64,000 nucleotides of DNA from Microbacterium sp. Leaf320 (GTDB lineage: Bacteria; Actinomycetota; Actinomycetes; Actinomycetales; Microbacteriaceae). Each line of letters opens with the position of its first letter. Within the stretch, counting starts at the first letter, position 1. A program made the position numbers and the translations under genes. The DNA lies in NCBI RefSeq assembly GCF_001423485.1, contig NZ_LMOD01000003.1, positions 385,527 through 449,526 on the forward strand. The letters are read 5' to 3'. The notes under the pieces were generated by a model. It worked only from the letters and a program-made list of their open reading frames with translations, searched no databases and had not been told where the DNA came from. Positions 1 through 64,000 of the stretch are shown in pieces.

Positions 1-221
1 TGGAGCCCGGCGCAGTGGTTCCTATCGGGTGGGTCGCGGTGGGCACGCCGGCCTCGATCCTGCCACCCGAACGGCATGAGGAGATCTGGGCGATCCAGCG
101 GGATCTCGACTTCGTGGGAACGGTCTACGGCGTCGGACCGGAGGCGTCGATGAGAGATCTCATGCGGCAGCAGTCCGACCACTACGGCACACACGCCGAG
201 GATCGCGCGATCGACAGCTGA
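1..221 (+). CDS. gamma-carbonic anhydrase-like hexapeptide protein, 3' end only
   Basis: Only the last 72 residues lie in the window. The frame is already open at base 3 and the gene starts upstream. The first visible residues (PIGWVAVGTPASILPP) look like the last beta-helix coil and exit loop of gamma-class carbonic anhydrase-like hexapeptide-repeat proteins. The following HEEIWAIQRDLDF and the helical tail also fit that group. Members are cytosolic trimers that bind a metal between subunits; the histidine ligands would be upstream, so catalytic competence cannot be judged. The gene is convergent with the acetyltransferase gene, 18 bases away. The family call is moderately sure; the reaction is not. 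Confidence 0.6.
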   Translation, partial: EPGAVVPIGWVAVGTPASILPPERHEEIWAIQRDLDFVGTVYGVGPEASMRDLMRQQSDHYGTHAEDRAIDS

Positions 222-239
222 GGCACCGACACACGCCGA

Positions 240-839
240 TCAGGCGAACCGCACCCCGTAGCTCTGCCCGCCCGGCTCAGCCGGCAACGCCGTCATGCCG
301 AGTCGCTCGTAGAACGCAGCTGCACCCGTATTCTTGGGGTCCATGCCCAAGTGGAGTCCGCGCACTCCACGGCGGCTGAGCTCGGTGAACAGCGTCTCGA
401 TGAGCGCGCGTCCGAGTCCCTGCCCCTGCGTCTCGGGCAGCAGGTCGATGTGCAGGTGCGCCGGGTACTCCTCCGCATTCGGGTTGCGCCCCGGCGCCTG
501 ACTGTACCCGTGCTCGATCATCCGCTCTTCGCTGGTCTTCGGCTCGGCCGCACGCGGATACCGCTCCTGCCGCGTCGGCCACCACTCGTCACGGAACCAG
601 GTCGCGAAAGCCTCCGTGTCGTCGGTCGCGACGATGTAGCCGATCACGCGCTCGTCGTCGGTCTCGACCACCCACGCGAGGTCCGGATGCCGTTCGGCGT
701 AGGGCACCGCGAAAAGGTCGCCCCAGAGGGAATCGTCCGAGAGGACGCCGGTCGCGTCAGCGCCGGCATCCGCGGTCCTCGTGCACACCTCGTACAGAGC
801 TGCGCGGTCGGACGGACGATACGGGCGGATGCGAGACAC
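240..839 (-). CDS. GNAT-family N-acetyltransferase
   Basis: The product has 199 residues, with a GTG start at 839 preceded by a good GAGGAG ribosome site five bases upstream. The acetyl-CoA binding motif A is visible as QGQGLGRA at about residues 138-145, after a beta strand (HLHIDLLPE). It is followed by the usual C-terminal NTGAAAFYERLGM, where the Tyr and Gly-Met pattern is typical of GNAT fold B motifs. The family transfers an acetyl group from acetyl-CoA to an amine; the substrate cannot be read from the sequence. The insertion around residues 85-125, rich in Arg and Glu, makes it longer than minimal GNATs. It stands alone between a convergent gene and the PAP2 gene, 30 bases from the latter. 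Confidence 0.85.
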   Translation of the reverse strand: MSRIRPYRPSDRAALYEVCTRTADAGADATGVLSDDSLWGDLFAVPYAERHPDLAWVVETDDERVIGYIVATDDTEAFATWFRDEWWPTRQERYPRAAEPKTSEERMIEHGYSQAPGRNPNAEEYPAHLHIDLLPETQGQGLGRALIETLFTELSRRGVRGLHLGMDPKNTGAAAFYERLGMTALPAEPGGQSYGVRFA

Positions 840-869
840 GACGGCTCCTCGGTGAGTGGGTGTGTCCCG

Positions 870-1505
870 TCAGCCTATCGGCGCGGGTGCCTCCGCTCGG
901 CGCGACGCCGACTGCACCCACGGCAGCATCACGGAGCCCAGCACCAGCACCACCCCGGCCCCGACGAGCGCACCGCCGAGTGTGTCCGTGGCCCAGTGGA
1001 CCGAGAGCAGCGTGCGGGAGATGGCCATCGCGAGGACCCACAGGATTCCGAGGATCGCTGTCCACACTCGCGGGAACACGAGCCACAGCACGACCGCGAT
1101 CGTCGCCGCGTTGGCTGTATGACCCGAGGGGAACGACCCGTAGTCGCTCACCACGATCATGTCCTCCGGGCGTGCACGTCCGAACAGCTGCTTGAGCAGC
1201 TGCACCGCTCCGGCACTGGCGAGGAACGCCGCGGCGGCGAACACCGCCGCACGCCATCGCCGAGCGAGCAGCAGGGCGATGATCATCAGGAGCGGCACGA
1301 GGATGATGGCCACCCACCCGCCGCCGATGTCGTTGAGGATCAGCGCGAACGACAGCATCCACTCAGCGCGGTACGTGCTGATCGTCTCGTTCCACCATGT
1401 GTCGAACCCCGGAGGCTCGGTGTACCCGAACACGATCGCCGCTCCGAGGAGCGTCGCCGCGACGAGCATCCCTATTCCCCACCACAGCAGCGTTCGTCGT
1501 CTCAT
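870..1505 (-). CDS. PAP2-family membrane phosphatase
   Basis: The protein has 211 residues and several membrane spans. All three PAP2 signature blocks are visible: K105 through RARP at 110-113, PSGH at 126-129, and SR at 163-164 with H170 and D174. These are the phosphate-binding and catalytic His/Asp residues of the phosphatidic acid phosphatase type 2 superfamily, so the active site looks intact. The family removes phosphate from lipid phosphates such as phosphatidic acid or undecaprenyl diphosphate on the outer face of the membrane; which of these is used here is unknown. A CAGAAT hexamer six bases before the ATG (bases 1512-1517) suggests a leaderless transcript. The gene is tandem with the drug exporter upstream but is likely transcribed separately. 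Confidence 0.9.
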   Translation of the reverse strand: MRRRTLLWWGIGMLVAATLLGAAIVFGYTEPPGFDTWWNETISTYRAEWMLSFALILNDIGGGWVAIILVPLLMIIALLLARRWRAAVFAAAAFLASAGAVQLLKQLFGRARPEDMIVVSDYGSFPSGHTANAATIAVVLWLVFPRVWTAILGILWVLAMAISRTLLSVHWATDTLGGALVGAGVVLVLGSVMLPWVQSASRRAEAPAPIG

Positions 1506-1535
1506 CGAACCATTCTGCCCGGTGGATGCTGAATA

Positions 1536-2900
1536 TCAGGGAGCCAGCATGCCGACAGTCCGGGGGCGCACGATCAGCCACAGCGACAGAACGCCGATCG
1601 CCGCGCATCCGACCATGACCGAGGCCATGGTGGTCGCGGTGATTCCCGCCCCCTGGGAGACCCAGCCGACGACCGGCGAGATCAGCCCGGCGACACCGAA
1701 GTTGGTGGCTCCGATCACGGACGCCGCGGTGCCTGCCGCTTTGCCGTGCCTGTCGAGCGCGAGCACCTGCACGTTCGGGAACGTGAACCCGCAGGCCGTC
1801 ATGAAGACGAACAGCGGGACGACCGTGCCCCAGAGGCCGAGACCCAGCTGGTCTGTGACGATGATCGCCGCTCCCGCGAGCAGCAGCACCGCGGTCGAGT
1901 AGGCCATGACCCACTGAGGACCGAAGCGCGCCGCGAGCCGCGAAGCGGTCTGCACACCGGCGACGACGCCGAGGGAGTTCACCGCGAACAGGAGGCCGTA
2001 CTGCTGCGCATCCAGTCCGTGCGTCTGCTGGAACAGGAACGGCGAGGCGGAGAGATACGAGAACAGCCCCGAGAAGGTCATGCCGCCGATGATCAGCACG
2101 CCGATGAAGACCCGGTCGGAGAACACCGAGCGGTAGCGCTGAAGGACGGTCGCGCCGCCCTTCTCCTGCCGGCGGGCGATGGGGAGCGTCTCGGGGATGA
2201 ACACGATCGCCGATACGAGCATCACCACGCCGTAGAGCGCGAGCACGACGAAGATCCCTCGCCAGGGCATGAGGGTGAGCAGCCACGAGCCGATCAGGGG
2301 CGCGATGACCGGAGCCACGCCCGACACGAGGGCGAGGCGCGACAGCATCACGACCAGGCGGCGTCCGCCGAACAGGTCGCGCACGATCGCCATCGCGACG
2401 ACGCCACCGGCAGCGGCGCCGACACCCATGAGAACGCGAGCACCGCTGAGCAGGGGCAGCGTCGGGGCGTAGGCGGCCGCGGCACTGGCCAGCACGTGCA
2501 GCGCGGTCACGGCGATCAGAGGGATGCGGCGTCCGACCTTGTCACTGAGCGGACCCACCACGAGCTGCCCGAGCGCGAAGCCGATCATGGTGCCGGTGAG
2601 GGTGAGCTGGATGGCCGCGGCCGTGGTCTCGAAGTCCTGCTCGAGCACGGGGAACGCAGGCAGATAGAGGTCGATCGTGAACGGGCCGAGCGCCGTGAGC
2701 GCTCCGAGCAGCACGATGTACAGCGCGCGGCGACCGTTCGAGATCGAGTCGCCGGGGTGCAGCATGATCGGCGCGGTGGCGGGATTCGATCCGAGGGTGC
2801 GGATCGCACCCGTCGCCGACGGGATGCGGATGCTGCCGGTGGCCGTGCGCTCGGTGGCGGAGGTCGTCGGGATGGAGTCAGTGCGTGGAGCGTCGGGCAC
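1536..2900 (-). CDS. Bcr/CflA-type multidrug efflux MFS transporter
   Basis: This major facilitator protein has about 12 transmembrane segments and fits the Bcr/CflA subfamily (proton-driven drug or metabolite export): ALGPFTIDLYLPAFP in the first helix and loop motif A as PLSDKVGRRIP between helices 2 and 3. The frame stays open upstream to 3038. I chose the GTG at 2900 because GGAAGG sits six bases before it, which gives 454 residues. An ATG at 2999 (487 residues) and one at 2765 (409 residues, closest to the family norm) are alternatives. The roughly 45 residues before the first helix are Thr/Ser/Arg-rich, unrelated to the fold and presumably cytosolic. Substrate unknown. Confidence 0.85.
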   Translation of the reverse strand: MPDAPRTDSIPTTSATERTATGSIRIPSATGAIRTLGSNPATAPIMLHPGDSISNGRRALYIVLLGALTALGPFTIDLYLPAFPVLEQDFETTAAAIQLTLTGTMIGFALGQLVVGPLSDKVGRRIPLIAVTALHVLASAAAAYAPTLPLLSGARVLMGVGAAAGGVVAMAIVRDLFGGRRLVVMLSRLALVSGVAPVIAPLIGSWLLTLMPWRGIFVVLALYGVVMLVSAIVFIPETLPIARRQEKGGATVLQRYRSVFSDRVFIGVLIIGGMTFSGLFSYLSASPFLFQQTHGLDAQQYGLLFAVNSLGVVAGVQTASRLAARFGPQWVMAYSTAVLLLAGAAIIVTDQLGLGLWGTVVPLFVFMTACGFTFPNVQVLALDRHGKAAGTAASVIGATNFGVAGLISPVVGWVSQGAGITATTMASVMVGCAAIGVLSLWLIVRPRTVGMLAP

Positions 2901-3066
2901 GACGGTCCTTCCGGAGTTCGAGGGGATGAGGTCGAGTCGCGAGAGCGGTCGGATCGTCGATGATTTCTCGAAACGATTCGATTCGGGCGAAGTCTCCATA
3001 TTACAGGCCGCCGGACCATCGTCGCAGCCCGGGCTCATCCCCCCTGCACGCCGAAAGCCGGGTGAA

Positions 3067-4218
3067 TCAGCTGAGCCGCGCGAGCCCCTGCTCGAGATCG
3101 GCGATCAGGTCGTCGACGCCCTCGATGCCCACCGAGAGGCGCACGACGTTCTCGGGCACGGCGAGCTCGGTGCCGCGCACCGAAGCGTGAGTCATGTCCG
3201 GCGGGTATCCGATGAGCGACTCGACCCCGCCGAGCGACTCGGCGAGCTGGAAGAGCTCGGTCGACTCGGCGAAGGCCTTCGCGGCCGCCGCTCCCGCAGA
3301 AAGGCCGAGGGAGAGCATCCCGCCGAAGCCGCTCATCTGGCGAGCAGCGATGTCGTGGCCCGGGTGCGAGGCGAGACCCGGATAGTAGACGGTCGCGAAC
3401 TCGGGGCGGGCGGCCGCCCACTCGGCGATCGCCTGCGCGTTCTCGGAGTGCTGACGCACCCGCACGGCGAGAGTCTTGATGCCACGCGTCGTGAGCCACG
3501 CGTCGAGCGGGGCCGAGACCGCACCGACGGCGAACTGCTGGAACTTGATCTGCTCGAAGAAACGGTCGTCGCCGAAGACAACGGCGCCGCCGAGCACATC
3601 CGAGTGTCCGCCGAGGTACTTCGTGGTCGAGTGCACGACCAGATCGGCCCCGAGCGAGAGGGGCTGCTGCAGCGCGGGCGACGCGAACGTGTTGTCGACG
3701 ACTGCGATCGCCCCGGATGCGTGCGCGATCTCGGCGATGAGCGCGATGTCGACGATCTTCAGCAGGGGGTTGCTCGGCGTCTCGACCCAGACGATCTTCG
3801 TCTCGGGGCGGATCGCCGCGCGCAGCGCGTCGGCATCCGACAGCTCGACCGTGGTGGTCTCGATGCCCCACGGAGCGAGCACCTTGGTGAGCAGACGGTA
3901 CGTGCCGCCGTAGACGTCGTTGCCGAGCACGATATGGTCGCCCGGCTTCAGGATGCCGCGCAGCAGCGCATCTTCCGCGGCGAGGCCCGAGGCGAACGAC
4001 AGCGCATTCGCCCCTCCTTCGAGCGCGGCGAGCTGCGTCTCGAGCGACGAGCGCGTCGGGTTGCCCGCACGGTTGTACTCGTATCCGTCGCGGAATCCGC
4101 CGATGCCGTCCTGCACATGCGTGGAGGCCTGATAGATCGGCGGGATGATCGACCCCGTGGTCGGGTCAGGCGCCTGACCTGCGTGGATGGCTCGGGTGGC
4201 GAAAGCATGCTCGGACAT
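3067..4218 (-). CDS. metB: cystathionine gamma-synthase (or gamma-lyase), PLP enzyme
   Basis: The protein has 383 residues, the usual length for the Cys/Met metabolism PLP family. The PLP lysine is K200 in HSTTKYLGGHSD. Tyr and Arg residues around YEYNRAGNPTR (47-56) are the conserved phosphate-contacting block from the neighbouring subunit. The enzyme joins O-acetyl- or O-succinylhomoserine with cysteine to give cystathionine on the way to methionine; close relatives instead split cystathionine (gamma-lyase), and sequence alone does not separate them. It lies next to cystathionine beta-synthase on the same strand, so the two could run transsulfuration in either direction. TAGGCT seven bases before the ATG points to a leaderless transcript, so the pair is probably not one obligate operon. 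Confidence 0.88.
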   Translation of the reverse strand: MSEHAFATRAIHAGQAPDPTTGSIIPPIYQASTHVQDGIGGFRDGYEYNRAGNPTRSSLETQLAALEGGANALSFASGLAAEDALLRGILKPGDHIVLGNDVYGGTYRLLTKVLAPWGIETTTVELSDADALRAAIRPETKIVWVETPSNPLLKIVDIALIAEIAHASGAIAVVDNTFASPALQQPLSLGADLVVHSTTKYLGGHSDVLGGAVVFGDDRFFEQIKFQQFAVGAVSAPLDAWLTTRGIKTLAVRVRQHSENAQAIAEWAAARPEFATVYYPGLASHPGHDIAARQMSGFGGMLSLGLSAGAAAAKAFAESTELFQLAESLGGVESLIGYPPDMTHASVRGTELAVPENVVRLSVGIEGVDDLIADLEQGLARLS

Positions 4219-4225
4219 GTCTCTC

Positions 4226-4231
4226 AGCCTA
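4226..4231 (-). promoter_or_regulatory. -10 element of leaderless metB
   Basis: TAGGCT on the minus strand ends seven bases before the metB ATG. No Shine-Dalgarno sequence is present, so transcription probably starts at or next to the start codon. Confidence 0.55.
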
Positions 4232-4294
4232 CGTCGACCCCGACACCGGCATCCGGCCCTGTTACGCCCGGCGTCAGTGCGGCGTCGTGCGACG

Positions 4295-5671
4295 TCAGCG
4301 TGAGATGTACGAGAGCAGGTCCTGTCGGGTGAGCACGGTGTGCGGCTTGCCGTCGAGGGTCACGAGCAGCGCGTCGACGTCGGCGAGCGCGGCCCGCGCC
4401 TGCGCGAGAGGAGCATGGATGCCGATGAGCGGCAGCCGCTCCCCCACGTGATCGCCCACGGCATCCGCGGGCTTCGCGTCGCCCCGGAACAGCAGGTCGA
4501 GCAGGCCCTTCTCATCGACCGTGCCGACGACCTCGCCCATCATCACCGGGGGCTCGGCGCTGAGGACCACGAGCTGCGACACGTCGTACTCGGTCATCAT
4601 GCCGATGGCCTCGAGCACGGTGTCGGTCGGGTGCGCATGCACGAGGGCCGGGATGCCGTCGCCGAGCCGGGACGAGCGTGCAGCCAGCACGTCGGCGACC
4701 GTCTCGCCCTCCTCCACCTCGCTGAAGCCGTAGGAGCGCATCCATCCGTCGTTGAAGATCTTGCTCAGGTAGCCGCGCCCGCCGTCGGGGAGGAGCACCA
4801 CCATGACGGCATCCGCCGGAAGGTCCCGGGCGACGCGCAGTGCGCCGACCACCGCCATGCCGCTCGACCCGCCGACGAGGATTCCCTCTTCACGGGCGAG
4901 GCGGCGGGTCATCGCGAACGACTCGGCGTCGCCGACCGCGACGATCTCGTGCGGGATCTTCGGGTCGTAGGCGCCGGGCCAGATGTCCTCGCCGACTCCC
5001 TCGACCAGATACGGACGTCCGGTGCCGCCGCTGTAGACGCTGCCCTCGGGGTCGATCCCGACGATGCGCACGCGGTCGTCCGAGATCTCGCGCAGGTACC
5101 GTCCCGTGCCCGTGATCGTGCCGCCGGTGCCGACACCCGCGACGAAGTGCGTGATCGTGCCGTCGGTGTCACGCCAGATCTCGGGACCGGTGGTCTCGTA
5201 GTGGCTGCGAGGGCCGTTCGGGTTCTCGTACTGATTCGGCTTGAACGCGCCGGGGATCTCGCGCGCGAGGCGATCGCTCACGCTGTAGTACGACTCAGGG
5301 CTGTCTGCCGCGACCGAGGTCGGTGTGACGACGACCTCGGCACCGTATGCGCGCAGGACGTCGATCTTGTCCTCACCGACCTTGTCCGGCAGCACGAAGA
5401 CGCATTTGTACCCGCGCTGCTGGGCGACGAGCGCCAGGCCCACCCCGGTGTTGCCGCTCGTCGGCTCGACGATCGTGCCTCCGGGCCGCAGGTCGCCCGA
5501 TGCCTCGGCCGCGTCGATGATCCGCGAGGCGATGCGATCCTTCGCGGATCCGCCGGGGTTGAGGTACTCCAGCTTCACGAGCACGGTGCACTCCACGCCC
5601 TCGGTGACGTGCTGGAGCTTCACGAGGGGCGTGTTGCCGACGAGGTCGACGATGGAGTCTGCGTACTTCAT
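4295..5671 (-). CDS. cbs: cystathionine beta-synthase with C-terminal CBS domain pair
   Basis: The product has 458 residues. It is a fold-type II PLP enzyme: PLP lysine K44 in NPGGSAKDR, the substrate loop TSGNTG at about 71-76, and the phosphate-binding GTGGTITGTG further on. The last 110 residues form a CBS-domain (Bateman) pair, as in actinobacterial and eukaryotic enzymes. The reaction condenses serine (or O-acetylserine) with homocysteine to give cystathionine. The heme-binding N-terminal extension of animal enzymes is absent. The open frame continues far upstream, but MKYADSIVDLVGNTPLV is the natural start. It is supported by TACGCT six bases before the ATG (5678-5683, minus strand), a leaderless signal. 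It lies 76 bases upstream of metB on the same strand. Confidence 0.92.
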   Translation of the reverse strand: MKYADSIVDLVGNTPLVKLQHVTEGVECTVLVKLEYLNPGGSAKDRIASRIIDAAEASGDLRPGGTIVEPTSGNTGVGLALVAQQRGYKCVFVLPDKVGEDKIDVLRAYGAEVVVTPTSVAADSPESYYSVSDRLAREIPGAFKPNQYENPNGPRSHYETTGPEIWRDTDGTITHFVAGVGTGGTITGTGRYLREISDDRVRIVGIDPEGSVYSGGTGRPYLVEGVGEDIWPGAYDPKIPHEIVAVGDAESFAMTRRLAREEGILVGGSSGMAVVGALRVARDLPADAVMVVLLPDGGRGYLSKIFNDGWMRSYGFSEVEEGETVADVLAARSSRLGDGIPALVHAHPTDTVLEAIGMMTEYDVSQLVVLSAEPPVMMGEVVGTVDEKGLLDLLFRGDAKPADAVGDHVGERLPLIGIHAPLAQARAALADVDALLVTLDGKPHTVLTRQDLLSYISR

Positions 5672-5677
5672 GTTCAC

Positions 5678-5683
5678 AGCGTA
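5678..5683 (-). promoter_or_regulatory. -10 element of leaderless cbs
   Basis: TACGCT ends six bases before the cbs ATG, and no ribosome site is visible. The hexamer lies just downstream of the terminator hairpin of the preceding ABC operon. Confidence 0.55.
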
Positions 5684-5690
5684 CGTGCGA

Positions 5691-5733
5691 CGATGCCGCG
5701 ACCGGGGTTGTGTTGCACCCGGTCGCGGCATCG
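5691..5733 (-). terminator. terminator hairpin of the sugar ABC operon
   Basis: A perfect 16-base inverted repeat (5691-5706 with 5718-5733) with an 11-base loop lies 28 bases after the stop of the last ABC permease gene. No T-run follows, which is usual for GC-rich actinobacteria. It separates this operon from cbs. Confidence 0.75.
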
Positions 5734-5760
5734 TGTGTTCCGCAGTTCTGCGAGAGGCGA

Positions 5761-6720
5761 TCAGCCCTTCGTCGAACCCGCCAGGAGTCCTCGCACGAAG
5801 TATCGCTGGAGAGAGAAGAACACGATCAGCGGGACGATGATCGACACGAACGCGCCTGCGGTGAGCAGGTACCAGCCCTCGCCGCGACCGGTGATCTCGG
5901 CGAGCACCTTGGTGATCGGCGACGCAGCGCCGTCGGCGAACACCAGGGCGACGAGCAGGTCGTTCCAGACCCAGAGGAACTGGAAGATCGCGACCGACGC
6001 GATCGCCGGCATCGTCAGCGGCAGCACGATTCGGAAGAAGATCTGGCCGCGGGATGCACCGTCGACGCGAGCGGCCTCGATGATCTCGCCGGGGATCTCC
6101 GACATGAAGTTGTGCAGCAGGTAGATCGCCAGCGGCAGCGCGAACATCGAGTGCGCGATCCACACCTGGGCGTACCCACCCGCCACATCGAGTCCCTGAG
6201 TGACCTGCACGCCGAACAGGTTGATGCCCCGCGAGAAAGATGACAGCAGCGGAACGAGCGCCATCTGGATCGGCACGATCTGCAGCGCGAACACGAAGAT
6301 GAACAGGGCGTTGCGCCCCTTGAACTCGATCCACGAGAACGCGTACGCCGCCATGGCAGCGATCATCAGCGGGATGATCGTTGCCGGGATCGTGATCACG
6401 ATCGAGTTGAAGAACGACTCGAGGATGGTCAGCTGCGTGGTGCCCGACTGCAGCACGGCCGCGTAGTTGTCGAGCGTGAACTGCGGGTTGGTGAAGAACG
6501 TCCACCATCCTGTGGTCTCGATCGCGTCCCTCTCACGGAACGACGAGATGAAGAGCCCGAGCGTCGGGATGGTCCACACCACGGCGATCAGGATCGAGGC
6601 GACCGTGGCCCACGGACGGCTGAGACGCTTGCGCGCGCGGCCTGCCGAGGCCTCGAAGCGTCCGGCGGTGGTTATCGCCCTCGTGCTCTGGCCGGTGTCT
6701 GAGTTCACGGTGTCGGTCAT
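5761..6720 (-). CDS. sugar ABC transporter permease, MalG/AglG type
   Basis: The product has 319 residues and about six membrane helices, with a cytosolic N-terminal tail. The binding-protein-dependent transport EAA loop, which contacts the ATPase, is visible as EAARVDGASRGQIFFRIVLP, and the family is the MalG-like second permease of carbohydrate importers. The start at 6720 overlaps the stop of the upstream permease by four bases (ATGA), so the two are translationally coupled; the open frame further upstream is out of context. With the MalF-like partner and the lipoprotein upstream it forms one importer. The ATPase is missing from the locus and is presumably a shared MsiK/UgpC-type protein encoded elsewhere. 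An alpha-glucoside or related sugar is the likely cargo, by family resemblance only. Confidence 0.88.
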   Translation of the reverse strand: MTDTVNSDTGQSTRAITTAGRFEASAGRARKRLSRPWATVASILIAVVWTIPTLGLFISSFRERDAIETTGWWTFFTNPQFTLDNYAAVLQSGTTQLTILESFFNSIVITIPATIIPLMIAAMAAYAFSWIEFKGRNALFIFVFALQIVPIQMALVPLLSSFSRGINLFGVQVTQGLDVAGGYAQVWIAHSMFALPLAIYLLHNFMSEIPGEIIEAARVDGASRGQIFFRIVLPLTMPAIASVAIFQFLWVWNDLLVALVFADGAASPITKVLAEITGRGEGWYLLTAGAFVSIIVPLIVFFSLQRYFVRGLLAGSTKG

Positions 6721-7856
6721 CGGATCTCCCGCTGCTTCTTGATCTGGCGCGCGTTGTAGATGACGATCGGGAGCACCAGGATGAACAGGATGACGGAGAG
6801 CGCAGCGCTGCGTCCCGCCTCGAACTTGGAGAACTGGGTGTACATCTCGTTCGCCAACACCGACGTGCCGTAGTTTCCACCTGTCATCGTGCGCACGATG
6901 TCGAAGACCTTCAGCGAGGCGATCGAGATCGTCGTGAGCACGACGATGAGCGCCGGCCTGATCGACGGGATCGTCACCGAGCGGAAGCGTTCCCAGGCGT
7001 TCGCGCCGTCGAGCTCGGCCGCCTCGAGAAGCTCGGTGGGAACTCCCTTGATGGATGCCGAGAGCACAACCATCGCGAAACCGGTCTGCACCCAGATCAG
7101 CACGACGATGAGGGCCAGGTTGTTCCACGGATTGTTCAGCAGGAACTGCTGCGGCTCTCCGCCGAACCACACGAGGATCTGGTTGAGCAGACCGATCTGC
7201 TCGAACTCAGGACCACGGTAGGCGTACACGAAACGCCAGATGATGCTCGCGCCGACGAACGAGATCGCCATCGGCATGAAGACCAGCAGCTTGTAGATCT
7301 TCTCGCCACGGGTCTTGTCGATGAAGACCGCATAAGCGAGACCGACGATCGTCGACAGCGTCGGCACCAGCAGCACCCACACGATCGTGTTCACGACCGA
7401 GGTGACACCGTCGGACTGCGTGAAGATCCACAGGTAGTTGGAGAAGCCGACGAAGTCGCTGCCGGTCGAGTTCCAGAACGATGCGTACACGGTCTGGATC
7501 GACGGGAGGATGAGGCCTGCCAGGAGCAGCAGAATCGCCGGGGCCATGAAGGCGACGAGCTGGATCAGGTACCCCACGCCGTCGCGGGATCGGTAGTCCA
7601 GGAAGAAGAACAGGGCGCCGACGGCGACCGCGACTCCCATGGCCCAGTAGTAGGAGTTGAAGAACCACATCACCGCGAACGGGATGAGGAGGCACATCGC
7701 GAGGCGGATGCCGGTGTAGAGCGCACCTTTGCGAGGGGCGATGTCGACGAGAAGCAGGATGACGACGACGACCACCGCGAACGCGATGACGACGGCGAGG
7801 GCCTGGACGATCGGGGGCAGTGACCCGATCCATTGGAAGAACACAGTCGCGTTCAT
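6717..7856 (-). CDS. sugar ABC transporter permease, MalF/AglF type
   Basis: This 379-residue inner-membrane permease has extra N-terminal helices (the first about 90 residues hold three or four hydrophobic segments) before the six-helix transport core, a layout seen in AglF-like subunits. The EAA loop reads EAAELDGANAWERFRSVTIP. It is the first permease of a MalFG-like pair and ends in a four-base overlap with the second permease gene. It follows the solute-binding lipoprotein gene after 103 bases that hold two strong hairpins. Expression is probably controlled by the divergent LacI regulator through operators upstream of the lipoprotein gene. Confidence 0.88.
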   Translation of the reverse strand: MNATVFFQWIGSLPPIVQALAVVIAFAVVVVVILLLVDIAPRKGALYTGIRLAMCLLIPFAVMWFFNSYYWAMGVAVAVGALFFFLDYRSRDGVGYLIQLVAFMAPAILLLLAGLILPSIQTVYASFWNSTGSDFVGFSNYLWIFTQSDGVTSVVNTIVWVLLVPTLSTIVGLAYAVFIDKTRGEKIYKLLVFMPMAISFVGASIIWRFVYAYRGPEFEQIGLLNQILVWFGGEPQQFLLNNPWNNLALIVVLIWVQTGFAMVVLSASIKGVPTELLEAAELDGANAWERFRSVTIPSIRPALIVVLTTISIASLKVFDIVRTMTGGNYGTSVLANEMYTQFSKFEAGRSAALSVILFILVLPIVIYNARQIKKQREIR

Positions 7857-7888
7857 GGATTCCCCTTCATGAGACGGAGCTGATCAGC

Positions 7889-7951
7889 GGTCCGCGCGGC
7901 GATGCGCGGACCGAGTGCGAGACGGTGGGCCGCCCATCGGGGCGGCCCACC
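7889..7951 (-). repeat. two intercistronic hairpins between lipoprotein and permease genes
   Basis: Two adjacent inverted repeats lie between the two genes. One has a 9-base stem (7889-7897 with 7904-7912). The other has a perfect 12-base stem with an ATCG/CGAT loop (7924-7935 with 7940-7951). In binding-protein-dependent importers such structures commonly act as partial terminators or 3' RNA protection, so that the binding protein is made in excess over the permeases. That role is inferred here. Confidence 0.65.
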
Positions 7952-7959
7952 TCATCCGA

Positions 7960-9279
7960 TCAGCTGGAAGGCCAGCCGGTCTCGATCTGGGTCAGGACCT
8001 CATCGGTCGAGGTGCCGTTCACCCATGCGACGATGCCCTTCCAGAAGGTTCCCGAGCCGACAGCACCGGGCATCTGGTCAGAACCGTCGAAGCGGAACGT
8101 GATCGAGTCGTCCTGGAGCAGCTTGATCGACTCCTGCAGGATGGGGTCCTCGACCACATCGAGGTTCACGCCCTTGTTGGCCGACGTCACTCCACCGAGA
8201 GCGAGGCGGCTGTCCGCCCACTCGGGGCTCGACAGGTACTCGAGCACCTTCTGCGTCGCCTCGTCGTCGCTGAACGCGCCGACGATCTCGCCACCACCGG
8301 TGATGAGCGTCTCGTCTGCGTTCGTGCTCGGCGTCAGGAACGCCCAGACGTCTCCGTCTTCGGCGAAGTTCGTGCCCTCAGGGTAGAAGCCCGAGAGGAA
8401 CGAGGCCTGGTGGGTCAGCGCGCACTCGCCGCTGGCGACCTGCGCCGCCACATCACCGAATGCGGTCGAGTTGATGGAGCGCACGTCGCCGAAGCCGGCG
8501 TTGACGTACTCCGGGTTGAGCAGAATCTCACCGGTCGCGTCGAACGCCTCCTTGATCTGGGGGTCGGTGAACGGGATCTCGTTCTTGACCCACTGGTCGT
8601 ACACCTCGGGGCCCGCGTTGCGGAGCACGAGGTCCTCGATCCAGTCGGTCCCGGGCCAGCCGGTCGCGACGCCCGATTCGAAGCCGGCACACCAGGGAGC
8701 CTTGCCACTCGCGGTCTTGATGGTCTCGGTGAGGGCCAGAAGCTCGTCCCAGGTCGTCGGTTCCTCGACGCCCCACTCGGCGAACTTCGTCGGCGAGTAC
8801 CAGATCCAGCCCTTGACGCTGGCCATCAGCGGCGCGCCGTAGAAGGTGCCGTCGTACGTGCCGAAGTCGACCCACCCCTGAGTCCAGTACTCCTCGGCGT
8901 TCGCCTTGACCGCCTCAGGAGCCGGCTTCAGCAGGTCGCGCGAGGCGTAGTCCGCGAACAGACCCGGCTGCGGGAAGATCGCGATGTCAGGCGGGTTGCC
9001 GCCCTGTGCGCGGGTGCCGAGCTGAGTCTCGAAGTCCTGGCTGCCCTCGTACTTGATGGTGATGTCGTTCTCTTCTTCGAAGTCCGCCCAGGACTCCGCC
9101 AGGAGTTCGGCCTCTCCCTCGACGATCGTGCCGTAGATGGTGACGGTGTTGTCTCCCTCGCCGCCGCCTTCGCTTCCGCCGTCCGTGCCGCCGGGAGCAC
9201 CACAACCGGCGAGCGCGATGCCCGCGACTCCCAGCAGGGCGATCGGCGCGTAACGCCGCGAACGCTGTGACAGACCCAT
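7960..9279 (-). CDS. sugar-binding lipoprotein of the ABC importer (family 1)
   Basis: The protein has 439 residues with a lipoprotein signal peptide: Arg-rich start, hydrophobic stretch and lipobox ALAGC with Cys26 as the acylated residue, followed by a Gly/Ser/Glu-rich linker. The rest is an extracytoplasmic solute-binding protein of the MalE/AglE-like family 1, with Trp- and acid-rich stretches such as PAWCAGFESG and GVATGWPGTDW that suit sugar stacking. It delivers sugar to the two permeases encoded downstream. Its promoter reads TTGTGC, 18 bases, then TAGGTT on the minus strand (9387-9392 and 9363-9368), with a LacI-type palindrome at the expected transcription start. Confidence 0.9.
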   Translation of the reverse strand: MGLSQRSRRYAPIALLGVAGIALAGCGAPGGTDGGSEGGGEGDNTVTIYGTIVEGEAELLAESWADFEEENDITIKYEGSQDFETQLGTRAQGGNPPDIAIFPQPGLFADYASRDLLKPAPEAVKANAEEYWTQGWVDFGTYDGTFYGAPLMASVKGWIWYSPTKFAEWGVEEPTTWDELLALTETIKTASGKAPWCAGFESGVATGWPGTDWIEDLVLRNAGPEVYDQWVKNEIPFTDPQIKEAFDATGEILLNPEYVNAGFGDVRSINSTAFGDVAAQVASGECALTHQASFLSGFYPEGTNFAEDGDVWAFLTPSTNADETLITGGGEIVGAFSDDEATQKVLEYLSSPEWADSRLALGGVTSANKGVNLDVVEDPILQESIKLLQDDSITFRFDGSDQMPGAVGSGTFWKGIVAWVNGTSTDEVLTQIETGWPSS

Positions 9280-9344
9280 GTGAATTCTCCTCTTCGAGTT
9301 TCACGGCTCCCGCCGTGTTCTGCGCCGCCCCTGGGCGCAGAATC

Positions 9345-9506
9345 GGGAACCGATTCCAGGACAACCTATCGGGGTCCGATACCGCGGCACAATAAGCCAG
9401 GATCACAACACGGCAACCTTTCCGACGGTTCACGCACGATGCATGGGAGCGCTCCCTCACGATTCGTGTGGAACCGGTTCCTTTCAGCCCGGACACGGGC
9501 TACGCT
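9345..9506. promoter_or_regulatory. divergent control region with three LacI-type operators
   Basis: Three 12-base perfect palindromes lie between the lipoprotein gene and the lacI-type gene: GGAATCGGTTCC (minus-strand reading) at 9346-9357, GGGAGCGCTCCC at 9445-9456, and GGAACCGGTTCC at 9470-9481. The first sits just after the lipoprotein promoter -10 (TAGGTT, 9368-9363). The third overlaps the -35 (TTCCTT, 9478-9483) of the regulator promoter, whose -10 is TACGCT at 9501-9506. The layout predicts repression of the importer and autoregulation. The first site is a quasi-palindrome with one central mismatch pair on strict reading; the other two are exact. Confidence 0.65.
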
Positions 9507-9560
9507 GACATCGGCGCGCAGGAGGGGCTGAGGCGTCACACGCATGGTCGAGGAGGACCG

Positions 9561-10565
9561 ATGAGCACGATCGCGGACGTCGCGGCGCGTGCCGGCGTGT
9601 CCAAGGCGACGGCGAGTCGGGCGCTCAGCGGCCGCGGATACGTCTCAGAAGACACCCGCAAGAGAGTGGCGGATGCCGCCGATGAGCTGGCCTATGTCGC
9701 TCATTCCTCCGCCACCAGCCTCGCGACCGGACGCACCCAGACCGTCGGGGTGATCATGCCCCCCGTCGACCGCTGGTTCTTCTCGGAGCTGCTCGCCGGC
9801 ATCCAGGAATCGCTGTTCGCCCTCGACTACGAGCTCGCCCTGTACGGGATCCGCGAGGGGACCGAGACGCGTGAGCGACTGTTCGACGCCGTGCTCCCCG
9901 GTCGACGCTTCGACGGGATCATCGCGGTCGGCATTCAGCCGAGCGCGCAGGAGCTCGAGCGGCTGCACCGCTCGGAGCGCCCGCTCGTCAGCGTCGGTCC
10001 CTACAGCGAAGGCTCGAGTGCCGTGTCGATCGACGACGTCGCCGCCGCGCGCATCGCCACCGAGCACCTGATCGAACTGGGTCACACCGACATCGCCTTC
10101 GTCGGCGGGTCCGCCGACCCTGACGACCTCAGCTTCGGCGACGCCCAGCGCGTCGAGGGATACCTCGAGGCGCTGGCCGCGGCGGGACTCGAGGCGGTCG
10201 CGCGGATCGCGGACTCTCCCCCGACGATGCCGGGCGGCTATGCCGCTGCTGTCGAGCTGCTCGGCGACCGCCGGGGCCGCCCCACCGCGATCATCGGCGT
10301 CTGCGACGAGGCCGCGATCGGAGCGATGATCGCCGCGCGGCGGCTGGGCATCGCGGTGCCCACCGAGCTGAGCATCGTCGGCGTCGACGACCACCAGCAC
10401 GCCGAGATGTTCGCGCTGACCACCATCAAGCAGTCCCCGCGCGAACAGGGTCACGAGGCGGTGCGGCTGCTGCAGCAGCAGATCGACCACCCGGACTCCC
10501 CGCGGGAGCGCACCGTCACGGCGTCCACTCTGGTCGTGCGCAGCTCCACCGCCGGCCGACGCTGA
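9561..10565 (+). CDS. LacI-family transcriptional repressor of the sugar importer
   Basis: The product has 334 residues. The N-terminal LacI helix-turn-helix is explicit (TIADVAARAGVSKATASRAL, residues 3-22), followed by the hinge (AHSSATSLATGRT) and a periplasmic-binding-protein-like effector domain. I set the start at the ATG at 9561, four bases after AGGAGG; the frame upstream is open but has no protein-like content. It is divergent from the sugar ABC genes and almost certainly regulates them and itself through the palindromes between the two. The inducer is presumably the imported sugar or a derivative. Confidence 0.92.
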   Translation: MSTIADVAARAGVSKATASRALSGRGYVSEDTRKRVADAADELAYVAHSSATSLATGRTQTVGVIMPPVDRWFFSELLAGIQESLFALDYELALYGIREGTETRERLFDAVLPGRRFDGIIAVGIQPSAQELERLHRSERPLVSVGPYSEGSSAVSIDDVAAARIATEHLIELGHTDIAFVGGSADPDDLSFGDAQRVEGYLEALAAAGLEAVARIADSPPTMPGGYAAAVELLGDRRGRPTAIIGVCDEAAIGAMIAARRLGIAVPTELSIVGVDDHQHAEMFALTTIKQSPREQGHEAVRLLQQQIDHPDSPRERTVTASTLVVRSSTAGRR

Positions 10566-10596
10566 GCGTCATCAACCGCATCGGCGCCCGGATGCA

Positions 10597-10626
10597 CGAA
10601 AACCCCGGGCGAACCCGGGGCTTTCG
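10597..10626. terminator. bidirectional terminator between lacI-type gene and rplL
   Basis: The stem CGAAAnCCCCGGG pairs with CCCGGGGnTTTCG around a four-base loop. An A-run on one side and a T-run on the other let it serve both converging transcripts. Confidence 0.85.
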
Positions 10627-10679
10627 TGAAGCGTTCAGACGCATCCAGGGCGAGGCGCGAGGCCGCGACCTGAAACGGA

Positions 10680-11063
10680 TTACTTGAGGGTAACCGTGGC
10701 GCCTGCCTCTTCGAGGGCAGCCTTGGCCTTCTCGGCTGCTTCCTTGTTCGCGCCCTCGAGCACGGCCTTGGGAGCACCGTCGACAACAGCCTTGGCCTCG
10801 CCGAGACCCAGCGAGGTGAGCTCGCGGACGGTCTTGATGACCTGGATCTTCTTGTCGCCAGCAGCCTCGAGGATGACGTCGAAGGAGTCCTTCTCTTCCT
10901 CAGCCTCGGCACCTGCGCCAGCACCAGCGGCACCTGCGACGGCGACGGGGGCAGCAGCGGTGACCTCGAACTTCTCCTCGAACGCCTTGACGAAGTCGTT
11001 GAGCTCGATGAGGGTCAGGCCTGCGAACTGCTCGAGCAGCTCCTCAGTGGTGAGCTTAGCCAT
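10680..11063 (-). CDS. rplL: 50S ribosomal protein L7/L12
   Basis: The product has 127 residues, the normal length. The N-terminal dimerisation domain ([20 protein letters not shown]), the Ala/Gly-rich hinge ([18 protein letters not shown]) and the C-terminal domain with VKTVREL and [13 protein letters not shown] are all present. It forms the flexible ribosomal stalk that recruits translation GTPases. It is the second gene of the rplJ-rplL operon, 50 bases after rplJ, with an AGGAG-type ribosome site (TATCTAGGAGATACATC on the minus strand). The operon is controlled by the L10 leader upstream and ends at the hairpin at 10597-10626. Confidence 0.97.
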
Positions 11064-11113
11064 GATGTATCTCCTAGATAGATGGGTTTTGTTGAACGAG
11101 AACGTCAGGTCGC

Positions 11114-11602
11114 TTACGCGGCCTCGGCGGTCTCCAGCTTTTCGCGAAGAGCATCGATGGTGGCGGCAGCCTTGCCCATCGTGGCCTTCATCATGCCCGC
11201 AGCCTTCGCCAGCAGAACCTCACGGCTCTCGAGCGCGGCGTACTTGTTGACCTCGTCGGCAGAGAGGGCGTTGCCCTCGAAGATGCCCGACTTGATCACG
11301 AGAAGCGGGTTGGCCTTGGCGAAGTCACGAAGAGCCTTGGCAGTGGCGACGAAGTCACCGTGCACGAACGCGACGGCCGACGGACCCTTGAGGTCGTCGT
11401 CCAGCGCGGTGATGCCAGCCTTGTTGGCGGCGATCTTGGTCAGCGTGTTCTTCACCACGGCGTACTCAGCGTCCTGACGGATGCTGTTGCGCAGCTCCTT
11501 GAGCTGGGCAACCGTCAGACCGCGGTACTCGGTCAGCAGAACGGCAGTCGAGTTCTCGAATGACTTCGTGAGCTCGGCGACCGATGCATCCTTCTGCGCC
11601 AT
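11114..11602 (-). CDS. rplJ: 50S ribosomal protein L10
   Basis: The product has 162 residues from the ATG at 11602. The upstream frame is open to 11647, but [18 protein letters not shown] is the conserved start and an AAGGAG site sits before it. The core [20 protein letters not shown] and the C-terminal L12-binding helix ([14 protein letters not shown]) are recognisable. L10 anchors L7/L12 dimers at the stalk base and, when free, represses its own operon by binding the mRNA leader. A structured leader lies immediately upstream (11625-11789). Confidence 0.97.
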
Positions 11603-11624
11603 GGTCACTCCTTGGTGTGTACGA

Positions 11625-11801
11625 GGTGCCTCACGGCGGTGAGGCACCGGGTCCGACCCCTGGCAACAGAAAAGCTCCGGCGCAAGCGCACGGAGCTTTG
11701 GAAAGTTCGTGTCCTGCGCGGGCCCCTGCTGAGCAGAGCTTCAATCCTCCTGCGCTTGCGCGCATGACGATGACCAGCGGTCTTCGGTTGATCCCACTGT
11801 A
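11625..11801 (-). promoter_or_regulatory. L10-type mRNA leader of rplJ-rplL with attenuator-like hairpin
   Basis: Starting from TACAGT (11796-11801), about 185 bases of untranslated RNA precede rplJ. Within it is a GC-rich stem, AAAGCTCCG with CGGAGCTTT (11671-11699), followed by TTTTC: a terminator-like hairpin. Nearer the gene is a perfect 10-base stem, GGTGCCTCAC with GTGAGGCACC (11625-11648), just before the ribosome site. This matches the known principle of L10 (with L12) binding its own leader to adjust operon expression. The exact L10 kink-turn was not traced. Confidence 0.75.
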
Positions 11802-11825
11802 CCCCACCGCGTCCGGTCTGCCCAA
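11796..11825 (-). promoter_or_regulatory. promoter of rplJ-rplL
   Basis: On the minus strand TTGGGC (11820-11825) is separated by 18 bases from TACAGT (11796-11801), a good sigma-70-type match placed just after the GH15 gene stop. Confidence 0.55.
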
Positions 11826-11836
11826 ATCAGGCGGGA

Positions 11837-13630
11837 TCACCGCCTGTGCGCCGCGCGGCCCCCATGCCCCCCGAGCGCGTCGGCCGCGCGGATAAGACTC
11901 AGATGCGAGAGCGCCTGCGGGGTGTTGCCCGCCTGCCGCGTGTTCGCCACGTCGTATTCCTCCGACAGCAGACCGAGATCGTTCGCCATCTCGATCAACC
12001 GCGCCATCAGGTCCCGGGCCTCGTCGACACGGCCGCTCGTCGCGTACTGCTCGACCAGCCAGAAGCTGCAGGCGATGAAGGGGTGCTCTCCCCCGTCGAG
12101 TCCGTCGACACCCGACTCCGTGCGGTAGCGCCGGAGGAATCCGCCGGTGAACAGGGTGCGCTCGATCTGCTCCACCGTCTGCAGCATCCGGGGGTCGTCG
12201 GGGGCACAGTACCCGACCTGCGGCAGCACGAGCAGCGAGGCGTCGACCTCGGTCGAGCCGTAGTGCTGGACGAAGTACCCCTGATCGGCATCCACCCCTC
12301 GCTCGTCGATCTCGCGCCGCAGCCCGTCGCGGACCACCGACCACCGGTCCGCGTCTCCTGGGAGGCCGTGCTCCCGCACGGCGCGTACGCCGCGGTCGAG
12401 AGCTGCCCACATCATGACCCGGGAGTGGGTGAACCACTGCGGCTCGCCCCGGATCTCCCAGATGCCGTTGTCCGGCCGGTCGATCGAGGCGATCACCTGC
12501 TCGATGAGCGCCCGCTGCAGGGGCCACGAGAAGTCGCCCTCTTCGAGGCCGGCGATCCGTGCGGACTCCAGCGCGACCAGCACCTCGCCGATCACGTCTC
12601 CCTGATACTGGTCGACCGCGCCGTTGCCGATCCGCACCGGCGCCGCGCCTGCGTAACCGGGGAGGCTCGTGAGCTCGCGCTCGATGAGGTCTCGCTCCCC
12701 CGCGATCCCGTACATGATCTGCACCTCGTTCGGCTCACCGGCGACGGCTCGGAGCAGCCATCGACGCCAGTGGTGGGCCTCGGTGAGGAACCCGTGCGCG
12801 ATGAGCGCCTCGAGCGTCAACGCGGCATCCCGCAGCCAGACGAAGCGGTAGTCCCAGTTGCGCGAGCCGCCGAACTCCTCGGGGAGCGAGGTCGTGGCGG
12901 CGGCCACGATTCCGCCGGTGTCCTTGTTCGTGAGAGCCCGCAGCACGAGCAGCGACCGCACGACCTCGCCGCGGTACTCGCCGTCGTGCTGGATCCCGCT
13001 CGCCCACCCCTGCCACCAGGATCGCGTGGCGGCGATCGCGTCGTCGACGTCGAGCGCGGCCGGTGCATGCTCGTGCGAGGGGAACCAGCTGAGGGTCAGA
13101 TCACGGACCTCGTCTGCCGCGACGGTGAACCCCGCCCTGTGGCGGTGGTCCTCCGCGACGAGCCGCACTCCCCGCACGATCACCGCCTCGGGTCCGGCCG
13201 TCGCGCGCAGCGCAGGTTCCTCTCTCGTACCCACCTGCCGCACCCAGGGGAGCCTGCGGGAGTAGTCGAAGTGCAGCCGCAGCTCGGTGACGAACTCGAC
13301 CTGACCCGAGATTCCGACGATCCGGCGCACGACATCGCTGCGCGCGGGCTGCAGCGGCATGAACTCATGCACCTCCGCCACGCCATCGGCGGTCTCCCAT
13401 CGGGTGACGAGGATGAACGTGTCCGACACGTAGTGGCGCTGCGAGGTCGCGGTGGTATCGAGCGGCCGCAGGCTCCAGCATCCGTTGCTCGCTTCTCCGA
13501 GCAGCGCTCCGAAGAGCGACGGCGCATCGAAGCGAGGAAGGCAGAGCCAGTCGATGCTGCCCTCCTTCGAGACGAGCGCGCCGGTGCGGCAGTCGCTGAG
13601 CAGGGCGTAGTCCTCGATGGGAGCGGGCAT
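11837..13630 (-). CDS. glycoside hydrolase family 15 protein (glucoamylase/trehalase-like)
   Basis: The product has 597 residues. The N-terminal MPAPIEDYALLSDCRTGALVSKEGSIDWLCLPRFD is the conserved opening of bacterial GH15 proteins: a beta-sandwich domain followed by an (alpha/alpha)6 barrel. In the barrel, WDYRFVWLRDA and WEIRGEPQWFTHS carry the substrate-binding Trp/Arg/Asp and the likely catalytic acid Glu; HPFIACSFWLVEQYA is another family block. GH15 enzymes release glucose from alpha-glucans or split trehalose; actinobacterial members of this length include both. There is no signal peptide, so it is cytosolic. A CAGAAT hexamer six bases before the ATG suggests a leaderless transcript. 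It is divergent from the G6PD-like gene, hinting at linked sugar metabolism. Confidence 0.9.
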   Translation of the reverse strand: MPAPIEDYALLSDCRTGALVSKEGSIDWLCLPRFDAPSLFGALLGEASNGCWSLRPLDTTATSQRHYVSDTFILVTRWETADGVAEVHEFMPLQPARSDVVRRIVGISGQVEFVTELRLHFDYSRRLPWVRQVGTREEPALRATAGPEAVIVRGVRLVAEDHRHRAGFTVAADEVRDLTLSWFPSHEHAPAALDVDDAIAATRSWWQGWASGIQHDGEYRGEVVRSLLVLRALTNKDTGGIVAAATTSLPEEFGGSRNWDYRFVWLRDAALTLEALIAHGFLTEAHHWRRWLLRAVAGEPNEVQIMYGIAGERDLIERELTSLPGYAGAAPVRIGNGAVDQYQGDVIGEVLVALESARIAGLEEGDFSWPLQRALIEQVIASIDRPDNGIWEIRGEPQWFTHSRVMMWAALDRGVRAVREHGLPGDADRWSVVRDGLRREIDERGVDADQGYFVQHYGSTEVDASLLVLPQVGYCAPDDPRMLQTVEQIERTLFTGGFLRRYRTESGVDGLDGGEHPFIACSFWLVEQYATSGRVDEARDLMARLIEMANDLGLLSEEYDVANTRQAGNTPQALSHLSLIRAADALGGHGGRAAHRR

Positions 13631-13636
13631 CGACCG

Positions 13637-13675
13637 ATTCTGACACGACTGCCCGCAGGGTGGACGGGTTACGGT
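13637..13675. promoter_or_regulatory. divergent leaderless promoters, GH15 and G6PD-like genes
   Basis: Only 51 bases separate the two start codons. CAGAAT (minus strand, 13637-13642) sits six bases from the GH15 ATG and TACGGT (plus strand, 13670-13675) six bases from the other ATG, so both transcripts probably lack a 5' leader and their promoters share the same DNA. Confidence 0.5.
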
Positions 13676-13681
13676 GGGACC

Positions 13682-15046
13682 ATGGCCGATGCGACGACGC
13701 TCGTGATCCTCGGAGCCGGTGGCGATCTCACCTCCCGGCTCCTCCTTCCCGCGCTGGGACAGCTGCTGACTCGGGAGCCCTCCCGTGCGGTGCGCATCGT
13801 CGGCGCCGACCGCGAGGAATGGACCGACGCTGATCTCGAGTCCGTGGTCCGCTCGTCGTTCGCATCGATGGATGCGGAGAAGGCCGCGTCGCACGTCGAC
13901 GTGACGTACGTGCGCACCGACATCACCCGGCCGGACGATCTGCGCGCACTGCTGAAGGACTGCACGGGGCAGGTCGCGATCTACTTCGCCGTGCCGCCGT
14001 CGGTGGCCGCGGCATCCATCGAGGCGCTCACCCCCGAGATGCTGCCGGACGGAGCGATGCTCGTCATGGAGAAGCCGTTCGGCACCGATGAGGAGAGCGC
14101 GCGAGCATTGAACCGGACGCTCACGGCACTCGTCCCGGAAAGCCAGGTGTTCCGGGTCGACCACTTCCTCGGCCGCTCGACCACCCTCAATCTTCTCGGC
14201 GCGCGCTTCGCCAACCGCATCCTCGAGCCCCTGTGGTCGGCGGAGAGCATCGAGTCGGTCGACATCGTCTACGACGAATCGCTCGCGCTGGAGGGACGTG
14301 CCGGATACTACGACGCAGCCGGCGCACTGGTCGACATGATCCAGAGCCACCTGCTCCAGGTGCTCGCCGTGCTGGCGATGGAGGAGCCGGCGACACTCGA
14401 CGAGGTCGACTTCCGCGCGGCCACAGGTGCCGTGCTCCGCGCGACCTCGGTATGGGGTGACGACCCGGCCGGGTCGTCGCGCCGAGCGCGCTACACGGCC
14501 GGCACGGTCGACGGCATCGAGAAGCCGTCCTACATCGACGAACCGGGGGTCGACCCCGCGCGCCGGACCGAGACCCTCGCCGAAGCGACGTTCGAGGTGC
14601 GCAACAGCCGTTGGGCCGGGATTCCGTTCCGGCTCCGCTCCGGCAAGGCTCTCGGGACACCGGCCAGGGAGATCGTCGTGCGGTTCCGCTCGGTCCGCCA
14701 CGTTCCGCGCGGACTCACTGGCTCATCGGCCGGCGCCGTGCTGCGCTTCTCCCTGGGGCCCGACCGGATGTCGCTCGAACTGAACCTCAACGCGTCGGAG
14801 GATCCGTTCGAGCTGGAACGGGCGGCCCTGTCGGCAGAGCTCGGCGAGGGGGCGCTCAAGGCCTATGCCGAGGTGCTGTCCGGCGTCCTCGACGGCGACC
14901 CGATGCTGTCCGTGCGCGGCGATGCCGCGGAGCAGTCGTGGCGGATCGTGGCGCCGATCCTCGACGCGTGGGGGCGCGACGACGTTCCTCTCGAGGACTA
15001 CGTCGCAGGCTCGCTCGGCCCCGAGGGCTGGCCGGCACTCGACTGA
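13682..15046 (+). CDS. glucose-6-phosphate dehydrogenase-like protein, divergent
   Basis: The product has 454 residues, shorter than typical G6PD (about 480-520). The N-terminal Rossmann motif is GAGGDL (11-16), EKPFG is at 130-134, and the substrate motif reads RVDHFLGR (158-165). In authentic G6PD this motif is R-I-D-H-Y-L-G-K, and the final Lys contacts the substrate phosphate; here it is Arg165. The N-terminal coenzyme loop also lacks the usual Lys/Arg pair after GDL. It is therefore either a divergent G6PD or a paralogue with another sugar phosphate. The frame extends far upstream antisense to the GH15 gene, but TACGGT six bases before the ATG fixes the start as leaderless. Confidence 0.8.
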   Translation: MADATTLVILGAGGDLTSRLLLPALGQLLTREPSRAVRIVGADREEWTDADLESVVRSSFASMDAEKAASHVDVTYVRTDITRPDDLRALLKDCTGQVAIYFAVPPSVAAASIEALTPEMLPDGAMLVMEKPFGTDEESARALNRTLTALVPESQVFRVDHFLGRSTTLNLLGARFANRILEPLWSAESIESVDIVYDESLALEGRAGYYDAAGALVDMIQSHLLQVLAVLAMEEPATLDEVDFRAATGAVLRATSVWGDDPAGSSRRARYTAGTVDGIEKPSYIDEPGVDPARRTETLAEATFEVRNSRWAGIPFRLRSGKALGTPAREIVVRFRSVRHVPRGLTGSSAGAVLRFSLGPDRMSLELNLNASEDPFELERAALSAELGEGALKAYAEVLSGVLDGDPMLSVRGDAAEQSWRIVAPILDAWGRDDVPLEDYVAGSLGPEGWPALD

Positions 15047-15115
15047 GAGCGAGCCGCACGCACGAGGGATGCCGGCGAGCGGCGTGTACGGGGAACGAGA
15101 GTCCCCGACCGGGGT

Positions 15116-15121
15116 TACGCT
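15116..15121 (+). promoter_or_regulatory. -10 element of the leaderless YqaJ-like gene
   Basis: TACGCT ends six bases before the GTG start and no ribosome site is present. Confidence 0.5.
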
Positions 15122-15127
15122 CGATGG

Positions 15128-15820
15128 GTGACCCCCGAACTCCACGCTCGCATCGTCGCGGACTCCCGCGACCGCGTCGCCTGGATGCGGGCCCGCTCAC
15201 GCGGGATCACCGCGACGGATGTGGCAGGACTCACCAGCGAGCGGTCGATCATCCGAGCGGCCGACTCGAAGCTCGGTGGCGGACCCCGCTTCGGCGGCAA
15301 CGCGTACACAGACCACGGCCGCCGGCGCGAGCCCGAGATCGCCGCGTGGGTCGCGGCGACGCACGGCATCCTTCCCTCATCCGCACTGTTCCGCGCCGAG
15401 GTCGAGCACCGCCACCTCGCGACTCCCGACGGCATCGCCGTCGATGCGGACGGACGTGTCGAGCTCGCCGAGATCAAGACCACGAACAAGGCGTTCCGCG
15501 GCATCCCCCGCACCTACCTCCGCCAGGTGTGGTGGCAGCAGCACGTGCTGGGCGCCGAGCGCACACTGTTCGTCTGGGAGGAGCACGTCGACTTCGCCCC
15601 CATCCACGACGAGCCGCGCTGTGTCTGGATCGATCGGGACGACCGTGAGATCGCCAAGCTCGTGGGCCTCGCGACCGACCTCATCGACGAGCTGTATCGC
15701 CGCACCACCGGCCTGCAGGTGCCGGCGCGGATCGCGGAGGCCACGGCCGCCGCAGCGGCCAGCCGCCGGGAGCACCTCCGTGAGCGCGATGCCTTCCGCG
15801 CGCTCGCTCTCGCCGACTGA
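15128..15820 (+). CDS. YqaJ-type PD-(D/E)XK nuclease, not in a phage context
   Basis: The product has 230 residues from a GTG start. The lambda-exonuclease/YqaJ layout is visible: GITATDVAGL near the N-terminus, RREPEIAAW with the first acidic residue, TPDGIAVDADG with the metal-binding Asp, AEIKTTNK with the Glu-X-Lys pair, and a Gln-rich helix (RQVWWQQHVLG). Such enzymes digest double-stranded DNA ends 5' to 3' and usually work with a single-strand annealing protein in phage recombination. No phage gene, annealase or integrase is nearby, so this is either a domesticated chromosomal copy or a repair or restriction-like nuclease. It follows the G6PD-like gene by 81 bases with its own leaderless promoter. 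Confidence 0.8.
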   Translation: MTPELHARIVADSRDRVAWMRARSRGITATDVAGLTSERSIIRAADSKLGGGPRFGGNAYTDHGRRREPEIAAWVAATHGILPSSALFRAEVEHRHLATPDGIAVDADGRVELAEIKTTNKAFRGIPRTYLRQVWWQQHVLGAERTLFVWEEHVDFAPIHDEPRCVWIDRDDREIAKLVGLATDLIDELYRRTTGLQVPARIAEATAAAAASRREHLRERDAFRALALAD

Positions 15821-15841
15821 GCACTCCCACCCTGCCTGCAC

Positions 15842-16351
15842 TCAGGTGCACGAGGCGTTGAGCCCGAGCAGCGCGATGGAGAGCTGGCGGGATGCTCCGG
15901 CCGACACCCACGTCGTGCCCACCAGAAGGTTCGTGGCCGTCAACGTCGTCGTGCTGCCGAGCAGGTTCGAGATGAGGCTCGTGAGCAGGGCCTGGGTGAG
16001 CACTGCCGTATGCGTGTAGAGGCCGCCGGCGGGCCCTGACGTCGAGATGTTGGCGGCGGGCACCGTCGCTGTCGTCGCACCCTGCGTGAGTGTGAGTCGG
16101 ACGCCGGTCGCGGGATAGGGCGAGGTCCAGTCGATCCTGACGCTCTGGAAGATTCCGAGGCCGTTGTTCGTGACCGCGCAGGCGATGACTGTGGGCGCGG
16201 GAACACGGAATGCCGTGATCGTCGCACGGCCGTATTCGGAGTCGGTGAACGCGGCATCCGTGACCTGGGCGACCGGCGCGATCCCGACGCCGACGAGGAG
16301 CGCCACCCCGGCGACGCCGGCGAGCATGCGGTGTCGCCGCCGCACGCTCAT
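15842..16351 (-). CDS. small exported protein with alternate (SipW-type) signal peptide
   Basis: The product has 169 residues. The N-terminus has an Arg/His start (SVRRRHRM), a hydrophobic stretch and then DAAFTDSEYGRATITAFRVP. The xDSE(Y/F) block just after the hydrophobic core is shared with the two other small exported proteins in this operon and marks the signal peptides processed by SipW-like peptidases. The mature part is rich in Thr, Ser, Ala and Val, beta-strand-like, with a Cys near each end (IACAV and NASCT) that could pair. It is the last gene of the operon and overlaps the preceding gene by four bases (ATGA). Function unknown; TasA/camelysin-like surface proteins are the nearest idea. 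Confidence 0.75.
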   Translation of the reverse strand: MSVRRRHRMLAGVAGVALLVGVGIAPVAQVTDAAFTDSEYGRATITAFRVPAPTVIACAVTNNGLGIFQSVRIDWTSPYPATGVRLTLTQGATTATVPAANISTSGPAGGLYTHTAVLTQALLTSLISNLLGSTTTLTATNLLVGTTWVSAGASRQLSIALLGLNASCT

Positions 16352-17004
16352 GACTCGTCCTCGCGAGCGAACCCCGCGCGAGCGTGCAGCCGCCGGCGGT
16401 GCATGGCGATCGATGCGACCCCCGCCCCGACCAGGATGACGCCCCCGGCGACGAAGCAGGGTGCGGTCGGCGGCATGCCGGTGGTCGCGAGTCCGCCGCC
16501 GTCGGGCCCGATCACCGCGGACTCTCCCGCGCCTCGCGCGTGCACCCGCACCTGCGTGCTGCCGAGCTCCTCCCCGGCGAGCGCGATGACGAACCTCAGG
16601 TGGGTGACCTCGGTGTCTGCGGTCTCGAGGAGCTGCACCTCGATGCCGTCACGCGGTATGGCCCAGCCGGTCTTCAGCGACACCGCTCCCCCCGCGCATC
16701 CGGTCGCCTCCCACGGTTCCGCGCATTCGAGAGCGTCGACGACGAGGGCCGCGTCGCCGCTCGCACTGATGCCCACTGTCACCGTTCCCGGATCGGGAGC
16801 CTCGGCGCTGACAGTGACATCCCACTGCACGGGCTGGCCCGGCAGCAGGCTCGACGCGGCATCCCAGTCGGCGACGGAGACGAGACGGAGCACGTCTCCC
16901 TGAACGACCTGGGTCGAGGGGGCGGCCCAGGCGGGAGTCGCCGCGACGACGAGGCCGACGGCGAGGACCGCGACGACCACCGGTCTTCCGCTCCCCCACA
17001 TCAT
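16348..17004 (-). CDS. exported protein with LAxTG-like wall anchor
   Basis: The product has 218 residues. A classical Sec signal peptide (hydrophobic core then TPAWA|APST) differs from the alternate signal peptides of its operon neighbours. The mature domain has two Cys-containing blocks (ALECAEPWEATGCAGG). The C-terminus reads GLATTGMPP, then a hydrophobic span, then HRRRLHARAG: a sorting-signal layout in which LATTG fits the LAxTG motif attributed to class E sortases of actinobacteria. No sortase gene is in the window. Its start region (two adjacent ATGs at 17004 and 17001) overlaps the end of the signal peptidase gene. It may be a wall-anchored scaffold for the small exported proteins; that role is inference. 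Confidence 0.72.
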   Translation of the reverse strand: MMWGSGRPVVVAVLAVGLVVAATPAWAAPSTQVVQGDVLRLVSVADWDAASSLLPGQPVQWDVTVSAEAPDPGTVTVGISASGDAALVVDALECAEPWEATGCAGGAVSLKTGWAIPRDGIEVQLLETADTEVTHLRFVIALAGEELGSTQVRVHARGAGESAVIGPDGGGLATTGMPPTAPCFVAGGVILVGAGVASIAMHRRRLHARAGFAREDES

Positions 17005-17633
17005 CAGCCCGGCTCCTCTGGGGCGCTTCGGCGCCGTGCAGTCGACGAGCGGGGCCAGAATGCCCACACGACGAGCGTCGTCGCCGCGATCGTGAGCCCA
17101 CCGAGCACGTAGGGGTTGCCCATCGCGACGATCGCCGACGCGATACCCGGCACCGAGAACAGCACGACCCGCACCGTCTGCACCGTGTACGGGTACGGAT
17201 CGTCGCCGGCGTTGGCGTCTCCGCGCATCGTGATCACCCGCTCGGCGTCGCTCGCCCCCGGCGAGATGGAGGTGACGCGGTGGGTGACCGGAAGGTCGCC
17301 CACCCTGTCGACCGTGACCACGTCTCCGACCTCGATCTCGGATGCCGCGACCTCCTGCACCACCGCGACGGATCCGGCCGTGATCGTCGGGGACATGGAT
17401 CCGGTGCGGAACATGATGAGAGTGATGTTCACTGTGAGGGCGAGCACGACCAGAACCATGCAGACGACGCCGGCGATCGCCGCGACCCACAGCAGGATGT
17501 CGGCGAGCACCCGACCGACGCCGCGCCGTGCCCCTCGCGTCGAGCCTGACGGCACCTGACCGGAGGGCAGACCCGCAGGCTCGTCGACGGACGCCGCCTG
17601 CTCGCGCAGGCTCCGCCTCGTCGGTGTGCTCAT
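17004..17633 (-). CDS. type I signal peptidase, SipW-like (S26B)
   Basis: The product has 209 residues with a membrane helix near 45-70 and another near the C-terminus. The catalytic Ser lies in RTGSMSPTI and a His in LPVTHRV takes the place of the Lys used by ordinary bacterial signal peptidases, so this is the Ser-His (archaeal/ER, SipW) type. I chose the ATG at 17633, seven bases after GGAAGGG. A start at 17678 would add 15 residues and overlap the preceding stop by four bases, and is possible. Lying among three genes for proteins with alternate signal peptides, it is almost certainly their dedicated processing enzyme. Confidence 0.88.
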   Translation of the reverse strand: MSTPTRRSLREQAASVDEPAGLPSGQVPSGSTRGARRGVGRVLADILLWVAAIAGVVCMVLVVLALTVNITLIMFRTGSMSPTITAGSVAVVQEVAASEIEVGDVVTVDRVGDLPVTHRVTSISPGASDAERVITMRGDANAGDDPYPYTVQTVRVVLFSVPGIASAIVAMGNPYVLGGLTIAATTLVVWAFWPRSSTARRRSAPEEPG

Positions 17634-17674
17634 CGACGTCCCTTCCGCTTCTCTCGTGCTGCCGCTCGCCGCCG

Positions 17675-18292
17675 TCATGACGACGTGCCTGCCACCTGCC
17701 AGGTCTGGATCGCGGTCAGACCCTGCGCACCGTTGTCGGTCGCCGCGGGGAGCGTGACAGCGATGCAGTAATTGACGGTCGTGCCTCCGTTCGCCGCGAC
17801 GGCCTGGGTGCCGGTCCCCCCTGTCGCCATCGTCGAGTTGTCGGGCACGACGGCGGTTCCCGCCGAGTAGGTGGTGCCGTTGCACGTCGTCCCGGCGATC
17901 GAGCGGACGCCGTAGCGGAGGTAGGTCCCGAGTCCGGTACCCGCCGTGGACGTCACGCTCAGCTGCAGCGTTCCCGCGACCGACGGGTTCGCCGTGCGCA
18001 CACTGAACAGTGCGTACACCGTGTTGCCGGGCGCCATGGCGCTGAAGGGCGCGCTGAAGGACAGGGCCGCCGGGGTGCCGACGGGATGGCTCGAGAACGT
18101 CGCTCCATCCGTCGCCCCGACGATGTCGAACCGTCCGGCGGTGAAGGTCGCGTTGCCGTACTCCGAGTCGTTCCATGCGGCGAGCGTCATCGTCGCGCCG
18201 ACGCCGAACACCAGCCCGCCCGCGAGCAGAGCGCGTATCCGACGGGAGCGCAGTCGCTTCCCCTCCCGCATGCCTCTGCGGGTGTCGGCCAT
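17675..18292 (-). CDS. exported protein with alternate (SipW-type) signal peptide
   Basis: The product has 205 residues. The N-terminus is strongly basic (GKRLRSRRIR), then a hydrophobic core, then LAAWNDSEYGNATFTAGRFDIVG, a pattern shared almost word for word with the next protein upstream. The mature part is Gly/Thr/Ala-rich with predicted beta strands and two Cys (TTCNGTTYS and VNYCIAVTL) in the same relative places as in its paralogue, which suggests one disulfide after export. It resembles the TasA/camelysin type of small surface or fibre protein; fibre formation is not shown by the sequence. The start ATG lies two bases after the upstream stop. Confidence 0.78.
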   Translation of the reverse strand: MADTRRGMREGKRLRSRRIRALLAGGLVFGVGATMTLAAWNDSEYGNATFTAGRFDIVGATDGATFSSHPVGTPAALSFSAPFSAMAPGNTVYALFSVRTANPSVAGTLQLSVTSTAGTGLGTYLRYGVRSIAGTTCNGTTYSAGTAVVPDNSTMATGGTGTQAVAANGGTTVNYCIAVTLPAATDNGAQGLTAIQTWQVAGTSS

Positions 18293-18294
18293 GA

Positions 18295-18918
18295 TCAGTC
18301 CGCGGTCGAGGTGGCGGTGAACTCCCACGTCGCGGTCGCGGCAGCGCCCTGGGTGAGCCCTGCGCCGGCGGTCACCGCGAAGCACAGCTGCACGGGTGTT
18401 CCTGCCGTTCCGGCCGGAGCGCCCTCGGCGAGCGGCACCGAGGTGGCACCGGTCTGCTCGCTGAGCGTCGCGCCACTCGCGACGACGGTTCCGGTCGCTG
18501 CGGCACCGCACGTGTCGCCGGCGGCGATCGCCGTGACCGCGTACGACAGGTTCGCCTCATTGCCGCCCGTGCCCGCGGTGATCCCCGCGGGGAGCAGCGT
18601 GGCGGAGTTGGTGGTCGTGGCGTCGAGGCGCACCCAGAACGGCGCGTACACGACGTCGCCGGGCGACATCGACGAGGCGACGGCCGGCAGCTGGAACACG
18701 AGCGATGCCGCGGTGTCGCCGTTGTCGACGTTGTGGTCGTCGTATCCGGTGGTCGCGCTGGTCGTGGAGCCTTCGAGGTTGAACGATCCGGCGGTGAAGG
18801 TGCCGGTCGCGAACTCCGAGTCGTTCCACGCCGCGAGGGTCACCCCGATCCCGACGCCGAGCACGAGCCCTCCAGCGAGCACTGCGAGAACCTTGCGTTG
18901 CGTGTCCTTCGTTGACAT
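18295..18918 (-). CDS. exported protein with alternate (SipW-type) signal peptide, first gene of operon
   Basis: The product has 207 residues, a paralogue of the following gene: Lys/Arg start, hydrophobic core, LAAWNDSEFATGTFTAGSFNLEG, then a beta-rich Thr/Ala/Gly domain with paired Cys (GDTCGAA and VQLCFAV). It has a strong ribosome site, GAGGGGG, eight bases before the ATG at 18918. It heads a five-gene transcript: this protein, its paralogue, the signal peptidase, the LAxTG protein and a third small exported protein. A plausible promoter lies about 90 bases upstream. Likely an abundant surface protein; function unknown. Confidence 0.78.
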   Translation of the reverse strand: MSTKDTQRKVLAVLAGGLVLGVGIGVTLAAWNDSEFATGTFTAGSFNLEGSTTSATTGYDDHNVDNGDTAASLVFQLPAVASSMSPGDVVYAPFWVRLDATTTNSATLLPAGITAGTGGNEANLSYAVTAIAAGDTCGAAATGTVVASGATLSEQTGATSVPLAEGAPAGTAGTPVQLCFAVTAGAGLTQGAAATATWEFTATSTAD

Positions 18919-19167
18919 TGCACATTCCCCCTCAGGAATTCCGACGCGCGGATGCCTGGGAATGGCCGCCCCTCAGTGGCCTGCATCCACGTGTTCAGTT
19001 CGTTCGGGTCAGTTTTGTCCACGACTGCTCGCAAATCAAGGGCATACGGATCACGATTGAACACTTCCTGCGTTATCGGAGCAGTAAACGTCCAGGTGTC
19101 TTGAGAACCTGTCGAGCGGATGAGGTACGTCGATACCCTCGACGCCGACCTCTCTCCCAGGTCGCCG
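18919..19167 (-). other. 249-base intergenic region, lower GC, upstream of the signal-peptide operon
   Basis: No gene is convincing here. It has visibly lower GC than its flanks. A possible promoter for the operon reads TTGATT (19034-19039), 17 bases, AAAACT (19011-19016) on the minus strand, which would leave a leader of about 85 bases. One minus-strand frame stays open through the whole stretch, but it lacks a start signal and is a continuation of antisense of the neighbouring regulator gene. Confidence 0.4.
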
Positions 19168-20052
19168 TCACCTCGCGAGAACGCGCCGCGCTTCGCTCGC
19201 GACCTCGGCGGCGATCGTGTCGAGCAGCGTCGAGCGCAGGTTCCACTGCTGCCAGTAGAGCCGCACTCGCAGCGGGGGCCCACCGAGCGGCACCAGCCCG
19301 TCTTCGCGCTGCAGGAGTGGCACCATGCCCCACCCCAGCCCGAGACGCACCGCCAGCGCATAGTCGGCGGATGCCGGCACGTAGTGCCTGGGCACCCCCT
19401 GATGCGGCACCCCCATGGACGCGAGCCACTCATGCTGCAGAGCATCACGGCGGTCGAAGTCGACGAACGGCGCCGCCGCGAGGGCCTCGGGGTTCACGCC
19501 CCCGCTGAACCAGCGCTCGACGAAGCGCCGCTCGGCCATCGCGTGGTACTCCAGCACCCCGAGCGGTGCGACCGAGCATCCTGCCACCGGCTCGGCCTCG
19601 CTCGTGACCGCCGCCATCACCGTGCCCGATTCGAGAAGCCGCGCGGTGAAGTTCTGGTCATCCCGGTGCAGATCGAAGTCGAGGTCGTACGCTGCCGAGA
19701 GACGCGCGAGCGGCGACAGGAACCAGGTCGCCATCGAGTCGGCATTGACCGCGAGCGGGATGCGCGTGCGCGAAGCGCCCCCGCCCTCGAGCCCCAACCC
19801 GGCGAGTGCGTCGTGCTCGAGCAGGGCGATCTGTCGCGCGAGCCGCACGACGGCCTCCCCCGCTTCTGTCAGCTGCACCGGCTTCGTGCGCACGACGAGC
19901 ACGCGCCCCAGTTGCTCCTCGAGCGCCTTGAGCCGCTGGCTGACCGCGGACGGAGTCACGCGCAGTGCTCGAGACGCCGCGTCGAGGGTTCCCTCGTCCG
20001 CGACGGCGGCCACGGTGGCGGCGAGCTCGGGGTCGATCTTCACATTAGCCAT
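19168..20052 (-). CDS. lysG: LysR-family regulator LysG/ArgP, activator of the amino acid exporter
   Basis: The product has 294 residues, the usual LysR size. The N-terminal winged helix-turn-helix reads LAATVAAVADEGTLDAASRALRVTPSAVSQRLKALE across residues 9-43 (ArgP/LysG-type DPELAATVAAV opening), followed by a periplasmic-fold effector domain. It is divergent from lysE, the classic arrangement in which LysG senses excess lysine, arginine or histidine and switches on the exporter. An inverted repeat ATTAGC-CAT-GCTAAT overlaps its own start codon, which points to autoregulation. Assignment is helped greatly by the neighbour. Confidence 0.92.
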   Translation of the reverse strand: MANVKIDPELAATVAAVADEGTLDAASRALRVTPSAVSQRLKALEEQLGRVLVVRTKPVQLTEAGEAVVRLARQIALLEHDALAGLGLEGGGASRTRIPLAVNADSMATWFLSPLARLSAAYDLDFDLHRDDQNFTARLLESGTVMAAVTSEAEPVAGCSVAPLGVLEYHAMAERRFVERWFSGGVNPEALAAAPFVDFDRRDALQHEWLASMGVPHQGVPRHYVPASADYALAVRLGLGWGMVPLLQREDGLVPLGGPPLRVRLYWQQWNLRSTLLDTIAAEVASEARRVLAR

Positions 20053-20107
20053 GCTAATGGTCCGGTAGTTATCCTCGCTGGTGCTGATGCTCAGCCATGT
20101 CTAGCGT
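20044..20107. promoter_or_regulatory. lysG-lysE divergent control region
   Basis: Two inverted repeats are visible: ATTAGC-CAT-GCTAAT (20044-20058), covering the lysG start codon, and GCTGA-TGC-TCAGC (20083-20095). The lysE -10 hexamer TAGCGT (20102-20107) ends six bases before the lysE ATG, so lysE looks leaderless and the second repeat would sit around its -35 zone, as expected for a LysR-type activator. Confidence 0.55.
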
Positions 20108-20113
20108 GAAACC

Positions 20114-20788
20114 ATGCTCTCCCTCTTCGCCGGCCTCGGACTCGGCCTCTCCCTGATCGTCGCCATCGGCGCTCAGAACGTCTTCGTGCTGCGCCAGGGC
20201 ATCCGCCGCGAGCACGTCCTTCCGGTGGTGATCATCTGCGCCGTCTCCGATGCACTGCTGATCGCCGCAGGCGTCGCCGGGCTGGGCTTCGTCATCTCCG
20301 CCGCCCCCTGGCTCGTGGTCGTGGCCCGATGGGCGGGCGCCCTGTTCCTGCTCGCGTACGGCATCATCGCCGCTCGCCGTGCGTGGCGCGGTGGCGAGGA
20401 GCTGCGAGTGGACACCGACCCCACGGAGCACATCGCCTCCGCTCGGGATGCCGGCCACACTGCCACCGCAACCCGCACCGCCACCCGCACCTCCCTCGTG
20501 CCTGTGATCGCGACGGTGCTCGCGCTCACGTGGCTGAACCCGCACGTCTACCTCGACACCGTGCTGATGCTCGGTTCCATCGCCGCCACCCACGGCGAGC
20601 AGCGGTGGCTGTTCGCCGCCGGAGCGATGGCCGCCAGCATCCTGTGGTTCACGGCTCTCGGCTTCGGCGCCCGCTACGTCGGCCGCTGGCTGCGCACCGA
20701 GCGGTCATGGCGCATCCTCGACGCGCTGATCGCCGTCGTGATGATCACGCTCGCCGTGAGCCTCGTGCTGCCTGTGCTCGGCGGCTGA
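20114..20788 (+). CDS. lysE: LysE-family basic amino acid exporter
   Basis: The product has 224 residues with about six hydrophobic helices. The LysE/ArgO hallmarks are visible: GLGLSLIVAIGAQNVFVLRQG (residues 6-26) at the N-terminus and LALTWLNPHVYLDTVLMLGS in the middle, where the NPH-Y-LD block is specific to lysine/arginine exporters rather than RhtB types. It pumps excess lysine or arginine out, driven by membrane potential. The loop of about 40 residues between helices 3 and 4 (EELRVDTDPTEH and Thr/Arg repeats) is longer than average. Controlled by divergent LysG; apparently leaderless. Confidence 0.93.
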   Translation: MLSLFAGLGLGLSLIVAIGAQNVFVLRQGIRREHVLPVVIICAVSDALLIAAGVAGLGFVISAAPWLVVVARWAGALFLLAYGIIAARRAWRGGEELRVDTDPTEHIASARDAGHTATATRTATRTSLVPVIATVLALTWLNPHVYLDTVLMLGSIAATHGEQRWLFAAGAMAASILWFTALGFGARYVGRWLRTERSWRILDALIAVVMITLAVSLVLPVLGG

Positions 20789-20807
20789 GTGCGTTCCTGG
20801 CGGGGAG

Positions 20808-21629
20808 TCAGTCCCCGTCGAGCGGACGCAGGATGCGAGTGAGGAATCTCTGAGTGCGCTCGTGCTGCGGAGCCCCGAAGATCTCGGAGGGCGGGCCCTC
20901 TTCGACGACGACGCCCGCGTCCATGAAGAACACGCGGTCAGCCGCCTCGCGCGCGAAGCTCAGCTCATGGGTCACGACCACCATGCTCCAGCCCTCATCG
21001 GCGAGCTCCTTGATCACGAGCAGAACCTCGCCGACGAGCTCGGGGTCGAGCGCGCTGGTCGGTTCGTCGAACAGCAGCAGGTCGGGGCGCAGTGCGAGCG
21101 CGCGGACGATGCCCACCCGCTGCTGTTGACCGCCGGAGAGCTCGTGCGGACGCGCATTCTCCTTGTCGGCGAGTCCGACCCTTGCGAGAAGCACACGCGC
21201 CTCGGCGATCACCTCGACCTTGGGTCGCCCCTGCACGCGCCACGGACCCTCGATCACGTTCTCGAGCACCGAGAGATGCGGGAAGAGATTGTGGTGCTGG
21301 AAGACCATCGCCGAACGGTCCCGCAGCGCCAGACGCTTCTGCTTGCGCACGCGCTGCTTCACCGGCGCTTCCGGTGCGAAGTCGATGTCGGGGCCCCCGG
21401 CCACGACGATCGTGCCGGAGTCCGGCGTCTCGAGACCGTTGAGCGCCCTCAGTACCGTCGTCTTGCCCGATCCGCTCGGACCGATCAGCACCACGACCTC
21501 GCCGCGGTGCAGCGTCAGGTCGATGCCGCGGAGCACCTCGTTGTCGCCGAAGCGCTTGTGCAGACCGCGCGCGGTCAGAAGCGCGTCGGTCGTGGGCTGA
21601 ACCGAAGGCGTGGGGTCAATGGGCGACAT
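20808..21629 (-). CDS. polar amino acid (cystine-type) ABC transporter ATPase
   Basis: The product has 273 residues. Walker A is GPSGSGKTT, the signature is LSGGQQQR, Walker B is [12 protein letters not shown], and the His switch is VVTHEL: a complete nucleotide-binding domain of the GlnQ/TcyC class, which powers uptake of polar amino acids. The N-terminal 20 residues ([15 protein letters not shown]) precede the fold. The start overlaps the end of the permease gene by 14 bases, so they are co-translated. It is the third gene of the binding protein-permease-ATPase operon and is convergent with lysE, whose stop is 19 bases away. Confidence 0.93.
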
Positions 21630-22281
21630 TACGGTCGAGCCTCCTCTCGAGCGCGCTCTGCCCGAACGAGAGCACGAGGCAGAGCACCCAGTAGACCAGT
21701 GCTGCGGCGAGATAGAGCACCATGAACTCCAGGGTCGCCGACGCGATCTGCTGCGCCACCTTGAACAGCTCGGTCACCAGGATCAGCGACGCGAGCGACG
21801 TGTCCTTCACGAGCGAGATGAACGTGTTCGACAGCGGCGGCACCGACACCCTGGCGGCCTGCGGCAGGATGATGCGCGTCAGCGTGCGCGTGCGGTTCAT
21901 GCCGACCGTGTAGGCGGCCTCCCACTGGCCCTTCGGCACCGAGATGATCGCGGCGCGCACGACCTCGGCCCCGTAGCCGCCCACGTTGAGCGACAGCGCG
22001 ATGATCGCGCTCGGCCAGGGGTCGATCTTGAGTCCGATCGACCCGAGGCCGTAGAAGATCACGAACAGCTGCACGATCATCGGCGTCCCGCGGATCACCG
22101 AGATGTAGAACCGGGCGATGCCCGAGACGATCGGGTTCACCGAGATGCGCATCAGCGCAGCGCCGACGGCGATCACCAGACCCACGGCGAACGAGATCAG
22201 CGCGAGCGGAACCGTCACCGTCACCCCTGCCAGGGCGATGGGCCCGAGCGAGTCGAGGAACAGCTGCCAGGGGTTCTCCAT
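21616..22281 (-). CDS. polar amino acid (cystine-type) ABC transporter permease
   Basis: The product has 221 residues with five or so membrane helices, of the HisM/GlnP/TcyB class: [16 protein letters not shown] after helix 2 and the ATPase-contacting EAA-like loop [22 protein letters not shown] single permease is enough because such transporters use a homodimer. The start lies three bases after the stop of the binding-protein gene and its end overlaps the ATPase gene. Confidence 0.92.
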
Positions 22282-22284
22282 GGA

Positions 22285-23103
22285 TTACTGGGTGACGTCT
22301 TCGCCGAAGTACTTGTCGCTGATCTCCGCCAGGGTCCCGTCGGCGCGGAGCTCTTCGAGGGCCCCGTCGATCGCCTCGACGAGAGACGTCTTGTCCTTCG
22401 TGAACACGAACGCCTGCTCACCGGCATCGTCGGTCTCGGCGGCGATCTTCAGCCCGGAGGGGCTGTTGGTGGTCTCGTAGTCGAGGAAGGTCAGCTTGTC
22501 GTTGACGGTCGCGTCGACGCGACCCTGGCGCACGAGCTCGACCGCCTGGGCCCAGCCCTCGACGCCCTCGACGGTGGCACCCGATTCGGTGGCCAGCTCG
22601 TACCAGTTGCTCGTGAGCGACTGCGCGGTGGTCTTGCCTTCGAGGTCGTCGAACGACGAGATCGAGTCGTCGTCCTCGGGGACGACGATCACGCCGGGCG
22701 AGACGGTGTACGCAGTGCTGAACAGGTACTTCTCCTCGCGCTCGTCGTTGATGCTGACCTGGTTCGCGATCACGTCGAAGCGGCCTGCGTCGAGGCCGGC
22801 GAAGATCGCATCCCACTGAGTCTCCTGGAACTCGACCTCGAGATCCAGCTTCTCGGCCACGGCCTGGATGATCTCGACGTCGAAACCGGTGAGGTCGCCC
22901 GTGCCGCCGTCGGCGTGGAAGCTGAACGGACGGTAGGTGCCCTCAGTGGCGACCGTGAGAACGCCGTCTTTGACGAGGCCGAAGCCGTCGCCCGCGCCCT
23001 CTTCGGTCGAGCTGCTCTCGGCGGGCGAGGTGCTGCCACTGCAGGCGGTGAGTGCTGCGGCGGCGACGACCAGTGCGGTGACGGCGATGAGGCGACGGGA
23101 CAT
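22285..23103 (-). CDS. amino acid (probably cystine) binding lipoprotein
   Basis: The product has 272 residues. The signal peptide ends in lipobox ALTAC with Cys21 lipidated, then a Ser/Glu linker. The family 3 solute-binding fold is evident: GTYRPFSFHADGGTGDLTGFDVEI, WDAIFAGLDAGRFDVIANQ, and the repeated lobe. The AxGTYxPFSFH and NQVSI features resemble cystine-binding TcyA/FliY proteins more than glutamine binders, so cystine is the best guess for cargo. I chose the ATG at 23103, preceded by GGAGGG; the upstream open frame lacks protein character. Neighbouring transsulfuration genes are 17 kb away and not obviously linked. Confidence 0.88.
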   Translation of the reverse strand: MSRRLIAVTALVVAAAALTACSGSTSPAESSSTEEGAGDGFGLVKDGVLTVATEGTYRPFSFHADGGTGDLTGFDVEIIQAVAEKLDLEVEFQETQWDAIFAGLDAGRFDVIANQVSINDEREEKYLFSTAYTVSPGVIVVPEDDDSISSFDDLEGKTTAQSLTSNWYELATESGATVEGVEGWAQAVELVRQGRVDATVNDKLTFLDYETTNSPSGLKIAAETDDAGEQAFVFTKDKTSLVEAIDGALEELRADGTLAEISDKYFGEDVTQ

Positions 23104-23158
23104 GTGACCCTCCTGGGGTGCGGTGTGAGGCGCGATTGCTGTGGCGCGGAACTCACCC

Positions 23159-23188
23159 ACAGTACGTGGCATCCGCCTCTCATCCCAA
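23159..23188 (-). promoter_or_regulatory. promoter of the cystine-type ABC operon
   Basis: On the minus strand TTGGGA (23183-23188), 18 bases, TACTGT (23159-23164). This gives a leader of about 50 bases before the GGAGGG ribosome site. Confidence 0.45.
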
Positions 23189-23223
23189 CATCCGATGACG
23201 CTCGATGTCGTCCGGGGATGCAG

Positions 23224-23252
23224 AAAGGCCCCCGCGTGCTGCGGGGGCCTTT
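23224..23252 (-). terminator. terminator after rplA
   Basis: A perfect 12-base stem (AAAGGCCCCCGC with GCGGGGGCCTTT) and a 5-base loop, followed by TTTC on the minus strand, 13 bases past the rplA stop. Confidence 0.92.
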
Positions 23253-23264
23253 CAGGAATCACAC

Positions 23265-23954
23265 TCAGATGGAGTTGACGTCCAGCGGGATGCCGGGGCC
23301 GAACGTGGTCGACACGGCGCCCTTCTGGATGTAACGGCCCTTCGAGCTCGACGGCTTGAGGCGGACGATCTCCTCGAGCGCTGCGCCGATGTTCTCGTCG
23401 AGCTGCTCAGCGGAGAACGAGGACTTGCCGACGACGAAGTGCACGTTGGCGTGCTTGTCGACGCGGAACTCGATCTTTCCGCCCTTGATCTCCTCGACGG
23501 CCTTGGCCGTGTTGGGGGTCACGGTGCCGGTCTTCGGGTTCGGCATGAGTCCACGCGGACCCAGGACCTTTCCGAGACGACCGACCTGACCCATGAGCTC
23601 CGGGGTCGAGACGGCCGCGTCGAACGCGGTCCAGCCTGCGGCGACCTTCTCGATGAGCTCGGCGCCGCCGACCTCATCTGCACCTGCGGCGATCGCTGCC
23701 TCGGCCGCGGGGCCGGTGGCGAAGACGATGACGCGGGCGGTCTTACCGGTGCCGTGGGGCAGGATGACGGTGCCGCGCACCATCTGGTCTGCCTTGCGGG
23801 GGTCGACCGAGAGCTTCAGCGCGACCTCGACGGTCGAGTCGAACTTCGACGAGCCGGTCTCCTTGGCGAGGGCGACTGCCTCGGTGGGAGTGTAGAAACG
23901 GTCTGCCTCGATCTTCTCGGCGGCAGCCTTGTAAGCCTTGGACTTCGTAGCCAT
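23265..23954 (-). CDS. rplA: 50S ribosomal protein L1
   Basis: The product has 229 residues, full length. [21 protein letters not shown] opens the protein, and the conserved L1 centre is seen as [22 protein letters not shown], which contacts rRNA. L1 forms the mobile stalk at the ribosomal E site and in many bacteria represses the rplK-rplA transcript. It follows rplK by 11 bases with a GAGGAG ribosome site and ends at a strong terminator. Confidence 0.97.
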
Positions 23955-23965
23955 GATTATTCTCC

Positions 23966-24397
23966 TCAGCCCTCGACCGTGATGCCCATGGAACGGGCGG
24001 TGCCGGCGATGATCTTCGAGGCAGCCTCGATGTCGTTCGCGTTCAGGTCGGCCTGCTTGGTCTCAGCGATCTGACGGACCTGGTCCTTGGTGATCTTTGC
24101 GACCTTGACCGTGTGAGGCGTCGCCGAGCCCTTGGGCACGCCGGCTGCCTTCTTGATGAGCTCCGCGGCCGGCGGGGTCTTCAGGATGAACGTGAAGCTG
24201 CGGTCCTCGTAGACAGTGATCTCGACGGGGATGACGTTGCCGCGCTGCGACTCGGTCGCGGCGTTGTACGCCTTGCAGAACTCCATGATGTTGACGCCAT
24301 GCTGACCGAGCGCGGGGCCGATCGGCGGCGCCGGGTTGGCTGCACCGGCGTTGATCTGAAGCTTGATCAGGCCGGTCACCTTCTTCTTCGGTGCCAT
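23966..24397 (-). CDS. rplK: 50S ribosomal protein L11
   Basis: The product has 143 residues, full length. The N-terminal thiostrepton-region domain with [28 protein letters not shown] across residues 18-45 and the rRNA-binding C-terminal domain ([14 protein letters not shown], then [12 protein letters not shown]) are intact. It binds the GTPase-associated region of 23S rRNA. First gene of rplK-rplA, with GGAAGAGGAT before the ATG; it lies 190 bases downstream of nusG. Confidence 0.97.
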
Positions 24398-24539
24398 ATC
24401 CTCTTCCTTTCATCGAACGGATGCGGGTGCATCCGCTCTCCCGCGAACCCGGCATCTCCGGGCTGCGGTCGTCTGCGCACACGCCGAAGCGGCACACAAA
24501 CCAGACAAGTCTACCTGATCCGACGGCATGCCTGATACG

Positions 24540-24575
24540 CGAGAACGGCCGCCCCGCATGGGACGGCCGTTCTCG
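24540..24575 (-). terminator. hairpin between nusG and rplK
   Basis: A perfect 12-base inverted repeat (CGAGAACGGCCG with CGGCCGTTCTCG) around a 12-base loop, 12 bases after the nusG stop. There is no T-run, so it may be a partial terminator separating secE-nusG from rplK-rplA. Confidence 0.65.
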
Positions 24576-24587
24576 AGAAAGCGGGTG

Positions 24588-25649
24588 TCAGACCATCTTG
24601 GTGACCTGGTCGAACGACAGCTCGACCGGGGTCTCGCGCTCGAAGAGGGAGACGAGCACCGTGAGCTTGCCGCTCTCGGGCTTGATCTCGCTGATCGAAC
24701 CGGGAAGACCCGCGAACGAGCCCTCCTTGATCGTGATGGTCTCGCCGACCTCGAAGTCGACCTCGGCCGGCAGCGGACGCGCGACGGCGAGGCCGCCCTT
24801 CGACGCGATGTTCTTCGCGGTCGGGGCATCCTTGACCTCGACGAGGGACTTCAGCATGTTGAAGGCCTCTTCGAAACGCAGGGGGGTCGGGTTGTGGGCG
24901 TTGCCCACGAAGCCGGTGACACCCGGGGTGTGGCGCACGACAGACCAGGTGTCTTCTGTGAGCTCCATGCGCACGAGCACGTAGCCCGGGATGCGCACGC
25001 GGGTGACCATCTTGCGCTGGCCGTTCTTGATCTCGACGACGTCTTCCATCGGGACCTCGATCTGGTAGATCTCGTCCTCGACCTCGAGCGTCGACTTGCG
25101 CTGCTCGATGTTCGCCTTGACCTTGCGCTCGAAACCGGCGTACGAGTGGATGACGTACCACTTGCCCGGGAGCATCCGCAGGTCGAGGCGGAACGCCTCG
25201 TACGGGTCGTCCTCGGCGTCCTCGTCCTCATCGGACTCGGCGTCGGCGTCGCCCTGCTCGTCGTCGGCCTGCTCGTCGTCGGCGCCGAGGTCGGGGCCGT
25301 CGTAGGGGGTGACCTCGTCGGCCTCAGCGGCCTCGAGTTCGGCGGTCTCTTCCGCCACAGAGTCGTTGAGGACCTCAGCGGCAGCCTCAGACTCAGCCGC
25401 TTCGTCCAGATTGAGAGCGTCGTTCACGATCGCGTCAGCCTCCGGGTCGTCGATTTCGATGTCGGTGTCGTCCTGCGTGTCGGACTCGTCGTCGCCGTCG
25501 ACATCCTCGATGTGGAGCGCGACGTGCTCGGCCGGGGTGACCGAGTTCTCCTCCGCAGCGAGGACGTTGCCCTCCTGGGCTTCGTCCTCTTCGCTGGACT
25601 GCTCGGCAGCCGTCGCCCAGTCGGCGTCGTCGGAATATCGTTCAGACAC
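24588..25649 (-). CDS. nusG: transcription antitermination/elongation factor NusG with long acidic N-terminal extension
   Basis: The product has 353 residues, against about 180 in E. coli. I chose the GTG at 25649 because GGAAAG lies seven bases upstream; a TTG five codons earlier is the only alternative. Residues 1 to about 158 form a low-complexity tail rich in Asp, Glu and Ala. The NGN domain starts at [12 protein letters not shown] and includes [10 protein letters not shown]; the C-terminal KOW domain starts at [20 protein letters not shown] (about 290-309). NusG binds RNA polymerase and links it to Rho and the ribosome. Actinobacterial NusG proteins often carry an acidic extension, but this one is long. 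It is followed by a hairpin and then rplK, and preceded 41 bases away by secE: the conserved order. Confidence 0.95.
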
Positions 25650-25690
25650 GTTGTTTCTTTCCAATCACTGCGGCCGGAGCCGCGAGGGCG

Positions 25691-25963
25691 TCAGGCGCCC
25701 GGGACTCCGAACACCACGTGCGTCACCCAGGCGAACAGGGTGTCAAGTCCGTAGACGATGCCCATGACGATCAGAACGAAGACGAGCACCACCGCGGTGA
25801 ACTTGACCAGTTCCTTGCGGGTCGGCGTGACGACCTTGCGCAGCTCTGCGATGACCTGACGGAAGAACAGGGCGATGCTCCCGAAGAAGCCTGCGATGCC
25901 ACGCTTCTTCTCGCGGGTGGCTCCTGACGCGACGACCTCGCCGCGCGGTTCGTCCTGATCCAT
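25691..25963 (-). CDS. secE: preprotein translocase subunit SecE
   Basis: The product has 90 residues: a short charged N-terminus, then FFRQVIAELRKVVTPTRKELVKF, the conserved amphipathic segment lying on the membrane, and one transmembrane helix (VVLVFVLIVMGIVYGL). It is the single-span actinobacterial form. SecE clamps the SecY channel. It lies between tRNA-Trp and nusG, the order found in most bacteria, and probably shares a transcript with nusG. Confidence 0.96.
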   Translation of the reverse strand: MDQDEPRGEVVASGATREKKRGIAGFFGSIALFFRQVIAELRKVVTPTRKELVKFTAVVLVFVLIVMGIVYGLDTLFAWVTHVVFGVPGA

Positions 25964-26000
25964 CCTGAATGTACCTTTCGTGTGTCAGCGTGTGCTGACG

Positions 26001-26073
<73 letters not shown>

Positions 26074-26150
26074 CTAGAGACCGGGAGGTCTCGGGGTGTC
26101 ATCTTCATCTTGCCACCGCAACCGGACCGGAAGGACCGGGGCACGGCGAA

Positions 26151-26177
26151 AGAATGCAGACAACAACTGCTCGTCAA
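26151..26177 (-). promoter_or_regulatory. possible promoter of tRNA-Trp/secE
   Basis: On the minus strand TTGACG (26172-26177) is a near-perfect -35. The best -10 partner is CATTCT (26151-26156), but the spacer is only 15 bases, so the assignment is weak. Confidence 0.35.
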
Positions 26178-26267
26178 GCATACGGCATCCTCCGGCCGGT
26201 GCCGAACCGGGCCCGGCCGGGGTGTTGTTGTTAGGCTCGGCGGGCGGATGCAACCGGAGGGAGCGCA

Positions 26268-28091
26268 GTGAGCGCTGACGTGCAGCAGTTCCAGGTGGAC
26301 CTGCGCGGGGTCGTCGACCTTCTGAGTCGCCACATCTATTCGAGCCCTCGGGTGTATCTGCGGGAGCTTCTGCAGAACGCCAGGGACGCGATCACGGCCC
26401 GACGCGAGGTGGACGGCGAGGGCGGACGCATCCGCATCACGCCGCTGACGGAGGCCTCCGGCGAGTTCGTCCTGCGCGACGACGGCGTGGGCCTGACCGC
26501 CGGCGAGGTGGCCGACCTGCTCGCGACGGTCGGACGCAGCTCGAAGCGCGACATCTTCGACCTTCCCCGCAGCGACTACCTCGGCCAGTTCGGCATCGGC
26601 CTGCTCAGCTGCTTCATGGTCGCCGACACGATCGTGATCCGCTCGCGCAGCGCGCGGGGCGGCCAGGCCGTCGAGTGGACGGGCAGCGCCGACGGCACGT
26701 TCCGCGTGGTCGAGATCGACGACGACCTGCCGATCGGCACGAGCGTGCACCTCGTGCCCCGCTTCGACGCCGATGATCTGCTTCGCCCCGCGGCCGTTCG
26801 CGAGCTGGCGTCGACCTTCGCCGAGTTCCTCCCCGTTCGCGTCACGATCGACTCCCCGAACGGCGACGTCGACGTGACCCGCCGCGCACCGTTCCTCGAC
26901 GCCGCCGACGACGTCGACGGCGCCGTGCAGTACGGGCGCGACCTCCTCGGCGCCTCACCGCTCGATGCGATCGAACTCACCGAGCCCGCCACCGGCACCC
27001 GCGGACTCGCCTATGTGCTCCCCTACGCTCCCCCGCCCGGCGCACGGCAGGCGACGCGCATGTACCTCGGCAGGATGCTGCTCGGCGAGCGCGTCGACGA
27101 CGTGCTGCCGGAGTGGGCGTTCTTCGTGCGAGCGGTCGTCGATTCGACCGGCCTCGCGCCGACCGCGAGTCGTGAGTCCCTGGTCGACGACGCGGCGCTG
27201 GAGCGCGTGCGCGAGCAGTTCGGCGCCGGCATCCGTCGCTGGGTGCTCGAGCTCGGCCTGCGCGAGCCGCACCGGCTCGCCCAGTTCGTCGCGATCCACG
27301 AGGTGGGGCTGAAGTCGCTGGTGCGACACGATGAGGAGCTCGCGCGGTTCATCACCCGCTGGCTGACTCTCGAGACCACCCACGGCACGATGCGCATCGG
27401 CGATCTCGTCGAGCGGTACCCGCATGTGCGCTTCGCCCCGTCGGTCGACGAGTTCCGTCAGGTCGCCGGCATCTCCCCCAGCTCCGAAGTGCTGGTCAAC
27501 GGCGGTTACCTCTACGACGCCGACCTCGTGCGGATGCTGCCCGATCTCTACCCGCACATCACCGTCGAACTCGTCGACGTGACCGGCGAGCTCGACCGTC
27601 TGGACCCTCCTCCGCTCGACGACCGCGACGCCGCCGTGGCGCTCGAGGCCCGCGCCGGAGGCGTGCTGACGGCATCCGGATGCTCGGTCACGGTGCGCTC
27701 GATCGACCAGCCGGAGCTCGCCGCCCTCTACGTGGCCGACCCCGAGGTGCTCCGCCGGATCGACCGCGGCCGCACCAAGGGCATCACCGGCTCGCTGTGG
27801 GGCGGGGTGCTCGACCGCATCGACTCGACGCTCTCGGCATCACGCGACGACGATCTGAGCGCCCGTCTGTGTCTGAACTGGTCCAACCGGGTCGTGCGCG
27901 CCCTGGTGCGGGTGCAGGACGACGCGGTGTTCGCCCGCACAGTGCAGCTGCTCTACATCCAGGCGCTCCTGGCCGGGCACCATCCGCTCTCGGACGCTGA
28001 CCGCGCCCTCATGTCCACGGCGCTCGCCGACCTCGTCTCGCTCTCGGCCGGCGTCGAAGAGGACTCTGTCCCCTTCGACGACGCGCTCTGA
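26268..28091 (+). CDS. HSP90-family ATPase (HtpG-like), paired with a helical-repeat protein
   Basis: The product has 607 residues. The N-terminal GHKL ATP-binding fold has the key residues E33 and N37 in LRELLQNARDAI, D71/D72-G-V-G in LRDDGVGLT, and the lid glycines in GQFGIGLLSCF (107-117). The middle and C-terminal parts are shorter and more divergent than in E. coli HtpG (624 residues), and there is no eukaryotic-type MEEVD end. It starts at a GTG with GGAGGG upstream; TAGGCT at 26232-26237 is a likely -10. The next gene, 27 bases on, encodes a large helical-repeat protein, an arrangement that suggests a chaperone with a dedicated co-chaperone or client adaptor. The function beyond ATP-dependent chaperoning is unknown. 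Confidence 0.88.
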   Translation: MSADVQQFQVDLRGVVDLLSRHIYSSPRVYLRELLQNARDAITARREVDGEGGRIRITPLTEASGEFVLRDDGVGLTAGEVADLLATVGRSSKRDIFDLPRSDYLGQFGIGLLSCFMVADTIVIRSRSARGGQAVEWTGSADGTFRVVEIDDDLPIGTSVHLVPRFDADDLLRPAAVRELASTFAEFLPVRVTIDSPNGDVDVTRRAPFLDAADDVDGAVQYGRDLLGASPLDAIELTEPATGTRGLAYVLPYAPPPGARQATRMYLGRMLLGERVDDVLPEWAFFVRAVVDSTGLAPTASRESLVDDAALERVREQFGAGIRRWVLELGLREPHRLAQFVAIHEVGLKSLVRHDEELARFITRWLTLETTHGTMRIGDLVERYPHVRFAPSVDEFRQVAGISPSSEVLVNGGYLYDADLVRMLPDLYPHITVELVDVTGELDRLDPPPLDDRDAAVALEARAGGVLTASGCSVTVRSIDQPELAALYVADPEVLRRIDRGRTKGITGSLWGGVLDRIDSTLSASRDDDLSARLCLNWSNRVVRALVRVQDDAVFARTVQLLYIQALLAGHHPLSDADRALMSTALADLVSLSAGVEEDSVPFDDAL

Positions 28092-28118
28092 TCCGCACTC
28101 CGTCCGAAAGAACCCCGC

Positions 28119-30917
28119 ATGGCACGTCCGCAGAAGCGCTTCACACAGCTCATCGAGGAGATCGACCGCACCCCGTGGGGCCCCGCCGAGCAGACGCTCG
28201 TGGCAGAGGCCGTCGCCCTCGCCGTCGAACTCGGCGACGAGCGCCTCGAGTACGAGGCCCGCATGCGCCAGACCGCATCGGCGAACATGAACGGCGCGAC
28301 CGACGTGATGCTGAACTCGTTCGCGTGGTGCCTCGCCCGGCATGACGCCGACCCGCAGCGCTTCCCGGCCGATCTGGAGTACGGCGGCGCCGACCTGATG
28401 TGGCAGTTCAAGTGGATGGCATCGTCGCTGCGGTCGTCGCCCGCATTCTCGGTCGAGCAGATCGCCGCGGTGCTCGATGACATGGAGGCGCACTACCGCA
28501 CCGCGGGGCTCGGTCTCAGCGGAGTGCTCACCGCACGGTTCGAGGATGCCTGGGATGCCGGCCGCATCGACGAGGCCGAGGCGCTGCGCGTGCAGCTGGA
28601 GGCGACACCACGAGACGACCACAGCCACTGCGACGCGTGCGGCCGCAGTCAGGTCGCCGGTTTCTTCGCCGAGACCGATCGCGATGCGGAGGCGATCCGG
28701 CTCATCGAGGAGATGCTCGAGGGCGGGTTCTCGTGCGGCGAGGAGCCCGAGCATGCCCTCTCACGTGTGCTCGTGCCGTACCTGCGCGCCGGACGCCTCG
28801 ACGAGGCGAAGAGCGCGCACCTGCGCAGCTATCGCCTCGCGAAGGACAACCCCGACAACCTGCGGATCGTCGCGAACAACATCGTGTTCTCGGCACTGAC
28901 CGGCAATGAGGCCCGAGCTCTCGCGCAGATCGAGCGTCACATCTCGTGGCTCGCGCACGACGGTCTCAACGTCGACGCACATTTCGCCGCCCTCGCCGCA
29001 TTCGCGTTCGCGCTCGACCGCGTTGCGGCGACCGGCCACGGCGACACCCCGGTGCGAGGAGCCGATGCTCCCGCGCTCACCGTCTTCTTCGGCGAGCACG
29101 ACGGCATCTGGGGCGCCGCCGATCTCGCTGCCGCCGCCTGGGCGTCCGCCGAGCGCATCGGCGCCGACTTCGACCGCCGCGACGGCACCGAGGGGCACGC
29201 ACGCGCACTCGCCCGCACTCGCGCCCTGGCCACCGAGCACTACGACGTTCCCATCCGGTCGGACGCGTTCACCGCTGCCCCCGACGCCTCGACGCCCATC
29301 GATGCCGATGCCTGGTTCGACCGTGTGATGGACCTCGCCCAGTTCGGGGCAGAGCACGAGACGCTGCAGGCGCTCCCCCACGCCCTCTCCGTCGAGGATC
29401 CGTCGAAGCTCGCCCAGCTCATGTCGATGCGCCTCGGCATCCTGATCGCGCTCGATCGCGCCGACGAAGCCGCCGAGCTGCTTCCGACGCGGATCGACGC
29501 GCTGCGAGCCGCAGGGTTCGACGTGCAGGCCGACCTCGAGCAGCGGCTCGGCCTCGCGACCTTCGGGCTGAACACTCCCGACGCGGCAGCCGCCCTCGAA
29601 GACGAGCTCGCGACCGCCGCAGCCCTTCCCGCGTGGTCCCGCGGCGACCTGGCGATCAGCCGTGCCTCGCTGCACATGCACGCCGAAGAGCCCGGCGCCG
29701 CCCTCGACATGGCCGAGATCGCCGCCCGCGCCTTCGCCGAGGCCGACGACGCCCGCCTGTCCAACACCACGACGCTGATCGCGATCGCGGCCGTGCTGCA
29801 GAAGAACGACATCGAGGCGGCATCCGCGCTGTTGGATCGGTTCCTCGCCCAGGACGACCTCAGCATCGGTCACCGCGCGCAGGCCCTGCAGACGCGCGCC
29901 AGAGTGCGCGGCGGCAGCGAGGCGTTCGTGGAGGGTGCGGTGGACGCCGACGAGGCGTCACGCCTGCTGGCCGGGCTCGGAGCCACCAAAGCCCTGGCCG
30001 CGGCACATCTGCTCGCCGGAGCGCTCTGGGAGGACGCGGGCGACCCCGAGAAGGCCGTCACCCGCTACCGCGTCACCTCCCGTCTCGTCGCCCAGGAGGG
30101 CGGCGATCAGACGGGGGCCGATTTCCGTCTCGCGCGCGCCATGCTCGCTGCGGGCGACGCCGAGGTCGCCGCTGAGCTGTTCGGCCAGGTGCTCGAGAGC
30201 GAGGAGCAGGCCGAGGTGCACCCCGCATCGCGCGCGATGACGGCATCCCTCCTCGCCCGCGCGCTGGGCGCATCCGGCGAGTTCGGGCAGGCCGTCGGCG
30301 CCTTCGGGTACGCCGCACAGCTCTTCGGCGAGGCGGAGGAGCACGCAGATCACGCAGTGGCGCTGACCGAGCGCGCGAAGATCCTCGCCCGTTTCGAGGA
30401 GAACGACGAGGCGATCGAGTCGCTCGAGACGGCAGCCGAGATCGTCCGCAAGGCCCCGGATGCGGTCGGCGCCCTCGCCGACGTCCTGCACAACCTGGGT
30501 CAGGCCTACGGCGCACGGCAGGACGACCGTGCGTTCGCCCTCTTCGACGAGGTCGCAGCGCTCGCCCAGGAGCACGAGGCCGGCTGGCTGCTCGCCGACG
30601 TCACCGACTCGCGCGGCCGCGCGCTCGCGCAGTTCGGCCACACGGACGAGGCCGTGGCCGCGGCGCTGACCGCTGCCGACGGATTCGCCGCGGTCGGTGA
30701 TGCAGGTTCCGCCGGCGGCTCAGAGCTGTTCGCCGCCCGCCTGCTCGCCGGCGACGACCGCGCGGCCGACGCCGTGCCGATCTACCGCAACGCACTGGAG
30801 CACGCGACCGAGCATCCGCCGCTCCGTCAGGTGTCGGCACTCGAGCTGGGCGACGTGCTCGAGTCCCTCGGTCGCCAGGTCGAAGCAGCCGAGGTGCGAG
30901 CGCTGCTCGAGAGCTGA
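28119..30917 (+). CDS. large TPR-like helical-repeat protein, partner of the HSP90-family protein
   Basis: The product has 932 residues, almost entirely helical, with recurring 34-36 residue units from about 180 to the end (for instance GAFGYAAQLFGEAEEHADHAVALTERAKIL, some 30 residues, and similar units after it). These units match TPR-like spacing of Ala, Leu and Gly. Near residue 168 there is a short His/Cys cluster, HSHCDACGRSQ, with another Cys at 206 in FSCGEEP; this could bind a metal but is unproven. The 27-base gap to the HSP90-family gene implies one transcript and a shared task. No enzyme motif is visible. Likely a scaffold or co-chaperone; cytosolic. Confidence 0.75.
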   Translation: MARPQKRFTQLIEEIDRTPWGPAEQTLVAEAVALAVELGDERLEYEARMRQTASANMNGATDVMLNSFAWCLARHDADPQRFPADLEYGGADLMWQFKWMASSLRSSPAFSVEQIAAVLDDMEAHYRTAGLGLSGVLTARFEDAWDAGRIDEAEALRVQLEATPRDDHSHCDACGRSQVAGFFAETDRDAEAIRLIEEMLEGGFSCGEEPEHALSRVLVPYLRAGRLDEAKSAHLRSYRLAKDNPDNLRIVANNIVFSALTGNEARALAQIERHISWLAHDGLNVDAHFAALAAFAFALDRVAATGHGDTPVRGADAPALTVFFGEHDGIWGAADLAAAAWASAERIGADFDRRDGTEGHARALARTRALATEHYDVPIRSDAFTAAPDASTPIDADAWFDRVMDLAQFGAEHETLQALPHALSVEDPSKLAQLMSMRLGILIALDRADEAAELLPTRIDALRAAGFDVQADLEQRLGLATFGLNTPDAAAALEDELATAAALPAWSRGDLAISRASLHMHAEEPGAALDMAEIAARAFAEADDARLSNTTTLIAIAAVLQKNDIEAASALLDRFLAQDDLSIGHRAQALQTRARVRGGSEAFVEGAVDADEASRLLAGLGATKALAAAHLLAGALWEDAGDPEKAVTRYRVTSRLVAQEGGDQTGADFRLARAMLAAGDAEVAAELFGQVLESEEQAEVHPASRAMTASLLARALGASGEFGQAVGAFGYAAQLFGEAEEHADHAVALTERAKILARFEENDEAIESLETAAEIVRKAPDAVGALADVLHNLGQAYGARQDDRAFALFDEVAALAQEHEAGWLLADVTDSRGRALAQFGHTDEAVAAALTAADGFAAVGDAGSAGGSELFAARLLAGDDRAADAVPIYRNALEHATEHPPLRQVSALELGDVLESLGRQVEAAEVRALLES

Positions 30918-30938
30918 ACGGCTCGCTGACGCCGCCCC

Positions 30939-31077
30939 CCGGTCGTTGAGCGAGGACGACGAAGTCGACCACCTCCCGGTCGTTGAGCGAGGACGACGAA
31001 GTCGACCGAGACGAAACGCCCTCCCCCGCATCGTGGCCCGTTTCGTCTCGCTGCTCCGCTGCTCGCTCAACGACCGG
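30939..31077. repeat. REP/BIME-like repeat cluster A (three copies)
   Basis: Two direct copies (30939-30970 and 30976-31018) of CCGGTCGTTGAGCGAGGACG.. and one inverted copy (31039-31077, CGTTTCGTCTCGCTGCTCC..) lie between the converging helical-repeat gene and poxB. The second and third copies can fold into one long hairpin. The same unit recurs at 47.7 and 55.2 kb. Confidence 0.85.
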
Positions 31078-31103
31078 AGACGACGCCGCCTCCTGGTCGC
31101 GGC

Positions 31104-32828
31104 TCAGAGGAACTGACGCCAGTTCGCCCGCGCGAGGTCGAGCAGCTCGTCTCCCTTGCCCGACATCACGGTGCGGATCGCGTACAGCGCGAAGCCCTTG
31201 ACCTGCGCGGCCTCGATCGCGGGCGGCATCGACAGCTCCTGCCGCTCCGTGACGACATCGAGCAGCGCAGGGCCGTCGTGCGCGAGCACCTCTCGCACGG
31301 CATCCGGCAGGTCCTCGCTGTTCTCGACGCGGCGCGCGAAGATGCCCATGGCCTCGGCGATCGCCGCGAAGCTCGGATTGTCGAGGGACGTGCCGTAGTT
31401 GACGAAGCCGGCGGCCTTCATCTCGAGTTCGACGAAGTTCAGCGACGAGTTGTTCACGACGATCGTCTTCACCGGAAGCCTGTTCTGCGTGAGGGTCAGC
31501 AGCTCCCCCAGCATCATCGCGAGCCCGCCATCACCGGCGAGTGCGACGACCTGCCGATCAGGATGCGAGACCTGCGCGCCGATGCCGTGCAGCAGCGCGT
31601 TGGCCATCGACCCGTGCGTGAACGAGCCGATCAGCCGTCGGTTCTCGGTCATCGACAGGTACCGAGCCGCCCATACGGTCGGCGAGCCGACGTCTGCGGT
31701 GAAGATCGCGTCATCCGCCGCCTGTTCGTCGAGGAGTCGGGCGAGGTACTGCGGATGGATCGGACGACCGGCCTTCGTCGGGGTCGCGAGGTCGTCGAGC
31801 TTCGCCCTGGTCTTGCGATAGTGCGCGGTCGAGTCGTCGAGGTGACCGCGATCGCTCTTCTCGGCCAGACGCGGCAGCAGTGCGGCGGCGGTCGCTCCGA
31901 CGTCTCCGACGAGACCGAGGTCGAGCGGATGCCGCTTGCCCAGCTGCGAGCCGCGGATGTCGACCTGGATGGTCGTGGCGTGCTCGGGGTAGAACTGCTC
32001 GTACGGGAAGTCGCTGCCCAGCACCAACAGGGTGTCGGCCGCTTCCATGGCCCGATAACCCGAGGCGAAGCCGAGAAGCCCGGTCATGCCGACGTCGAAC
32101 GGGTTGTCGTACTCGATGAACTCCTTGCCGCGCAGCGCGTGCACGATCGGCGCGCCGAGTCGGTCGGCGAGCGCGATGACCTCATCGTGGGCGCCCTCGA
32201 CGCCGGCACCCGCGAGGATCGTGGTCTTCTTCGAGGCGTTCAGCAGAGTGGCTGCGCGCTCGAGCTCATCACCGCTCGGCACCACCACGGGATGCGCTCG
32301 CTCGATCACGACGGCGCGGTCGTCGGCGATCTCGGACAGCGCGACGTCGCCCGGAATCACGAGCACCGCGACTCCTCGCTGCTCGATCGCCGCACGCATC
32401 GCGATCTCGAGAAGGCGCGGCATCTGCTGGGGGTCGGCGACGTACTCGACGTAGACGCTGCACTCGCGGAACAGCTCCTGCGGGTGGGTCTCCTGGAAGT
32501 ATCCGGTGCCGATCTCCGTGGTCGGGATGTGGGCCGCGATCGCCAGAACCGGCACCCGCGAGCGGTTGGCGTCGTAGAGGCCGTTGATCAGGTGCAGGTT
32601 GCCGGGGCCGCACGAACCGGCGACGACTGCGAGGTCGCCCGTGAGCGCCGCATCCGCCGCCGCCGCGAACGCCGCGGACTCCTCGTGTCGCACGTGCACC
32701 CATCGGATGCCGCCGTCCTTGCGGAGCGCATCGGTGAAACCGTTGAGGGAGTCACCCGGGAGGCCGTAGACACGGTCGATCCCATTCGCGCGGAGAGTCT
32801 TGACGATGTTCGCTGCGACGGTTGCCAT
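31104..32828 (-). CDS. poxB: pyruvate dehydrogenase (quinone), thiamine-diphosphate enzyme
   Basis: The product has 574 residues, the length of E. coli PoxB (572). The ThDP glutamate is in WVHVRHEESAAFAAAADA, the central FAD/nucleotide domain follows, and the C-terminal ThDP/Mg motif reads GDGGLAMMLGELLTLTQNRL with NNSSLNF. SCGPGNLHLINGLYDANRSR and PTTEIGTGYFQETHPQELF match PoxB rather than acetolactate synthase. It converts pyruvate to acetate and CO2 and passes electrons to the membrane quinone pool. TAGGTT six bases before the ATG (32835-32840) suggests a leaderless transcript. Acetate overflow would feed the glyoxylate genes farther on. Confidence 0.9.
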   Translation of the reverse strand: MATVAANIVKTLRANGIDRVYGLPGDSLNGFTDALRKDGGIRWVHVRHEESAAFAAAADAALTGDLAVVAGSCGPGNLHLINGLYDANRSRVPVLAIAAHIPTTEIGTGYFQETHPQELFRECSVYVEYVADPQQMPRLLEIAMRAAIEQRGVAVLVIPGDVALSEIADDRAVVIERAHPVVVPSGDELERAATLLNASKKTTILAGAGVEGAHDEVIALADRLGAPIVHALRGKEFIEYDNPFDVGMTGLLGFASGYRAMEAADTLLVLGSDFPYEQFYPEHATTIQVDIRGSQLGKRHPLDLGLVGDVGATAAALLPRLAEKSDRGHLDDSTAHYRKTRAKLDDLATPTKAGRPIHPQYLARLLDEQAADDAIFTADVGSPTVWAARYLSMTENRRLIGSFTHGSMANALLHGIGAQVSHPDRQVVALAGDGGLAMMLGELLTLTQNRLPVKTIVVNNSSLNFVELEMKAAGFVNYGTSLDNPSFAAIAEAMGIFARRVENSEDLPDAVREVLAHDGPALLDVVTERQELSMPPAIEAAQVKGFALYAIRTVMSGKGDELLDLARANWRQFL

Positions 32829-32834
32829 GCTTCC

Positions 32835-32840
32835 AACCTA
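32835..32840 (-). promoter_or_regulatory. -10 element of leaderless poxB
   Basis: TAGGTT on the minus strand ends six bases before the ATG. Confidence 0.5.
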
Positions 32841-33026
32841 CGCCCGGGCACGTCGGCGGGCTCCGGCATCCGTCGAACCTCGGCTCGTCATCCGTTGCTC
32901 ACGTCCGGCTGCAGGATTCAGGCACGTCTGCAGGGCCCGGAAACGATCTCCGGTCCTGCGGACGTGCCACGGTCCTGCAGACGGCACCCGGGGGCGGGCG
33001 CGAGAAGAGGGCGGCAGGCACGAGGA

Positions 33027-33054
33027 AGGGGCGGATGCCGAAGCATCCGCCCCT
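33027..33054 (-). terminator. terminator of the putrescine/GABA gene cluster
   Basis: A perfect 12-base stem, AGGGGCGGATGC with GCATCCGCCCCT, around a CGAA/TTCG tetraloop, 18 bases past the last dehydrogenase stop. Confidence 0.85.
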
Positions 33055-33071
33055 CCTGCCCTGCGAGTAGC

Positions 33072-34436
33072 TCAGCCGATGCGGATGAGCTTCTTGTTGA
33101 CGAACTCGTCGGCGGCGAGGTGGCCGAGCTCGCGCGAAGTGCCGCTGCGCTTGATGCCGCCGAACGGCAACTCGGGGCTGTCGGCCAGCACGAGGTTTAC
33201 GTAGACCATGCCCGCCTCGATGTTGTCGGCGACGCGCTCGGCCTGCTCGGCGTCGGTCGTGAAGACGTACGAGCCGAGGCCGAACGTGGTGTCGTTCGCG
33301 AGGGCGACCGCGGCGTCCTCATCGGCGACCCGGTAGACGACGGCCGCGGGACCGAAGAGCTCCTCGCGGTAGACGTTCATCTCGGGAGTCACGTCGGCCA
33401 GCACGGTCGGCGCGAAGAACGCCCCGTCACGGGTGCCTCCGGTCAGCAGCGTCGCCCCCTGCTCGACGGCCTGGTCGATCTGCTTCTGCAGGTTCTCGGC
33501 CGCCGTCTCGGACGAGACCGGGCCGAGCACGGTGTCATCGAGCGTCGGGTCGGTCGCCGTCACCGATGCCATCGCCGCCGTGAACTTCTCGACGAACGCG
33601 TCGTACAGACCGTCGACGATGATGAAGCGCTTCGCTCCGTTGCAGGCCTGGCCGTTGTTGTCGAGACGTGCGTCGACGCCCGCCTGCACGGTGGCGTCGA
33701 GGTCGTCGGTGGAGAGCACGATGAACGGGTCGGATCCACCGAGCTCCAGTGCGACCTTCTTGAGGTTGCGTCCGGCGATCTCGGCCACTGCGGCGCCCGC
33801 GCGCTCCGATCCCGTGAGCGAGACGCCCTGCACACGGGGGTCGGCGATCATGTCGGCGATCTGGTCGTTCGTCGCGAGCACGTTCTGGTACGCGCCCTTC
33901 GGGAATCCGGCATCGTGGTAGATCGCCTCGATCGCGGTCGACGACTCGGGGCACTGCGGTGCGGGCTTGAGCAGGATCGTGTTGCCCACGATCAGGTTCG
34001 GAGCCGCGAAACGCACGATCTGGTACGCCGGGAAGTTCCACGGCATGATGCCGACGAGCGGTCCGAGCGATGAGCGGCGGACGATCGCCGTGCCGTCTCC
34101 GAGGATCGCGATCGGCTGGTCGGCCATGATCGCCTCGGCCTGGTCGGCGTAGTACTCGGCGATGTCGGCGGCGAAGTCGACCTCGCCGAGCGCGGCCTCG
34201 CGGGGCTTGCCCATCTCGCGCACGAAGACGTCGGCGAGCGCCTCGCGGCGTTCGCGGTGCAGCTCGGCCGCACGGCGCAGCAGCGCTGCACGCTCCGCCA
34301 CGGTCGAAGACCGCGACCACTCGCGGTGCGCCTCATCGGCAGCTGCGACGGCCGCCTCGATCTGCGCGTCGGTGAAGGTGTCGAAGGACGCCAGCGTCTC
34401 TCCGGTGGCGGGGTTGATGACGGCGTAATCGGTCAT
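33072..34436 (-). CDS. gabD: NAD(P)-dependent succinate-semialdehyde/aminobutyraldehyde dehydrogenase
   Basis: The product has 454 residues, an aldehyde dehydrogenase of the shorter GabD1 type. The catalytic Cys is in NNGQACNGAKRF, the general-base Glu in VALELGGSDPF, and the coenzyme-binding WNFPAYQ near residue 130 is present. It oxidises succinate semialdehyde to succinate, or in this setting possibly 4-aminobutanal to GABA. It is the last gene of the cluster, 26 bases behind a second, longer aldehyde dehydrogenase, with a GAGGAGG ribosome site. The two enzymes probably split the two aldehyde steps of putrescine breakdown; which does which cannot be read from sequence. Confidence 0.88.
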   Translation of the reverse strand: MTDYAVINPATGETLASFDTFTDAQIEAAVAAADEAHREWSRSSTVAERAALLRRAAELHRERREALADVFVREMGKPREAALGEVDFAADIAEYYADQAEAIMADQPIAILGDGTAIVRRSSLGPLVGIMPWNFPAYQIVRFAAPNLIVGNTILLKPAPQCPESSTAIEAIYHDAGFPKGAYQNVLATNDQIADMIADPRVQGVSLTGSERAGAAVAEIAGRNLKKVALELGGSDPFIVLSTDDLDATVQAGVDARLDNNGQACNGAKRFIIVDGLYDAFVEKFTAAMASVTATDPTLDDTVLGPVSSETAAENLQKQIDQAVEQGATLLTGGTRDGAFFAPTVLADVTPEMNVYREELFGPAAVVYRVADEDAAVALANDTTFGLGSYVFTTDAEQAERVADNIEAGMVYVNLVLADSPELPFGGIKRSGTSRELGHLAADEFVNKKLIRIG

Positions 34437-34462
34437 TTTCTCTCCTCCTCTGGGCCGACCGG

Positions 34463-35929
34463 TCAGGAGACCGGGATCAGCGTGTACTTGGTGGACAGGT
34501 ACTCGTGGATGCCCTCGAGACCGCCCTCGCGGCCGACGCCGGACTGCTTGACGCCACCGAAGGGTGCGGCGGCGTTGGACACCACGCCCACGTTGAGACC
34601 CATCATGCCGGTCTCGAGCTTGTCGATCATGCGCTGTCCGCGCTGCAGGTTCTCGGTGAAGACGTACGAGACGAGCCCGTACTCGGTGTCGTTCGCGAGA
34701 CGAACCGCGTCGTCCTCGGTGTCGAAGGTCGCGATCGCGAGCACCGGTCCGAAGATCTCCTCACGGAGGATCGCCGACCCTGCGACGACATCGGTGAGGA
34801 CGGTGGGCTCGTAGAACGTGCCGGTGCCCTCGAGCGCCTTGCCGCCGGCGAGCAGCGTGGCACCGCGTTCCACGGCGTCGTCGACGAGCTCTCCGGCCTT
34901 CGCGACCGCGCCCTCATCGATGAGCGGTCCGATGGCGACGCCCTCTTCGGTGCCGCGGCCGATCTTCATGGCGTTGACCCGCTCGGTGACCTTGCGGGCG
35001 AACTCCTCGGCGACGCCCTTGTGCACGATGAAGCGGTTGGCGGCGGTGCATGCCTGGCCGATGTTGCGGAACTTCGCGGCCAGCGCGCCGTCCACGGCCT
35101 TGTCGAGGTCGGCATCGTCGAACACGACGAACGGGGCGTTGCCGCCCAGCTCCATCGACACGCGCAGCACGCCCTCGGCCGCCTGTGCGATGAGCTTGCG
35201 GCCCACCTCGGTCGAGCCGGTGAACGACAGCTTGCGCAGGCGCGGGTCGGCGATGATCGGGGCAGACAGCGCCGACGACTTCGAGGTCTGCACGACGTTG
35301 ACGACGCCGGCGGGGAGCCCGGCCTTCTCGAGCAGCGACGTGAAGAAGATCGTCGTCAGCGGCGTGAGTGCCGGGGGCTTGATCACCACGGTGCAGCCTG
35401 CCGCGAGGGCGGGAGCGATCTTGCGCGTCGCCATCGCGAACGGGAAGTTCCACGGCGTCACGAAGAACGACGGACCGACGGGACGCTGCGAGACGACCAT
35501 GTGGCCGGTGCCCTCGGGGTTGATGCCGTAGCGACCGCTGATGCGCACGGCCTCTTCGCTGAACCACCGAAGGAACTCGCCGCCGTAGGCGACCTCTCCG
35601 CGCGCCTCGGCGAGAGGCTTGCCCATCTCGAGCGTCATCAGCAGCGCGAGGTCTTCCTTGTGCTCCTGCACGAGGTCGAATGCGCGGCGCAGGATCTCGC
35701 TGCGAGTGCGGGGAGCGGTGGCTGCCCACGAGTCCTGCGCGGCCACGGCCGCATCCAGGGCGCGGATGCCGTCGCCGGGCGTCGCGTCGGCGATCGTGCG
35801 GATCACCGCACCGGTCGCAGGGTCCTGCACGTCGAACGTGCCGCCGGTCTCGCCGTCGATCCACTCTCCCCCGATGAAGAGGCCGGTGGGGATGCTGTCG
35901 AGCAGCGCCTGCTCTGTCTGAGTGCTCAT
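34463..35929 (-). CDS. gabD: NAD(P)-dependent succinate-semialdehyde dehydrogenase, long form
   Basis: The product has 488 residues. It has FVTPWNFPFAMATRKIAPALAAG, VSMELGGNAPFVVFDDADLD with the catalytic Glu, and RNIGQACTAANRF with the catalytic Cys. The N-terminal GLFIGGEWIDG and the C-terminal GRE-GGLEGIHEYLSTKY block are typical of GabD succinate-semialdehyde dehydrogenases (E. coli GabD is 482 residues). I chose the ATG at 35929; the open frame to 35989 is not protein-like. It lies between the APC permease and the shorter dehydrogenase and should complete GABA to succinate conversion. Confidence 0.9.
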   Translation of the reverse strand: MSTQTEQALLDSIPTGLFIGGEWIDGETGGTFDVQDPATGAVIRTIADATPGDGIRALDAAVAAQDSWAATAPRTRSEILRRAFDLVQEHKEDLALLMTLEMGKPLAEARGEVAYGGEFLRWFSEEAVRISGRYGINPEGTGHMVVSQRPVGPSFFVTPWNFPFAMATRKIAPALAAGCTVVIKPPALTPLTTIFFTSLLEKAGLPAGVVNVVQTSKSSALSAPIIADPRLRKLSFTGSTEVGRKLIAQAAEGVLRVSMELGGNAPFVVFDDADLDKAVDGALAAKFRNIGQACTAANRFIVHKGVAEEFARKVTERVNAMKIGRGTEEGVAIGPLIDEGAVAKAGELVDDAVERGATLLAGGKALEGTGTFYEPTVLTDVVAGSAILREEIFGPVLAIATFDTEDDAVRLANDTEYGLVSYVFTENLQRGQRMIDKLETGMMGLNVGVVSNAAAPFGGVKQSGVGREGGLEGIHEYLSTKYTLIPVS

Positions 35930-35960
35930 GGAATCTCTTTCTGTGGGGACGTGGGTGGGG

Positions 35961-37505
35961 TCAGCGTCGGCGAACGCTCGCGGGAGCATCCATGCTGAGC
36001 GTCTCGCCGCGGAAGAACGCCGGGCGCTTGATCGACTGCCAGATCATGATGACGATGCCGATCACGATGATGCCGACGCCGAGGACGAACACGAGGCCGA
36101 GGCCGCCGATGCTCGAGCCGCTGCCGTAGGCAGGATCCATCGAGTCGATGAGCGTCGTCACGAACAGCACTGCGAGGATCGCGCCGCCGACGAGCGGGAA
36201 CAGGAACGTGAAGAAGAAGCTCCTGGCCGAGTCGAACCACTGCTTGCGGAAGTACCAGACGCACGCGAACGCGGTGAGGCCGTAGTAGAAGCAGATCATC
36301 ATGCCGAGCGAGAGGATCGTGTCGGTGAGCACGTTCTCGCTCACCAGGCGCATCACGGCGTAGAAGACGGATGCGACCACGGCAGAGACGATCGTCGAGT
36401 AGCCCGGCGTGAAGAAGCGCGGGCTCACCCGAGCGAACTTCTTCGGCAGGGCCCCGTAGTGCCCCATCGCCAGCAATGTGCGGGCAGGGCCGACGGCGGT
36501 CGACTGCAGAGATGCCGCCGAGCTCGAGAGCACCGCGAGCGACACGAGGAACGCCAGCGGTCCGAGGATCGGGTCGGACAGGGCGAAGAACACGTTCGCC
36601 GAGATGTCCTCGTTCGCGAGACCGTACTCGCCGGTGCCGACACCCGCGAACATGATCAGGCCGATCGCGAGCAGCAGGTACAGGGCGACGACGACCACGA
36701 CGGTGACCATCGCGGCGCGACCAGGGGTCTTGGCCGGGTCCTTCGTCTCTTCATTCATGGTCAGGACGACGTCCCAACCCCAGAAGATGAAGATCGACAG
36801 CGACAGGCCCGCGGCGAAGGCGCTGAAGGACGGCACCTCGAACGGGTTGAACCACGACCACGAGAACGCGGTCGGCTCGGGGGCGTCTCCGTTGACGGCC
36901 TTGACGATCGCGACGGTCGCGAAGACGACGAGCACGAGCACCTGGAAACCGACCAGGATGTACTGGAACTTCTGCGTGGTCTGCATGTCGCGGTACGACA
37001 CCAGCGTCGCCCCGAGCATGAAGAGCAGACAGACGACGACGTTGATGAACGGGTTGAAGGCGAGATCCGCGATCTCGGGGTTGCCGCTGAGCTGCGCGAT
37101 CAGCAGGAAGAGGAATTCGACGGCGATGCCGGCGAGGTTCGACAGCACGATGACGGTCGCGGCGATCAGGCCCCAGCCGGTCATCCAGCCGATCCACGGG
37201 CCGAACGCTCGCACGCCCCAGGTGAACGACGTTCCGGAGTCCGGCATCATCCGGTTGAGCTCGCGATAGCCGAAGGCGGTCAAGAGCATCGGAATGAAGC
37301 CGACGAGCATGATCGCGGGCACCTGGGTGCCGACGACCGCGACCGTCGGTCCGAGCGATGCGGTGAGGGTGTATGCGGGCGCGATCGTGGACACGCCGAT
37401 CACGACGGCTCCGAGGACGCCGACGGCACCTGCGCTGAGCCCCTTCTGGGAGATCCCGGTCGTCACACCGGATTCGGGCTCCGTCGCCCGGTTCGTGCTG
37501 CTCAT
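35961..37505 (-). CDS. APC-family amino acid/polyamine permease
   Basis: The product has 514 residues with about 12 membrane helices. The first helix carries GAVVIGVSTIAPAYTLTASLG, an APC-superfamily pattern, and a cytosolic loop has SYRDMQTTQKFQY. It is a secondary transporter for an amino acid or amine. Placed in a putrescine/GABA catabolic cluster, putrescine or another polyamine is a plausible cargo, but this is inferred from neighbours. Its ATG shares one base with the stop of the Usp gene (TGATG), so they are translationally coupled. Confidence 0.85.
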   Translation of the reverse strand: MSSTNRATEPESGVTTGISQKGLSAGAVGVLGAVVIGVSTIAPAYTLTASLGPTVAVVGTQVPAIMLVGFIPMLLTAFGYRELNRMMPDSGTSFTWGVRAFGPWIGWMTGWGLIAATVIVLSNLAGIAVEFLFLLIAQLSGNPEIADLAFNPFINVVVCLLFMLGATLVSYRDMQTTQKFQYILVGFQVLVLVVFATVAIVKAVNGDAPEPTAFSWSWFNPFEVPSFSAFAAGLSLSIFIFWGWDVVLTMNEETKDPAKTPGRAAMVTVVVVVALYLLLAIGLIMFAGVGTGEYGLANEDISANVFFALSDPILGPLAFLVSLAVLSSSAASLQSTAVGPARTLLAMGHYGALPKKFARVSPRFFTPGYSTIVSAVVASVFYAVMRLVSENVLTDTILSLGMMICFYYGLTAFACVWYFRKQWFDSARSFFFTFLFPLVGGAILAVLFVTTLIDSMDPAYGSGSSIGGLGLVFVLGVGIIVIGIVIMIWQSIKRPAFFRGETLSMDAPASVRRR

Positions 37506-38389
37506 CAGCGGACTCCTGCTTCGGCGCGGGTGCGCGGGACGACGATCATGGGTACGGGCAGTTCGTGCAGCATCTTCGCTGCGGTGGAGCCCAGGAACAG
37601 GCGGCGCGGCTGCGCCAGACGGCTGGAGCCGACGAGGACGACCTCACCGGGCAGCCACGAGAGGTTCGCGACGGCATCCTCGACGCTGTCACCCGGTGCC
37701 TCTTCGACCTCGGCCTTGAGCTCTTCGGGAAGAAGCCCCTTCGCGAGGGCGAGAACGTCGTGTGCATGCGCCTCTCCTACCACGCGGATCGCACCGGTGT
37801 CGAGACCGGGCGGCACGTCGAACGGCACGAGGGAGACCAGACGCAGACCGACGCGGGACTCGGTCGCGATCGCCGCAGCCTCGTCGAGCAGGTTGTCTGC
37901 TCCTGCGCGGTTGCCGACGGCTGCCGTCACCCGAGGCAGGACGTGGTCGTCCTCGTCGGCGGTGCCCGCCGGGGCGAGTGCGACGGGGATGGTCGACGAG
38001 TGCAGCAGCTCCGAGGCGACGCTGCCGAGACGGTGGCGGCCGAAGATGCTGCCGCCGGCGGTCCCGATGACGATCAGTCGGGCGTCGAACTCCTCACCCG
38101 CGGCGATCAGCCCCTCGGCGAAGGACTCGCCGAAGCGCACGTGACCCGTACGGGTCAGCTCCTGCGGCAGGCGCACGACCGCATCCTCGAGCCACTCCTT
38201 CGCCTGTCGGCGGATGTGGTCCTCGTAGGCCCGCTCCGGAGGCACCGCCGCGCTGCGGGTGCCCTCCGAGGGCAGCACGATCACGAGGTGCAGAACAGCC
38301 CCGAGGCTGCGTGCGAGCCGCGCGCCCAGAGCCGCGGCATCCGCACCCGCATCCGTCGCCGTGTAGCCGACGACGACTGCGCCGGTCAT
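37505..38389 (-). CDS. tandem universal stress protein
   Basis: The product has 294 residues made of two Usp domains. The first ends with GTAGGSIFGRHRLGSVASELLHSS, which fits the ATP-binding G-2X-G-9X-G(S/T) motif; the second ends with VGSSRLAQPRRLFLGSTAAKM, a variant in which the first glycine pair is replaced by serines. Usp proteins bind ATP or AMP and modulate stress responses or transporter activity. Coupling by one-base overlaps on both sides (with the oxidase upstream and the permease downstream) suggests it serves the amine uptake and catabolic pathway, perhaps as a permease regulator. The real start is the ATG at 38389; the longer open frame is an antisense shadow. Confidence 0.85.
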   Translation of the reverse strand: MTGAVVVGYTATDAGADAAALGARLARSLGAVLHLVIVLPSEGTRSAAVPPERAYEDHIRRQAKEWLEDAVVRLPQELTRTGHVRFGESFAEGLIAAGEEFDARLIVIGTAGGSIFGRHRLGSVASELLHSSTIPVALAPAGTADEDDHVLPRVTAAVGNRAGADNLLDEAAAIATESRVGLRLVSLVPFDVPPGLDTGAIRVVGEAHAHDVLALAKGLLPEELKAEVEEAPGDSVEDAVANLSWLPGEVVLVGSSRLAQPRRLFLGSTAAKMLHELPVPMIVVPRTRAEAGVR

Positions 38390-39771
38390 CAGCCGACCTC
38401 GGCGGTGTCGCCGGCGGCGCGGCTCGAGTCGACGATGTTCGAGGCCACGAGGTGGCCCATGCGGATCGCGCCGTCGACGTGCTGGTAGCCGGCGCCCGCG
38501 AGATCGCTGCACGCGAAGTGGATCGGGCCGACGGTCGAGCGCAGGTCTGCGCCGTAGCGGTGCAGGCCCCCCATGTCGAAGCTCGCCGCGTACGCGCCGC
38601 GGGTCCACTCCTCGGTGCCCCAGTCGCTCTCGTAGTAGACGACGGGGTTCTTGGCCTCGGGTCCGTAGTAGTGCGACAGCGACTCGAGGATGCGCTCCTT
38701 GCGCTCCTCGGCCGTGAGCGTGAAGAGGTCATCGGCGTTCTGGTCGCTGACGAAGCCGACCAGGGTGCCGCGCTCGTCTGCGTGGTTCGTGTTGTCGTAC
38801 GCCTCGTGCGCCAGCTCGTACGGGCTGAACGCAGTGCCGCTGAGGCCCTGCTCGCGCCAGAACGGACGGTCGTAGACGGCGTGCACCTTGATGACGAAGC
38901 CCATCGAGATGTGCTGGTGCATCTGGTGCTGACGACGCGGCAGCGGCGGCACGAAGGCGATGCGGCTGTAGAGCACCGGCGCGTGTGCGAGGATCGCGAA
39001 CCGCGCGCGCACGGTGAGCTCGTCGGTCGTGGCGGTCACGCCGTCGGCGCCCCACTCGAGCGAGCGCACCGGCTGGTTGAGGTAGACGTCGTCGCCGAGG
39101 CGCTCGGCCAGCAGCAGCGGCACCTTCTGCAGGCCGCCGACGACGCGCTTGTCGAGAATGAAGTCGGCGTCGACGAGGTTCGAGTAGGAACCTGCGGATG
39201 CCGCCATCAGCAGCGACTGCAGCAGCGAGAACGAGTGCGTGGGCTTGGTGAGCATCGCGGATCCCGTGGCGAAGGCCAGGTTGCGCACGGCCTCATCGTC
39301 ATCGGTCTGCGCTCGCAGCCAGGCATCCCAGGTGACCGAGTCCCACTCCTTGGCGTTCGCGTGCTCCCACGGACGATCGGGGTCGATCTCGGCGACCATG
39401 GCGTCGAGGCGTTCGGTGATCTCGGCGATGACCGCCTCGGTCGCAGCCGACACCGGGAACATCTCGCCGGTGAAGCGGTGCGTCTGACCGTCGGGGCCGA
39501 CGTACACGCTGTCGCCCTCGCGGTAACGGCTGTAGGTCTCGAGCCCCAGCTCCTCGATGGTGTCCTTCAGCGCGTCCTGATCGGGCGAGACCCACTGTCC
39601 GCCGATCTCGAGCATGGCGCCGTCGATGACATCGGTCCACAGACGGCCTCCGACGCGGTCGCGGGCCTCCAGGACGGCGACCGACAGGCCGGCCTTGCGC
39701 AGGTCGTTCGCCGCCGTGAGCCCTGCGGCTCCCGCACCGACGATCAGCACGTCACGGGTGATCTCAGCCAT
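38389..39771 (-). CDS. flavin amine oxidase, putrescine oxidase-like
   Basis: The product has 460 residues. The N-terminal FAD-binding motif is DVLIVGAGAAGLTAANDLRKAG with VLEARDRVGGR following, and the C-terminal FAD block includes HVDGAIRMGHLVASNI. The body has the monoamine-oxidase fold (QWVSPDQDAL, FSLLQSLLMAASAGSY). Actinobacterial putrescine oxidases of this size oxidise putrescine to 4-aminobutanal, ammonia and hydrogen peroxide. The neighbouring GABA and succinate-semialdehyde genes support that substrate. Stop and next start overlap by one base (TGATG). No signal peptide; cytosolic. It has a GAAGGAG ribosome site. Confidence 0.85.
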   Translation of the reverse strand: MAEITRDVLIVGAGAAGLTAANDLRKAGLSVAVLEARDRVGGRLWTDVIDGAMLEIGGQWVSPDQDALKDTIEELGLETYSRYREGDSVYVGPDGQTHRFTGEMFPVSAATEAVIAEITERLDAMVAEIDPDRPWEHANAKEWDSVTWDAWLRAQTDDDEAVRNLAFATGSAMLTKPTHSFSLLQSLLMAASAGSYSNLVDADFILDKRVVGGLQKVPLLLAERLGDDVYLNQPVRSLEWGADGVTATTDELTVRARFAILAHAPVLYSRIAFVPPLPRRQHQMHQHISMGFVIKVHAVYDRPFWREQGLSGTAFSPYELAHEAYDNTNHADERGTLVGFVSDQNADDLFTLTAEERKERILESLSHYYGPEAKNPVVYYESDWGTEEWTRGAYAASFDMGGLHRYGADLRSTVGPIHFACSDLAGAGYQHVDGAIRMGHLVASNIVDSSRAAGDTAEVG

Positions 39772-39801
39772 CTGCTTCTCCTTCGTTGGAAAGGGGTAGT
39801 G

Positions 39802-39842
39802 CCGGTCGCGATCCGAAATCCCCCGATACGAATCGCGACCGG
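39802..39842 (-). terminator. hairpin between GABA permease and amine oxidase genes
   Basis: A perfect 11-base inverted repeat, CCGGTCGCGAT with ATCGCGACCGG, and a 19-base loop. It lies between genes of the same strand, so it is probably a partial terminator or RNA-stability element rather than the end of the operon. Confidence 0.55.
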
Positions 39843-39850
39843 ACGTCTGT

Positions 39851-41329
39851 TCAGGTCGCGACGGCGTCGCTTCCCGATGTCTCGGTCGCCTGTGCGGCGT
39901 TGCGCTTGGTGAGATTGCGACGCACGAACGGCCAGAAAAGCACGAGCACGCCGGTGGCGATGAGGCTCGTCCAGACCTGGGTGCGTCCGCCCTCGGTCGT
40001 GAGCATCACCACGAGCACTGCGGCGATGCAGGTGATCAGCACGATGTTGAGCCACGGGTGCAGCCACATCTTCAGCTTGAGGTTCGCGACCTCCTCCGGC
40101 GTCATCTTCTGACGCAGCCGCCACTGGGTCAGCGCGATGAAGACGTAGACGAACAGCGCGACGAGACCCGCCGAATTCATGATGAAGTCGAAGATGCCCG
40201 AGCCGGGTGTGAAGAAGTTCACGAGGGTGGCGATGAGGCCGCCGATGGTCGAGGCGAGCAGCGCCATGACGGGCACGCCGCTCTTCGACTTCTTCGTCAT
40301 GATCTTCGGCGCGAAGCCCTGCTCGGCCAGCGCCGAGAACATGCGCGATGCGGAGTACAGGCCGGAGTTCAGCACCGAGATCACGGCGGTGAAGATGACG
40401 AGCTGCATGATGATGCTCGCGCCGGGGATGCCGAACTGCTCGAGCGCGTACGTGAACGGCGCGTTGGCGACATCGGTCGGCACGGGGAGCTCGTCCCACG
40501 GCACGACGGTGACGATGATGAGCACGGATCCGACGAAGAACAGCAGGATGCGCCAGATGATCGTGCTCGTCGCCTGACGGATGCCCTTGGCCGGATCCTC
40601 GGACTCGGCCGACGCCATCACGGCGATCTCCGTGCCGAAGTACGAGAAGATCACCAGCGCGACACCGGTGAAGGCGACGCCGTAGCCGTTCGGGGCGAAG
40701 CCGCCGTGCTCCCAGAGGTTCGATACCGAGACCTCGGAGTTCGGCCAGAGTCCGAAGGCGAAGAGCAGACCGGCGCCGAGGAACACGACGATCGCGAGCA
40801 CCTTGATGCTGGCGAGCCAGAACTCGACCTCGCCGAATGTGCGGACCGAGATGACGTTGGTTCCGACGAAGATCGCGATGAGGATCAGCGACCAGGCCCA
40901 GGACGGCACCACCGGGAACCAGCTGGCCATCGTCTCGCCGCCGAGAACCGCCTCGTAAGCGAGAACGCCGACCCAGAAGTACCAGTACAGCCAGCCCACG
41001 AGGTAGGCGGCCCAGTTGCCGAGGCCGACCCTGGCGTACTCCATGAACGAGCCGATGGCCGGACGCGATGCCGCCATCTCGCCGAGCATCCGCATCGCCA
41101 GGAATACCAGCAGGCCGCCGATGAGGTACGACAGCACGGCCGCGGGCCCCACGGCGCGGATGACGTTGCCCGATCCGACGAACAGGCTCGCGCCGATGAT
41201 CCCGCCGAGCGTGATCATCGTGACGTGACGGGACCGCAGCTTCTTCGTGCGCGGGTTCGCGCCGGCGAAACCGGCCGACGTCTCAGGGGAGACGGGCCGA
41301 TCCCACTGCGATTCCGGTTGGGTCGACAT
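39851..41329 (-). CDS. gabP: amino acid permease, GABA permease-like
   Basis: The product has 492 residues and 12 membrane helices. The N-terminal LRSRHVTMITLGGIIGASLFVGSG (residues 32-55) and the PAVLSYLIGGLLVFLAMRMLGEMAA block belong to the GABA/aromatic amino acid branch of APC transporters, and YFGTEIAVMASAESEDPAKGIRQA is the family's loop. GABA is the likely substrate because the gene starts one base after gabT stops (TGA-C-ATG). Confidence 0.88.
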   Translation of the reverse strand: MSTQPESQWDRPVSPETSAGFAGANPRTKKLRSRHVTMITLGGIIGASLFVGSGNVIRAVGPAAVLSYLIGGLLVFLAMRMLGEMAASRPAIGSFMEYARVGLGNWAAYLVGWLYWYFWVGVLAYEAVLGGETMASWFPVVPSWAWSLILIAIFVGTNVISVRTFGEVEFWLASIKVLAIVVFLGAGLLFAFGLWPNSEVSVSNLWEHGGFAPNGYGVAFTGVALVIFSYFGTEIAVMASAESEDPAKGIRQATSTIIWRILLFFVGSVLIIVTVVPWDELPVPTDVANAPFTYALEQFGIPGASIIMQLVIFTAVISVLNSGLYSASRMFSALAEQGFAPKIMTKKSKSGVPVMALLASTIGGLIATLVNFFTPGSGIFDFIMNSAGLVALFVYVFIALTQWRLRQKMTPEEVANLKLKMWLHPWLNIVLITCIAAVLVVMLTTEGGRTQVWTSLIATGVLVLFWPFVRRNLTKRNAAQATETSGSDAVAT

Positions 41330-41330
41330 G

Positions 41331-42692
41331 TCAGGCCGCAGCGAGCGCCGCAGCGACGACGTCGAGGCCCTCGTTCAGCAGATCGTCGCCGATCGCGAGC
41401 GGCGGCAGGAAGCGGATGACATTGCCGTAGGTGCCGCAGGTGAGGACGATGACGCCCTGGGCGACGCACGCCTTGGCGACAGCTGCGGTGAGTGCGGCAT
41501 CCGGCGCCTTGGTCTCGGGATCGACGAACTCGGCCGCGATCATCGCACCGTGTCCGCGGATGTCGCCGATGCGGGCATCCTGCTGCTGCATGGCTGCGAG
41601 GCGTGTCGTGAGGATCTCGCCGATCTCGCGGGCCCGCTCGATCACGCCGTCGTTCTCGAAGACGTCGATCGCGGCGAGCGCTGCGGCACAGGCGATCGGG
41701 TTGCCGCCGTAGGTGCCGCCGAGGCCGCCCGAGTGCGAGGCGTCCATGATCTCTGCGCGGCCGGTGACGGCGGCGAGCGGCAGGCCGCCCGCGATGCCCT
41801 TGGCCGTGGTGATGAGGTCGGGCTCGATGCCGAAGATCTCGCTCGCGAACATGTGCCCGGTGCGGGCGAAGCCCGTCTGCACCTCGTCGGCGATGAAGAC
41901 GACGCCGTTCGCGCGGCACCATTCGGCGATCGCCGGCAGGAAGCCCTCGGCGGGGACGATGAAGCCGCCCTCGCCCTGGATCGGCTCGATGATCACGGCG
42001 GCGAGGTTGTCGGCACCGATCTGCTTCTCGAGCTGGAGGATGACGCGGGATGCCGCCTCGGGGCCTGCGAGCCCGTCGCGGAACGGGTACGACATCGGTG
42101 CGCGGTACACCTCGGGCGCGAACGGGCCGAACCCGCTCTTGTAGGGCATCGACTTGGCGGTCAGCGCCATGGTGAGGTTGGTGCGGCCGTGGTAGCCGTG
42201 GTCGAAGGCGACGACCGCCTGGCGACCGGTGTGCTTGCGGGCGATCTTGATCGCGTTCTCGACGGCCTCGGCGCCGGAGTTGAACAGCGCGCTCTTCTTC
42301 GCGAAGTCGCCGGGGGTGAGGCGGTTGAGGGCCTCGGCGACCTCGATGTACGACTCGTACGGCGAGATCATGAAGCAGGTGTGCGTGAACTGCGCGGCCT
42401 GAGCGGCGACGGCTGCGGCGACCTTCGGGTGCGCGTTGCCGACCGTGGTCACGGCGATGCCGGATCCCAAGTCGATGAGCGAGTTGCCGTCGGCGTCGAC
42501 GACCACTCCTCCGCCTGCGGCGACGGCCGCGACGGGAACAGTGTGCCCGACACCCGCTGCCACGGCGTCTGCCTTGCGTGCGAGGATCTCCGCCGACCGG
42601 GGGCCGGGAAGGTCTGTCACGAGGCGACGCTCCTGGGGGAGCTCGGGTCCGCCGAGGGGAACTGCAACAGCTGCGTTGTCGAGGAGTGCCAT
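41331..42692 (-). CDS. gabT: 4-aminobutyrate-2-oxoglutarate transaminase
   Basis: The product has 453 residues. A class III PLP aminotransferase: FNSGAEAVENAIKIAR for phosphate binding, FDHGYHGRTNLTMALT, the Asp in FIADEVQTGFARTG, and the PLP lysine in TTAKGIAGGLPLAAVTG. LPQERRLVTDLPGPRSAEIL at the N-terminus is typical of actinobacterial GabT. It moves the amino group of GABA to 2-oxoglutarate, giving succinate semialdehyde and glutamate. TACGCT seven bases before the ATG (42700-42705) makes it leaderless and the first gene of the cluster. It is divergent from a PucR-type regulator. Confidence 0.93.
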   Translation of the reverse strand: MALLDNAAVAVPLGGPELPQERRLVTDLPGPRSAEILARKADAVAAGVGHTVPVAAVAAGGGVVVDADGNSLIDLGSGIAVTTVGNAHPKVAAAVAAQAAQFTHTCFMISPYESYIEVAEALNRLTPGDFAKKSALFNSGAEAVENAIKIARKHTGRQAVVAFDHGYHGRTNLTMALTAKSMPYKSGFGPFAPEVYRAPMSYPFRDGLAGPEAASRVILQLEKQIGADNLAAVIIEPIQGEGGFIVPAEGFLPAIAEWCRANGVVFIADEVQTGFARTGHMFASEIFGIEPDLITTAKGIAGGLPLAAVTGRAEIMDASHSGGLGGTYGGNPIACAAALAAIDVFENDGVIERAREIGEILTTRLAAMQQQDARIGDIRGHGAMIAAEFVDPETKAPDAALTAAVAKACVAQGVIVLTCGTYGNVIRFLPPLAIGDDLLNEGLDVVAAALAAA

Positions 42693-42699
42693 GTGGGCG

Positions 42700-42705
42700 A
42701 GCGTA
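42700..42705 (-). promoter_or_regulatory. -10 element of leaderless gabT
   Basis: TACGCT on the minus strand ends seven bases before the ATG; no ribosome site. Confidence 0.55.
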
Positions 42706-42739
42706 CGACTCGAACATCGACCGCCGCATTCGCCCAGCT

Positions 42740-42775
42740 GTACAATCTGATCGAGATCATCGCCGGGCCGTACAA
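42740..42775 (+). promoter_or_regulatory. pucR promoter and GTACAA repeats
   Basis: TACAAT at 42741-42746 is a good -10 for the regulator gene. The core GTACAA occurs at 42740-42745 and again at 42770-42775, exactly 30 bases apart (about three helical turns), which would suit a dimeric regulator. Operator function is a guess. Confidence 0.4.
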
Positions 42776-42808
42776 AGACCGGTCACGAGATGGAGATGGA
42801 GAACCTGC

Positions 42809-44317
42809 ATGGATGCCGCAGAGCAGCCCACTCTTCGCGCACTCCTCAGCCGTCGCGACCTCGGTCTGGGGCTCGTCTCGGCAGAGACCGATCTCCCGCT
42901 CGGCGCGGTGGATCGCCCACTGCGCTGGGTGCACAGCTCCGACCTCGCCGACCCCACGCCCTTCCTCGCGGAAGACCTCGCACTGCTGACAACCGGCACC
43001 CAGTTCGACGCCGGCATCGACGTCGAGCTGTACGTCGGGCGCCTGTCCGACCGAGGTGTGCTCGGCCTCGGATTCGGCACGGACGTGCACCGCGCCGGCA
43101 TCCCCGACGAACTCGTCACCGAGTGCGCGCGCCGAGGGATCCCGCTGTTCGAGGTGCCCTACCGCACGCCGTTCATCGCCGTCGCCCGTGCGCATTCCGA
43201 GGCGATCGCGGCTCAGGCGTATGCCCGCAGGTCATGGGCGCTCGACACGCAGCGTGCACTGGCGCTCGCCGCGCTCCGCCCGCACGGACTGGACGCGACC
43301 GTCGCCGAGCTCGGCCGCCGCCTCGGAGTCTGGGTCGGCATGTACGACGCATCCGGTGCCCTGCAGCTGTCGCATCCGCGGGCGTCCGTCTCGACGGACC
43401 GCCTGACAGCACTCGGCGAGCGCGCCACCGAGATCCTCACCCGCGGACTCGAAGCAGGGCAGTCGCTCACGATCGACGAGCAGACGTTCATGCTGTTCAC
43501 GGTCGGCCGCGGCGGGCAGCTGCGCGGCGTGATCGCGCTCGCGGTCGACGCACTCGATTCCGAGGCCCGCACGGTCGTGACATCGGTCATCGCGATGGCG
43601 GGGCTCGCGCTCGAGCAGAGCGACCAGCTCGCCCGCAGTCGACGCAAGCTCAACTCTCAGCTTCTCAGCTCGCTGCTCGACGACGACCCGTCCCTCGCCA
43701 GGAGGGTGCTCGGCAGCATGCCCGCGGCGCCCGTCGTGGTGGCCATCGCCGCCGATGCCCCAGCCGGCCCTCTGACCGACTGGTGGGAGCGGCGGCGCTC
43801 CGAGCACGGCACCGCGAGCTTCCTCGCGGAATCGGCGGAGGGCGTCGTGCTCTGCCTGTCGATGACCGATGAGGCGCTGCTCGACGAGATCGCGATCCGC
43901 TTCGGCATCCGCATCGGCGCCTCGGGGTCGGAATCGTACGACGCGTTCTCGCGCGCGCACGCACAGGCCCTCGCGGCATTGCGCCAGCAGTCGGAGGCGG
44001 GGGTGTTCCACTTCGCGGACGCCGCGGGATCCAGCATCCTCAGCGCACTCGCCACCGACGAGGCACGCCTGGTCGCCGAGTCGCGCCTCGCGCCGTTGCG
44101 CGACCACGATGCGCGATCGGGCGGCGACCTCGAACGCTCCCTGCGCACGTGGCTGGAGCACGATGCGAAGTCCGATCCGGCGGCCGCTGCTCTCGGCGTG
44201 CACCGTCACACGCTGCGGTCGCGGATCACGCAGGCCGGTGCCCTGCTCGGCAGCGATCTGTCGTCGTTCCCCGCCCGCGCAGAGCTGTGGGCGCTGCTGC
44301 AGACCGCGCGGGATTAG
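42809..44317 (+). CDS. PucR-family transcriptional regulator of GABA/putrescine genes
   Basis: The product has 502 residues. The N-terminal PucR sensory domain (LRALLSRRDLGLGLVSAE, then LLTTGTQFD and GIPLFEVPYRTPFIAVARAH) precedes a GAF-like central part and the C-terminal PucR helix-turn-helix AAALGVHRHTLRSRITQAGALLG (about 463-485). I set the start at the ATG at 42809, after GGAGA. The family usually activates purine, GABA or amine catabolism when the substrate is present; in some bacteria a PucR-type GabR controls gabTD. It is divergent from gabT with 116 bases between starts, so control of the cluster is very likely. Confidence 0.88.
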   Translation: MDAAEQPTLRALLSRRDLGLGLVSAETDLPLGAVDRPLRWVHSSDLADPTPFLAEDLALLTTGTQFDAGIDVELYVGRLSDRGVLGLGFGTDVHRAGIPDELVTECARRGIPLFEVPYRTPFIAVARAHSEAIAAQAYARRSWALDTQRALALAALRPHGLDATVAELGRRLGVWVGMYDASGALQLSHPRASVSTDRLTALGERATEILTRGLEAGQSLTIDEQTFMLFTVGRGGQLRGVIALAVDALDSEARTVVTSVIAMAGLALEQSDQLARSRRKLNSQLLSSLLDDDPSLARRVLGSMPAAPVVVAIAADAPAGPLTDWWERRRSEHGTASFLAESAEGVVLCLSMTDEALLDEIAIRFGIRIGASGSESYDAFSRAHAQALAALRQQSEAGVFHFADAAGSSILSALATDEARLVAESRLAPLRDHDARSGGDLERSLRTWLEHDAKSDPAAAALGVHRHTLRSRITQAGALLGSDLSSFPARAELWALLQTARD

Positions 44318-44756
44318 ACGATCGATGTCATGACCCCGCCGGCGCCGCTCGAGGGTGCCGGCGCCAGCGCTCCTCGGCATGCATCTCGTCGATGATCGCC
44401 GGGTCGGTTCGCAGATATCGCGAGCCGACGCGCGGCCTTCCGCCGTCCATCCGCGACAGAAAGACATGCTTCTCATCGATGAATGCAGTGAGAACGTCCG
44501 CCCATCCGACCGTGTGAGTGCGACTCAAACACCGTGTCGACACCGACCCATGCCACTCGGCGACGAGAGCCGAACACCATGACACCGGGACCCACCATCG
44601 CATCCACGAATCTGCGGCGGACGACCGATGAATGTGCGGCGCCGCCGCAATCCGGACACTCCCCCGAGACTCACCGTCTCAGGGTAGCCGCGGCTCGGGC
44701 ATCGGTGGCCGTCGCAGTCTTTCCACAGAAGCCGGAGGTGCCGACGCCCTGAACCG
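44318..44756. other. 439-base stretch without a convincing gene
   Basis: It is lower in GC than its surroundings. A minus-strand frame ending at 44328 (VLTAFIDEKHVFLSRMDGG and onward, about 60-90 residues) has fairly protein-like composition but no ribosome site or leaderless -10 at any of its starts. I leave it as a possible small gene or decayed remnant. A short CGGTGAGTCTC...GAGACTCACCG-like symmetry lies near 44,665-44,685. Confidence 0.3.
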
Positions 44757-46208
44757 TCACCGCGGCGCGTGCGCCTCGAGGAACTCGTACACGTCGGTCG
44801 TGTCCACGCCAGGGAAGGCCCCCGTCGGCAGAGTCGCCAGCAGGGTGCGGGGCGTCTTCACGTTCGGCCAGGAGTTCTCGCGCCACCGCCCCTCGAGGTC
44901 GGCCGGCGCCCTGCGGCAGCACACCTCGACCGAATGCTTCGAGACCCCCCGGTGCGGCGTGTCCCGGCCGACGAACCACTTGGTGTCATCGAAGCGCACG
45001 CCCACGCTGACCGAGTGCAGCCCTTCACTCGACGCCTCGACGCGGGCCGTGCACCAGTAGGTGCCGTTGCCCGTGTCGGTGTACTGGTAATAGGGGTTGA
45101 ACCGGTCGTCCTCGTCAAACACCACGCGACTCGTCCAGCGACGGCAGCACATCTGGCCCTCGATCGAGCCGAGCCGATCGGTCGGGAAGTTCACGTCGTC
45201 GTTCTCGTACGCCTTCGTGATCGTGCCCGACTCGTGCACCTTGAGGAAATGGACGGGGATGTCGAGATGACGGGTCGCGAGATTCGTGAAGCGGTGCGCC
45301 GCGGTCTCGTATGAGACCGAGTAGGCATCTCGCAGGTCCTCTATCGAGATCGCCCTGCGTGCTTTCGCGTCCTTCAACGCGGGAACGACGTGTGCCTCGG
45401 GCACGAGCAGCGCGCCGGTGAGGTAGTTCGTCTCAACCCGCTGGCGTAGGAACTCGGCATAGCTGCGCGGCTCCGAATGGCCGAGGATGCGGCTCGACAG
45501 CGCCTGGAGCACTGCTGTCCGCGCATCGCCTTTCGCCGGAACACTGCTCGACAGGTACAGCCGCCCGTTCGCGAGGTCGGCGACACTGCGCGTGGTCTGC
45601 GGCAGATCAGGCGCGTAGTGGAGGGTGAATCCCAAGTACGCGGCGATCTCGGATGCGGTCCGCTGGGTGAGCGGGCCGCCCGGATGCCCGACCGCCGCGA
45701 GTATCTCGGCCGCCTTCGCCTCGAGGTCGGCGAAATGGTTGTCCTGCCGTCGCATCAGGTGACGCAGCTCGACGTTCGCGCGCCGGGCCTCCTCCGGTGT
45801 GGCGGCCCGCTCGTCCTTGAGCCGGTCGATCTCACCGTGCAGCGCGAGCAGCGCCTTGAGAGCATCCGTCGGCATGCTCTTGGCGATCCGGAACGGCTCG
45901 ATCCCCAGCGCCTGGAAGGTCTGGCCCTTCATGGCGCGTTCGAGGGCGATCTCGATCGCGCTGCGCTCGTCGAGCGGCTCACCCTCGAGAAGCGCATCGA
46001 TCGTGACGCCGAGCGCACGTGCGATCGCCTGCAGCTGGGTGAGCTTCGGTTCGCGCTTGCCCGTCTCGATCATCGACATCTGGCTCGGGGCCCGCTCGAC
46101 GGCCGCCGCGAGGTCGTCGAGGGTCATCCCGCGCGCCGTGCGCAACTGACGGATGCGTCGCCCGATCGTGAGGGCGTCGGCGTCTTCTTCGACCGCTGAG
46201 GTGCTCAT
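44757..46208 (-). CDS. ramB: RamB-type regulator of acetate/glyoxylate metabolism
   Basis: The product has 483 residues. The N-terminal XRE helix-turn-helix is TIGRRIRQLRTARGMTLDDLAAAVERAPSQMSMIETGKREPKL, residues 14-56. A middle IrrE/DUF955-like region lacking an obvious HExxH site and a C-terminal domain with paired Cys blocks (GQMCCRRWTSR and VEVCCRRAPADLEGRW) follow, the composition of short-chain acyl regulators such as RamB of corynebacteria. RamB-type proteins repress aceA, aceB and acetate-use genes. It is divergent from aceA. The start at 46208 is seven bases after a CAGAAT hexamer that lies inside an inverted-repeat operator candidate, so autorepression is likely. Confidence 0.9.
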   Translation of the reverse strand: MSTSAVEEDADALTIGRRIRQLRTARGMTLDDLAAAVERAPSQMSMIETGKREPKLTQLQAIARALGVTIDALLEGEPLDERSAIEIALERAMKGQTFQALGIEPFRIAKSMPTDALKALLALHGEIDRLKDERAATPEEARRANVELRHLMRRQDNHFADLEAKAAEILAAVGHPGGPLTQRTASEIAAYLGFTLHYAPDLPQTTRSVADLANGRLYLSSSVPAKGDARTAVLQALSSRILGHSEPRSYAEFLRQRVETNYLTGALLVPEAHVVPALKDAKARRAISIEDLRDAYSVSYETAAHRFTNLATRHLDIPVHFLKVHESGTITKAYENDDVNFPTDRLGSIEGQMCCRRWTSRVVFDEDDRFNPYYQYTDTGNGTYWCTARVEASSEGLHSVSVGVRFDDTKWFVGRDTPHRGVSKHSVEVCCRRAPADLEGRWRENSWPNVKTPRTLLATLPTGAFPGVDTTDVYEFLEAHAPR

Positions 46209-46215
46209 GAGGCCG

Positions 46216-46236
46216 ATTCTGTCACAGAAACAGAAT
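46216..46236. promoter_or_regulatory. putative RamB operator between ramB and aceA
   Basis: Three half-sites are packed together: TTCTGT-C-ACAGAA (46217-46229, perfect inverted repeat) and a further ACAGAAT (46230-46236), which also pairs with ATTCTGT (46216-46222). The first half-site contains the ramB -10 (CAGAAT on the minus strand). The sequence is not identical to the corynebacterial RamB box, so assignment to RamB rests on position. Confidence 0.5.
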
Positions 46237-46344
46237 TTCCGGTGATCTTCACACGCAGATCGGTCGGTCGAGCGCGACTTCTTCACCCACAGTGGAAACA
46301 CGCCACCCGGCTTCACGGTCCGGGCATCCAACGGAGGAGACACC

Positions 46345-47670
46345 ATGACGAACACCGATCAGAACCACACCCCTCGCCCCGCAGGTCTGCGCGCCGGCGA
46401 CCAGGTTCAGACGGCCGCCGAGCTCCGGGAGATCTGGGAGACCGATCCCCGTTGGGACGGTGTCGAGCGCACCTATTCGGCCGAAGACGTCATCCGCATC
46501 CGCGGGTCGGTGCGCGAGGACTCCACCCTCGCCCACCGCGGAGCCGAGAACCTCTGGAACCTCCTGCACACCGAGGACTACGTGCGGGCTCTCGGCGCCT
46601 ACACCGGCGGCCAGGCCGTGCAGCAGGTGCGTGCGGGCCTCAAGGCGATCTACCTCTCGGGCTGGCAGGTCGCGGCCGACGGCAACCTCGCCGGCCAGAC
46701 CTACCCCGACCAGTCGCTCTACCCCGCCAACTCGGTGCCGGCGGTCGTGCGTCGCATCAACAACGCGCTGATCCGTCAGGACCAGCTCGAGCACGCCGAG
46801 GGCGACGTCACCCAGGACTGGCTCGCCCCGATCGTCGCCGATGCCGAGGCCGGGTTCGGCGGGCCGCTCAACGCCTACGAGCTCGCGCAGTCGCTGATCC
46901 AGGCTGGCGCCGCGGCGATCCACTGGGAAGACCAGCTCGCGAGCGAGAAGAAGTGCGGCCACCTGGGCGGCAAGGTGCTCGTGCCCACCCAGCAGCACAT
47001 CCGCACGCTGAACGCAGCACGCCTCGCGGCCGACGTGGCAGGTGTCCCGACGGTCATCATCGCCCGGACGGATGCTCTCGCCGCCGACCTGCTCACCAGC
47101 GACGTCGACGAGCGCGATCAGCAGTTCACCACCGGCGAGCGCACCGCCGAGGGCTTCTACCGCATCCGTCCCGGCATCGAGTCGGTCATCAGCCGCGGAC
47201 TCGCGTTCGCTCCATACGCCGATCTGCTGTGGGTCGAGACGGGTGAGCCCGACATCGAGCTGGCTCGTGAGTTCGCCGCGGCCATCCACGCGCAGTTCCC
47301 CGGCAAGCTGCTCGCGTACAACTGCTCGCCGAGCTTCAACTGGAAGCGCCACCTGTCGGACGCCGAGATCGCGACGTTCCAGCAGGAGCTGGCTGATCTG
47401 GGCTACAAGTTCCAGTTCATCACGCTCGCCGGCTTCCACGCCCTGAACCACTCGATGTTCGACCTCGCCCGCGGCTACGCCGAGCGCGCCATGAGCGCGT
47501 ACGTCGAGCTGCAGGAGGCCGAGTTCGCCGCCGAGGCGAACGGCTACACCGCCACCAAGCACCAGCGCGAGGCGGGCACCGGCTACTTCGACGTCATCTC
47601 CACCGCGCTCAACCCCGACAGCGCGACCCTCGCCCTCGCCGGCTCCACCGAAGCCGCGCAGTTCCACTGA
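46345..47670 (+). CDS. aceA: isocitrate lyase
   Basis: The product has 441 residues. The active-site KKCGH is at 202-206 (Cys204), the metal-binding and substrate blocks are [20 protein letters not shown] and [13 protein letters not shown], and the start [20 protein letters not shown] has a GGAGGAG ribosome site. It splits isocitrate into glyoxylate and succinate, the first step of the glyoxylate shunt used for growth on acetate or fatty acids. It is divergent from ramB and followed by aceB on the same strand, with a repeat element in the 126-base gap. Confidence 0.97.
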
Positions 47671-47679
47671 TCCGCACCG

Positions 47680-47770
47680 CGTTTCGTCTCGGTGCTCCGC
47701 CCCTCGCTCAACGACCGACCACCCACCCGGTCGTTGAGCGAGGACAGCGAAGCCGACCGAGACGAAACGC
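47680..47770. repeat. REP/BIME-like repeat pair B between aceA and aceB
   Basis: An inverted copy (47680-47716, CGTTTCGTCTCGGTGCTCC..) and a direct copy (47727-47770, CCGGTCGTTGAGCGAGGACA..) face each other and can fold into one hairpin of over 35 bases per arm. It begins nine bases after the aceA stop and ends 26 bases before aceB, so it may affect the aceA:aceB ratio or RNA stability. Confidence 0.85.
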
Positions 47771-47796
47771 ACCCACTCACCTAAAGGACTCAGATC

Positions 47797-49467
<1,671 letters not shown>

Positions 49468-49480
49468 CTCACACTGCACA

Positions 49481-49521
49481 GAAGCCCCTCGAATGCCGCG
49501 ATCCGGCATCCGAGGGGCTCT
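49481..49521 (+). terminator. terminator after aceB
   Basis: The stem AGCCCCTCGnATGCCG pairs with CGGCATnCGAGGGGCT around a short loop, placed 16 bases after the aceB stop. Confidence 0.88.
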
Positions 49522-49569
49522 GCCGTTCCGCCCTGTGGACAACCGGGTTCGAGCGTCTCCGCCCCGCCC

Positions 49570-49575
49570 TACGCT
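49570..49575 (+). promoter_or_regulatory. -10 element of the leaderless small membrane protein gene
   Basis: TACGCT ends six bases before the ATG at 49582. Confidence 0.5.
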
Positions 49576-49581
49576 CGCGGG

Positions 49582-49962
49582 ATGCCGACACCTACTCCCC
49601 CTTCCGAACACGCTCTCCGCGTCCGCCGCACCGCCTCGCTCAGCCTCAGTTCCGCGTCGCTCGCGCTCACCCTGCTGACGGCGATCCCGATCGCCCTGGT
49701 CCTGTTCGGCTTCGAGGAGACCGCTGTTCTCCCTCTTCCCATCGAGCTCGTTCGTCCATCCCATACCATCGCGGTCGCGACGGGCGCGGTCGGGCTCGTG
49801 CTCGGCGGAAACCTGCCACTCGAGGGCGTCCCCAGACCGAGACTCCCGGTGCAACTGGGGGTGGCGGCGCTCCTCACCGCCGGCACGTCGATGGTGCTGC
49901 TGGCGATGCCCGTGCTCCTCATGGTCGCCTCCATGCTCGCCGGCCTACTGACCATGTTCTGA
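49582..49962 (+). CDS. small membrane protein of unknown function
   Basis: The product has 126 residues with three or four hydrophobic segments (about 20-42, 60-78, 90-108 and 108-125) and a short basic cytosolic start (ALRVRRTASL). I recognise no family. Support for a real gene comes from coding-like composition, the hydrophobic pattern and a TACGCT hexamer six bases before the ATG, the same leaderless signal seen at many genes here. It follows the aceB terminator and precedes another small unknown gene on the same strand by 41 bases. Confidence 0.6.
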   Translation: MPTPTPPSEHALRVRRTASLSLSSASLALTLLTAIPIALVLFGFEETAVLPLPIELVRPSHTIAVATGAVGLVLGGNLPLEGVPRPRLPVQLGVAALLTAGTSMVLLAMPVLLMVASMLAGLLTMF

Positions 49963-49991
49963 CCGGCGGCGCCTGCGATCACAGGCGGGCG

Positions 49992-49997
49992 TAGCCT
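49992..49997 (+). promoter_or_regulatory. -10 element of the leaderless gene at 50004
   Basis: TAGCCT ends six bases before the ATG. Confidence 0.5.
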
Positions 49998-50003
49998 GAG
50001 ATC

Positions 50004-50438
50004 ATGAGCGACGCCTGGTCCGATATCTCCGCCGAGTTCCTGCACCTGTACCCGCGCGGACGCCGCCTGCTGGTCGTCGCGGGAGCGGATGCCGAGCGTT
50101 CACGCCACGCGGCCGACGGGCTCGCCGCAGCTCTCATCACCGCGGGGCAACAGGTCGAGCGCCAGCACACGACCGACGGCGACGAGCAGGTTCTGCGCAC
50201 CGATGTCATCGCTCCGTTTCGAGAGTCCCCCGACAGCGGCAGCGTGCTCGTGGTCTCGGGTCCGCCCGCGCTGCTGAGTGAGACCGCGCGCGGTCTCTGG
50301 AACTTCATCGTCTGGCAGCTCGCCGGAGACGAGGCTCCGCATGCGATTGCCTCGGCGCTCGTCGACGTGACCGACCCCGCGAATCCGACTCGGCGCTTCG
50401 CGGACTACTGCGCGCTTCCCTCGTCGTTCGGTTCCTGA
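50004..50438 (+). CDS. hypothetical protein, possibly a decayed nucleotide kinase-like fold
   Basis: The product has 144 residues. The pattern RRLLVVAGADAERSRHAADGLAAALITAG is strand-turn-helix like a P-loop start, but the GxxxxGK[ST] is missing. VLRTDVIAPFRE, SGSVLVVSGPPALL and ADYCALPSSFGS at later positions recall the layout of small uridine kinase-like proteins, so a non-catalytic relative is possible; this is inference. No signal peptide or membrane helix. Its own leaderless signal supports expression. A strong hairpin lies 18 bases after the stop. Confidence 0.6.
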   Translation: MSDAWSDISAEFLHLYPRGRRLLVVAGADAERSRHAADGLAAALITAGQQVERQHTTDGDEQVLRTDVIAPFRESPDSGSVLVVSGPPALLSETARGLWNFIVWQLAGDEAPHAIASALVDVTDPANPTRRFADYCALPSSFGS

Positions 50439-50875
50439 CGCGAACCCTGGGGTTCGCGGGTGCTTCGGTTCCCCCGACCGAAGCACCCGCACGTCCACCC
50501 GTTCTCCCGCGGGTGGTCCGTCGTGCCCGGCGCTCACGCGCCTGTCCCCGAGCTTCCGGACGGGCGGTCCACCACGTCCGGAAGCCGTGACAGCCGACGA
50601 TCCCGGAGCCGGAGCTCCGTCGCCATCTGCCGTCATGACCCGCCTGGGGACACGGGCAGGCCCAGGTTAGAGCCGCGCTCCCCGGTCTCGAGGTGCGGGA
50701 GCGCGTTACGTCACATGCTGCGCGTTACGCGGCACTCAGCACTCGCGTTGGCACGAGATTCGCGATCACCCGTCACCCTGCGCACGCCTCGTCGACACTG
50801 ATCTGCGGGCGCGCCGAACACCCCTGTCCGCTCACTCCGGCCGCTCACGGCAGCCACGTCGAGCAGACGATCGGA
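50439..50875. other. 437-base gene-free region with a strong hairpin
   Basis: No open frame here looks coding. A perfect 12-base inverted repeat, CGGGTGCTTCGG with CCGAAGCACCCG (50457-50489), sits near the left end and probably ends the preceding transcript. Further right, GCGCGTTAC occurs twice (about 50,700 and 50,727). Nothing else was recognised. Confidence 0.4.
50457..50489 (+). terminator. terminator-like hairpin after the hypothetical gene
   Basis: A 12-base perfect stem (50457-50468 with 50478-50489) and a 9-base loop, 18 bases past the stop codon at 50438. Confidence 0.65.
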
Positions 50876-51952
50876 TCAGAGCGATGACCCTGCCTGCTCG
50901 TCGCTGAGCAGCATGGCCTCTGCGAGGCGCGGCGGCCGGGCGCGCGCAGAGAGACGGAAAGCACTGGGGCTGTGGCCGACATGGCGCGAGAACTGGGCGC
51001 GCAGCGCCGCTGCGTCGGTGAATCCGGATCGCTCGGCGACCGTGGTGAGGTCCTGCGGGGGAACCGACAGCAGTTCCTCTCGAGCGGTCACCAGCCGCCG
51101 TCGCAACAGCCTCGACGCGAGACTCTCGTCGGTTCCCGCGTAGAGCCGGAACAACTGGCGTCGACTGACGTGCAGCTCGGCGGCGAGCTCCTCGATCCCG
51201 AATGCCGCATCGCGATGGCGCCGCTCGATGATCCTGCCGGCCTCGGCCCGCAGCTCGCTCGCTCTGTCCGTCTCGCCGTCACCGGGGAACTGCCGGAACA
51301 ACCCGCGCACCAGTGCGAGGAGCGCGGCCTCGGTGCCGGCGAGCGCCCCCACCCCCTGGTCGGGGTCCTGAGCCCATTCGAACAGCATCCTCGCAAGAGC
51401 CGCACCCGCAGCCCTGGTGAGCGGGGTGTCCGGGAACATGTCCGCTCCCCTGGCCAGCACGTGTCGATAACCGGCGATCGCGGCTGCGGGCACCACGACG
51501 CCCGTGGTGTTCGTCACGCCGAACTGCTCGACCGCCGACGCTCCGAGGCTCGACATGAAGCCCACCCGCCCCACGCTCATGAGCTGGACACCTGACGCAG
51601 TGTGCAGGCGTTGCCCGCCCTGACCCACCATCCCGATGATGACGATGTCGTCGTCTTCGGGGGTGGCGCGGTCGTATCTCACCGTGTGCGCTGTCTCGAG
51701 GGTGCTGTAGAGCATCGTCGCGCCGATCGATCGACGCAGGAGCGCAGCCTCGAATGCATCGGGGTCGTCTGCTGTCATCGATCCGAAGTTCGACAGCTGC
51801 ATCATGCCGAGTCGCCCGTCGAGACGGATCACCTGTCCCGCGAACCAGCCGGGCGGCGCGATCTGCGGATCATGGCCCAACGGCGGCCAGGATCCACCGG
51901 CGAGCCGACCGAGCCAGGCAGTCAACTCCGCATCGTCGATCACTCGCTCCAT
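50876..51952 (-). CDS. AraC-family transcriptional regulator
   Basis: The product has 358 residues from the ATG at 51952 (GGGGG six bases upstream); an ATG four codons earlier is the alternative. The C-terminal AraC DNA-binding domain has both helix-turn-helix motifs: FGIEELAAELHVSRRQLFRLY and LTTVAERSGFTDAAALRAQFSRHVGHSPSAFR, the second with the family's GFxxxxxxxxxFxxxxGxSP pattern. The first 200 residues form the usual AraC-ligand-binding-like domain with no recognised effector. No obvious target genes lie beside it: downstream is gene-free and upstream is the Lrp gene. A promoter is visible at 52009-52037. Confidence 0.85.
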   Translation of the reverse strand: MERVIDDAELTAWLGRLAGGSWPPLGHDPQIAPPGWFAGQVIRLDGRLGMMQLSNFGSMTADDPDAFEAALLRRSIGATMLYSTLETAHTVRYDRATPEDDDIVIIGMVGQGGQRLHTASGVQLMSVGRVGFMSSLGASAVEQFGVTNTTGVVVPAAAIAGYRHVLARGADMFPDTPLTRAAGAALARMLFEWAQDPDQGVGALAGTEAALLALVRGLFRQFPGDGETDRASELRAEAGRIIERRHRDAAFGIEELAAELHVSRRQLFRLYAGTDESLASRLLRRRLVTAREELLSVPPQDLTTVAERSGFTDAAALRAQFSRHVGHSPSAFRLSARARPPRLAEAMLLSDEQAGSSL

Positions 51953-52008
51953 AGCAACCCCCATCGGATGCGCGCCGCATCCGCAGCGACCGCTCCGTCC
52001 CCGCCCTC

Positions 52009-52037
52009 ACCCTATGGACGCAGGGAAAACCGAGCAA
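52009..52037 (-). promoter_or_regulatory. promoter of the AraC-family gene
   Basis: On the minus strand TTGCTC (52032-52037), 17 bases, TAGGGT (52009-52014), giving a leader of about 50 bases. Confidence 0.5.
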
Positions 52038-52108
52038 TATACATTCGTCCGACGTCAGGGAACGCCTCGACGGCGCAGGGGCACAGCCTCAACGGCGGGC
52101 AGGGACGC

Positions 52109-52618
52109 TCAGCGGAACGACGCCGCCACCGAGTTGCGGTGATAGTCGAACACGATGCTGGTCCTGGTCGAGGCGACGCTCGACTGCGCCGACAGGTGCT
52201 CGAGCACGAACTCGCGCATCTCCGACGAGTCGGCGACGGCGATGTGCAGCAGGAAGTCGTCGTCTCCTCCGAGGAAGAACACCTGGATGACCTGCGGCAG
52301 CCCCCGCACGCGGTCGGCGAACTCGACAATGCTCTCCCTGCGCCCGCTCGGACGCAGCGTGACGCCGATGATCGCCTGCAGGCCCGCGCCGAGCATCCGC
52401 TCGTCGACACTCGCGTGGAAGCCGCTGATCACACCGCGGTCGACGAGGGCGCGCAGACGCGCGTGCGCGGTCGACGGGGCGACACCGAGGTGACCGGCGA
52501 GCTCGGCATTCGTCATCCTCCCGTCGGCGCTCAGCAGCTGGACGATTCGCGCATCGATCGCGTCGAGCGCCGGGGCCCGAAGAGTGTTCGACTGTGCGGC
52601 CTCGGATGACGTCTCCAT
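52109..52618 (-). CDS. Lrp/AsnC-family regulator of alanine dehydrogenase
   Basis: The product has 169 residues. The N-terminal helix-turn-helix is DARIVQLLSADGRMTNAELAGHLGVAPSTAHARLRAL (residues 21-57), and the RAM effector domain follows with GFHASVDERMLGAGLQAIIGVTL and the GxxDFLLHIAV pattern (GGDDDFLLHIAVADS). Divergent from ald, it corresponds to the AldR-type regulator that responds to alanine or related amino acids. CATAAT seven bases before the ATG suggests a leaderless transcript. Confidence 0.92.
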   Translation of the reverse strand: METSSEAAQSNTLRAPALDAIDARIVQLLSADGRMTNAELAGHLGVAPSTAHARLRALVDRGVISGFHASVDERMLGAGLQAIIGVTLRPSGRRESIVEFADRVRGLPQVIQVFFLGGDDDFLLHIAVADSSEMREFVLEHLSAQSSVASTRTSIVFDYHRNSVAASFR

Positions 52619-52650
52619 GCGAACGATTATGCAGGATTCACGAGACAGGC

Positions 52651-52669
52651 GAATGTTCTTCAGGCATTC
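52651..52669. promoter_or_regulatory. candidate Lrp/AldR site upstream of ald
   Basis: GAATG (52651-52655) and CATTC (52665-52669) form an inverted repeat with a 9-base spacer, a length usual for Lrp-family sites. Further AT-rich half-site-like elements (TTCTG at 52667 and about 52688) follow towards ald, compatible with cooperative octamer binding. Confidence 0.4.
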
Positions 52670-52733
52670 TGTCGATCAGTCGACGTTTCTGCGATTCTGA
52701 GATGTACCCACGCAACCGTCACTTGGAGGATCG

Positions 52734-53828
52734 ATGAAGATCGGCGTGCCCACAGAGGTCAAGAACAACGAGAACCGCACCGCGCTCACGCCTGCGGGCG
52801 CCGACCGTCTGGTGCACGAGGGCCACCGCGTGCTCGTGCAGTCGGGCGCGGGCGTCGGTTCCGGCATCTCCGACGAGGCCTATCGCCTGGCCGGCGCCGA
52901 GATCGTCGCTACGGCCGAAGAGACCTGGGGCGAGGCCGAGCTCCTCATCAAGGTGAAGGAGCCGATCGCACAGGAGTACGGCTTCCTGCGCCCAGACCTC
53001 ACTCTCTTCACCTATCTGCACCTCGCGGCCGATCGCGCGCTGACCACTGCGCTCGTCGACGCGGGAACCACGGCCGTCGCCTATGAGACCGTGCAGCTGC
53101 CCGATCGCAGCCTGCCGCTGCTCGTGCCGATGAGCGAGATCGCCGGCCGCCTTTCCGTGACCATGGGTTCGTACTCCCTGATGCGGTCAGCCGGCGGGCG
53201 AGGCGTCCTGATGGGTGGGATCGCCGGCGCTCCTCGCGCCAAGACCGTCGTGATCGGCGGCGGTGTCGCCGGAGAGCACGCGGCAGCCAACGCCCTGGGG
53301 CTCGGCTCTCAGGTGACCGTGATCGACATCTCTCTGCCCCGCCTCCGCGAGCTCGAGCACCACTACGGCGGCGCTCTGCAGACCCGAGCGTCGAGCAGGT
53401 ACGACATCGCCGAGGAGCTGGCGACGGCCGACCTCGTGATCGGCTCGGTGCTGATCCCCGGTGCCGCCGCACCCAAGCTGGTCACCGACGACATGGTCGC
53501 GGCGATGAAGCCCGGATCGGTGCTCGTCGACATCGCGATCGACCAGGGCGGATGCTTCGAGGGCTCGCGCCCGACCACGCACGACGACCCCACCTTCGCA
53601 GTGCACGACTCCATCTACTACTGCGTCGCGAACATGCCGGGCGCCGTGCCCGAGACGGCCACCCGCGCCCTCACCAACGCCACCCTCCCCTACGTGTCGG
53701 CCATCGCCGGCAAGGGGTGGGAGCGAGCGGCGGCGGACGACACCGCACTCGCCAAGGGCCTCAACGTGCAGGGCGGTCGCATCACACTGGATGCCGTCGC
53801 CCGCGCGCACGGCTTCGCCACGGCGTGA
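52734..53828 (+). CDS. ald: alanine dehydrogenase
   Basis: The product has 364 residues, near the usual 371. The start MKIGVPTEVKNNENRTALTP is diagnostic. The pyruvate-binding Lys is in LLIKVKEP and the catalytic His in TYLHLAADR. The NAD fold has VVIGGGVAGEHAA, with VIDISLPRL binding the ribose. It interconverts alanine and pyruvate plus ammonia with NAD. It has a strong GGAGGA ribosome site. Regulated by the divergent Lrp protein; it ends at a hairpin at 53847-53874. Confidence 0.97.
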   Translation: MKIGVPTEVKNNENRTALTPAGADRLVHEGHRVLVQSGAGVGSGISDEAYRLAGAEIVATAEETWGEAELLIKVKEPIAQEYGFLRPDLTLFTYLHLAADRALTTALVDAGTTAVAYETVQLPDRSLPLLVPMSEIAGRLSVTMGSYSLMRSAGGRGVLMGGIAGAPRAKTVVIGGGVAGEHAAANALGLGSQVTVIDISLPRLRELEHHYGGALQTRASSRYDIAEELATADLVIGSVLIPGAAAPKLVTDDMVAAMKPGSVLVDIAIDQGGCFEGSRPTTHDDPTFAVHDSIYYCVANMPGAVPETATRALTNATLPYVSAIAGKGWERAAADDTALAKGLNVQGGRITLDAVARAHGFATA

Positions 53829-53846
53829 CCGGCAGTGCGGTCGAGT

Positions 53847-53874
53847 GCCGTCAAGAACAGCGATTCTTGACGGC
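53847..53874 (+). terminator. terminator after ald
   Basis: A perfect 11-base stem GCCGTCAAGAA with TTCTTGACGGC and a 6-base loop, 18 bases after the stop. Confidence 0.8.
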
Positions 53875-53906
53875 TCCTGACCCGTCATCGACAGCGTCGA
53901 TCCGAG

Positions 53907-53912
53907 TACGCT
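53907..53912 (+). promoter_or_regulatory. -10 element of the leaderless aminotransferase gene
   Basis: TACGCT ends seven bases before the GTG start at 53920; no ribosome site. Confidence 0.55.
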
Positions 53913-53919
53913 CGTAATC

Positions 53920-55119
53920 GTGACCGAACGCGCTCCTCTCTCTCGCAAGCTGTCCGCCATCGCCGAATCGGCGACCCTCAAGGTCGATGCCAAGGCGAAG
54001 GCCCTCAAGGCCGAAGGCAAGCCCGTCATCTCGTATGCCGCGGGCGAGCCCGACTTCGCGACACCGCAGTTCATCGTGGATGCCGCGGCCAACGCTCTGG
54101 CAGACCCCGCGAGCTACCGGTACACCCCGGCGCCCGGACTGCCCGCGCTCCGCGAGGCCATCGCCGCGAAGACGCTGCGCGACTCGGGCCTCGAGGTCTC
54201 ACCGAGCCAGGTCATCGTGACCAACGGCGGCAAGCAGTCGGTGTACCAGGCCTTCCAGGCCGTGGTGAACCCGGGCGACGAGGTGCTGCTGCCCGCGCCG
54301 TACTGGACCACCTACCCCGAGGCGATCCGCCTCGCCGACGGCACCCCGGTCGAGGTCTTCGCCGGCGCCGACCAGGACTACAAGGTCACGGTCGAGCAGC
54401 TCGAGGCCGCTCGCACCGAGCGCACGACCGTGCTCGTCTTCGTCTCGCCGTCCAACCCGACCGGCTCCGTGTACACCGCCGAAGAGACCGCCGCCATCGG
54501 CGAGTGGGCACTCGAGCACGGCATCTGGGTGATCTCGGACGAGATCTACCAGAACCTCACCTACGAGGGCGTCAAGGCGACCTCCATCGTCGAGGCCGTT
54601 CCTGCTCTCGCCGGCCAGACCATCCTCGTCAACGGCGTCGCGAAGACCTACGCGATGACCGGATGGCGTGTGGGCTGGATGGTCGGCCCCGCGGATGCCA
54701 TCAAGATCGCCGGCAACCTGCAGTCGCACCTCTCGAGCAACGTCAACAACGTCGCCCAGAAGGCCGCTATCGCAGCCCTCACCGGCCCGCAGACCGAGGC
54801 CGAGCAGTTCCGCGAGGCCTTCGACCGCCGACGCCGCCTGATCGTGTCGGAGCTGTCGAAGATCGACGGCCTCGTCGTGCCGAACCCGCTCGGCGCCTTC
54901 TACGTCTACCCCGATGTGCAGGGCCTGCTCGGCCGCACCTGGGACGGCGTGACGCCGACCACCTCGCTCGAACTCGCCGACTTCATCCTCGAGCGTGCCG
55001 AGGTCGCCGTCGTCCCTGGCGAGGCTTTCGGCCCGTCCGGATACATCCGCATGTCGTACGCGCTCGGCGACGACCAGCTCCTCGAGGGCGTGCAGCGCCT
55101 GCAGCGACTGTTCAGCTGA
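53920..55119 (+). CDS. PLP-dependent aminotransferase, AspC-like
   Basis: The product has 399 residues from GTG. A class I aminotransferase of the Iγ (Thermus/Bacillus AspC-like) group: [51 protein letters not shown], and the PLP lysine in [18 protein letters not shown], with the C-terminal substrate Arg in GYIRMSYAL. It probably makes aspartate from oxaloacetate and glutamate; relatives act on aromatic or branched amino acids. It follows ald but with its own leaderless promoter after ald's terminator, so separate regulation is expected. Confidence 0.93.
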
Positions 55120-55121
55120 CC

Positions 55122-55208
55122 CGCGTTTCGTCTCGCTCCGCTCGCTCGACGACCAGGATCGGAAGCATCCCGGTCGTCGAGCGAGAAGCGCAGCGACGAG
55201 ACGAGACG
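55122..55208. repeat. REP/BIME-like repeat pair C
   Basis: An inverted copy (about 55122-55154, GCGTTTCGTCTCGCTCC..) and a direct copy (about 55170-55205, CGGTCGTCGAGCGAGAAGCG..) lie between the converging aminotransferase and VOC genes. Compared with the other two sites the GTTGAG core is GTCGAG here. The pair can fold into a long hairpin that may serve as a shared terminator. Confidence 0.8.
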
Positions 55209-55213
55209 ACCGG

Positions 55214-55615
55214 TCACTCCTCGTCGTGGAATCCGATGAGCCAGCGGACGCCGTAGCGGTCGACGAGGGTGCCGTCGTAGTCGCCCCACGGTCGCTTCTG
55301 CAGGGCATCGAGCACTCGACCCTCCAGGGACAGCTGGTCGAACCAGCTGGTCAGGGTCGACGCGTCGGCCGTGCCGAGCAGCGAGAGGAACATGCCGCTC
55401 ATCTGCACGGCATCGTCGTCGGCTCCGGCGTCGGCACCTGCCAGCTCGACCGGGCCGGACAGCTGTCCGTGGGCGATCGCATCGCCCGGGCCGTCATGGC
55501 GCCCGGCCTGCGAGTAGTCGAGCAGCTGCAGATCGCCGCCGAAGACGGAGCGGTAGTGCTCCAGGGCCTCGGCCGCGTTTCCCGGGAACAGCAGGTAGGG
55601 GATCAGTCCGCTCAT
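55214..55615 (-). CDS. VOC/PhnB-like small protein
   Basis: The product has 133 residues. SGLIPYLLFPGNAAEALEHYRSVFGGDLQL opens a vicinal-oxygen-chelate fold of the PhnB/YjdN type, and the end RPWGDYDGTLVDRYGVRWLIG is equally typical (WG-x-x-D-G-x-x-D-x-x-G-x-x-W). The family covers metal-dependent and non-enzymatic members; the canonical His/Glu ligands of glyoxalases are not clearly present, so no reaction is assigned. TACACT six bases before the ATG (55622-55627) marks a leaderless transcript and rejects the longer open frame. Confidence 0.85.
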   Translation of the reverse strand: MSGLIPYLLFPGNAAEALEHYRSVFGGDLQLLDYSQAGRHDGPGDAIAHGQLSGPVELAGADAGADDDAVQMSGMFLSLLGTADASTLTSWFDQLSLEGRVLDALQKRPWGDYDGTLVDRYGVRWLIGFHDEE

Positions 55616-55621
55616 GCCGCG

Positions 55622-55627
55622 AGTGTA
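55622..55627 (-). promoter_or_regulatory. -10 element of the leaderless VOC gene
   Basis: TACACT on the minus strand ends six bases before the ATG. Confidence 0.5.
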
Positions 55628-55682
55628 CGGCGAACGGGTGACGTTGTCAGTCAGGGTGACGTTGTCAGTCAGGGCGATGCCG

Positions 55683-57044
55683 TCAGTCGGGAACCCTGCT
55701 GCGATAGCGCCGGGGCTTCCCCTCGCCGAGGTCGATGAGGCGTGCGACGCTGTGCAGTTCCACCGGCATCCCGAGCAGCGCGTGAAGAGCCGTGCGGATG
55801 CCTGCGTCGTCACCGCCCGCGATCGTCGCGCGCACCCGCCCGTCGTCGCCCTGCTCGATCGACCACCCCAGCGCACCTCTGGCCTGCAGCTGCTGCGTCA
55901 GCTCGACGCACGGCACGAGCGTGCCGTCGGCGGCGCGGAAGCGCGTGTTCTCGCGGCCTTCGAGGTCGGCGATGCCGAACGCGCCGTCTTCGAGGCGGAC
56001 CAGCCGGCCGAAGTCGCCGGTGCGATAACGCACCAGCGGCAGCAGCGGGTTCTCACCCGCGGTCACCACGATCTCTCCCATGACACCCGGGGGCACAGCG
56101 ACGTCTCGATGCGGTTCGAGAATCTCGACACGCACCCGCCGATCGAGGATCCGGAACGGCCCGTCGTCGGTGCGCGCGGCGATCGGGCGCGTCTCGTGGA
56201 GCCCGTAGACGTCGATCACCGGACATCCGAACGCCGTTTCGAGGCGCGCCCGCAGCGGTGCGGAGAGCGCCATGGCACCCGAGAAGATCACGGCGGGGTG
56301 CAGCACGGCGTCGAGTCCGGCATCCAGCAGCTCGGCGAGGCTCGTCGGATGCCCGCTCAGGATCTGCGGATCCGCCTCCGCGAGGAATCGGGCGCGTGCG
56401 TCGACGTCGTCCCACGCGGACGGATGCAGGTTCAGCCGGGCCATGGCGCGGTGCGAGAAGCTCGAGATCACCGACACGTAGGTGAACGCCTGCCTCTGGA
56501 AGACGAGGTTCGCCACTGCCATCCGCTCGTCGTCGGCGGCGACCGTGGCCCCGGCGGATGCGGCGAGCGCGACCAGCAGGTGGAAGCCGCGCGCGACCTC
56601 CTCGACGTCGTCGGGAATGAGCAGCGCCGCTCCGGTCGAGCCCGAGCTCGTGCCGTGCAGCATGCGGGAGAGATCCGCATCGAGCGGCACGAACGCGGCG
56701 AGGTCGTCGACGAGGTCGGCCCGTGCGATCGTCGGGAAGTCCTCGAGCGCGGCATCCTCCGGCATCCCCCGATAGCGCAGCGTGCGCCGCGCGGCCGCGA
56801 GATGTTCGCGGAGCCAGCCGTCGGCGGAGAGCGGATGCCGCACCCGCTCGGCCTGCTCGGCGGTGAGGCGGTCACCCGTGGCGTGGGTCCACTGGGGAGC
56901 GTCAGAATGCGCACGCCAGTGCGTGAGTCTCGACACTCCCCCGGCATCGATGGTCGGCCAGCGCTCCGCGTCGGTGAGCACGGCAGCCTCTCCCGGCGCG
57001 TACTCGGCGAGGGTCAGCGCACCTCTGAGATCGGGGTCACTCAC
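55683..57044 (-). CDS. PaaK/F390-synthetase-like adenylate-forming enzyme, operon gene 5
   Basis: The product has 453 residues from a GTG at 57044. The adenylation motifs are recognisable: HGTSSGSTGAALL (P-loop-like A3, 130-142), VYGLHETRP (A5), and PLVRYRTGDFGRL (A8, binding AMP ribose). The overall order matches phenylacetate-CoA ligase (PaaK) and F390 synthetase-like proteins. Such enzymes join a carboxylate to AMP and then to CoA or another acceptor. The substrate is unknown. The gene overlaps the preceding one by eight bases and is the last of five overlapping genes headed by a MoxR ATPase, an unusual setting for a PaaK relative. It could modify a small molecule or protein in that system; this is inference. 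Confidence 0.8.
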   Translation of the reverse strand: MSDPDLRGALTLAEYAPGEAAVLTDAERWPTIDAGGVSRLTHWRAHSDAPQWTHATGDRLTAEQAERVRHPLSADGWLREHLAAARRTLRYRGMPEDAALEDFPTIARADLVDDLAAFVPLDADLSRMLHGTSSGSTGAALLIPDDVEEVARGFHLLVALAASAGATVAADDERMAVANLVFQRQAFTYVSVISSFSHRAMARLNLHPSAWDDVDARARFLAEADPQILSGHPTSLAELLDAGLDAVLHPAVIFSGAMALSAPLRARLETAFGCPVIDVYGLHETRPIAARTDDGPFRILDRRVRVEILEPHRDVAVPPGVMGEIVVTAGENPLLPLVRYRTGDFGRLVRLEDGAFGIADLEGRENTRFRAADGTLVPCVELTQQLQARGALGWSIEQGDDGRVRATIAGGDDAGIRTALHALLGMPVELHSVARLIDLGEGKPRRYRSRVPD

Positions 57045-57645
57045 TGGAGTACCGCGCCGCCGCCTCCTTGCGGCGGGCCTCGTCGAGTTTGCGGGCGATG
57101 TCGGCGCGGTGCCTGTGGCCCTCGTATGCCTCGGCGAGCGCCCGGTCGCGGGCCAGGGAGTCGCACGCGGCGAGAAGCGACGCGGCGGTCGCCGCATCCT
57201 CCCCCGCAGGAAGGAAGCCGCACCAGAGCAGGAACGTGCGGGCGGCCTCGGTGCGCCGCTCATCATCGGAGGTCCACTCCGCGGGAGCGGCGACCGGGGC
57301 GACACGCAGAGCGAGCGCATCGACGGCGAGGGCGGCCCGTCCGGTCGAGAGCGCCGGGACGAGCGGCTCGATGAGCCCCTCGCTGGCGACGAGCCACAGT
57401 CCGATCGCGGCCCCTTGGCGCACACGGGGGTCGTCGTCGAACCGGACGGAGACGATCTGACCGCCGAGGACGTCTCCCGCGAGGGCGCGCAGCGAGATCC
57501 GCTCGTCGAGGAACTCCTGGGGCACGCGGGAGATGCGAGCGGCGACCGACTCGAGCGAGGGCCCTTGTCTCGTGCGCGCCCAGGCCTCGGGCTCTCCGCC
57601 CGATCGCTCGCTCCACGCGGCGAGCAGCGCCTCGGTCTCAGCCAT
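57037..57645 (-). CDS. unknown helical protein, operon gene 4
   Basis: The product has 202 residues. Mostly helical, with Ala/Leu/Val-rich units (DPRVRQGAAIGLWLVASEGLIEPLVPALSTG) that resemble two HEAT-type repeats around residues 70-110, and a charged C-terminal helix (IARKLDEARRKEAAARY) that could form a coiled coil. No catalytic motif is visible. The start at 57645 overlaps the vWA gene's stop by eight bases and its end overlaps the PaaK-like gene, so it is made together with both. It is probably an adaptor between the vWA protein and the ligase-like protein; no family recognised. Confidence 0.72.
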   Translation of the reverse strand: MAETEALLAAWSERSGGEPEAWARTRQGPSLESVAARISRVPQEFLDERISLRALAGDVLGGQIVSVRFDDDPRVRQGAAIGLWLVASEGLIEPLVPALSTGRAALAVDALALRVAPVAAPAEWTSDDERRTEAARTFLLWCGFLPAGEDAATAASLLAACDSLARDRALAEAYEGHRHRADIARKLDEARRKEAAARYSSE

Positions 57646-59512
57646 GCAGCGCCTCTGCCAGGGCCGCGCACGCCGCCGGCGCGTCCGCCATCGTCTGCAG
57701 GTACACCACGTCGTAGCCGTCGCGCTCGGCGAGCTGGGCGACCTGGTGTCTGCGATCCATGAGCACGAGCGTACCGGTCGTGAGCACCTCTCGAACGGTG
57801 CGGGCGACACCCTGGTACGGCTCGTTGCCGACGCCGAACATCGACACCAGTCCGTCGTCGGAGAGCACCACCACGTGCCGCTGGTCGTCGTCGCCCGCCG
57901 GCGGAAGCCCCGCGTATCTCGCGGCGTACAGGTCGAGCGGGAACGACGTCGACCTGCCGAAGAACAGCGAGATCGCGGCGATGATCTCAGCGGGGTCGCG
58001 GCCGAACCGCGGCATCCCCGCCACCTCTCCCGTGCCCGAGAAGCTCGTGACCCTGACTCTTCCTCCGCCGCGGAGGATCGACAGCGCGAGGATCGTGCCG
58101 GCGAGCACGGCGGGCGAGCCGTTGCGCGGATGCGTCATCGACCCCGAGGAGTCGATGTAGAGGTCGAGCTCGAGACTCGTCTCGCGGACGATCGGCTCGT
58201 CGTCGAGCTCCGAACGCCGACGGGTCGTGACCCCGGGAATCACGGTCCCCGACCTCAGAGTGAGCGGCCAGTCGAGGTCGGCGAGTGCGTCTCCCACCTC
58301 CCAGAGCTCGACGGGCCCGGGGATGCCGCCGGTCGGCGTCGACGGAGCCTGGCGCGTGTACGGGCGCACCCATGCGGCCGCTTCGTTGCGATACCAGGCG
58401 GCGAGCACGGCATCCTCACCGCTCTCGCGGTACAGCGCGAGAGTGCGCGCGATCGTCAGACGCTGTCCGTCCTTCTTCGCTCCCTCGTCGGTCGTGTCCT
58501 CCGGATCGCCCTGTCCGTCCGGGGCCCTCACCATGCCGGGGTGCCGCGGCAGGTCGTCGCGCAGGCGCTGGTCGGCAAGGATGCGGCCGAGCTCATCGGC
58601 GGTGGCCGGAGCGTCGTCGACACCGCACCCGGCGAGCGGTTCGCCAGCACCGATCTCCGCCGCTCCCGCCTGCTCGGCGAGATAGGGGGCTGCGATCACC
58701 CCGAACAGCGCGGCCCCCGAGACCGGGTCGGTGGCGAAGGAGCGCACGGCGTCCGCGACGAGAGCGGCATCGACGGCCGGGTTCGTCGCCGTCGCTCCGG
58801 CGAGCTCTGCCGCCACCCTCTCGCGTTCGGTCTGGGCTGCACGCAGCAGGCGTTCCTTCTCACGGTGTTTCTCGGGGATCTGGCTCAGCGGCACGAGGGT
58901 GGTCTGCACGCGAGCGCGCTCCGGTCGGGGCGGCGGCTCGAGCGGGCACAGGGTGCCTGCCGGCAGCTGCCAGAGCAGCTCGTACGCGCGGCAGTACACC
59001 CACCACAGCCGGTCGCCGCTGCCCTCGGGGGCCGGATAGAGTGCGAGGCCGAGCCGGACGATGCCGAGGTCGCGGGTGGCCGTGGCCCCGCCCTCCTTCT
59101 CCGCCCGTTGCAGCTGGGCGACGCGTGTGTTCACGAGCAGATCGCACCACAGGTTCGAGAGTCTCCGCGCCCCTTCCCCCGCCTTCACGCGCGCGGTGGC
59201 GGCGGTGATCGCGCGCGCCATCTGATGGTCGATCTTGAGCGAATCGATCCGTGTGCTCGGCGCCAGCACATGGTGCCCGATCTCGTGGGCAAACATGCTC
59301 CACAGCTCGTCGGCGAGCCCGCGGTCGGCGAGGTAGCGCGGGTCGACGGTCACCGACGGAGGGAACGAGAACCACGCGGGGGCACCGTGCGCATCGGCGG
59401 CGCCCGGTCGGACCGTCGGGTCGTCGAGCCACACCCGCCACAGGGCGAGCGCCCGCTCCCACGCTGATCGGGCGTCGTCGGTGAGCGGGACCCGATCGGG
59501 GAGGGACGTCAC
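57638..59512 (-). CDS. metallopeptidase-like plus vWA domain protein, operon gene 3
   Basis: The product has 624 residues from a GTG. An N-terminal zinc-peptidase-like domain has HEIGHH at residues 76-81 (HExxH), and the helix LWCDLLVN (121-128) offers an Asp that could be a third ligand, as in peptidase-vWA proteins of the DUF2201 type. The middle (about 190-440) is charged and variable. The C-terminal vWA domain has an intact metal-ion-dependent adhesion site: DSSGSM at 454-459, Thr/Ser in VTSFSGTGEVAG, and Asp in VVLSDDGLVSMF. vWA proteins encoded beside MoxR ATPases act as their adaptors in metal insertion or complex remodelling. GTGA overlap with the gene upstream and eight bases with the gene downstream. 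Confidence 0.85.
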   Translation of the reverse strand: MTSLPDRVPLTDDARSAWERALALWRVWLDDPTVRPGAADAHGAPAWFSFPPSVTVDPRYLADRGLADELWSMFAHEIGHHVLAPSTRIDSLKIDHQMARAITAATARVKAGEGARRLSNLWCDLLVNTRVAQLQRAEKEGGATATRDLGIVRLGLALYPAPEGSGDRLWWVYCRAYELLWQLPAGTLCPLEPPPRPERARVQTTLVPLSQIPEKHREKERLLRAAQTERERVAAELAGATATNPAVDAALVADAVRSFATDPVSGAALFGVIAAPYLAEQAGAAEIGAGEPLAGCGVDDAPATADELGRILADQRLRDDLPRHPGMVRAPDGQGDPEDTTDEGAKKDGQRLTIARTLALYRESGEDAVLAAWYRNEAAAWVRPYTRQAPSTPTGGIPGPVELWEVGDALADLDWPLTLRSGTVIPGVTTRRRSELDDEPIVRETSLELDLYIDSSGSMTHPRNGSPAVLAGTILALSILRGGGRVRVTSFSGTGEVAGMPRFGRDPAEIIAAISLFFGRSTSFPLDLYAARYAGLPPAGDDDQRHVVVLSDDGLVSMFGVGNEPYQGVARTVREVLTTGTLVLMDRRHQVAQLAERDGYDVVYLQTMADAPAACAALAEALHG

Positions 59513-60183
59513 TCCTGCTCCCGCACGTGCACCCAGGCCAGATGCGTGTCCGGCCCGATCACGATGGTCACCCCGTCATCGCTCGACTCGGTCGTCGTCG
59601 GTCGCTCGGGAAGCAGGGAGAGCCGCGCGCCCCACACGTCGCTGTCGAGACGCCACCAGGAGCCGGCGACGAGAAACGCGAAGGCCCCGTCATCCGGCAG
59701 GCGTTCCACACGCTCGGGAGGACGGACCCACGCACCGCCGAGGCCTCGGAAGCCTCCGGTGGCGAGCACGTATCCCCGCTGATCGGCACGGCCCGGCCAC
59801 CAGAAGCGATCGCTCCGCTGCCGGCGCCGGAACTCGTCGAGCAGGTCGACGCCGATGCCGAGGGCCGCAGCGGCCGCCACCCGATGCTCCGCGGAGTCGA
59901 GATCGTCGAGTCTGCTGAGAGCATCGACGCGCAGCCCGAGTGCGCCCGCGCGCCACGCGGCGATCGCGACGAGATCGAGCGCTCGCTCGCGGTCGGTCAA
60001 GGACGCCGGGTCGAACTCGATGCCCGCGGCGAGCGCTCGTCCGAACAGCAGAGGATCACCGTGGGCAGCCCGCACCGACTCCGCCGCGAGCGCCGCATCG
60101 AGCCCCGAAGCTGAGAGATCGGGACGCTCGGCGAGTGGGAACGGCGCCGACACGTTCGCCAGCTGCACCGGGACGCGGTTCAC
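59509..60183 (-). CDS. unknown Trp-rich protein, operon gene 2
   Basis: The product has 224 residues from a GTG at 60183 that overlaps the MoxR gene's stop by four bases (GTGA). The first half is helical and Ala/Leu-rich; the second half is beta-rich with repeated Trp (FWWPGRADQRGYVLATGG at 128-145, GGAWVRPPERVERL, SWWRLDSDVWGARL) spaced like short beta-hairpins. I recognise no family. In MoxR-vWA gene sets a third, lineage-specific protein often accompanies the pair; this would be that component, but the match is by position only. Confidence 0.72.
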   Translation of the reverse strand: MNRVPVQLANVSAPFPLAERPDLSASGLDAALAAESVRAAHGDPLLFGRALAAGIEFDPASLTDRERALDLVAIAAWRAGALGLRVDALSRLDDLDSAEHRVAAAAALGIGVDLLDEFRRRQRSDRFWWPGRADQRGYVLATGGFRGLGGAWVRPPERVERLPDDGAFAFLVAGSWWRLDSDVWGARLSLLPERPTTTESSDDGVTIVIGPDTHLAWVHVREQE

Positions 60184-61748
60184 CCGCTCAGCTCCTGCCA
60201 CCGGACGTATGCCGTGTAGCGCTGATGCAGGTACTTCAGCGCGATGACGTCGTCGAAGTCGCGCCCGTACAGCTTGCCGACCGTGGCGATCCGGCGCAGC
60301 TGAGCCTCGACCGCGGTGATGCGACGAGAGGCCTCGAGTGCCGGAAGGCCGTCGAGGCCGCGGTCGAACTCCGCGAGGAGCGCGGCCACCTCGTCGTCGG
60401 CATCGCGTCCGAGCGCGTCGTACTGTCGGCACGACTGGGCGAAAAGATCGGCCAGCCAGCTGACGGTGTCGGTGCTGAGTTCGCGCTCGGCTCCGACGTC
60501 GAAGCGCGGATGCGTGGCGTTGGGCAGCAGCTTGCCACGGAGCACGAACGGCAGGACCGCCGCGACGTCGTCGAGCTCGACGGCGTCCACGCCCCGGAAC
60601 CAGGCCATGCCCTTGGCGTACATGATGAGCGTCTGCAGAGCGCGCACCGAGAGTCCGTTGCGGGTCTGCGCCCCGAGATCGACCTCGAGATCGGCACCGC
60701 TGTTCGCCTCGATGACCTCGCCGACGCGTCCGCCCGCGGTCGTCACGACGTCCTTGGTGCGGTATTCGAAACGGCGTCCGCCGTGCTGCACGAACTCGAA
60801 GTGGCTGAGGAAGAACCGCAGGCGCTCGCGCACGGCATCCGGGATGGGCACCGCGCGGATCTGCGCGCGCATCTCGGACTGCTGCGCCGGGTCGAACGAG
60901 AGCTCGGACGGCACGTGCTCCTCAGGCTTCTCCCCCGCCTCGACCCGGGTGATCAGCTCGTCGAAGAACCGGCTGTTGAACCCGGCCGCCTGCACGGTGA
61001 CGTCCATGCGGTCGCGCAGCGCCTGGATGACCGGGAAGGTGCCGCCGCCCGCGTCATCGTTCGCGGTGAAGAACCAGCTCTCCACTCCGCCGTCCGGCGC
61101 GGTGCGGCGCATCTGGTCGTGGCTCTCGACGTAGCCCTCCGCGACCATCGTCAGCAGCGCCGACTGGGTCTTGGTGGGGATCCGGTTGTACTCGTCGATG
61201 ATCTTGACGGGAAGGCCCAGCCAGTCGCGCCAGGCGATGCGGATGTCGGTCAGCCGCTCGGCTCCGACGAGATCGCGCGGCAACGGGATGCCGACGAGAT
61301 CGCTGACCGTGAGCTGCGGCTGCCCCTGCTGCACGGCCCGCCTGACGTCCGCCGACGAGGTGCCCGCGAGCACCCCCATGAGCACGGCGACGGTGGTCTT
61401 GCCCCGACCGGGCCCGCCGATCAGCAGGCATTTGCCGCCCACCGCGAACGTGAGCAGCGGCACGAGGACGTTGGATGAGAACGACGCCTGGGTCGGCAGC
61501 GATACGGCAGCCCCGGCATCGCCCAGCCCGATCAAGAGCGGCTCGCCGTGCGAGAACTCCATGTCGTAGTAGGGCGAGATCACCGCCCGATTGACGATCC
61601 AGTAGTAGACCTGGCGGAGCTTCTCGTCGAGCGGAACCGCGGCCCGTGCGGCCGGACGGAACAGGTCTTCGGCGGTCAGCGCCTCGACGCCGTGTCCGCT
61701 GCCGGGGTTCGTGGGCGAGGCGGAGACTCTGTTCCAGCGGTCGGGCAT
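60180..61748 (-). CDS. MoxR-type AAA+ ATPase, operon gene 1
   Basis: The product has 522 residues. Walker A is GGPGRGKTT (111-119), Walker B is VKIIDEYNR (181-189) with D185/E186, and the sensor 1 Asn is in SWFFTANDDAGGG. An Arg-rich FNSRFFDELI may supply the arginine finger. It is longer than basic MoxR proteins (about 330 residues), with about 100 extra residues at the N-terminus and a helical C-terminal 120 residues. MoxR ATPases form rings that remodel partner complexes, usually with a vWA adaptor, here encoded two genes downstream. TAGGAT six bases before the ATG marks a leaderless promoter inside the end of nadR, giving the five genes their own transcript. Confidence 0.88.
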   Translation of the reverse strand: MPDRWNRVSASPTNPGSGHGVEALTAEDLFRPAARAAVPLDEKLRQVYYWIVNRAVISPYYDMEFSHGEPLLIGLGDAGAAVSLPTQASFSSNVLVPLLTFAVGGKCLLIGGPGRGKTTVAVLMGVLAGTSSADVRRAVQQGQPQLTVSDLVGIPLPRDLVGAERLTDIRIAWRDWLGLPVKIIDEYNRIPTKTQSALLTMVAEGYVESHDQMRRTAPDGGVESWFFTANDDAGGGTFPVIQALRDRMDVTVQAAGFNSRFFDELITRVEAGEKPEEHVPSELSFDPAQQSEMRAQIRAVPIPDAVRERLRFFLSHFEFVQHGGRRFEYRTKDVVTTAGGRVGEVIEANSGADLEVDLGAQTRNGLSVRALQTLIMYAKGMAWFRGVDAVELDDVAAVLPFVLRGKLLPNATHPRFDVGAERELSTDTVSWLADLFAQSCRQYDALGRDADDEVAALLAEFDRGLDGLPALEASRRITAVEAQLRRIATVGKLYGRDFDDVIALKYLHQRYTAYVRWQELSG

Positions 61749-61752
61749 GCGA

Positions 61753-62823
61753 TCATCCTAACGATGTCGATCGGGCGTGCCGCTGGAGCGCACGCTGCTC
61801 GTCGATCGGCCGTGCCTCGAGCGGAACCGCGAAGCTCAGGTGCTCGGCGAGGAGGGGCTGCAGAGCGGATGCCGCGGCCTCGACCCGTGTCGGCACATCG
61901 CCACGCACCTCGAGCCAGGGCACGTCCTGCGTCGCCAGCACATCGCGGAAGCGCTGCTGCATGCCATGGCGGATGTCCTCGCCGTCGCGCATGCCGTCCT
62001 GCTCGAACGGGATCTCGTCGCCCGTGAGCACGTAGAGCAGCGGCCGATGCGCGGCCGCGGCCTCGTACAGGCGCGCGGCCGTCGAACCGACGTAGCGCTC
62101 GTGCCACAGAGCTGTCGCGAGCACGTCGGTGTCGCAGACCAGCACCGGCACCGGCACCTCCCGCAGAGCGCGCCGTTCGAGAGCGACCTGCCGATCGACG
62201 ATCAGGTCGAACTCGTCGCTGCGCCACGGCGCATCCAGGCCCCCCTCGCGGATCTCGGAGTGCTCGCGACCGTACTCCGGCACCCACAGCGTTCCCAGCA
62301 TCTCGGCCAGCGCCGCAGCGAGAGTCGTGGACCCGGTGGACTCCGCCCCCAGCACCACGACACGGGCGGTCAGCCAGGCGCGTACCGCCGGCGCCAGCTC
62401 GTGCCAGTTGCCGGCGACATCGGCGCGGATGGCAGTCCCCGAGACGGGGTTGATGCGCCGCCCCTCGTCGATCCGCACCCAGCGGGCATCCAGTCGCCTC
62501 GCCAGCTCGCCCCCGTAGGCATCGCACGAGAACACGGTGTCGACGGGCTCGTCGACCAGCGACTCGATCAGCGCCATGTGCTCGTCCCACGCGGCCTCCG
62601 ATTCGAAGTCGACCGGGGCGTCGTCCATCGCGGCGACCACCCGCACACCCGGGTGCGACTCACGGATCCAGTCGGCGCGCACCTCGAGCGGGATCGACTC
62701 GACCGAGGCGCCGAGCACCTGGACGGTGACGCGGTCGCTCGCGCGCTGCGCCTGGCGGATGAGATGCGAGTGCCCGCTGTGGAACGGGTAGAACTTGCCG
62801 AGGACCAGGCCGTGACCGCTCAT
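61753..62823 (-). CDS. nadR: NadR-like bifunctional NMN adenylyltransferase/ribosylnicotinamide kinase
   Basis: The product has 356 residues. The N-terminal nucleotidyltransferase domain has GKFYPFHSGHSHL (HxGH-type H15-S-G-H18) and the SGTAIR signature (128-133). The C-terminal kinase domain starts with VVVLGAESTGSTT. In canonical P-loops the residue at 165 is Lys (GxxxxGKT); here it is Ser165. LVCDTDVLATALW and DVPWLEVRGD follow the NadR kinase layout. There is no N-terminal helix-turn-helix, unlike the enteric NadR, so it is an enzyme and not a repressor. With PnuC next door it should take up ribosylnicotinamide and make NAD. A GAGGGGG ribosome site precedes the ATG. Confidence 0.88.
   Translation of the reverse strand: MSGHGLVLGKFYPFHSGHSHLIRQAQRASDRVTVQVLGASVESIPLEVRADWIRESHPGVRVVAAMDDAPVDFESEAAWDEHMALIESLVDEPVDTVFSCDAYGGELARRLDARWVRIDEGRRINPVSGTAIRADVAGNWHELAPAVRAWLTARVVVLGAESTGSTTLAAALAEMLGTLWVPEYGREHSEIREGGLDAPWRSDEFDLIVDRQVALERRALREVPVPVLVCDTDVLATALWHERYVGSTAARLYEAAAAHRPLLYVLTGDEIPFEQDGMRDGEDIRHGMQQRFRDVLATQDVPWLEVRGDVPTRVEAAASALQPLLAEHLSFAVPLEARPIDEQRALQRHARSTSLG
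61755..61760 (-). promoter_or_regulatory. -10 element of the leaderless MoxR operon
   Basis: TAGGAT on the minus strand ends six bases before the ATG and overlaps the nadR stop codon. Confidence 0.55.
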
Positions 62824-62833
62824 GCCCGCCCCC

Positions 62834-63454
62834 TCAGGCCCGAGCGGGAGCAGACGTCGCTCCCGTCGCCGCAGAATCGCGATCGGTGCCCGCGACCCGC
62901 CGCCACGATCGGTAGCCGATCACGCAGAGTCCGATGAAGAGGGCGTACAACGCGGCGATGACCCAGAGGCCCGCGACGATCGACAGGCCGACGAATGCGA
63001 TGTCGACGCCGATCCAGACGAACCAGTTCTCGATCCACTTGCGGTTGAGCATGTACTGCGCCACGAGGCTCGCGGCGGTCGTCGCGGCATCCGGGATCGC
63101 CACCTGCGAGTCGGTGAACGTGGTGAGCACCCAGACCAGCACGGCAGCGCCGGCGATCGCGGCGAGCGCCAGCCACGGCCATGCTCGGCGCGGGGTGTGC
63201 ACGACGTACGTGCGGCTCTGCTCGGCGCCGTGCGTCCAGCGCCACCAGCCGTGCACTCCCATGAGCAGATAGACGACCTGCAGCACTGCCGTGGCGTAGA
63301 GCCCCGCGCCGATGAAGACGACGAACAGCACGACGTTGTTGGCGATGCCGATCGGGTAGTTCCAGACGTTCCGACGCCCGGCGAGCCAGACGCAGACCGC
63401 TCCCGTGACGAAACCGAGAACCTGAGGCCACTCGGCCTGGAGCCATTCGAGCAC
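62834..63454 (-). CDS. pnuC: nicotinamide riboside transporter PnuC
   Basis: The product has 206 residues from a GTG at 63454 with AGGAG four bases upstream. Seven or so membrane helices. The PnuC core is visible: GRRNVWNYPIGIANNVVLFVVFIG with the substrate-binding Trp/Asn, LYATAVLQVVYLLMGVHGWWRW, and MLNRKWIENWFVWIGVDIAFVGL near the end. It carries nicotinamide riboside across the membrane by facilitated diffusion, trapped inside by phosphorylation by the NadR-type kinase encoded ten bases downstream. The longer open frame upstream overlaps murB and lacks protein character. Confidence 0.93.
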   Translation of the reverse strand: MLEWLQAEWPQVLGFVTGAVCVWLAGRRNVWNYPIGIANNVVLFVVFIGAGLYATAVLQVVYLLMGVHGWWRWTHGAEQSRTYVVHTPRRAWPWLALAAIAGAAVLVWVLTTFTDSQVAIPDAATTAASLVAQYMLNRKWIENWFVWIGVDIAFVGLSIVAGLWVIAALYALFIGLCVIGYRSWRRVAGTDRDSAATGATSAPARA

Positions 63455-63461
63455 GGGGCTC

Positions 63462-64000
63462 CTACAGTTCGACGCCGAGCAGCACGGGCTCCGGCTGCAG
63501 CACCAGACCGAACTCGGCGTGCACGCGGCTCTGGATGAAGCGCGCGAGCTCCGAGACCTCGGCGGCGGTCGCGCCGCCACGGTTCGTCAGTGCCAGGGCG
63601 TGCTTGGTCGAGACCGACGCACGCGACCGAGGCAGCGTGAAGCCCTTGCGGATCCCGGCCTGCTCGATCAGCCACGCGGCGCTCACCTTGACGTCCGGAG
63701 CCTCGGTCTTGACCGGCGGCACGAACCCGTCGTACGAGGCGAGCGGGATCACCGTCACGGCATCGAGGTCTGGAGCCACGGGCCAGCGAGGGCACTCGGG
63801 CGGCAGCGCGCGCGCCACGGCATCGGGCACGATCGCATTCTGGAAGAACGATCCGACGCCGTGGGTGTCTGGATCATGCTCGTCGAGCAGCATGCCCTTC
63901 GACGCCCGCGTCGCGAGGATGCGCTCACGCACCCATGCGAGCGGCACCGGAGCATCCGAGTCGAGCGCGAGAGCCCGACGCAGCTGCTCGCCGCGAACGA
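63462..64000 (-). CDS. murB: UDP-N-acetylenolpyruvylglucosamine reductase (MurB), 3' part
   Basis: The last 178 or so residues are in the window; the gene continues past base 64000. VRERILATRASKGMLLDEHDPDTHGVGSFFQNAIV (residues counted across this stretch) is the type I MurB hallmark, in which Ser of GSFF donates the proton in reduction of the enolpyruvyl group, and the C-terminal AAWLIEQAGIRKGF and HALALTNRGGATAAEV complete the domain; a Glu near the end (AEFGLVLQPEP) is the other catalytic residue. It makes UDP-MurNAc for peptidoglycan with NADPH and FAD. It ends seven bases before the pnuC start. Confidence 0.93.
   Translation of the reverse strand, partial: VRGEQLRRALALDSDAPVPLAWVRERILATRASKGMLLDEHDPDTHGVGSFFQNAIVPDAVARALPPECPRWPVAPDLDAVTVIPLASYDGFVPPVKTEAPDVKVSAAWLIEQAGIRKGFTLPRSRASVSTKHALALTNRGGATAAEVSELARFIQSRVHAEFGLVLQPEPVLLGVEL

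Follow-up and report, generated by a model that had tools for sequence, protein, structure and literature searches.

A portable actinobacterial gene block combining NAD salvage genes with a predicted MoxR-vWA chaperone and an adenylate-forming enzyme

Scattered actinobacteria carry a block of seven genes in which a predicted protein-remodelling machine and an acid-activating enzyme are joined to salvage of vitamin B3. The block was analysed in a stretch of 64,000 nucleotides of Microbacterium sp. Leaf320 (GCF_001423485.1, contig NZ_LMOD01000003.1, positions 385,527 to 449,526; hereafter the window). Five overlapping genes, for a MoxR-type AAA+ ATPase, a protein denoted G2, a zincin-like/vWA protein, a protein denoted G4 and a PaaK-like ANL enzyme, had been described in a sequence-only reading as an operon behind one leaderless promoter, and this observation is confirmed. 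The description was incomplete, however, because these five genes (the cassette) are the downstream part of a unit that begins with pnuC and nadR, which that reading missed. All components are encoded on the minus strand:

62834..63454 (-), PnuC, nicotinamide riboside transporter, first gene of the unit
61753..62823 (-), NadR, nicotinamide-nucleotide adenylyltransferase plus P-loop kinase domain, Walker A Lys absent
61755..61760 (-), -10-like box TAGGAT, 6 nt before the MoxR ATG (leaderless promoter), overlapping the end of NadR
60180..61748 (-), MoxR-type AAA+ ATPase, 522 aa
59509..60183 (-), G2, 224 aa, predicted helical N-terminal part and beta C-terminal part, no known family
57638..59512 (-), zincin-like (HEIGHH) plus C-terminal vWA protein, 624 aa
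57037..57645 (-), G4, 202 aa, conserved, no known family
55683..57044 (-), PaaK-like ANL adenylate-forming enzyme, 453 aa

The coordinates of the five genes and their overlaps of 4, 4, 8 and 8 bases are exact, and the overlaps are not chance. Across the window and related loci, the MoxR/G2 overlap is 4 nt in 50 of 52 cases, G2/vWA 4 nt in 52 of 53, vWA/G4 8 nt in 36 of 68 and G4/ANL 8 nt in 37 of 69, although the start codon giving the distance nearest to a 4-nt overlap was chosen, which favours overlaps, and many of these loci are of one genus. The leaderless promoter is supported by conservation: a TANNNT box lies 5-8 nt before the MoxR start in 36 of 65 rows (0.5 expected), and, within the unit, leaderless-type boxes precede PnuC and MoxR but none of the other five genes. 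NadR stops 4 nt before the MoxR ATG in the window, whereas in 19 of 60 rows a MoxR start overlaps the NadR stop, so that outside Microbacteriaceae the two gene sets may form one operon. At gathering thresholds, a search against Rfam for a riboswitch or another upstream RNA finds only one tRNA in the window, and a scan for sigma-70 two-hexamer promoters and terminators yields one promoter-like and two terminator-like sites, near the shuffled background and none at a gene boundary of the unit.

In 56 of 69 named actinobacterial loci, the six genes recognised by profile HMMs (PnuC, NadR, MoxR, vWA, G4 and ANL) stand in this order on one strand; of the other 13 loci, six are cut contigs. NadR lies within 300 nt of MoxR in 57 of the 59 loci that have both. 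The possibility that the overlap of the ANL gene is accidental, the gene usually residing elsewhere, had been set beforehand as a refuting condition and is rejected as far as tested: in 68 of 69 loci found with the ANL profile, G4 lies just upstream, and in the remaining one (locus L032) the contig ends there. This search used peptides typical of cassette ANL and is accordingly biased to that type, so that the count does not cover more distant ANL relatives. In the ten loci that were read, the flanks change between genera. No eighth gene recurs beside the unit in three or more genera, with the exception of two groups that look like common families. Three of four cassette-free Microbacterium genomes that were opened show the empty site.

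In an order-level sample of 396 genomes, the cassette (called from the vWA profile alone) is present in 15, a close NadR in 16 and both in 13. Some NadR match is found in 35 of these genomes, and the limit for a close one (1e-100) was set after the list had been seen. One genome of the sample, G654 (vWA E 9.7e-5), was not counted because its locus shows none of the seven families; the other cassette genes were checked only in the opened loci, those of the window and of the sampled genomes G009, G071, G564, G646, G687, G751 and G777. The distance matrices of six genes over the 62 rows that hold them, with eight named cut loci removed, correlate at r 0.887-0.955, although both this correlation and the co-occurrence partly reflect shared descent. 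The two gene sets also occur apart: PnuC-NadR is found alone in three loci (L142-L144), and the cassette lacks an adjacent PnuC-NadR in five Agreia loci and in loci L114, L140 and L141.

PnuC is identified by the NCBIfam model TIGR01528 (79.1 bits against a cut-off of 42.45 for the interval 62834-63460), its GTG start having been worked out from the MurB stop at 63462 and the upstream sequence. NadR matches Pfam AAA_28 and CTP_transf_like above the cut-offs but TIGR01526 below it (165.3 bits against 341.15); the HxGH nucleotidyltransferase motif is kept in 65 of 65 rows, whereas the Walker A lysine of the ribosylnicotinamide kinase is replaced in 66 of 66. In MoxR, AAA_lid_2 is matched at 30.4 bits (cut-off 22.7) and AAA_3 at 26.7 bits, just below the cut-off of 27, and Walker A, Walker B, the sensor 1 Asn, the arginine finger and the sensor 2 Arg (the finger and sensors assigned by sequence pattern) are kept in 74 of 74 rows. 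Some rows of these motif alignments come from the same genome twice (loci L012 and L048, L016 and L062).

The catalytic motifs of the zincin-like/vWA protein are likewise near-invariant, with an intact MIDAS (DxSxS, T, D; DSSGSM in the window) in 77 of 77 rows and HExxH together with a downstream Asp (D124), inferred to be the third, acidic ligand of a putative peptidase, in 76 of 76. Peptidase_M48 matches 10 of 40 rows at E up to 0.1 (best 2.4e-4) but not the window protein. The structure model of this protein (pLDDT 88.5) has the NorD VWA domain as its best Foldseek match (E 1.7e-5), although the TM-score is only 0.23 of the query. VIA-align places the model nearest to the MDN1/Rea1 (midasin) MIDAS, with Z-scores for NorD and MDN1 tied with those of ordinary vWA domains; NorD and the midasin MIDAS are partners of MoxR-type ATPases. 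With regard to a finger extension of the vWA domain, which in MoxR-vWA co-chaperone systems would enter the ATPase pore, among the 50 rows listed the alignments with NorD and MDN1/Rea1 begin at model residues 353-365 and the others at 379-448.

For G2, which has 8 Trp in 224 residues, an annotation artefact is ruled out by the presence of an ORF in the MoxR-vWA gap in 64 of 64 loci with both genes (the simple caller picked a short or wrong frame in some, for example loci L031, L043, L088 and L089) and by the confident predicted fold (AlphaFold2 pLDDT 93). The best Foldseek match of G2 in the PDB has E 0.57, and with VIA-align its C-terminal part aligns with propeller proteins only at Z up to 4.1, so that no fold is assigned, although a missing match does not show a new fold. 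PDB profile searches with the vWA protein and G2 gave a best E of 0.017 and mostly unrelated proteins, with an M48 and a Ste24p chain at E 0.22 and 0.37. Pfam searches with members of the G2 and G4 alignments gave no convincing match; the HEAT-like helical character ascribed to G4 in the sequence-only reading rests on sequence alone. The ANL enzyme matches AMP-binding at 37.5 bits (cut-off 29.9), with near-invariant A3, A5 and A7 motifs; the A10 lysine is present in the window and in 64 of 76 rows but missing in 12.

The most likely explanation, with a probability of roughly 0.45, is that pnuC-nadR and moxR-G2-zincin/vWA-G4-anl are two adjacent, co-inherited gene sets forming one portable actinobacterial unit, a NorQD-like remodelling machine that serves the co-translated ANL enzyme and is tied to NAD supply. 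The composition and order of the unit, the gene overlaps, the two conserved leaderless-type boxes, the presence or absence as a block in the window's clade and the intact motifs are established by the sequences; the mechanism, the client, all activities and the physiological role, which would be metabolic or stress-related rather than antiviral, are inferred. It appears more likely than not that MoxR forms a hexamer on which the vWA protein docks as NorD docks on NorQ (PMC13036017), with ATP hydrolysis allowing the vWA MIDAS to remodel a client and the zincin-like domain acting as the client-recognising or client-cutting end. That the client is the ANL enzyme, with G4 as its bridge, made alongside by translational coupling and thereby loaded, activated or released, is only a tentative inference without direct evidence. 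Equally tentative is the suggestion that the ANL reaction needs the NAD/NMN pool fed by PnuC-NadR, or repairs or modifies a nicotinamide-derived compound. A bolder possibility, doubtful but of considerable interest if true, is a new kind of MoxR-vWA machine that is an ATP-driven activator or quality-control device for carboxylate adenylation, fed by imported nicotinamide riboside, and that makes or repairs an undescribed nicotinamide-linked compound or protein modification.

The interpretation offered in the sequence-only reading is partly supported. The translational coupling of a MoxR-vWA set to a CoA-ligase-like gene is real, and gating of the ANL enzyme and the peptidase by the ATPase remains plausible but unshown, whereas the defence-like reading is not supported. 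A conflict system with ANL and zincin as effectors, and NAD salvage as recovery after NAD depletion, would fit the patchy distribution (vWA in 8 of 98 relatives), the presence or absence as a block, the tree positions that suggest transfer between families and the report of a metallopeptidase domain as a rare effector in MoxR-vWA systems (PMC7159879). Nevertheless, nothing specific supports defence, and this reading appears unlikely: PADLOC models give only weak P-loop hits for MoxR (best E 0.0039) and none for the other four proteins of the cassette, HExxH is kept throughout instead of a variable effector, MoxR has no plasmid match at E 1e-40, the vWA protein has no match in 50,697 phage records at E 1e-3, the flanks in the window's clade read as housekeeping genes (by our own labelling), and the recurrent partner is NAD salvage.

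Also doubtful is a biosynthetic cluster for a nicotinamide-derived small molecule or cofactor, in which ANL would activate a carboxylic acid to be joined to an NMN/NAD-derived part and MoxR-vWA would insert a metal into an enzyme of the pathway. The mostly intact ANL motifs, the frequent PnuC-NadR neighbour and the NorQD precedent for metal insertion are compatible with this view, but no other enzyme or carrier recurs near the unit in 53 loci and no named ANL family reaches its cut-off. Maturation of NadR or another NAD enzyme by the MoxR machine could be suspected from the proximity of NadR to MoxR and the uniform replacement of the Walker A lysine; it is, however, unlikely given that the same lysine loss occurs in NadR of genomes without the cassette and that PnuC-NadR occurs without it.

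MoxR-vWA machines are widespread, but few have known clients. Here, one is tied, by conserved gene overlaps and block inheritance across many actinobacterial families, to its own adenylating enzyme and, in most loci, to NAD salvage, which provides a small, genetically separable set in which the client and the reaction can be found directly. The block is a good target for experiments. Literature searches listed no such cluster and no paper joining AAA+ remodelling with NAD metabolism. With NorQ-NorD, which insert iron into NO reductase, the unit shares a MoxR ATPase gene beside a two-domain protein with a C-terminal vWA and an intact MIDAS; it differs in the zincin-like N-terminal domain with HExxH and in the additional ANL, G2, G4, PnuC and NadR, and no NO reductase gene was seen among the genes read beside the unit. 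With the MoxR-vWA ternary conflict systems (Kaur et al., 2020; PMC7159879), the unit shares the MoxR-vWA core with further genes and the patchy distribution, but no variable effector is fused to the vWA, and no FtsH pair, VMAP, iSTAND or beta-propeller protein is recognised by Pfam in the five proteins; one of 40 vWA rows weakly matches fvmX3, an FtsH ternary system domain, at E 0.062. The main text of that paper contains no occurrence of "CoA ligase", "AMP-binding" or "NadR". In group 2.2 jumbo phages, a vWA co-chaperone is similarly fused to an N-terminal metallopeptidase and, together with MoxR, forms a chaperone pair proposed to act in virion assembly (PMC7824862). Finally, the ANL enzyme is far below the cut-offs of all 12 NCBIfam models it touches, including that of PaaK (TIGR02155, 39.7 bits against 646.3), and is tied to the cassette in the loci found, but it keeps the core motifs of PaaK-type ligases and its nearest solved sequence is phenylacetate-CoA ligase 2y27 (E 1.7e-13).

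The five genes named in the sequence-only reading are located exactly where it had placed them, with overlaps of 4, 4, 8 and 8 bases, and the observation thus holds, although the unit proved to be larger than described. Among the five products, Pfam recognizes the MoxR ATPase (AAA_lid_2 above the cut-off) and the ANL enzyme (AMP-binding above the cut-off), with no match above the cut-off in the other three. No NCBIfam model reaches its cut-off for any of the five, and PADLOC gives only weak P-loop hits for MoxR.

A search of 98 related genomes detected the vWA protein in 8. In six of the seven loci other than the window, PnuC and NadR are encoded just upstream of MoxR on the same strand, whereas the seventh locus (L015) is cut inside the vWA gene. 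A scan of public genomes with the ANL alignment yielded 69 loci, found in Microbacterium, Agromyces, Agreia, Cryobacterium, Frigoribacterium, Cellulomonas, Cellulosimicrobium, Oerskovia, Sanguibacter, Occultella, Georgenia, Demequina, Mycobacterium, Actinomyces and others. Profile searches showed the order PnuC-NadR-MoxR-vWA-G4-ANL on one strand in 56 of the 69 loci. Of the remaining 13, six are contigs that end inside the unit (loci L028, L032, L045, L070, L072 and L073), five are Agreia loci without PnuC-NadR next door, and two are Oerskovia loci in which NadR lies about 3.4 kb upstream at the edge of the locus, so that PnuC is out of view. All seven Agreia and Oerskovia genomes possess a NadR; in Agreia, it is of another type (42-43% identity) and is encoded elsewhere. 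The second gene of the cassette, G2, is detected by profile in 52 of the 69 loci, and some ORF fills its slot in 64 of the 64 loci that have MoxR and vWA; the Cellulomonas-type G2 is longer and diverged.

The genes for PnuC and NadR overlap in 52 of 57 rows (in the window they are 10 nt apart by coordinates). The five cassette genes overlap as well, by 4 nt in 50 of 52 and 52 of 53 rows for the first two junctions and most often by 8 nt for the last two, although the procedure used to choose start codons favors overlaps. A TANNNT box 5-8 nt before the start, the position expected for a leaderless promoter, is seen before MoxR in 36 of 65 rows and before PnuC in 44 of 57, against 0.5 and 0.7, respectively, expected from shuffled sequences; it was seen before NadR, G2, vWA, G4 and ANL in 0 of 58, 52, 67, 68 and 69 rows, respectively. 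For all of these counts, the start codon nearest the profile start was used. Many of the loci come from one genus, and accordingly these counts are not independent. In the window, the MoxR box is TAGGAT, located inside the end of NadR, and no such box precedes PnuC, which closely follows MurB. In 19 of 60 rows, a MoxR start overlaps the NadR stop, so that in these loci both gene sets may form one operon.

In the window, the seven genes lie between murB and a small VOC-like gene that is followed by an aspartate aminotransferase (labels assigned by our reading of the sequences). Four of the 10 cassette-free genomes of the genus in which murB had been located were inspected. In three of these, murB is directly followed by the VOC-like gene and then by the aminotransferase (in one case with a further small ORF in between), whereas in the fourth another gene occupies this position. 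In the ten more distant loci that were read, the flanks differ. Among 563 flanking ORFs of 53 loci, only two groups, one glycosidase-like and one ABC-ATPase-like, recur in three genera, and none recurs in more. The MoxR and NadR trees share their two main clades, and both place Mycobacterium and the Demequina, Propionicimonas and Phycicoccus MAGs with Microbacteriaceae, in conflict with taxonomy. However, the Mycobacterium branch is long, binning errors might explain the placement of the three MAGs, and the MoxR row of L025 (Microbacterium sp. Leaf159) is frameshifted: at L025:5355-6862 this gene matches in two overlapping pieces in different frames, which reflects a frameshift or an assembly error.

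In 396 genomes of the order, the cassette (called from the vWA profile) is present in 15, a close NadR in 16 and both in 13 (Fisher p 7.5e-20, not corrected for descent); in the 98 relatives, the respective figures are 8, 8 and 7. A strict link is contradicted by several loci. PnuC-NadR stands alone in loci L142, L143 and L144, whose genomes hold only generic MoxR matches, and conversely the cassette stands without PnuC-NadR beside it in loci L114, L140 and L141. Judged by eye, L142 has the same gene upstream and a same-type gene downstream as the Agromyces locus L043, which holds all seven genes; only the five-gene cassette is absent from L142, and the two loci accordingly represent a natural presence/absence pair for the cassette alone. 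Thus, the two modules are separable but strongly associated.

In the vWA protein, HExxH and a downstream Asp and Asn are conserved in 76 of 76 rows, and the MIDAS residues in 77 of 77. The MoxR motif residues are conserved in 74 of 74 rows, and the ANL core motifs are nearly always kept, with the A10 lysine present in 64 of 76 (a few of these rows represent one genome twice). The zincin-like part is weakly similar to M48 (10 of 40 rows). The structural model of the vWA protein (pLDDT 88.5) matches the NorD VWA domain best in a Foldseek search (E 1.7e-5, but with a TM-score of only 0.23 of the query), and five of the top six rows are NorD. VIA-align puts the midasin MIDAS first (Z 15.1, rmsd 3.8, 202 aligned), with NorD at Z 13.8 (rmsd 6.5, 221 aligned), tied with ordinary vWA domains. 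G2 is predicted with pLDDT 93 to consist of a helical part and a beta part, with no PDB match below E 0.57.

A vWA profile search of 396 genomes of the phylum produced 18 hits. One of these genomes, G255, encodes MoxR, vWA, G4 and ANL (as well as an ORF in the G2 slot), without PnuC-NadR in the 19 kb that were read. Of the other 16 hits outside the source genome, seven were inspected and contain a MoxR-vWA pair without G4, NadR or a cassette-type ANL. The two of these that were read (loci L115 and L116) lack HExxH, with QLLHY / QMLHY in its place, which suggests a peptidase-like fold kept as a binding domain. The MoxR-vWA core is thus probably older than the cassette.

In NorQD, a finger from the VWA domain enters the pore of the MoxR-type hexamer, and ATP-driven rotation is proposed to stretch the linker to the N-terminal domain, opening the client for iron (PMC13036017; PMC9976466). 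By analogy, the zincin-like end of the protein described here would hold or cut the client. The ANL enzyme is the best candidate for this client because it is the constant last coupled gene, and NAD supply by PnuC-NadR is the second frequent partner, which might feed the ANL reaction. The gene content and order, the overlaps, the motif conservation and the association of the two modules are findings of the sequence comparison, whereas the mechanism, the identity of the client and any contribution of NAD to the reaction are inferences. MoxR-vWA conflict systems have been described previously (Kaur et al. 2020, PMC7159879), but the main text of that work contains no mention of "CoA ligase," "AMP-binding" or "NadR"; MoxR with a metallopeptidase-vWA protein is found in jumbo phages (PMC7824862). 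Literature searches for MoxR with NadR or PnuC, with AMP-binding, with phenylacetate-CoA ligase and with nicotinamide riboside, which covered only open-licence papers, were judged by titles and the beginnings of abstracts and in one case extended to only part of the matches (none of which contained MoxR), revealed no paper describing such a cluster. The sequence-only reading, which had pointed to proposed defence-like MoxR-vWA sets, is only partly supported: the combination of a MoxR-vWA set with G2, G4, an ANL enzyme and, in most loci, PnuC-NadR is real, tightly conserved and not found described, but it is not shown to be a defence system.

The Walker A motif of the NadR kinase (61753-62823 in the window) and of the related rows reads GAESTG[S/T]TT. 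The lysine is replaced by Ser (43) or Thr (23) in 66 of 66 rows, and by Thr in the nine other NadR loci where this position could be read, of which L122, L138, L139, L143 and L144 lack the cassette in view or in the genome. Either the kinase is inactive or it uses another residue. Three relatives (G514, G638 and G734) that share their genus assignment with genome G071 show one in-frame TGA within the NadR match. At gathering thresholds, the only Rfam match in the window is one tRNA, at 26003-26075 on the minus strand.
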